In this document: in pieces, positions 1-21,744 of the stretch
Layout of the letters: every line of letters begins with the position of its first letter
How positions within the stretch are numbered: position 1 is the first letter of the stretch
Position numbers and translations under genes: made by a program
Notes under the pieces: generated by a model
Database searches by the model: none
Seen by the model: the letters and a program-made list of their open reading frames with translations, nothing else
What the model was told of the DNA's origin: nothing
DNA from: a virus
Strand: one strand, 5' to 3'
DNA: 21,744 nucleotides
IMG/VR virus record: IMGVR_UViG_3300037558_000988
Coordinates: 1-21,744 of that record

Positions 1-359
1 ATCAAATACTGATATTGGTCGTATGGATTAGGCGTAAAGGAATCCAAAACGCGCTGTCTGTCCGCAATGACCTGCTGGACAAGACCGCCTTGTTGCATTC
101 CCATTGGGTAAGGACTTACCTGTGGAGCACGCATCATTCCCCCCCTAGCTTCAGATGGTCTTTCTAAGCGTCCGATCTGGCCCATCTGTGGCCCAGTCAA
201 CCCCCCTCTGGTCTTATCAAGCATTGCCAAAATGTCACCAAGACTTCCTAAACCACGAAAAGGAGCCGCACGCTCAAGGTCGGCGTTGCTTCCTCTGGTA
301 AAGCCCATCGGCCTTGGCCCTGCGGCTTTAGGAACTCTTATTTGGTCAAAAATGCCCAT
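1..359 (-). CDS. hypothetical protein, C-terminus cut by window edge
   Basis: An open frame of 119 codons runs from an ATG at 359 to the left edge without a stop, so the C-terminus is missing. A strong Shine-Dalgarno (AGGAGGAG) lies just upstream, in the short gap after the preceding gene. The visible protein starts MGIFDQIRVPKAAGPRPMG and is rich in Gly, Met, Pro, Arg and Gln, with several GG and GM pairs and no membrane segment. I do not recognise a family. Its position after the head genes makes a structural or connector role possible, but that is inference only. The start is well supported; the function is unknown. Confidence 0.75.
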   Translation of the reverse strand, partial: MGIFDQIRVPKAAGPRPMGFTRGSNADLERAAPFRGLGSLGDILAMLDKTRGGLTGPQMGQIGRLERPSEARGGMMRAPQVSPYPMGMQQGGLVQQVIADRQRVLDSFTPNPYDQYQYL

Positions 360-371
360 CTTCTCCTCCTG

Positions 372-656
372 TTACCAAGCCTTACATGACCAGTATCTAG
401 CTGAAAATTTGTCTTTTGCGGTATCGCATTTATGTCTCGCTCGGAACGATTTGCGCCTAGCGGGCTGGCTTTTCTTGATGGTCATTTTGCTGTCGCCATA
501 CCTGACCAACTTGACCTCACTCCCTTTTTTGGCAAGCACCGCGCTTTTCTTGGACTTGTTTGGCGTCCTTTTAGGCTTGTTGTAACCAGCAAAAGTCTCC
601 CCTCGGTACTTCAGTCGGCCAGAGGGGAGTCGCTTTACGTCTTTGGTCGTAGCCAT
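372..656 (-). CDS. small basic protein of unknown function
   Basis: A 94-residue, strongly Lys/Arg-rich protein. It contains runs such as NKPKRTPNKSKKS and a C-terminal segment (FRARHKCDTAKDKFSARYWS, then CKAW) with two cysteines and aromatic residues. Similar C-terminal ends occur in small proteins of marine phages as far as I remember, with no assigned function. The start codon lies 3 bases past the stop of the upstream gene at 660, with only a weak Shine-Dalgarno, so it is probably translated by coupling. The basic composition suits nucleic-acid binding, but no DNA-binding fold can be named. Confidence 0.7.
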   Translation of the reverse strand: MATTKDVKRLPSGRLKYRGETFAGYNKPKRTPNKSKKSAVLAKKGSEVKLVRYGDSKMTIKKSQPARRKSFRARHKCDTAKDKFSARYWSCKAW

Positions 657-659
657 AAA

Positions 660-1067
660 TTAAGCGTAACTCTTAATAAGCTCCAAAATAACAGTGTAGG
701 TGTCGCCGCTCGTATGACCTACGGTGGTGAACAAAATATCACCTGTGCGATTGGCGGGATCTGCGTTGTTGGGTATTCCACTAAAGTTACTGTAATCTTG
801 GTGGCCGTTACTATCCTCTGACAAGCCAATTGCCAAAACATTGGCGGTGGCGTCAAAAAATAACTGGACCTCCATTCCCGTGCACTGCCACCAAATCTTG
901 TTGATTGTCACAAGATTGCAGTCACGGCCCAAGTGGTTTTTAGTAAGCGCACTTACATCTACTTTTTTAACGGCACTTTCTCCAGAGCCGTCAGATACAT
1001 TAGTAAATTTCAAGACGGCCTTCCTTTCACCGTCTTGAATCGTCAACGAAGTGACTGCATCAGCCAT
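660..1067 (-). CDS. conserved virion-type beta-rich protein
   Basis: A 135-residue protein beginning MADAVTSLTIQDGERKAVLK, followed by a segment with DGSGESAVKKVDVSAL and later a GDILFTTVGHTSGDTYTV stretch near the C-terminus. This pattern resembles a family I remember as frequent in marine phages, encoded near the capsid gene and usually annotated as hypothetical or structural. Composition (many Val, Thr, Asp, Gly, no membrane segment) fits a compact beta-sandwich. A GGAGG ribosome site lies six bases upstream of the ATG. It sits in the segment downstream of the capsid terminator, with 14 bases separating it from the gene before it. A virion role is an inference from context. Confidence 0.8.
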   Translation of the reverse strand: MADAVTSLTIQDGERKAVLKFTNVSDGSGESAVKKVDVSALTKNHLGRDCNLVTINKIWWQCTGMEVQLFFDATANVLAIGLSEDSNGHQDYSNFSGIPNNADPANRTGDILFTTVGHTSGDTYTVILELIKSYA

Positions 1068-1081
1068 TTGGAACCTCCAAT

Positions 1082-1792
1082 TTAGAGTTCAGTATTAGCT
1101 GTGCGCTCTTTCATGGCCGTAATGTAATCTACGGTCAGGATTTTTGCCGCCGCCGCGCCATTCTGAATGCCAAAAGAAACCGTCAAATCTTCATCGTCAG
1201 GCGCATTTGTAGACGCCACGGTGCCTACCTCAGTATTATTTTGATAAACGTGAAACTTTTGATCTTTAGGGTCGTACAAAAAACCGACTGTCATAAAAGT
1301 GTCATCGGCCATTGCCACAGGAAGGTCCAGCGCGGTCAGGGAACCGTTTTTTCCCACAATAAAAGTCAAAGTGGTCGAGCCGTCTGTCAATAAAAAGAAA
1401 GCGCCATCAGAAACAGCCAGTGGGGTCGTGTCGGTAATCTGCAATCCCATCACGACATCAGAGGCATCGGCATCTGAAGTCTTAAATCGAGCGTTAAAGG
1501 CCAACTGTTTGCCAGCCTCATACTTGAAGCCCTCTTTAACGAGCTGAAGAAAATCGGCGTCATTATCCGCGTCATCATTGGTTATAACCAACAAGCCGCC
1601 ATCACCATCGCCTAACGCTTCTGTGGCGGCACCAGAGCCGGCCTCAGTGGTGGTGATCGTCCAGTCGGACGCTAGATAGGTATCAAAATCATTGTGATAA
1701 ACGTGATATTTAGCGGGAGCGGGCATCTTTGCTTTGCCCAGTGTGCTCCCAGCGCCCACGTTAGTAACACCAGAGGTAAAGTGAGTTGTCAT
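1082..1792 (-). CDS. putative virion protein, lectin-like beta-sandwich
   Basis: A 236-residue acidic protein. The core alternates beta-type segments and turns: HVYHNDFDTYLASDWTITTT near the N-terminus, GLLVITNDDADNDADFLQL, then QLAFNARFKTSDAD, TFMTVGFLYDPKDQKFHVYQ and a closing LTVDYITAMKE. That order (onset of a sandwich, NARFK strand, 'vgFlyd...fhvyqn' strand) resembles LamG/concanavalin A-type sandwich proteins found as phage structural proteins. This is fold-level reasoning, not a family match. An AGGAGA ribosome site precedes the ATG. It is the first gene after the capsid terminator, so it needs read-through or its own promoter; I could not find a convincing promoter. Confidence 0.8.
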   Translation of the reverse strand: MTTHFTSGVTNVGAGSTLGKAKMPAPAKYHVYHNDFDTYLASDWTITTTEAGSGAATEALGDGDGGLLVITNDDADNDADFLQLVKEGFKYEAGKQLAFNARFKTSDADASDVVMGLQITDTTPLAVSDGAFFLLTDGSTTLTFIVGKNGSLTALDLPVAMADDTFMTVGFLYDPKDQKFHVYQNNTEVGTVASTNAPDDEDLTVSFGIQNGAAAAKILTVDYITAMKERTANTEL

Positions 1793-1914
1793 AACAGTTC
1801 TCCTTGTGAACCAGCCGTTGCCCTATGCAATAGCCATCAGACTACGACAGTGTACTCCGAAACAAAATAAAAAAAAGGGGCCACGTAGGCCCCGAGAAGT
1901 GAAAAAGGGGAGAT
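1793..1914. other. longest non-coding gap, downstream of capsid gene
   Basis: This 122-base gap holds the capsid terminator (described separately) and the ribosome binding site of the next gene. On the minus strand I looked for sigma-70-like hexamers between the terminator T-tract and the ATG at 1792 and found only poor matches. No other structure is evident. Confidence 0.6.
1869..1893 (-). terminator. rho-independent terminator after major capsid gene
   Basis: Read on the minus strand, GGGGCC-TACGT-GGCCCC forms a perfect six-base-pair GC stem with a five-base loop, followed at once by eight T residues. It lies 22 bases after the capsid stop codon. This is a textbook intrinsic terminator and the only clear one in the window, so it probably ends, or partly attenuates, the long head-gene transcript. 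Confidence 0.9.
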
Positions 1915-2832
1915 TTAAGCCCCTTGAGAACCATAGATTCCACGCCAATCGGAAAAGCCGAAGCTGTAACGCTCACGGGCCTTGTACCGAATGTTGTCTG
2001 TGGAAAAGTCCGGCTCCATGCTGGTTTCCATCGCCGTTCGCTGAAACATCTTGAGTCCTTCGCCAGCATCCGTGACCGAAGTCAGGAGGAAGAAGGCGTC
2101 TGGGTCGCTCAAATAATGATTGACCGTGTAGCCTTGCGGAAGAACTCCAGTGTTGCGAATTGCGTTGACGTCGTTGTCAGCAGTTCCTGAACGCAAAGTT
2201 GAGTTCAAGATTCTGTCGGCAACGAAAACCAACTGAGGTGGTACTACCAGCTTGCTTGCCTGCACCGAAATAGTCAGACCGCGATCATCAGTGAAAGTGC
2301 TGATGTCAATCAGCGCGTCTTCCAGAGAAGTCTCGTTAAGGTCAGCCATTGTGGTTGCACGATTCGCCAGTGTACCGCCGCCTGCAAGCGGGTGAGCGGC
2401 TGAGATCAACGGTTGCCCGTCACCACCAGCAAAGCTAGTGTTGAAGGCGTTGTTGAGCACATCTGCACCTTTTACTTCCTTGGTGTTGCCCATAGAACGC
2501 GCAAGCGCTTTCACATAACGGCGACCAAGAGAATCATACAGGTTGTCCTCGACAGCTTCGCTCGTGAGGCTGAAAGCCAGTGCGATGGTGTCGTGGGTGT
2601 AACGGGCAGTAAAACCTTCTGATGCAGTGTCAAAAGCAACTCCAGCACCTTCAGTTTTGGTTGGCGCAGTGCCAAAACCCGTAATCAGAACCTCTTCTTC
2701 GAAGGCACGCTCGGAATCTTCAATAGCAAAGATTTCCTCGTACTCTCTGTCGTAAGAGTCATAACTCATACCAAACAGCGCGTTGAGACCTGGCTCAAGC
2801 TCTTTGGCTAATTGGGCTCGTGAAATAGCCAT
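1915..2832 (-). CDS. major capsid protein (Mu gpT-like, HK97 fold)
   Basis: A 305-residue protein that forms the icosahedral shell. It begins MAISRAQLAKELEPGLNALF and carries the features of the Mu gpT-like major head subunit family as I know it: an acidic EEIFAIEDSERAFEEEVLITGFG segment, FTARYTHDTIALAFSLTSEA, the LYDSLGRRYVKALARSM helix, a PLAGGGTLANR loop, and a C-terminal RYKARERYSFGFSDWRGIYGS. The length suits a capsid protein lacking a cleaved N-terminal delta domain, consistent with a separate scaffold gene upstream. The start has an AGGAGG site at 2840-2845 that overlaps the stop of the decoration gene. The gene ends just before a terminator. Identification is confident; assignment to the HK97 fold is family knowledge. 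Confidence 0.9.
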   Translation of the reverse strand: MAISRAQLAKELEPGLNALFGMSYDSYDREYEEIFAIEDSERAFEEEVLITGFGTAPTKTEGAGVAFDTASEGFTARYTHDTIALAFSLTSEAVEDNLYDSLGRRYVKALARSMGNTKEVKGADVLNNAFNTSFAGGDGQPLISAAHPLAGGGTLANRATTMADLNETSLEDALIDISTFTDDRGLTISVQASKLVVPPQLVFVADRILNSTLRSGTADNDVNAIRNTGVLPQGYTVNHYLSDPDAFFLLTSVTDAGEGLKMFQRTAMETSMEPDFSTDNIRYKARERYSFGFSDWRGIYGSQGA

Positions 2833-2844
2833 GTTTTAGCCTCC

Positions 2845-3432
2845 TTATGCTAAGCCAGCGCCTTTCACACCCGCGATATGGTTTTGAATTACAACCATCA
2901 CGTTGGTGTTAGCGCTTGCTACGTCGTCGTTATCGGGATCCTGAGAGATGTCAATAGCCTTGAGCGGCAACGTCGTGGTGGTAGCACCAGTCGTTACGTC
3001 AAGCTCCATATTCGATCTGCCAGAGCTAGTGTCACCCGTGGTGCTTTGGTCAACGATGTCAAAGTTGCCGAAAAGATCGGCTACTGGGAACGCATCGTCT
3101 GATTGCACCTCGAAAACAACATTGGGATCATCGACGATGAAAGCAATGATGTCATCGGCGGCAACTCCACCGGGGTAACTATTTGCAAAAATCTGCTCTT
3201 TCGAGGTTGGGTCCGTGTACTGAACGCCGTTGAAAACTCCTACAACGGGTACAGTAGAACTAGCGGCCGCTCGCGAAACAGTACCGCCAGTCAGTTGCTT
3301 TACCAAGTCTCCTTGGAAAATAGCGCCTGACTGATTGTTGGCGATTCTATAACGCGATTGACCACCAGAAAACGGAGCGCCGCCCATCATACGAGCAGGT
3401 TTAAGTCCAAAAGCGGCATTTTTGTTAGCCAT
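2845..3432 (-). CDS. head decoration/stabilisation-type protein
   Basis: A 195-residue protein that starts MANKNAAFGLKPARMMGGAP and continues with YRIANNQSGAIFQGDLVKQL, TVPVVGVFNGVQYTDP, and a central IIAFIVDDPNVVFEVQSDD stretch. The composition is beta-rich, with no signal or membrane segment. Proteins of this kind regularly lie immediately upstream of Mu gpT-like capsid genes in phage genomes, and are treated as capsid-associated (decoration or stabilising) proteins. A ribosome site (GGAGAG) precedes the ATG, and 12 bases separate its stop from the capsid start. The capsid-associated role rests on position and resemblance. No catalytic motif is visible, so it is not a protease. Confidence 0.8.
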   Translation of the reverse strand: MANKNAAFGLKPARMMGGAPFSGGQSRYRIANNQSGAIFQGDLVKQLTGGTVSRAAASSTVPVVGVFNGVQYTDPTSKEQIFANSYPGGVAADDIIAFIVDDPNVVFEVQSDDAFPVADLFGNFDIVDQSTTGDTSSGRSNMELDVTTGATTTTLPLKAIDISQDPDNDDVASANTNVMVVIQNHIAGVKGAGLA

Positions 3433-3449
3433 ATCGGAACTCTCCTATT

Positions 3450-3920
3450 TTACTGCTTGCCAAAAGAAACACGGCTTGATCGGCTAGGATTATACTTAAC
3501 ATATCGAGAATCACCGGCCGCTTCGTTGAAAATGTTATTATCCAACGCCGCTGTCGCTGTTTCGGTCTTGTCTGCGTAATATTCGTTACGCTCTTTGACC
3601 GTTTCCTCGGGAATCTTTGCCAACAACAAGCCCTCGTTATACACAACGCCTTCGTGTCGACCGTTATCTAGCGTAGGCAATTCAAACTCAGGGGGGAGAT
3701 CGGTGCCGCGCACCAACTCCCATCCTTCGCGTAGACGTCGCGAAACATTCGCTCTGTCCTCACTGCCTAGCATCGACTCTCTAATCCATCGGTAAACATA
3801 ACCGGGAGGAGCAGGAGGAGTCTCCAACTTCCGCACTGGGCGCCATGGTTGTCGCCGAGCCTGATTAACGTGCGCTCCGCTATCACGGCTAGAACGTGTG
3901 CTCTTTTTTGTTTCAGACAT
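3450..3920 (-). CDS. conserved phage head-module protein of unknown function
   Basis: A 156-residue, charged, probably mostly helical protein. Notable segments are the basic, Pro-rich N-terminus (to about residue 40), a PGYVYRWIRESMLGSEDRAN segment followed by VSRRLREGWELVRG, a short YNEGLLLAKIPEETVKERNE stretch, and a C-terminus ending SRSSRVSFGK-Q. The same order of motifs is familiar from small proteins between scaffold and capsid genes in marine phages, where they remain uncharacterised. The start codon overlaps the scaffold stop (TGATG), so translation is coupled to scaffold. A role in head assembly is plausible from position alone. Confidence 0.8.
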   Translation of the reverse strand: MSETKKSTRSSRDSGAHVNQARRQPWRPVRKLETPPAPPGYVYRWIRESMLGSEDRANVSRRLREGWELVRGTDLPPEFELPTLDNGRHEGVVYNEGLLLAKIPEETVKERNEYYADKTETATAALDNNIFNEAAGDSRYVKYNPSRSSRVSFGKQ

Positions 3921-4870
3921 CAGTTAGCCCTCTGCTGGATTTTTTGCTTCTCTTTCGCCACTGTCTTGATCCATTGGTCCTCAGACATATTGTGCGGCTT
4001 CAATCCGCGAATCCGTTCGAGTTCGCTGTTGCTAAAACGAACACCGTCCTTTTTCACTCGTGTTTGTGATCGACCACTACTTTGGGCGGAGGCAACTCGT
4101 TGCACGGCGGGTTGGCCCTCACTTTGCTCGATCTGTTCAGGCGGCGTCTCACGACCCTGCCTTGGTAGATTAGGATAAGCTGTTTCTACACGGGAATCTA
4201 GTGCCTGATAATAATCTTCTGAATCAGGCTCATAACCTTCGCTGATAAGGTTGTAATGCGTAAAATAAGCAAACTGAGTGGCTTGCTTATGATCCTCATT
4301 TTCTGCATCCCCATACCAAGGATTCGATTCATGCCATGACAACGCTTCTTTCGTTGGCTCTGACTGAGCCGGTGCTTGCTCTTGTTGCGGGGCCTGCTCT
4401 TGATAACGCTGATATTGCTCTTGCTGTTGAGCCTGATGCTGGGCCTGCGCTTCTTTTCGGGCCTTTGCGGTACTCAACTTTTCCTTGCGGATGGCCACCT
4501 CATTTTTTAACGTAGTGGCTTTGGACTGTAGCTCGGGATCACCGCTTTGTACCGCCTGTCGAAAGATTTCATCAACTTGCGCCTCTTGAGCCTTGATTTT
4601 CTCTTCTTCTGCGCTCAGAGCCGCGTTTTCGTGAGAGGCGGCGAGATTTTGATATTGATAAAGCTGTTGCTCACGCTCTTGAGCAACTCGCTCTGCCGCG
4701 GCCGCTCTCTCTTCTGCTTCACGCGCTCGTGCATTCAGCTTATTCACACGGCGAGAAACGCGCTTAGAATATTCGCTCAGCTCATCATCTGACTGTTGCG
4801 GCTTTTCAGCCTCGTCAGAAATCTCAATTTGAATTTCTTCTTCGGCCTGCTGTTCCGCTTTCTCAATCAT
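3920..4870 (-). CDS. head scaffolding protein (predicted)
   Basis: A 316-residue acidic protein. Residues 1-35 are very acidic. Residues 35-145 are heptad-like and rich in Ala, Glu, Arg and Gln, fitting a long coiled coil. Residues 140-172 are Gln-rich. Residues 184-235 hold a short folded-looking module (NPWYG, then THYNLISEGYEPDSEDYYQA). The last 40 residues are basic and helical (RFSNSELERIRGLKPHNMSE). An internal scaffold that leaves the head usually has this build: coiled-coil body and a basic capsid-binding C-terminal helix. It sits between portal and capsid genes as scaffolds do. The start overlaps the co-chaperonin stop as ATGA. No protease motif is seen. Confidence 0.75.
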   Translation of the reverse strand: MIEKAEQQAEEEIQIEISDEAEKPQQSDDELSEYSKRVSRRVNKLNARAREAEERAAAAERVAQEREQQLYQYQNLAASHENAALSAEEEKIKAQEAQVDEIFRQAVQSGDPELQSKATTLKNEVAIRKEKLSTAKARKEAQAQHQAQQQEQYQRYQEQAPQQEQAPAQSEPTKEALSWHESNPWYGDAENEDHKQATQFAYFTHYNLISEGYEPDSEDYYQALDSRVETAYPNLPRQGRETPPEQIEQSEGQPAVQRVASAQSSGRSQTRVKKDGVRFSNSELERIRGLKPHNMSEDQWIKTVAKEKQKIQQRAN

Positions 4871-5277
4871 AAAATGCTCATTATGTCGTCAGGATTTAGG
4901 ATTGTACCGATTACTTCATCGTCATTAATAATTCTGACTTCGGCGCCGTCTTCCAGTTTAAATCTGGCGCCTGAGTAACGGCCGATTAAAATCCACTGCT
5001 TCTCTGCGCACCATGGCGTGTCGCCAAACTTATCCGTGTCGTTATAGCAAAGTGGACCCATTTTTACTACATAAGCCACAACAGTAGCCAGTGCCTCGCG
5101 GTCCACCGTGCTTTTAGTAAGATGAATGCCACCTCTAGTTTTTGCAACACCCGCCCACGGCAGGACCAGCATTCTCCAGCCCGTTGGGTTTGGCATACGC
5201 TCGATTGCGCTTTTCTCAAGAATTGTTGGATCAAGAACAACCTGATCCGACGAAACGTAGGCTTCTTCTGCTCCCAT
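4867..5277 (-). CDS. GroES-like co-chaperonin
   Basis: A 136-residue protein with the GroES (Cpn10) signature order: a leading strand at residues 33-42 (GWRMLVLPWAG), a mobile-loop-like GGIHLTKS at 49-56 (compare GGIVLT in GroES), VVAYVVKMGP at 66-75 as the 'evlavG' strand, GDTPWCAEKQWILIGRYSG at 85-103 as the 'vGD.V.f..y.G' segment, and a closing INDDEVIGTIL at 117-127. It carries about 30 extra N-terminal residues and an insertion near residues 76-92. By family knowledge it would cap host GroEL, probably to help fold the capsid protein, like T4 gp31. No GroEL gene is present in the window. The start overlaps the upstream stop (TAATG). Confidence 0.85.
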   Translation of the reverse strand: MGAEEAYVSSDQVVLDPTILEKSAIERMPNPTGWRMLVLPWAGVAKTRGGIHLTKSTVDREALATVVAYVVKMGPLCYNDTDKFGDTPWCAEKQWILIGRYSGARFKLEDGAEVRIINDDEVIGTILNPDDIMSIL

Positions 5278-5459
5278 TACCTTCCCTTAAAGTATTCAGA
5301 AATAGTCTGTTCTATTAAGATTAGCGCATTAATCTCGCCTTGTATACTCTTGTACATCTCCATATCCGATAGTCTTCCTCCCATCAATGTTTCTTGAATC
5401 AGGGCCCTTCTATCCTCAATGGTTTTTTTGATGCGATCAGCTAAATCGACGTCATCCAT
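5277..5459 (-). CDS. small helical protein of unknown function
   Basis: A 60-residue protein predicted to be almost entirely helical: MDDVDLADRIKKTIEDRRAL, then a short MGGRLSDMEMYKSIQGEINA hinge, and an ALILIEQTISEYFKG helix. The two amphipathic helices suggest a hairpin that dimerises or packs on a partner. It overlaps the gene on each side by one base (TAATG), so it is part of the portal-to-capsid operon. I do not recognise a characterised family. It may be a head-completion or assembly factor, but nothing in the sequence decides this. Confidence 0.75.
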   Translation of the reverse strand: MDDVDLADRIKKTIEDRRALIQETLMGGRLSDMEMYKSIQGEINALILIEQTISEYFKGR

Positions 5460-5665
5460 TATTCTATCTCATAAAATTCAAGGCCCTTGGTAGCCGCGCC
5501 ACCGCCTCGAATTTTTTTCTTGACACGCTTCACTTCGCCGCCGTTTTTCATTTTCGCCGTTTTCATAGCAATAGCTACAGCCTGCTTCTGAGGCTTGCCC
5601 GCTTTCATTTCGGTTTTAATGTTGTCGCCGATTGTTTTTTGAGATTTTCCTTTCTTTAAGGGCAT
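5459..5665 (-). CDS. small basic conserved phage protein
   Basis: A 68-residue Lys-rich protein starting MPLKKGKSQKTIGDNIKTEM and continuing with a Lys/Gln/Ala-rich KAGKPQKQAVAIAMKTA helix. The frame stays open upstream to 5710, but the ATG at 5665 has a perfect AGGAGG site six bases before it and gives the motif-bearing N-terminus, so I chose it. Short proteins with this opening recur next to portal genes in marine phages as I recall, with no known function. The C-terminus (KKKIRGGGAATKGLEFYEIE) has a flexible Gly stretch and an acidic tail. DNA binding or capsid filling is possible from charge alone. Confidence 0.8.
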   Translation of the reverse strand: MPLKKGKSQKTIGDNIKTEMKAGKPQKQAVAIAMKTAKMKNGGEVKRVKKKIRGGGAATKGLEFYEIE

Positions 5666-5671
5666 TGTGAG

Positions 5672-5677
5672 CCTCCT
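5672..5677 (-). promoter_or_regulatory. ribosome binding site that fixes the start at 5665
   Basis: Minus-strand AGGAGG, six bases upstream of the ATG at 5665, overlapping the portal stop codon. It shows that the longer open frame reaching 5710 is not the true protein. Confidence 0.85.
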
Positions 5678-8183
5678 ATAAGCGAATGCCATATTTTGCT
5701 TGAAGCTCAAGCATTTTTAAGTCTGTCTGAGTTTTCAAGCGATCCATAGCCAAGTTCATTTTTTCGTCAGCCGTATCCTTGGAAACGTCAATTCTTTGTT
5801 TCGCAATTTCAGCCTCCAACAGCTTTTCGTTGGCCCGCGCCTCTTCTTTCTGCGCAAACTGATCCTGATCTTGTTGCATTTCAGCAGTCCGAATATCCAG
5901 CTCCTGTTGACGAATCGCCACTAGCGGATCTTCTGCACCACCCTGACCGATGCTTAGCAAAAGTTCTTGAGTGAGCTGGGCCAAAATAGGCGCGGAAACT
6001 TGCTCAATCATCGCCGTCATTTCTTGTTGCATCGGCGCCAAGACTTCAGGCGGCACTTGGCCAGATTGCGCCAACTGCTCCATTTGTTCTATCTGCTGAA
6101 GAACCTCAGGGGGCAGTTGCTGTGTAGCCATGTCAGTGGCCATAAATTGCAAGTGTTGCATCATGTGGGCAATAATCGTGCCCTGCAATGGCGGCTGTCC
6201 CTTCACAAGCTCTGTAAGAAAAAGACTCCGGTGCGCGTCAACGTGCGCCCTGTGGTTCTGCTGTGGGAAGGCCGTCGCAGGCGTGCCAATCATAAATCCA
6301 GAGTTCTCGATCCCTGCATCCACCACTTGCGGCGGAGGCGGTGGAGCTGGCGGCTGAAGCAAGCCCTCTACGTTATCAATGCCCAGCGCCGCATACATTC
6401 GCCTATAAGCCTCATACATTCCCTGTGGGCCATGTATTTGCGGATTCGACTGAACAAGCTGAAGCAACTCCTGAGCCATGGTAATTCGCTGGCTCTGGCT
6501 GAAAATATTGGGATCGCTGACGGGTATTACATCTATTCGGCCATCAAAGTCTTGAACCTTGATTTCAGCCGGACCGGATCCTGTTTGATATGGATAGTCG
6601 GGGGGCAAATACTCAGCAAAAACACGGGCCAATAACTTAAATTCAATTCTTTGGCTGTAATGAAGCCGCTTATGGATTGCCGACATGACTTTTGTGCCGC
6701 GCTCCAGCAAAGCAACCGTGGTGCCTACAGGCATCGCCTGATTCATGTCGCCGACATTCATGTCAGCAATTGAGGCAAAGCGCTTACCTGACTCCACCAA
6801 AAGGCCAAGCAAGCTCATCAAAACACTACTGGGCTCTTTAATCGGCAGAGGGATTAAGTTCTCTCTAAGATTGCCACCAGTCGTGTCAATGTCTCGGAAC
6901 TCGCCCGGCTGAAGCGGCTCGTCTTCATCACGGATGCGCATACCGCGAGCCTTAAAGCCCGCGGGAAGATTTGCCAATGTTCCAGCATCAATTAATTGCC
7001 GTAAAATAGAGGTGCTGGCCTTTGCAAGACCGCCAATCATGTGGCTTAGACCAAGGCCATAAAAGCCAAGGCCCGGCAAGAACTTGTACTGTACAAAATA
7101 ATTTATCTTAGTTTTAAGGGCGTCAGTTTCGAGGTAATTTCTCCTAATAGAGAGCACCTTCTGACTGACGTCATCAATTGTCACGATATAAGGCAATTTT
7201 AAGCCGGTCGGCTGGCCGTCCACGCCAACGTCCTCAAAACCAACAATATCTAGGACCGTGTGAACCTCATACACCGTATGATCTCGGGTATTCTTTCCGC
7301 TAGGCTCCATGCCCTCGATTGAATCAATCTCTTCTTCGATCTCTGATCGTGAGAATCCGTATCCGCCATCAGAAATGTCTATGTCTGCGTAGAAGCCATT
7401 AAGCTGTTGCTTGCGGATCTCGTTTTTTGACATTTGCAAGACGTGAGTGACACGCTCAGCAGTAAAAAGATCGGAAGCCTCGTAAGGGACAATTAAATCT
7501 TGCGGCTCGATAAATTTTGACATGGCTCGATTGACGGCCGTGTCAAAGTATACTTTTTTGAACGCAGATCCTGCCAAAGGCAAATAGAACAAAAGCATAT
7601 CCAGCTCAGGGTCAAACTCCTGCATCACATTTAGGATGTAGAAGTTCATAAACTCCTCTACCCTAGAAGCCTGAGCGTCTGATTCGGGGGTGCGAGCACC
7701 GACCACCTCTGTTTTAACAGGGCCCTTTGGTGGCAACATCTCTTTATATGCCTGCGCTTGAAACTGAGTGACAGCCTCCGCAAGAATTGGATGAATAACG
7801 CCAGTTGAGCCTTGGAATGGCGAAGATCGAGCCTCATCAAATTTCATGCCTAAATACTTCAGGCCGTCAACGTAAGTTTTTTCCCAGTCGGCACGACTTT
7901 CTTTGTCTGACTCAATCCCTGCCAAAATCTCTTTTGAGATGACCATAAGGTCCGTATCATCGATTTCTTCAACTAAATTAGCACTGAAGTCCATCTGCGG
8001 CGCTTCCATGGGCGGCGCGTCTATCTCTTCGTCGACAAAAATTGCATCGTCCGCGACTAAGATCTCGGCCGCGGCTCGAATCTGATCTTGGCGGGACGGG
8101 TCTGGGATTACCTCCATCGCGTTGCCCATGGGCATCACATTTGGGTCTGAGTCGGTGCCGAGTTCTCTTTTTTCAATAGCCAT
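5676..8183 (-). CDS. portal protein (large, P22-like type)
   Basis: An 835-residue protein forming the dodecameric DNA-entry vertex. Support: its place immediately after the large terminase, its size, and family-type segments. These include SRADWEKTYVDGLKYLGMKF and SSPFQGSTGVIHPILAEAVT near the N-terminus, LDMLLFYLPLAGSAFKKVYFD, and PVGTTVALLERGTKVMSAIH in the second half. A proline run (PPAPPPPP) lies near residue 611. After it comes a Gln/Met-rich helical region, and the last 75 residues are a charged helix (EARANEKLLEAEIAKQRIDV). P22 portal also ends in a long helical barrel. The start overlaps the terminase stop as TAATG. A podovirus-type assignment is likely but not proven. Confidence 0.9.
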   Translation of the reverse strand: MAIEKRELGTDSDPNVMPMGNAMEVIPDPSRQDQIRAAAEILVADDAIFVDEEIDAPPMEAPQMDFSANLVEEIDDTDLMVISKEILAGIESDKESRADWEKTYVDGLKYLGMKFDEARSSPFQGSTGVIHPILAEAVTQFQAQAYKEMLPPKGPVKTEVVGARTPESDAQASRVEEFMNFYILNVMQEFDPELDMLLFYLPLAGSAFKKVYFDTAVNRAMSKFIEPQDLIVPYEASDLFTAERVTHVLQMSKNEIRKQQLNGFYADIDISDGGYGFSRSEIEEEIDSIEGMEPSGKNTRDHTVYEVHTVLDIVGFEDVGVDGQPTGLKLPYIVTIDDVSQKVLSIRRNYLETDALKTKINYFVQYKFLPGLGFYGLGLSHMIGGLAKASTSILRQLIDAGTLANLPAGFKARGMRIRDEDEPLQPGEFRDIDTTGGNLRENLIPLPIKEPSSVLMSLLGLLVESGKRFASIADMNVGDMNQAMPVGTTVALLERGTKVMSAIHKRLHYSQRIEFKLLARVFAEYLPPDYPYQTGSGPAEIKVQDFDGRIDVIPVSDPNIFSQSQRITMAQELLQLVQSNPQIHGPQGMYEAYRRMYAALGIDNVEGLLQPPAPPPPPQVVDAGIENSGFMIGTPATAFPQQNHRAHVDAHRSLFLTELVKGQPPLQGTIIAHMMQHLQFMATDMATQQLPPEVLQQIEQMEQLAQSGQVPPEVLAPMQQEMTAMIEQVSAPILAQLTQELLLSIGQGGAEDPLVAIRQQELDIRTAEMQQDQDQFAQKEEARANEKLLEAEIAKQRIDVSKDTADEKMNLAMDRLKTQTDLKMLELQAKYGIRL

Positions 8184-9667
8184 TAGTAGTAAACCTTTCT
8201 GTCACGTCTCATTGGGTGCATTTCCACTTGGTAATCATCGCCAAGTGACAGAAAACCGCCCTGCCTGAACCTCATCAAGGCCATTGTTGCAGAGTCACAA
8301 TAGTCATCGTGGTCCCCGTAAGGAAATGAGGCCATCTCCTCGATCACCTCTTCTGCAAAACCTTCATCTGGTGCCCACACCATGCCAGATTCGAAAATCG
8401 GGGCCACAGAGTTCATCCTTGCAATCTTATCCTGCCCTCGCGACGGTGTATAGGCAGTAACAGGGATGCCAATGCGGCGCAATTCTTGCGTCAGCGGTGT
8501 GCCGCTGGCCTTTGCCTCTATTAATACGCAATCTGGCTCCCAATATTTGTATTCCTCCCAAGCCAACTTCTTCAGCTCGGGAAAGTCGACCCTGACTCGT
8601 TTTGCATCAAGCAAAATAAGCGAATCAGGCTCACTATCTCCGGGACTGAACACCGCCCAAGTCGTTATTGCGCTGTAGTCGGCAGTTTCTTTTTTGGAAA
8701 ACGCCGTGTCGTAGCTTTGAATTACATATTCGTATTCTGGAACGTAATCTTTTTCCCACTTATTCCACCATTCGCGCTTCACGATGGAGCCTTCCTCCGC
8801 CGTGGGGTCTTGCATCCACTGAGCGTTCCATTTGGCTAGAGGCAAAGAAGCCTTAACAGACAAAAGCTCCTCTTTTTTCCAATATTCTGGCCATAATGGC
8901 GTATCTGATTCAGGCATGATTGCTGGAAACTCAACGATCTCCCATTGGTCGGCATAATCGTCGCCCTGCTTCTTTAAAACACGACCTACGAGGTCTTTTG
9001 TGCTCCAGCGGGTCATTACTATGACAATAATTCCGCCCGGCTGTAGCCGCTGACGGGGGCCAGAGGTGTACCATTCGTACACCGAATCCATGGCGTTTGG
9101 GCTCAAGGCATCTTGTTCAGATACAGGATCATCGATTATTAGCAAATCGGCGCCGCGGCCTGTAATTGCACCCCCCACACCCGCGTAAAACGATTCGCCG
9201 CCCTTGCTCGTAGTCCATCTACCGGCCGATTTGTTATCGGCTTGTAGCTTCAGGTCTGGGAAAACCGTCTGATATTCATCGGAATCAATGATATTCCGCA
9301 CTCTACGGCCAAATCTGACGGCCAATTCAGCAGTGTGGGTGGTCTGAATAATCTTGAGATCGCCTCTGAGCCCCATCATCCATGCTGGAAAGAAGGTTGA
9401 GGCAAATTCAGACTTGGTGTGACGCGGAGGCAGGCAGACTATAAGTCTTTTGAGCTTTCCCTCGGCAATTCTATTGAATTTCTCGCCAATAATGCGGTGG
9501 TGCCGCCCCTCGACAAACTCGGACCACTGGCTTTTTACAAAGCGAATAAAATCTTTTTGACAATCTTCCCGTTTCTCAATAGTTTCGTAACGATTGAGCA
9601 GGGCCAGCGCCTCTTGCTTCTCTTGGTCAGAAAGAATATCAAAGTCTTTGAGCGCGAGATTAGACAT
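8183..9667 (-). CDS. terL: terminase large subunit (packaging ATPase-nuclease)
   Basis: A 494-residue packaging motor. ATPase motifs: Walker A-like LPPRHTKS at residues 79-86, Walker B LLIIDD at 175-180, and the coupling motif MTRW at 218-221. Nuclease (RNase H-like) acidic residues: D320 in QSYDTAF, E384 in VLIEAKASG, and the HDDYCDS cluster at 453-459. It couples ATP hydrolysis to DNA translocation into the prohead and cuts the concatemer. The start ATG overlaps the end of the lysozyme gene by eight bases, and the stop overlaps the portal start. No small terminase subunit is recognisable nearby; it may lie outside the window. All key residues look intact. Confidence 0.95.
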   Translation of the reverse strand: MSNLALKDFDILSDQEKQEALALLNRYETIEKREDCQKDFIRFVKSQWSEFVEGRHHRIIGEKFNRIAEGKLKRLIVCLPPRHTKSEFASTFFPAWMMGLRGDLKIIQTTHTAELAVRFGRRVRNIIDSDEYQTVFPDLKLQADNKSAGRWTTSKGGESFYAGVGGAITGRGADLLIIDDPVSEQDALSPNAMDSVYEWYTSGPRQRLQPGGIIVIVMTRWSTKDLVGRVLKKQGDDYADQWEIVEFPAIMPESDTPLWPEYWKKEELLSVKASLPLAKWNAQWMQDPTAEEGSIVKREWWNKWEKDYVPEYEYVIQSYDTAFSKKETADYSAITTWAVFSPGDSEPDSLILLDAKRVRVDFPELKKLAWEEYKYWEPDCVLIEAKASGTPLTQELRRIGIPVTAYTPSRGQDKIARMNSVAPIFESGMVWAPDEGFAEEVIEEMASFPYGDHDDYCDSATMALMRFRQGGFLSLGDDYQVEMHPMRRDRKVYY

Positions 9668-10103
9668 CCTGCCAATCGAGCCCCTGCCATAGCAAGCCCT
9701 CGGCCTTCCGGCGCCTTTTCAAGCCCTCCAAGACCTCGCCGCCCGATCTATTCCAGCGGGCCATTTGAAACGGCACCTCTTCGTACATACCAAGGTTTAG
9801 TTTGCTGAGCAAGGTGCTTTTTTTAAGGTTTGTGGGGCCCAAATTGAAAGTCCACGCCACTAAGGCATCAAATTGATCTTGATTGAGGCTTACCTCAACA
9901 AGTTTGTCGACGTAATCCTCAAATTCTTTCAAGTCTTCAAGCAAAAGATATTCAGCCTTCTCAAGAGTAATTTCGTCGCCTTCGGCCACGCCTCTTGTGT
10001 GACCATATCCAATTGTCCACACATTTGCACTACATTGGTATGCTTTTGTCTCACATCCTTCAAAATGTTTTATAAGGTCAATGCCTTCTTGCGACGTTCT
10101 CAT
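9660..10103 (-). CDS. endolysin, T4/P21-type lysozyme (GH24)
   Basis: A 147-residue muramidase that cleaves the glycan strands of peptidoglycan. The GH24 catalytic spacing is exact: E15 in KHFEG, C24, then T30 in VWTIGYGH, i.e. E-8-C-5-T, where Cys replaces the Asp of T4 lysozyme as in many relatives. A GH24 C-terminal segment is seen (FDALVAWTFNLG, then LKRRRKAEGLLW). There is no signal peptide or SAR membrane anchor at the N-terminus, so release needs a holin. The start overlaps the upstream membrane-protein stop as ATGA, pairing the two as a holin-lysozyme unit. The stop overlaps the terminase start. Confidence 0.93.
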   Translation of the reverse strand: MRTSQEGIDLIKHFEGCETKAYQCSANVWTIGYGHTRGVAEGDEITLEKAEYLLLEDLKEFEDYVDKLVEVSLNQDQFDALVAWTFNLGPTNLKKSTLLSKLNLGMYEEVPFQMARWNRSGGEVLEGLKRRRKAEGLLWQGLDWQDV

Positions 10104-10303
10104 TCTTTTTTACCTGAGCCAAGAAATAAGCCAAAAGAGCCGGTAAGCGCTCCCGTCATCACGCTAACCAAGGCGGCTTGTTCTGGGTTTGGATCGGGCA
10201 AGTCCATAAACCACTCAACAACCCGATAGGTCATAATGATCATCACAAACATGACCATCCGCGGAAGTATGCGCCAGCGGTCCAGAAGCTCTGGAGAAAG
10301 CAT
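10100..10303 (-). CDS. putative holin (two membrane segments)
   Basis: A 67-residue protein with a polar start (MLSPELLDRWRILPR), a first hydrophobic segment at about residues 15-32 (MVMFVMIIMTYRVVEWF), a short Pro/Asp loop (DLPDPNPEQ), a second hydrophobic segment at about 43-62 (ALVSVMTGALTGSFGLFLG), and a basic end (SGKKE). Two membrane segments and a charged tail fit a class II-like holin. The 'LLDRWRILPR' start is one I remember from putative holins of marine phages. Its stop overlaps the lysozyme ATG, the strongest context for a holin role. It competes with the 3TM holin at 10691-11062 for that role. Confidence 0.75.
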   Translation of the reverse strand: MLSPELLDRWRILPRMVMFVMIIMTYRVVEWFMDLPDPNPEQAALVSVMTGALTGSFGLFLGSGKKE

Positions 10304-10306
10304 TAT

Positions 10307-10447
10307 TTAAAACACCAATAAAGCCGCAATTAATACGCTCAAAGAAACGACAGAAACAAAAAGCCACCCAGCCTGCGTTTCTGTAAGGTGCATGACCCGA
10401 GACTTAATTGTTTTTCCAGTTTTTGATATAAATTCTTCGAAAATCAT
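10307..10447 (-). CDS. 46-residue single-pass membrane protein
   Basis: A short gene read directly from the sequence. It starts MIFEEFISKTGKTIKSRVMH and continues LTETQAGWLFVSVVS and LSVLIAALLVF, ending in a stop three bases before the next gene. The first half is polar and slightly basic; the second half (about residues 27-46) is one membrane helix reaching the C-terminus. Upstream is GGGAGATGTGG, an acceptable ribosome site with a longish spacer. Tight packing on both sides and the ribosome site favour a real gene. It may be an antiholin, pinholin or accessory lysis protein, but nothing decides which. Confidence 0.6.
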   Translation of the reverse strand: MIFEEFISKTGKTIKSRVMHLTETQAGWLFVSVVSLSVLIAALLVF

Positions 10448-10462
10448 TATTCCACATCTCCC

Positions 10463-10687
10463 TCAAGCGTAAGTGTCTATTGCCCTGCCCTTAGTAACAT
10501 CAGTCGAAGGCGTTGTATCAACAGATGTAGGTTGGAATTTCACCTTCGCAGATTCGGCAGGGATTTGAGCATTATTCAAGGTAGTGGGATCGAGCGCAGG
10601 ATTGGCCGCACCCGCAACAATGCCGGTGGCTTTCTGCATCATGTTGGGCCACTTAACACCACCTACCTGTAAAGGATCAGTAGCCAT
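10463..10687 (-). CDS. small protein of unknown function
   Basis: A 74-residue protein beginning MATDPLQVGGVKWPNMMQKA. It has a short Ala/Gly-rich, mildly hydrophobic stretch (TGIVAGAANPALDP, about residues 21-34) and a Thr/Pro/Asp-rich, probably disordered C-terminus (VDTTPSTDVTKGRAIDTY). No membrane helix is long enough, and no motif is recognised. It sits between a 3TM holin and the 46-residue membrane protein, with only a few bases on each side. The ribosome site is weak (AGGCAAATAACGC before the ATG). The operon position suggests a lysis or structural accessory, without evidence. Confidence 0.6.
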   Translation of the reverse strand: MATDPLQVGGVKWPNMMQKATGIVAGAANPALDPTTLNNAQIPAESAKVKFQPTSVDTTPSTDVTKGRAIDTYA

Positions 10688-10690
10688 GCG

Positions 10691-11062
10691 TTATTTGCCT
10701 ATGCCTTTTACCCGCTCGAACGACCTTGCTCCGCCCAAGCCGAGCATTCCAAGAAGCAGTGGCATCATTACGCCCGCGTCCGCTTGGGGTATTTCCACAC
10801 CAAATCCTGCGGCGATTGGTGCTATCAAAAAGTTGACCATTAGGCCCAAAACGCAGGTGTATCCAGCTAAAGGGCGCCAGCTTGACTGAAACCAGTTGCC
10901 CTTGGCGTCTAATTTCAACACCTCGATTTGTTCCAATGCGATTTGCTGAGCGTGTTTCTCTGACATTGTTGCAATGTCGTGAGCGAGCTTCGCTTTTTCA
11001 TCAGCGTCGGGAATAAACTTATCAAGCAGTCCCGCGACGGGGCCGATCAGTGCCTGTAACAT
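10691..11062 (-). CDS. 3TM holin of the gene-transfer-agent type
   Basis: A 123-residue protein with the layout of the 'holin of 3TMs, for gene-transfer release' family: an amphipathic N-terminus with LLDKFIPDADEKAKLAHDI, a helical linker (QQIALEQIEVLKLDAKG), the hallmark NWFQSSWRPLAGYTCVLGLM at residues 56-75, a second membrane stretch (VNFLIAPIAAGFG), and PLLLGMLGLGGARSFERVKG at 101-120. Such proteins form inner-membrane lesions that release the endolysin. The start overlaps the upstream gene's stop as TAATG. Family assignment is from remembered motifs and is fairly secure. Whether this or the 10100-10303 protein triggers lysis is open. Confidence 0.85.
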   Translation of the reverse strand: MLQALIGPVAGLLDKFIPDADEKAKLAHDIATMSEKHAQQIALEQIEVLKLDAKGNWFQSSWRPLAGYTCVLGLMVNFLIAPIAAGFGVEIPQADAGVMMPLLLGMLGLGGARSFERVKGIGK

Positions 11063-11274
11063 TATTTTTCATCCTTGGGCAAAAATCGCCCTTTAGCGTC
11101 CCGTTGAGGTTTTTTTCTGAGCATCCGCTGGACTGTCTCAGTCTCCCAAATTCTAATCGCAGTCCAAATGATGGTAAAAAGTGCGGCCAGAGGGGGCAAC
11201 AAAGCCGCCACCGTGCCGACTGCGGTGGCCACCGAAATAGTGTCTATGACTTGTTTCATACTGTCGTCCATCAT
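11062..11274 (-). CDS. small membrane protein, candidate holin/antiholin
   Basis: A 70-residue protein. A hydrophobic region spans about residues 13-42 (ISVATAVGTVAALLPPLAAL, then FTIIWTAIRIW), with a PP kink that could give one bent or two short membrane segments. It is followed by ETETVQRMLRKKPQRDAKGR and a charged end. The basic cytosolic tail fits a holin-like protein with the C-terminus inside. Two ATG codons are adjacent (11274 and 11271); the first has GAG five bases before it. Similar 'TIIWTAIRIWET' proteins occur in marine phages as I recall. The stop overlaps the 3TM holin start, so the two are translated together. Confidence 0.7.
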   Translation of the reverse strand: MMDDSMKQVIDTISVATAVGTVAALLPPLAALFTIIWTAIRIWETETVQRMLRKKPQRDAKGRFLPKDEK

Positions 11275-11347
11275 TTTTTCTCGCCTGCACTCCCAGATGA
11301 AGACTTTCGGTAACTATTGACAGAGCAAAATCATTGTTTGCGTCAGC

Positions 11348-11458
11348 TTATATGATCCAAGTAATCGCAATACAAATCAAGCCTGTCATTGCCATCGCGA
11401 GGAGTCCAACGGCAATTGCTGAGCCAATCAAGAGCGCTTCAAGCCTGTCGCTACCCAT
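11348..11458 (-). CDS. 36-residue single-pass membrane peptide
   Basis: A very short gene read directly from the sequence: MGSDRLEALLIGSAIAVGLL, then AMAMTGLICIAITWII, and a stop. After nine polar residues nearly the whole chain is one membrane helix. The ATG has a good ribosome site (CGGAGA, with GGAG seven bases upstream), and it fills what would otherwise be a gap between two genes. Size and build resemble pinholin-like or regulatory membrane peptides. With the neighbouring 70- and 123-residue membrane proteins it forms a dense membrane-protein cluster. Existence is likely; function is unknown. Confidence 0.6.
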   Translation of the reverse strand: MGSDRLEALLIGSAIAVGLLAMAMTGLICIAITWII

Positions 11459-11481
11459 TATTTTCTCCGATCCTTTTGGGG

Positions 11482-11952
11482 CTACTCTTCTAAATTAAGT
11501 GGGTTATCAAGAATCCTTTGTATGCGCTCTTCTAAATCATCTCGCATCACCCTTAGCTCATTGTTTACTTCTCTAAGGCTGTCGTTCACCCTTTCCTCAA
11601 GGGCGTAAACGTCATCTCTCATCTCTCTGGTAGCCTCCGCCACCGTGTCATCAGTGCTTCTGGCAATTGACTCTACAGTGTCTATATCAGCCTGTAGGCG
11701 GTCTAATTCTCTCTCCAGAGCCGTAATCAAAGAATCAACATTGCCTATCTTTGTATCAATGACGGCCAAAGCCTCGTCATATTCGCTGAAGTCAGGTGAG
11801 ACGTATTCCGTTATGGCCTGCTCTGCCGTGAGTAATCGTTGATATAGCTCAAAGCCACCCCACATGGCGGCTAAAATGCTACCCGCAAACGGTATAGCAA
11901 GCAGGAGCTTGCCACCCGAAACCTTTAGCCCCGCAAACTCTACCTCTGCCAC
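11482..11952 (-). CDS. membrane-anchored coiled-coil protein, inner-spanin-like
   Basis: A 156-residue protein with a GTG start that overlaps the upstream gene by 13 bases. Residues 12-36 (SGGKLLLAIPFAGSILAAMW and on) form one membrane segment. From about residue 55 to 148 the chain is a long acidic coiled coil (IGNVDSLITALERELDRLQA, then later LREVNNELRVMRDDLEERIQ). A short N-terminal anchor plus a periplasmic coiled coil of about this length is the build of an inner-membrane spanin such as lambda Rz (153 residues), and the gene lies beside the lysis genes. No outer lipoprotein partner with a lipobox is visible. Similar proteins in marine phages are called coil-containing proteins, so the spanin role is an inference. 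Confidence 0.75.
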   Translation of the reverse strand: MAEVEFAGLKVSGGKLLLAIPFAGSILAAMWGGFELYQRLLTAEQAITEYVSPDFSEYDEALAVIDTKIGNVDSLITALERELDRLQADIDTVESIARSTDDTVAEATREMRDDVYALEERVNDSLREVNNELRVMRDDLEERIQRILDNPLNLEE

Positions 11953-13859
11953 TGGATGTCCACCAATTCGTTAAATGTTTCCGATCCCCCCAGCCTCAGT
12001 AGGCCAAAAGGATCAACCCGTGGTGCGTTTTTAGGGTAAACCTGAGTGTTTTTATAAAATTCTCCACGGTCAGTAAGGTTTACATCCTGATATTGGTCGA
12101 ATTTAGGATTGCTAGATATTAAAAACACCGCAACGCTTTGGTCTGTAAACCCGCCTGTATCCGACAGCGTTTCCAGTTGCTGATCCATGCTCTTGTCAAT
12201 TTGCACTTCGCTCATGGTTTTTAAGGCTACCGTGGCCTTTTGCACCATCGTTTGCTCTTGGATAGTTGGATCATCAATCTCAAAGCGGCTAAAGTCTGGC
12301 GGCTGTGCACTCAAAAACTGCCCAACACTTTGGCCTGACGCAATAGCATCATCAAAATCATCCTCAAACTGCTCTTGAGATGGGGGTGCAAAATTAACAG
12401 ATGTCATTACATTAAGCTGTTGTGGTTGTGTTTGTTGAGATAATGTCTGTGCAATTTGAGTTTCTTTTGCTTTAAAACCCCAGTAATTAGCCCCGTTCAT
12501 TTGATTGCCTGACTGGCCGTCAACTTCGAAAGTTTGTTGCATTGCTTGAGGCTGTTGTTGACCTTGCGATGCCCTCGCTCTTTGATCTGGCTGTTGGTTA
12601 GCAAGTGATAGCGCAATCCCCATCACATCAACCGCTGGCCTTACCGCCGCCCGTACAGCCTCAGCCGCTGGCTCTACTCGCGTTTCCGAGGCAACGTCTA
12701 TGGGAGCTACCTTTCTTTGCACAGCAACTGGCCTTGGCTCAACAGCTTCTTGCGCTCTGGCAGGCTCAGGGCGAGGCTCTTTCGTGACTCGAACGACCTC
12801 AGCCATAACCTCTTCGGAAGTCGCTTCCCTAACCCGAAAAACCTGTGCAGGCTCTTTCTTGATTTCTAATAACTCTTCTGGATCCTCAAGCATAAGAGGC
12901 TCGTCACTTATTTGAGGGTTGCCCTGAACAGAAGACTCACCCCGCATTTGCCGTTCGGTTTGAGCGGGAGGCTCACCCGACATTTGCGGCATATCTTGAG
13001 GAGGAGGCCCACCCTGCATTTGTGGGCGTCCTTGTGGGGGTGGAAATCCGAGCATTTCCTCTTCTTGTTGAGTTTGTTGGTAGACCTGTTGAGGCTCGAT
13101 ATGCTTCATAACCCTTGGCCTTCCAGTAGCATCAGGCTCTTCTAAAAACAAAAAATCGTCGGCAGAATCTCCAAACACAGTGTTAGTTGCTTGCTCTCCA
13201 AAGGTTGGAGGCTGAGGCTCTGGAATAACGATTACCTCCTCTTCTACGGCAACATTGTCTCCGTAACCCGCACAAGACGGATCGTTTTGAGGGTTTGAGC
13301 AATCAACGACAATAGTAATTCCCGTATTTATAGGGGTGTAGATGGCAACCACCGAGGGATTTCTAACCCTTGGCCCGTAGTACCCAGCCCAGAACCCGCG
13401 ATCTACCCCGTCTATTCTTAAGCTAACGGCCTCGTAAGGGTTAGCAAAGTCATAAACTTCAGCACCACTAAAGGTCTGCCACTCTTGATTAAAGTCTTGT
13501 CGATTAAACACCTCTCGGACATCACTGTCCCCAGCCTCATTCCCAACTGCGAGAAAGGCTTGTATTTCGTCTTGAGTGCCATCGGGGTTGCCACAGTTGC
13601 CGCCAAAAGAATTGTTGCAACCGTACAAGGCATCGAACGACCAATTGAGGGTAAGAACCTGTAAGGGATCATAAGCAGGCAACACGCCCACTGCTGTTAC
13701 CTGACCCGTCTGAAAGCTATATTGATAACTGTTAGCTTCCGCTCTAAACAATACGTCGCCTACCGTTTGGGTGGCCGTAAGCAAGTTTTTTGAGGTTTCC
13801 GTTTGCCCAAGCCCTACAGAGGCGTAAAGCAGAATGACTGCGCCGATAAGCCTTTTCAT
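11940..13859 (-). CDS. secreted Pro/Gln-rich protein of unknown function
   Basis: A 639-residue protein with a Sec signal peptide (MKRLIGAVILLYASVGLGQ) and probable cleavage near residues 18-19. Residues 20-190 look beta-rich and contain Cys pairs (GCNNSFGGNCGNPDG, VDCSNPQNDPSCAGYG) that could form disulphides in the periplasm. Residues of about 210-420 are Pro/Gln/Glu-rich with repeated PPPQxxPQMxG-type units, likely disordered. The C-terminal 200 residues are more folded-looking (QFLSAQPPDFSRFEIDDPTI; SVAVFLISSNPKFDQYQDVN). I start at 13859 rather than at the longer open frame because this ATG gives the signal peptide and follows a GAGAGGCGG ribosome site. It may act in the envelope or as an exported virion protein. 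Confidence 0.75.
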   Translation of the reverse strand: MKRLIGAVILLYASVGLGQTETSKNLLTATQTVGDVLFRAEANSYQYSFQTGQVTAVGVLPAYDPLQVLTLNWSFDALYGCNNSFGGNCGNPDGTQDEIQAFLAVGNEAGDSDVREVFNRQDFNQEWQTFSGAEVYDFANPYEAVSLRIDGVDRGFWAGYYGPRVRNPSVVAIYTPINTGITIVVDCSNPQNDPSCAGYGDNVAVEEEVIVIPEPQPPTFGEQATNTVFGDSADDFLFLEEPDATGRPRVMKHIEPQQVYQQTQQEEEMLGFPPPQGRPQMQGGPPPQDMPQMSGEPPAQTERQMRGESSVQGNPQISDEPLMLEDPEELLEIKKEPAQVFRVREATSEEVMAEVVRVTKEPRPEPARAQEAVEPRPVAVQRKVAPIDVASETRVEPAAEAVRAAVRPAVDVMGIALSLANQQPDQRARASQGQQQPQAMQQTFEVDGQSGNQMNGANYWGFKAKETQIAQTLSQQTQPQQLNVMTSVNFAPPSQEQFEDDFDDAIASGQSVGQFLSAQPPDFSRFEIDDPTIQEQTMVQKATVALKTMSEVQIDKSMDQQLETLSDTGGFTDQSVAVFLISSNPKFDQYQDVNLTDRGEFYKNTQVYPKNAPRVDPFGLLRLGGSETFNELVDIQWQR

Positions 13860-13860
13860 A

Positions 13861-14766
13861 TTACATCCGCCTCTCTGGCTCAGGCACCCGCTCTGGACGG
13901 GCTTCCCACAAAGCCTTGGCCTCGTCACCTATCTGACCCTCAATCGGGCAGGGCGTCCCAGCATCCATCATGGATGACCACACTCTATAGTCTTGACACA
14001 TAAGGCTTACAGCCGCTACCCGCATACCCATGTCATAAAGGGTTTTACTCAGCTTAATTCTTTCGCAGTTTTTGTCTCGAACAGACTTGCCCGTACTGAA
14101 TCCCAGTATCTGCGTTTGTACCGCGCCGGATATACCCGTGGTGCAAAGGTCTTGGCTGTAACTACTACCAATTGACGGGGCTATCGCGCTTGGCGGCGGA
14201 GAGTTTATATCCTGCGTTACTCTTTGAGTTGAGGTGCTAGTAGACTTACTGTTGTTAGTGTTTACGTTGTTGTTAGTAGAATTAAGGTCTGACGTAGAGC
14301 TGGTCATCTGTTTAATAGTTGTGTCAGAGGTATTTAAACTGACACCGAAATTAGTATTGGTGTTTTGATTAACACTCGTAGCACTACTAACAGACGTGCT
14401 GTTGTTAGTGTTAGTGTTGACGTTATTGTTGTTATTAGTGTTGTTGTTTACGTTGTTACTGGTTGAGTTGCTTGTGTTGATGTTGTTAATCAACCCAGTG
14501 TAGTCAGTCGTGTTAACGCTCTGATTAAGATTAAGATTGTTCGTACTGGACGTTGAGTCAATTATTGATGTATTTGTATTTGTATTTGTGTTTAGGTTGG
14601 TGTTCGTAGACTCACCTGCATAGGTCGTCGTATTAACATTAGTATTTTTGTTATCGTTGTCACTGTTGCTTGTAGAGGACGATGTTGTATTTATATTGGT
14701 CGTTGTCTGCCCTAGCGACAAGACAGGCCACAATAGGCACACAGCAATAACCAGTAGGCGCTTCAT
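13861..14766 (-). CDS. secreted Asn/Thr/Ser-rich protein of unknown function
   Basis: About 301 residues from the ATG at 14766, which opens a clean signal peptide (MKRLLVIAVCLLWPVLSLGQ). Earlier in-frame starts exist at 14787 (ATG) and 14790 (GTG, overlapping the upstream stop as TAGTG), so the true start is uncertain. Residues of about 21-190 are low-complexity Asn, Thr and Ser. The last 110 residues form a distinct domain: SYSQDLCTTGISGAVQTQI, then DKNCERIKLSKTLYDMGMRV, SLMCQDYRVWSSMMDAGTPC and IGDEAKALWEARPE, with four conserved-looking Cys. I remember this C-terminal domain from other phage proteins, where it has no assigned function. It lies directly upstream of the second signal-peptide gene. 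Confidence 0.75.
   Translation of the reverse strand: MKRLLVIAVCLLWPVLSLGQTTTNINTTSSSTSNSDNDNKNTNVNTTTYAGESTNTNLNTNTNTNTSIIDSTSSTNNLNLNQSVNTTDYTGLINNINTSNSTSNNVNNNTNNNNNVNTNTNNSTSVSSATSVNQNTNTNFGVSLNTSDTTIKQMTSSTSDLNSTNNNVNTNNSKSTSTSTQRVTQDINSPPPSAIAPSIGSSYSQDLCTTGISGAVQTQILGFSTGKSVRDKNCERIKLSKTLYDMGMRVAAVSLMCQDYRVWSSMMDAGTPCPIEGQIGDEAKALWEARPERVPEPERRM
14220..14700 (-). repeat. low-complexity Asn/Thr/Ser-coding tract
   Basis: About 480 bases dominated by AAC, AAT, ACT, ACA and AGT codons on the minus strand, seen on the plus strand as runs of GTT, GTA and TTG. Short units recur many times, but there is no exact long period. Such tracts are prone to slippage and can change length without breaking the frame when whole codons are gained or lost. 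Confidence 0.8.
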
Positions 14767-14789
14767 TGTTTTTGCGTTCTCGCACATCA

Positions 14790-15140
14790 CTAAACACCAT
14801 TTAGAGCGTCCAAATCATCCCAAACTATTTGAGCGTGGGCCGCGGCATCAAACGCTATCGTGCCGTCAGGATCATCTGGGTCTGGATCAGTCCAACTATT
14901 TGCGGTTGCCTGAGTCGAAAGATAGGTCTGCAAATCAGCCTTCGATGTAATTTCCGCAATCGCGTCCGAAATATCTGCGCCATCATCAGCAATGCCAATC
15001 ATAATCCAATCTTGTGGGCTGGCTGTTCCGCTGTCTGCGACGACGTGCATACCGCCTGTGTTTTGCGGTACGCCAAATTTAAGGAACGTAGGAATGGTGC
15101 CTTCAGCGGTAAGGCGATATTTAACAACTTTATGCGGCAT
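14790..15140 (-). CDS. small acidic tail-associated-type protein
   Basis: A 116-residue acidic protein starting MPHKVVKYRLTAEGTIPTFL, then FGVPQNTGGMHVVADSG and a Trp/Asp/Pro-rich second half (TDPDPDDPDGTIAF). The GTG at 15143 is an alternative first codon three bases upstream; the ATG has a GGAG site seven bases before it. The gene overlaps the end of the upstream coiled-coil gene. No family is recognised. Composition suggests a compact soluble domain with a flexible acidic loop. Its place between adhesin genes and secreted proteins gives no firm role. Confidence 0.7.
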   Translation of the reverse strand: MPHKVVKYRLTAEGTIPTFLKFGVPQNTGGMHVVADSGTASPQDWIMIGIADDGADISDAIAEITSKADLQTYLSTQATANSWTDPDPDDPDGTIAFDAAAHAQIVWDDLDALNGV

Positions 15141-15957
15141 CACTGGTCTCCTCTAATAGCGGTGTGTTTGTTAGTGAGGTTCTATCCATAATCTGGAAGC
15201 CCCTGCTGTCAGCAAAATCCGTTGGGCAGTGCTTCCATTTTTCAGCACATCCCTCCAGCCATTGCACTGTATGATGATGCTCCGGTGCCTTGCCCTGCTT
15301 GACTAATTCGTTTTCCCAGTTGAGGTATGAATATACCTCGGCTTGTGCTTGGGCGGCATTAATACCCAGATCGAATATGTAGATCAAGTTGCCTTCGTCA
15401 ATCATGCCATTGCGACTTCTGGCGGCATTCAGCGCCTGCTTCATGCAAGTCATAATGTGGTACTTGATCTCTTCCTCTTCGTAATCTTCTTCGGTCAGAG
15501 TGTCTTTGCCCAGTTTTTCCATTAGGCTGTCATACTGGTTAGTGAAAAAATTCAACTTGCGGATAGCGCCCTCCACATAGCCCCTTGATAATTCAGCCTT
15601 GGCAATCAACTCATCGCGCCTAATTTCAAGAAGTTCGCGCTCCAGATGATCCTCTTCTTGAGTGATCTTCCGCTTGATCTTCTTCAGCTTGATCTCGTCT
15701 TTTTTCATGCGGAAGTAGCCTTCCTGCAATGCGGCCTTGGTTTTTTCAATCTCTGCCAAGCTGTGCTTCAAAGAGCGGATCGGCGTAATGGCTGTCACAT
15801 CCAGCGTCACGCTCATCATTTGTGAGTGCGACTTGTAGAAGTTGCTGGACGCTTGCGCTATCGCGGGAGCCTTCTCTTGTATGTTGGCCAGCATGGACTT
15901 GTATTCTGGCCTTGCTGAAGGCAGGTGGATATTTACTTCTGCTACATCTTTTTTCAC
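15130..15957 (-). CDS. coiled-coil protein of unknown function
   Basis: A 275-residue protein from a GTG at 15957 that overlaps the adhesin stop as TAGTG and follows the GGAGGA encoded in the adhesin's last codons. The longer open frame to 15987 starts at TTG and has no ribosome site, so I reject it. Residues of about 60-170 are strongly charged heptad-like helix (SLAEIEKTKAALQEGYFRMK; IKRKITQEEDHLERELLEIR). The region after EDYEEEEIKYHIM is mixed helix with GMIDEGNLIYIFDLGINAAQ. The C-terminal 60 residues have an EHHHTVQWLEGCAEKWKHCP stretch with His and Cys that might bind metal. No signal or membrane segment is present. It may be a chaperone or assembly factor for the adhesins before it. 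Confidence 0.75.
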   Translation of the reverse strand: MKKDVAEVNIHLPSARPEYKSMLANIQEKAPAIAQASSNFYKSHSQMMSVTLDVTAITPIRSLKHSLAEIEKTKAALQEGYFRMKKDEIKLKKIKRKITQEEDHLERELLEIRRDELIAKAELSRGYVEGAIRKLNFFTNQYDSLMEKLGKDTLTEEDYEEEEIKYHIMTCMKQALNAARSRNGMIDEGNLIYIFDLGINAAQAQAEVYSYLNWENELVKQGKAPEHHHTVQWLEGCAEKWKHCPTDFADSRGFQIMDRTSLTNTPLLEETSDAA

Positions 15958-16967
15958 TAAGAAAGTCCTCCGTGTGAATTTGAGCAACCAGAAAAATTAG
16001 ATTTTTCAGCAGTTAAATTTCCAAAGTCTGTGGCGTTACCTGTTGTAGCTATAGTGACCTTATCAATCTGGTTGCCTCTACCACTGCCCGATCCATCAAA
16101 CCCACCTGCAAATACAGCTAATATTTTATTAGAGTTAGACGCACAATTGTTCACAGCAACAGTTAAATCTCCGAAGTCTGTAGCGTTACCTGTCGATGCG
16201 ATAGTTACATATTGAATTACATTTTGTCTTCCACTTGTTCCACCTGCAAACAAAGCTCTCGTATTAGATGCCGCACCCGCAGGATAGCCATTAGCCGCCG
16301 CTAATAAATTTCCAAAATCAGTGCCATTACCTGTTGAACTTATAGTTATATACTCAATAACATCAAGATTTGCACTGCCATTAGTTCCGCCTGCAAATAA
16401 ACCTCTTGTAGTAGAGCTTGTAGAGCCCATACCACTTTTTGCTTCAAGTAAGTTTCCAAAATCAGTAGCATTACCTTCTGAAGCTATAGTTATATAATCA
16501 ATTGTATCTGTTCGTGAGCTAGCAATGCCACCGCCAACAACACCTCTTGTTGCATTAGAATGTGCCGCATTTAATCTTGTGGCCGCAGATAAATCACCAA
16601 AATCACTAGCATTACCTGCACTAGCAAATGTAACAAAGTCTATTATATTTGAAGCTGAGCCACGTTCTCCACCAAGCCATACACCCCTAGTCGTTGATCC
16701 GCAAGCGGCAGATATTTCACCTCCTACAGTAAGATCACCAAAGTCAGTAGCATCACCACTTGATCCCATTATAATTTTTTCAATTACATTTGAGTTGCCA
16801 TTGCCGCCACCAAAAAGAGCTACTGGTGCAGAAGGCCAATTACCTGCCCCTTTGAAGGTGCTCTGCTCTGCCAAAGACCAAACGCCGCTTGCGGCAGAGT
16901 TTAGCGATGATCCGCCCGGCTCAACAGGAGAATCGCTAATAATATTGCCTTGATAGCGTTTAGGCAT
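15957..16967 (-). CDS. third six-repeat DFGDL adhesin (propeller-like)
   Basis: A 336-residue protein. Residues 1-50 form an N-terminal segment (MPKRYQGNIISDSPVEPGGS, later GVWSLAEQSTFKGAGNWPSA) that resembles the N-terminus of the second paralogue. Six repeats of about 45-50 residues follow, each with the pattern RGhFxGG, a variable loop, NxIxYhTIxSTGNATDFGDL, another variable loop, and S/N-rich ST. The protein closes with SNSHGGLS, the start of a seventh repeat. This fits a six-bladed beta-propeller of the RCC1/Kelch-like kind with strand closure between the ends. It is probably a host-recognition or tail-tip protein. The start overlaps the upstream stop as TAATG. Confidence 0.8.
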   Translation of the reverse strand: MPKRYQGNIISDSPVEPGGSSLNSAASGVWSLAEQSTFKGAGNWPSAPVALFGGGNGNSNVIEKIIMGSSGDATDFGDLTVGGEISAACGSTTRGVWLGGERGSASNIIDFVTFASAGNASDFGDLSAATRLNAAHSNATRGVVGGGIASSRTDTIDYITIASEGNATDFGNLLEAKSGMGSTSSTTRGLFAGGTNGSANLDVIEYITISSTGNGTDFGNLLAAANGYPAGAASNTRALFAGGTSGRQNVIQYVTIASTGNATDFGDLTVAVNNCASNSNKILAVFAGGFDGSGSGRGNQIDKVTIATTGNATDFGNLTAEKSNFSGCSNSHGGLS

Positions 16968-17521
16968 TATGCAATGCCCCCATGAGCGTTAGATAATCCA
17001 GACTGAGCATACCCATAAGCACTTGTTAAATCGCCAAAGTCAGTGGCATTGCCTGTCGATGCAATGCTAATCGCGTCTATCGTGGCGGTTGTACTAGGTG
17101 CTTGACCGCCCCCAAAAATACCCGTTATCTTGCTAGAGGCAGAGGCGTGATATCTTCTTGCGGCAGTTAAATCACCAAAGTCTGTGGCGTTACCTGTTGA
17201 GGCAATGGTCACATAATCAATTGTATTTAGCTTTGTTGAGCCACTTGCTCCTCCTCCGCATACGGCCCTTGTAGAGCTTGAAACTGCCGCCGCAGATCCG
17301 CTCCGCCCAACCGTGAGGTCGCCAAAGTCGATAGCGTCACCAAGAGAGGCAATTGTTATGTACTGTATCCTGTTTGTTGTGCCACTATCGCCATGACCCA
17401 TGAACAAGCCTCTTGTCGTAGAGCTTGTGCCACAAAAATCCCTGTTACCACTAAGTAAGTCCCCAAAATCTGTACCATTTCCTGTCGAGGCAATTGTCAC
17501 GTACTGAATTACGTTACTCAT
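16967..17521 (-). CDS. DFGDL adhesin, distal part of split second paralogue
   Basis: A 184-residue protein that starts inside a repeat (MSNVIQYVTIASTGNGTDFG) and lacks the RGIFAGG strand that opens a normal unit. That missing strand lies at the end of the ORF just upstream. It contributes the rest of repeat three and repeats four to six, and ends SNAHGGIA like its paralogues. The ATG overlaps the upstream stop as TAATG and has GGGGAG five bases before it, so separate translation is feasible. As a separate chain it would be an incomplete propeller. It may instead be the distal half of a single frameshifted gene. The sequence cannot tell these apart. Confidence 0.75.
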   Translation of the reverse strand: MSNVIQYVTIASTGNGTDFGDLLSGNRDFCGTSSTTRGLFMGHGDSGTTNRIQYITIASLGDAIDFGDLTVGRSGSAAAVSSSTRAVCGGGASGSTKLNTIDYVTIASTGNATDFGDLTAARRYHASASSKITGIFGGGQAPSTTATIDAISIASTGNATDFGDLTSAYGYAQSGLSNAHGGIA

Positions 17522-17535
17522 TAGCTCTCCCCGCC
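17521..17535 (-). other. frame break at a four-G run in the second adhesin
   Basis: The minus-strand sequence is GGC GGG GAG AGC TAA TG. Reading the first ORF gives GG-ES-stop. Slipping back one base at the G run gives GG-GELMS-NVIQYV, which has the same spacing as GG-TSGRQ-NVIQYV in the third paralogue. A fifth G would restore one six-repeat protein. GGGGAG at 17527-17532 also serves as a plausible ribosome site for the ATG at 17521. Confidence 0.75.
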
Positions 17536-17916
17536 CGCAAAAATACCTCGCGTCTCACTTGAGCAACCGGCCATTTTTTCTTTTGCCGCTATCAAATTGC
17601 CAAAGTCTACGGCGTTACCTGTGGTAGTTAAATCAACATAATCCATGACATTCACTCTATCGCCATCATTACCGCCCGCAAAAATGCCTCTCGTTACGCT
17701 TGCCGCCCCTCCCTTAGAGCAAAAGCCTCTTGCAACCGTAAGGTCGCCAAAATCGGTAGCATTCCCTGCGGATGTTAATACTATTTGTTCTATGGTGGCA
17801 GTGGTGCTACCCAGCGATCCACCAAACAGACCAATAGGGGTTGGAGGAACCCAATTATTGTCGCCTATTGCTTGAAAGACTGTCGAGAGCGACCATACAC
17901 CTTGTCTGTTAGGCAT
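17521..17916 (-). CDS. DFGDL adhesin, proximal part of split second paralogue
   Basis: A 131-residue protein from the ATG at 17916 (MPNRQGVWSLSTVFQAIGDN). The frame extends upstream to a TTG without a ribosome site, which I reject; the chosen ATG overlaps the stop of the first paralogue as TAATG and has GGAGGA eight bases before it. It encodes the GVWSL...NNW N-terminal segment shared with the third paralogue, two full repeats, and the opening strand of a third (ETRGIFAGGES), then stops. The break falls exactly between strand one and the NVIQYV strand. Joined with the next ORF the total is six repeats, equal to the other two paralogues. Confidence 0.75.
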   Translation of the reverse strand: MPNRQGVWSLSTVFQAIGDNNWVPPTPIGLFGGSLGSTTATIEQIVLTSAGNATDFGDLTVARGFCSKGGAASVTRGIFAGGNDGDRVNVMDYVDLTTTGNAVDFGNLIAAKEKMAGCSSETRGIFAGGES

Positions 17917-19094
17917 TAGGAAAGTCCTCCGTGAGCAGATGAACAACCAGCAAAATTAGCTCGGCCGACAGTTAAGTCGCCAAAGTCTGATGAATTAGCC
18001 GTTGTTGCTATTACGACATATTGTATTTGGTTGGTGTAAGTAGACTGACCGCCAGCGAACAGGGCATTAGTGCTATCCGCGCAACCTGCCATGTATCCAA
18101 TATTTCCAATCGTATCCCCAAAGTCTGTGGCATTGCCTGTGCTTGCGATCGTAATAAAGTCTATAGTGCGACCTGATCCGAAACCTCCGCCGCCAGCAAA
18201 AATTCCTCTAGTTGAATTTGAAGCTCCAGTTAAAGCCCGTCTGCCCTCAGACAAGTCCCCAAAGTCAGTTGCGTTACCAGTAGAAGAAATAGTCACATAA
18301 TCTATTACATCTTTACTTGATCCCCTACTTGAACCGCCGCCCCAAACGCCCCTTGTTGATGAAGCCAACGCCGCCAACTGTGTGCCGCCAACTGACAAAT
18401 TACCAAAGTCGCTAGAGTTTCCAGTGCTTGCTATGGTAATGTATGAAATCGCTGTGCTGTCAGCCACCCCGCCACCAACAAGACCCCTTGTATCATTTGA
18501 ACAGGAAGCACCTGAACCAGCATGTGCTGGGTCTAAATTCCCGAAATCAGAAGCATTGCCCGCGCTGAAAATAGAAACATAATTTATTGTCTCGTTGTTA
18601 CCCCCGTCATTGCCGCCCCAAAAAATACCTCTAGTGCTACTTGCGCATGACGCATTGTTATCAGATGAAACTACTAGATCGCCAAAGTCGGAGGCATTGC
18701 CTGTTGTTCCTAGTGTTACAAAATCAATAACATTAAGTCGCGTGCCACCAGAGTTTTGACCGCCGCCAAATAATCCCCTTGGAGCAACAGGACTAACACT
18801 TCCACTAGCATCGCTAGGCGCTGAATACCCATAAGCGTTAATCGCCCATACGTTAAACGTGTAGCTTGTGCCGTTTGTCAGACCCGTGACTGTTACGGGA
18901 GAAGATGATCCTGATGCGCCAATCCCGTCATTAGATTGGGCGCGATACCCAGTAATGGCCGAGCCGCCAACGTCAGAGGGCGCGGTAAACGATATGGTCG
19001 CTTGGGTATTACCCGCTGAAGCCGAAACGCCAGTAGGAGAATCTGGAGCCTCTAGGCCAAACTGGCCAATAAAACCGCCTTTGTTTTTAGCCAT
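17916..19094 (-). CDS. first six-repeat DFGDL adhesin with fibronectin III domain
   Basis: A 392-residue protein. After a short leader (MAKNKGGFIGQFGLEAPDSP), residues 17-102 are a fibronectin type III domain: PTGVSASAGNTQATISFTAP, the AITGYRAQS strand, PVTVTGLTNGTSYTFNVWAI and NAYGYSAPSDA. Six DFGDL repeats follow from about residue 105, with units such as RGVWGGG...VIDYVTISSTGNATDFGDL, and the end is SSAHGGLS. The FN3 domain probably binds or spaces the propeller from the tail. A ribosome site (AGGAG) precedes the ATG. Marine phage proteins with such repeats are known to me as unassigned tail proteins. Receptor binding is inferred from domain type and location after the tail fibre gene. Confidence 0.85.
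   Translation of the reverse strand: MAKNKGGFIGQFGLEAPDSPTGVSASAGNTQATISFTAPSDVGGSAITGYRAQSNDGIGASGSSSPVTVTGLTNGTSYTFNVWAINAYGYSAPSDASGSVSPVAPRGLFGGGQNSGGTRLNVIDFVTLGTTGNASDFGDLVVSSDNNASCASSTRGIFWGGNDGGNNETINYVSIFSAGNASDFGNLDPAHAGSGASCSNDTRGLVGGGVADSTAISYITIASTGNSSDFGNLSVGGTQLAALASSTRGVWGGGSSRGSSKDVIDYVTISSTGNATDFGDLSEGRRALTGASNSTRGIFAGGGGFGSGRTIDFITIASTGNATDFGDTIGNIGYMAGCADSTNALFAGGQSTYTNQIQYVVIATTANSSDFGDLTVGRANFAGCSSAHGGLS
17925..17930 (-). promoter_or_regulatory. ribosome site encoded in the HGGLS codons
   Basis: The codons for the terminal Gly-Gly of the first paralogue are GGA GGA, which form a perfect Shine-Dalgarno eight bases before the ATG at 17916. The third paralogue's end (15959-15975) has nearly the same sequence before the GTG at 15957. 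This fixes both downstream starts. Confidence 0.8.
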
Positions 19095-19106
19095 GAGAGG
19101 CTCCTA

Positions 19107-19481
19107 TTAGCTGATTTCTTCGTAGCTAACGAGAACTTCAAGATCGTTGGCGGTGCCAGCCGTAACAGAAATGGAGCGGTCTTCTTCAAGATACAGCGCC
19201 GTGTTTTTGTCTATCACAACCAACGAGGCATCTGCGGGCACGGACACGGTAGCAACTAGCGAGTATGCCGTCCCCCCAATATCGTCTTGGGTGTGGTAAT
19301 CCACAGTCACGTCGCAAGCGTTACTGCCATCAACATTAGCCACTTGGATCATGTTGATCTTGAAGACCTTACCGCTGGAGGCGGCATTGCTGACCAGTGC
19401 GGTCGCGCTTGTGCCAGACAATGCTAGGTAAAACGACTTACCTGTAATAGTGGCGACATTAACAATGTTCGGTGCGGCCAT
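19107..19481 (-). CDS. small beta-rich virion/tail protein
   Basis: A 124-residue protein that opens MAAPNIVNVATITGKSFYLA. It then has TALVSNAASSGKVFKINMIQ, VANVDGSNACDVTVDYHTQD, and a closing series of short strands (DRSISVTAGTANDLEVLVSY). The pattern 'NIVNVttITGKs...vsnaasSGKVfKIN.i.VaNvDG' is one I recall from abundant marine phage structural proteins of unknown exact function, often next to tail fibre genes. A clear AGGAGA ribosome site precedes the ATG. It lies between the tail fibre and the first adhesin, so it may cap or join a tail fibre. Confidence 0.8.
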   Translation of the reverse strand: MAAPNIVNVATITGKSFYLALSGTSATALVSNAASSGKVFKINMIQVANVDGSNACDVTVDYHTQDDIGGTAYSLVATVSVPADASLVVIDKNTALYLEEDRSISVTAGTANDLEVLVSYEEIS

Positions 19482-19491
19482 TTTCTATCTC

Positions 19492-20583
19492 CTATCCAAA
19501 TACAATAGCCATCGCAATGGCTTTGCCTGTGTTGATGCCTGCGGCTCCAAATGACAACTTACCAGAACCATCGGTCAATAAAGCCTGACCGCTTGTTCCG
19601 TCTGCATTAGGAAGCTCTAGGCTGTAGGTTGCAGAGGCGCTATGTGGGGGCCCTTTTAAGGTTACGCCGTGAGAGTTGGACTCACAGTTAAACCTGACTG
19701 CACCAGCGTTTGTGTTTCCGTATAGCTCAGTAAAGCCGGTTCCATTTGGAAACAACTGGATGTTGCCGTTGGTGTTTGTGGACTTAACAACATTGGCGTC
19801 TATCTGAATGTTGTCAACATCCAGTTCATTTGCGGTGACCTGACCTGCGGCTCCATAAATGACCGCTTTGGAGTTGACCACGGTGTCTGCCGTAGAGCCA
19901 TCTACTAAATTTAGCTCTGTTGCAGTAGATGTCACACCATCAAGAATATTTAGCTCAGCCGCAGTTGAGGTTATCGACGCGCCTGCGATTTGGAGCGTTG
20001 TGGCGTTGACCTGTCCAGAAGAGCCGTAAACTACGCCCTTTGAATTTACAATCGTGCCAGCACTGGACCCATCAACAAGATTCAACTCTGCGGCGGTAGA
20101 CGTAACAGCCGTCCCGCCAATTGCCAGAGTAGCCGCATCGACCTTGGTTGCGGCAAGAGAAGTATTTGCATCGATGACCGCCGCGCCAGAGCCTGCGCCA
20201 TCAAGATAAACTATCGCGGCGTTGCCGTTGGCAATCGTAACCGTGCCACCGGAGCCTTGCTTGATCGTAATCGACTGAGAGCCGGTGGTGGCGTTTTCGA
20301 TGTACATGACGCGAGAAAGTGTATTCGGTGCGATAGTAAGCTCGCGAGTCGCAGTAAGGCTAGCGCCTGACGTGACTTTGAAATACATAGATCGGGCAGG
20401 ATCTGTAGACCCATCCGCGACCGTCGTTGTGGCATTCGCGTCACTACTGAATGACGCTTCAGTGCCATAACCGAGAGATTCACCAATTAACTCAAGATTG
20501 GTGTTAGTGGTGGTGCCCCAAGTGCCCGAGCCCTCTCCGGTGTTTAATTCTGTAAGCCGTAAATCGTTGACATAAGTTGGCAT
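19492..20583 (-). CDS. tail fibre protein
   Basis: A 363-residue protein. The N-terminus (MPTYVNDLRLTELNTGEGSG, then TWGTTTNTNLELI) is a typical tail-attachment start of marine phage fibres. Residues 145-260 contain the collar-like repeat TSTAAELNLVDGS, with two copies of the longer unit VNSKxVxYGxxGQV (about 180-191 and 237-248). The C-terminal domain reads SHGVTLKGPPHSASATYSLE, then LPNADGTSGQALLTDGSG, a motif frequent in phage fibres. It would form trimeric fibres used for host contact. A GAGGAC ribosome site precedes the ATG. No chaperone-peptidase triad is recognised at the C-terminus, so self-cleavage is not indicated. Confidence 0.88.
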   Translation of the reverse strand: MPTYVNDLRLTELNTGEGSGTWGTTTNTNLELIGESLGYGTEASFSSDANATTTVADGSTDPARSMYFKVTSGASLTATRELTIAPNTLSRVMYIENATTGSQSITIKQGSGGTVTIANGNAAIVYLDGAGSGAAVIDANTSLAATKVDAATLAIGGTAVTSTAAELNLVDGSSAGTIVNSKGVVYGSSGQVNATTLQIAGASITSTAAELNILDGVTSTATELNLVDGSTADTVVNSKAVIYGAAGQVTANELDVDNIQIDANVVKSTNTNGNIQLFPNGTGFTELYGNTNAGAVRFNCESNSHGVTLKGPPHSASATYSLELPNADGTSGQALLTDGSGKLSFGAAGINTGKAIAMAIVFG

Positions 20584-20596
20584 GATGAAAGTCCTC

Positions 20597-21322
20597 TTAG
20601 CGCCCTATGTGAGTATAGTTCGGTGTCTGAGCAGTATCAATGGCTATGTAATTGGGCGTTTGGCTTGTATCAATTGGGAACCATAAACGCAAGGTTCCCA
20701 AAGTAGAGGTCATCACGACACCTGTTGGCGTCACATCCACAGGGATTGAGGCCACCACGTTGCCAAGGGATGCGCTCATCGCTATCCCAGTCGGTCTTAC
20801 ATCAATACTATGTACTGTTGTGACCGCGCCAACGCTAGAGGTTATGCCGAGTCCCGTGACGGTAACCGTGTTTTCATCCCCCCACGGGCCAGATCCCCAC
20901 GAACCTCTACCCCAACCTTGAAGGGGTTCAAAATTCTCAAATACTTTAAAATCGCCAAGGCTAGATGCAAGCGCTAAACCCGTTAAAGGGACTGAGACAT
21001 CGCCATTTACTGAGGGGCTACCAAGCCCAGAGCTAATTCCAAGCCCTGTAACGGGCACAGGAGTCTTGCCAAAAGTCGCAGGAGTACCAAGTCCAGAGGC
21101 TATTCCCAGACCTGTAAGCGTCGCTGAGGCATTCCCTTTTACGGTGACGCCGCCCAGACCCGAGGTTAATGTGAACCCAGTCACGGGGACTTCGCCTTGA
21201 AGTGATGCCACCGCGGTGCCCAAGCCGGAGGTTATTTGTAGGCCATCAACCTCAACGGGAGCAGACTCGTTCCAAGCCCCAGAGCCCCATGTTTCTCTGC
21301 CCCAACCTTGCAAACTAGCCAT
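20597..21322 (-). CDS. tail-fibre-associated protein built of 22-residue repeats
   Basis: A 241-residue protein of low charge. It has two modules, each opened by LQGWGRxxWGSGxW (residues 4-17 and 134-147). The first is followed by five, and the second by three, units of 22 residues with the core V-x-V-T-G-L-x-I-x-S-x-L-G. The C-terminus repeats DTxQTPNY twice. Regular short beta units of this kind suggest a fibrous or solenoid structure. GWGR-type proteins are known to me in marine phages next to fibre genes. The start (ATG at 21322) lacks a clear ribosome site, and the region before it may hold a promoter. Confidence 0.8.
   Translation of the reverse strand: MASLQGWGRETWGSGAWNESAPVEVDGLQITSGLGTAVASLQGEVPVTGFTLTSGLGGVTVKGNASATLTGLGIASGLGTPATFGKTPVPVTGLGISSGLGSPSVNGDVSVPLTGLALASSLGDFKVFENFEPLQGWGRGSWGSGPWGDENTVTVTGLGITSSVGAVTTVHSIDVRPTGIAMSASLGNVVASIPVDVTPTGVVMTSTLGTLRLWFPIDTSQTPNYIAIDTAQTPNYTHIGR
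20675..21256 (-). repeat. 22-residue (66-base) coding repeats
   Basis: Five consecutive units at 21256-20927 each span exactly 22 codons, for example VPVTGLGISSGLGSPSVNGD plus two residues. Three more units lie at 20872-20675 after the second GWGR segment. Period and core residues are conserved while the rest drifts. Confidence 0.8.
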
Positions 21323-21376
21323 AAGAAAAACCGAGTGGAAAAATTCTCTGACTTATCATACAAACTTCTGTGCAGA
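21323..21376 (-). promoter_or_regulatory. possible promoter upstream of the tail genes
   Basis: A 54-base gap between the recombinase stop and the first tail gene. Read on the minus strand it contains TATGAT (21355-21360), one mismatch from a sigma-70 -10 box, but no convincing -35 hexamer at the right spacing. It is one of only a few intergenic gaps of this size and lies at the head of the long co-directional gene series. A phage-type promoter is equally possible. This is a weak call. Confidence 0.25.
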
Positions 21377-21744
21377 TTAGACAGTGTACCGATCAGGCTT
21401 ATCGATAATCCGGCGGATCTGAGCGTGACTAAAAGCCCTGTCGTTTTGCAAAGAATTAATCTGGCGGGCAATTTTACTGTACCCCATTTTTCGCTTGCGC
21501 ATCTTCAGAATAACCTCAATCCACTTTTGTTCTTCGGGCACCGGCTCAAGCCACTGCCTGACCTTGCCTTCGTGCTCAACAGGTTTCAATCGAAACCCGT
21601 AAGGCACGATGGGCCCTCCAGAAAAAAAGCCCTGCCGCATCAACTCAACCTTTCGATGCTCACACTTGTCCCGCTTTACCGCGGCGTTGAGTTCAAAGAC
21701 TGCCTGCAACGCCATGGTGAAAATGCTGTGTGTACGACTGTCCA
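21377..21744 (-). CDS. serine recombinase, C-terminal part (N-terminus beyond window)
   Basis: The frame is open to the right edge, so the N-terminal catalytic domain with the nucleophilic serine is not visible. What remains begins DSRTHSIFTMALQAVFELNA, matching the long helix E region of serine recombinases ('dT..p.g.f.f.llaafaE.er'). Then come FFSGGPIVPYGFRL, corresponding to the 'GG.pPYGY' segment of the recombinase domain, and a helical DNA-binding part (EEQKWIEVILKMRKRKMGYS; IARQINSL) ending RRIIDKPDRYTV. The protein stops soon after the recombinase domain, with no room for the zinc ribbon and coiled coil of typical large serine integrases. Role could be integration, resolution or inversion. 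Confidence 0.8.
   Translation of the reverse strand, partial: DSRTHSIFTMALQAVFELNAAVKRDKCEHRKVELMRQGFFSGGPIVPYGFRLKPVEHEGKVRQWLEPVPEEQKWIEVILKMRKRKMGYSKIARQINSLQNDRAFSHAQIRRIIDKPDRYTV

Follow-up and report, generated by a model that had tools for sequence, protein, structure and literature searches.

The second of three tandem adhesin-like genes in an uncultured phage is broken into two overlapping reading frames, and this break is, with little room for doubt, a conserved gene boundary. Distant relatives carry the same cut, which makes it a genuine two-chain arrangement; neither a sequencing error nor an on/off switch is at work. We consider it probable that the boundary divides a six-bladed, Kelch-like β-propeller, part of a tail or adhesin component, into two coupled, co-assembling chains (the N-chain and the C-chain), and likely that these form one propeller.

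The stretch of DNA analyzed (the window) is an entire IMG/VR record of 21,744 bases. It holds phage terminase, SU10-like portal and major capsid genes, and its terminase is nearest to those of phage 023Pt_psg01 (62%), Pelagibacter phage HTVC027P, and Phage DSL-LC04, affinities that make a marine tailed phage the most likely source. The adhesin-like genes lie on the minus strand (Table 1), each with a 48-amino-acid repeat of the form N-V-I-x-Y-V-T-I-A-S-T-G-N-A-T-D-F-G-D-L...S-S-T-R-G-I-F-A-G-G. A pattern count gave 6+6+6 = 18 units over the three genes, the middle one being 2+4. Its upstream open reading frame (17946-17521, minus strand) ends ...SSETRGIFAGGES-TAA, whereas the downstream frame begins MSNVIQYVTIAS... 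at an ATG (17521-17519) that overlaps the upstream stop codon by 1 nt (TAATG); the stretch across the junction reads GGGCGGGGAGAGCTAATG. A preliminary description of this DNA had located the break here, next to a run of four Gs, and had given the split gene six repeats in all, as we find by unit count. It had also observed that re-reading in the -1 frame yields GG-GELMS-NVIQYV, and this is indeed equal in length to GG-TSGRQ-NVIQYV of the third paralogue. The N-chain probably starts at MPNRQGVWSLS (ATG 17916-17914) and not at the TTG at 17946, and this ATG too forms a TAATG overlap, with the preceding gene. For the gene after paralogue 3, the most likely start is a GTG in a TAGTG overlap (15957-15959, minus strand), and not the TTG further upstream (15987) that the mechanical ORF list gives. 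Elsewhere in the window, two proteins encoded at 13861-14790 and 11940-13928 (minus strand) have signal-peptide-like N-termini (MKRLLVIAVCLLWPVLSLGQ and MKRLIGAVILLYASVGLGQ), and the first is also extremely rich in Asn, Thr, and Ser.

Table 1. Propeller genes and junction elements in the window
Feature	Position	Strand	Description
Paralogue 1	17916..19094	(-)	A-type anchor with FN3 domain and intact 6-unit propeller
N-chain	17521..17916	(-)	B-type anchor (MPNRQGVWSLS...), first β2-β4, 2 repeat units, C-terminus GIFAGGES-TAA
GGGCGGGG	17529..17536	(-)	Gly-Gly codons, Shine-Dalgarno-like site; includes G4 run 17529-17532
TAATG	17519..17523	(-)	Stop/start overlap of N-chain and C-chain
C-chain	16967..17521	(-)	MSNVIQYV..., 4 repeat units, C-terminus SNAHGGIA
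Paralogue 3	15957..16967	(-)	C-type anchor and intact 6-unit propeller; AlphaFold pLDDT 89.6

The same cut, at the same point in the repeat, was found at 14 distinct junctions on uncultured phage contigs, in relatives down to 63% amino-acid identity (L009, L010, L011, L092/L190/L191 [two pairs], L097, L124, L180, and L183-L189). The preliminary description had held that a homologue broken elsewhere would argue against a single ancestral gene; the outcome was the opposite, as the relatives share the break point. Among the nearest of them, taken from two IMG/VR protein searches, the C-chains of L009, L010, and L011 are 77%, 71%, and 63% identical to that of the window, and their junctions read ...GIFAGGDN-TAATG, ...GIFAGGAS-TAA-ATG (with both chains in one frame), and ...AIFAGGEN-TAATG, respectively. 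An identical junction recurs in assemblies from different samples (L190 and L191). On the L097 contig (IMGVR_UViG_3300046170_000085), we also noted that terminase large subunit matches fall in two overlapping ORFs (25931-27380), which may reflect an intron, a frameshift, or an error.

Unit number in this family is quantized. Of the 373 repeat ORFs surveyed, which come from the window and 148 loci, 258 had 6 units, 66 had 12 (two propellers fused in one chain, as in L192, L193, and L060), and one had 18 (three fused), with a few ORFs of 7 or 11 units standing outside this pattern; the family both fuses and splits propellers. The internally broken sets of the survey were all cut at one loop and all summed to six, as 2+4 (L009, L010, L011, L092, L097, and the window) or 3+3 (L124), and at no split was a 2+3 or 3+4 combination met. 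The loop makes up about 16% of the 48-residue period, and all seven breaks outside the window fall within it (p ~2e-6 if the breaks are independent; p ~6e-4, reckoned from the same fraction, for the four lineages behind them). Scans with junction patterns added L180, L183-L189, and L191 (two split pairs), but because they searched for this very type of junction they supply further examples and no test of position. The first, strict pattern was too narrow: it gave 21 hits, with the repeat only in L160 (= L009) and L162 (= L097). In L191 (8581-10657, minus strand), two split propellers, with anchors of types B and C and both in frame 0, follow one another. Bacterial and archaeal genomes yielded six repeat loci and no split pair, and cultured phages no relatives at 1e-5 (weak matches of 30-43%, E 0.03-0.09). 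The repeat gave weak but significant profile matches to phrog_19111 and phrog_26444, families of unknown function for which neither a function nor a two-chain form is recorded.

What kind of boundary is this? Splits of the TAATG type have GGxGG as their final pair of Gly codons, at a distance of 9 nt from the ATG. The third base of the first codon is a purine at 11 of 13 junctions, compared with 31 of 94 other Gly-Gly pairs from the same loci (Fisher p=5e-4), a bias consistent with selection for a Shine-Dalgarno site. Of the two junctions that depart from this, one is the window's (GGC GGG), yet it reads GGGGAG. Among 290 boundaries between intact propeller genes, 130 have a TRATG overlap, and in 93 of them HGG is followed by exactly two residues and then TRATG, at the 9-nt spacing; this is the commonest layout. 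Within the window, it is seen between paralogue 1 and the N-chain (GGAGGACTTTCCTAATG), between the N-chain and the C-chain, between the C-chain and paralogue 3, and, as TAGTG, after paralogue 3. The split junction is the family's ordinary gene boundary: a Gly-Gly Shine-Dalgarno site, 9 nt, and TAATG.

Short overlaps are known to mediate termination-reinitiation and are enriched for genes encoding subunits of heteromeric complexes (PMC10666635). Two hallmarks of such coupled pairs (PMC10666635, PMC6728339), a stop/start overlap (here the 1-nt TAATG) and a Shine-Dalgarno-like site within the upstream gene, are both present at the split, and translation of the downstream chain would be coupled to that of the upstream chain; the difference is that the overlap here cuts one domain instead of joining separate subunits. 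We also considered a Met in the loop of intact genes as an evolutionary intermediate. Met occurs in 243 of 1933 linkers of intact genes, but among 20 listed cases most lie in a different, inter-propeller type of linker.

The predicted structure makes sense of the position of the cut. Modeled by AlphaFold with 48 relatives, paralogue 3 forms six four-stranded blades (pLDDT 89.6, pTM 0.85) with a 1+3 closure, its C-terminus supplying β1 and its N-terminus β2-β4. The best Foldseek matches were Kelch domains (KLHL12, KLHL3, and KEAP1; best E 4e-20, target TM 0.87), with TM-scores by target mostly of 0.82-0.90. The predicted fold is accordingly that of a six-bladed Kelch-like β-propeller, which has in common with the Kelch domain the six four-stranded blades, the Gly-Gly ending β2, and the 1+3 closure of the last blade. 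It differs in belonging to a phage protein, in showing about 10-17% identity, and in being encoded as two chains that are separated at a β2-β3 loop; moreover, the Pfam Kelch profile had no hit on the repeat at E<=0.1, so that by sequence it falls outside the Kelch family, and a PDB sequence search with the repeat returned nothing at E<=1.

The frame-0 chains of L010, joined with the stop read as a residue, were likewise modeled as six blades (pLDDT 87.8, pTM 0.84), although the alignment of intact relatives used for this prediction favors a closed ring. In the model, β2 and β3 of one blade span residues 153-157 and 164-171, and the cut, after residue 162 and before residue 163, lies in the loop that connects them; the earlier remark that the break lies inside one repeat is therefore right in structural terms as well. 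The N-chain would end with β1-β2 and the C-chain begin with β3-β4 of the cut blade, and the last β1 of the C-chain pairs with the first β2-β4 of the N-chain in the closing blade. As modeled, the two chains should complete each other at both seams, which speaks to their compatibility and not to their assembly.

We propose that the ribosome terminates the N-chain at the TAA and that the Gly-Gly codons of its last strand (GGGCGGGG) serve as a ribosome-binding site for a restart at the overlapping ATG, so that synthesis of the C-chain would be coupled to that of the N-chain. In the cut blade, β1-β2 would come from the N-chain and β3-β4 from the C-chain; in the closing blade, the N-chain would give β2-β3-β4 and the C-chain β1. 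Two closures within blades would thus hold one propeller behind the N-chain's anchor, as a component of the tail or adhesin. What the data show directly is the conserved boundary with its signals, selection on both chains, and a tally of units and strands that fits a predicted fold; efficient reinitiation, 1:1 assembly of the chains, a location in the virion, and receptor binding are the parts of this scheme that we infer.

Could the two chains be real and yet not meet? They might build separate homo-oligomers or enter different complexes, three two-unit chains, for example, making one six-bladed ring. Propellers are almost always single-chain, and although short propeller fragments are able to homo-oligomerize, designed WD40 fragments, when mixed, did not hetero-oligomerize in the laboratory (PMC6805158), which counts against a two-chain ring; coupling by itself, moreover, is no proof of contact between the chains. 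But self-association of a four-unit chain cannot give six, and the unit sums at splits are always six. The chain ends in the model are also ill suited to homo-oligomers: the open blade of the C-chain has no β2, and the N-chain would be left with surplus strands, whereas together they are an exact complement. We regard separate assemblies as unlikely.

Another possibility is that programmed -1 frameshifting at the G run produces a single fused protein, if perhaps only in this phage. The window offers an argument for it, and against two chains, in that a -1 slip there is open for 11 codons; the downstream frame is open for 9-11 codons upstream in L183 and L187 too, and in these three a slip could join the chains. 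Elsewhere it could not: in L009, L011, L097, L124, and the L184-L189 group (except L187), the downstream frame meets a stop 1-2 codons short of its ATG, and a ribosome slipping by -1 on the Gly-Gly codons would terminate immediately, and in L010 and both L191 pairs the chains are in frame 0 (stop, then ATG). A downstream frame open from the slip site is thus far from general among the members, and no X XXY YYZ heptamer could be read from the sequence at the window's G run. The frame of the window, one of only three of this kind among the 14 junctions, looks incidental, and we judge frameshifting very improbable.

Both chains are under purifying selection, dN/dS being 0.11-0.30 for N-chain and C-chain alike where dS is finite. 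Synonymous sites are near saturation between the window and L010 or L011, and the split is therefore old. A change between G4 and G5 would join the frames, in the window alone, and could represent phase variation or a single-base sequencing or assembly error. However, the split is kept in many independent assemblies in differing frames, with dN/dS of the downstream chain well below 1; the frames and stops of the relatives refute this as a general cause, and for the window as well we give it almost no credence. No G-tract length variants were seen in near-identical assemblies among viral contigs, a weak result, as the closest records may lie outside the search. Of the four options in the preliminary description, then, two chains made by TAATG reinitiation with their own GGGGAG site stands, whereas phase variation through single-base loss, programmed frameshifting, and assembly error fall away: diverged relatives share the residue at which the break occurs, and while some have their chains in frame 0, in most a stop codon would prevent any slip. 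Decay is just as implausible: repetitive propellers broken by a frameshift or stop have been interpreted as disrupted genes, and such remnants, Kelch-like ones included, occur in bacteria (PMC9218822), but the phage splits resemble them only in being broken, as they are conserved, with both chains under selection, the ATG and Shine-Dalgarno-like site kept, no parts missing at the loop, and the cut never elsewhere in the unit.

We built a tree of 15 split and 77 intact propellers. The window, L009, L010, L191b, and L011 form one clade (98%), whose N-chains bear three anchors, A (FN3 type), B (MPNxQGVW type), and C (KRYQGNIIS type), and the 3+3 pairs of L184, L185, L186, L188, and L189 form another (100%). 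The minimum number of changes between intact and split is seven, but deep branches are weak, and the tree therefore suggests only that the split arose at least twice, probably several times. The anchor of L009 is 86% identical to that of paralogue 3 of the window, whereas its split propeller is 76% identical to paralogue 2, the split gene, a mismatch indicating that the split propeller moved between anchors. Recombination between the chains was considered and rejected: identity between the window and L009 is higher in units 3-5, with no clean step at the boundary. The N-chain and C-chain look to have been inherited as a pair.

Similar GVW(S/T)L-type anchors occur with Gly_rich_2 (L009 5388-6242 and DSL-LC04) and with repeated Laminin_G_3 lectin domains (DSL-LC04 and L198 6001-10098); L198 3061-4746 is also among the loci with such anchors that carry Gly_rich_2 or Laminin_G_3 modules. 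Judged by their sequences, the anchors and their exchangeable binding domains are a modular system. Modules swapped behind a common anchor, as found here, are expected of receptor-binding tail proteins, and on this ground the propeller is likely a receptor-binding protein acting in host binding.

Oligomeric β-propellers assembled from fragments exist, as in the trimeric Ralstonia fucose lectin. Overlapping genes with coupled translation, Kelch propellers, and propellers built from fragments have each been described before. Designed WD40 fragments (PMC6805158) and the tachylectin-2 fragments cited in the same paper likewise place more than one chain in a propeller, but as homo-oligomers and mostly as laboratory constructs, whereas here two different chains are encoded by coupled genes conserved in nature. 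The open-access papers searched contained no report of a conserved natural propeller cut within a blade and encoded by two coupled genes, and, where searched for phages, none of a split or two-chain propeller.

Finally, we put forward tentatively, at slightly below an even chance, a broader idea: that phages have repeatedly split one propeller, at the same loop, into two co-translated chains, giving a natural heterodimeric β-propeller, that the Gly-Gly codons are a latent ribosome-binding site through which the loop can gain a new gene boundary, and that the halves are possibly recombined to vary host binding. If true, the conserved and recurrent split at one loop would provide ready-made two-chain propellers for work on folding and design, and would show how the repeat codons of a domain can themselves give rise to a gene boundary within it. 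For annotation, the finding is a warning that tail genes broken in this way are genuine and should be neither merged nor called pseudogenes.
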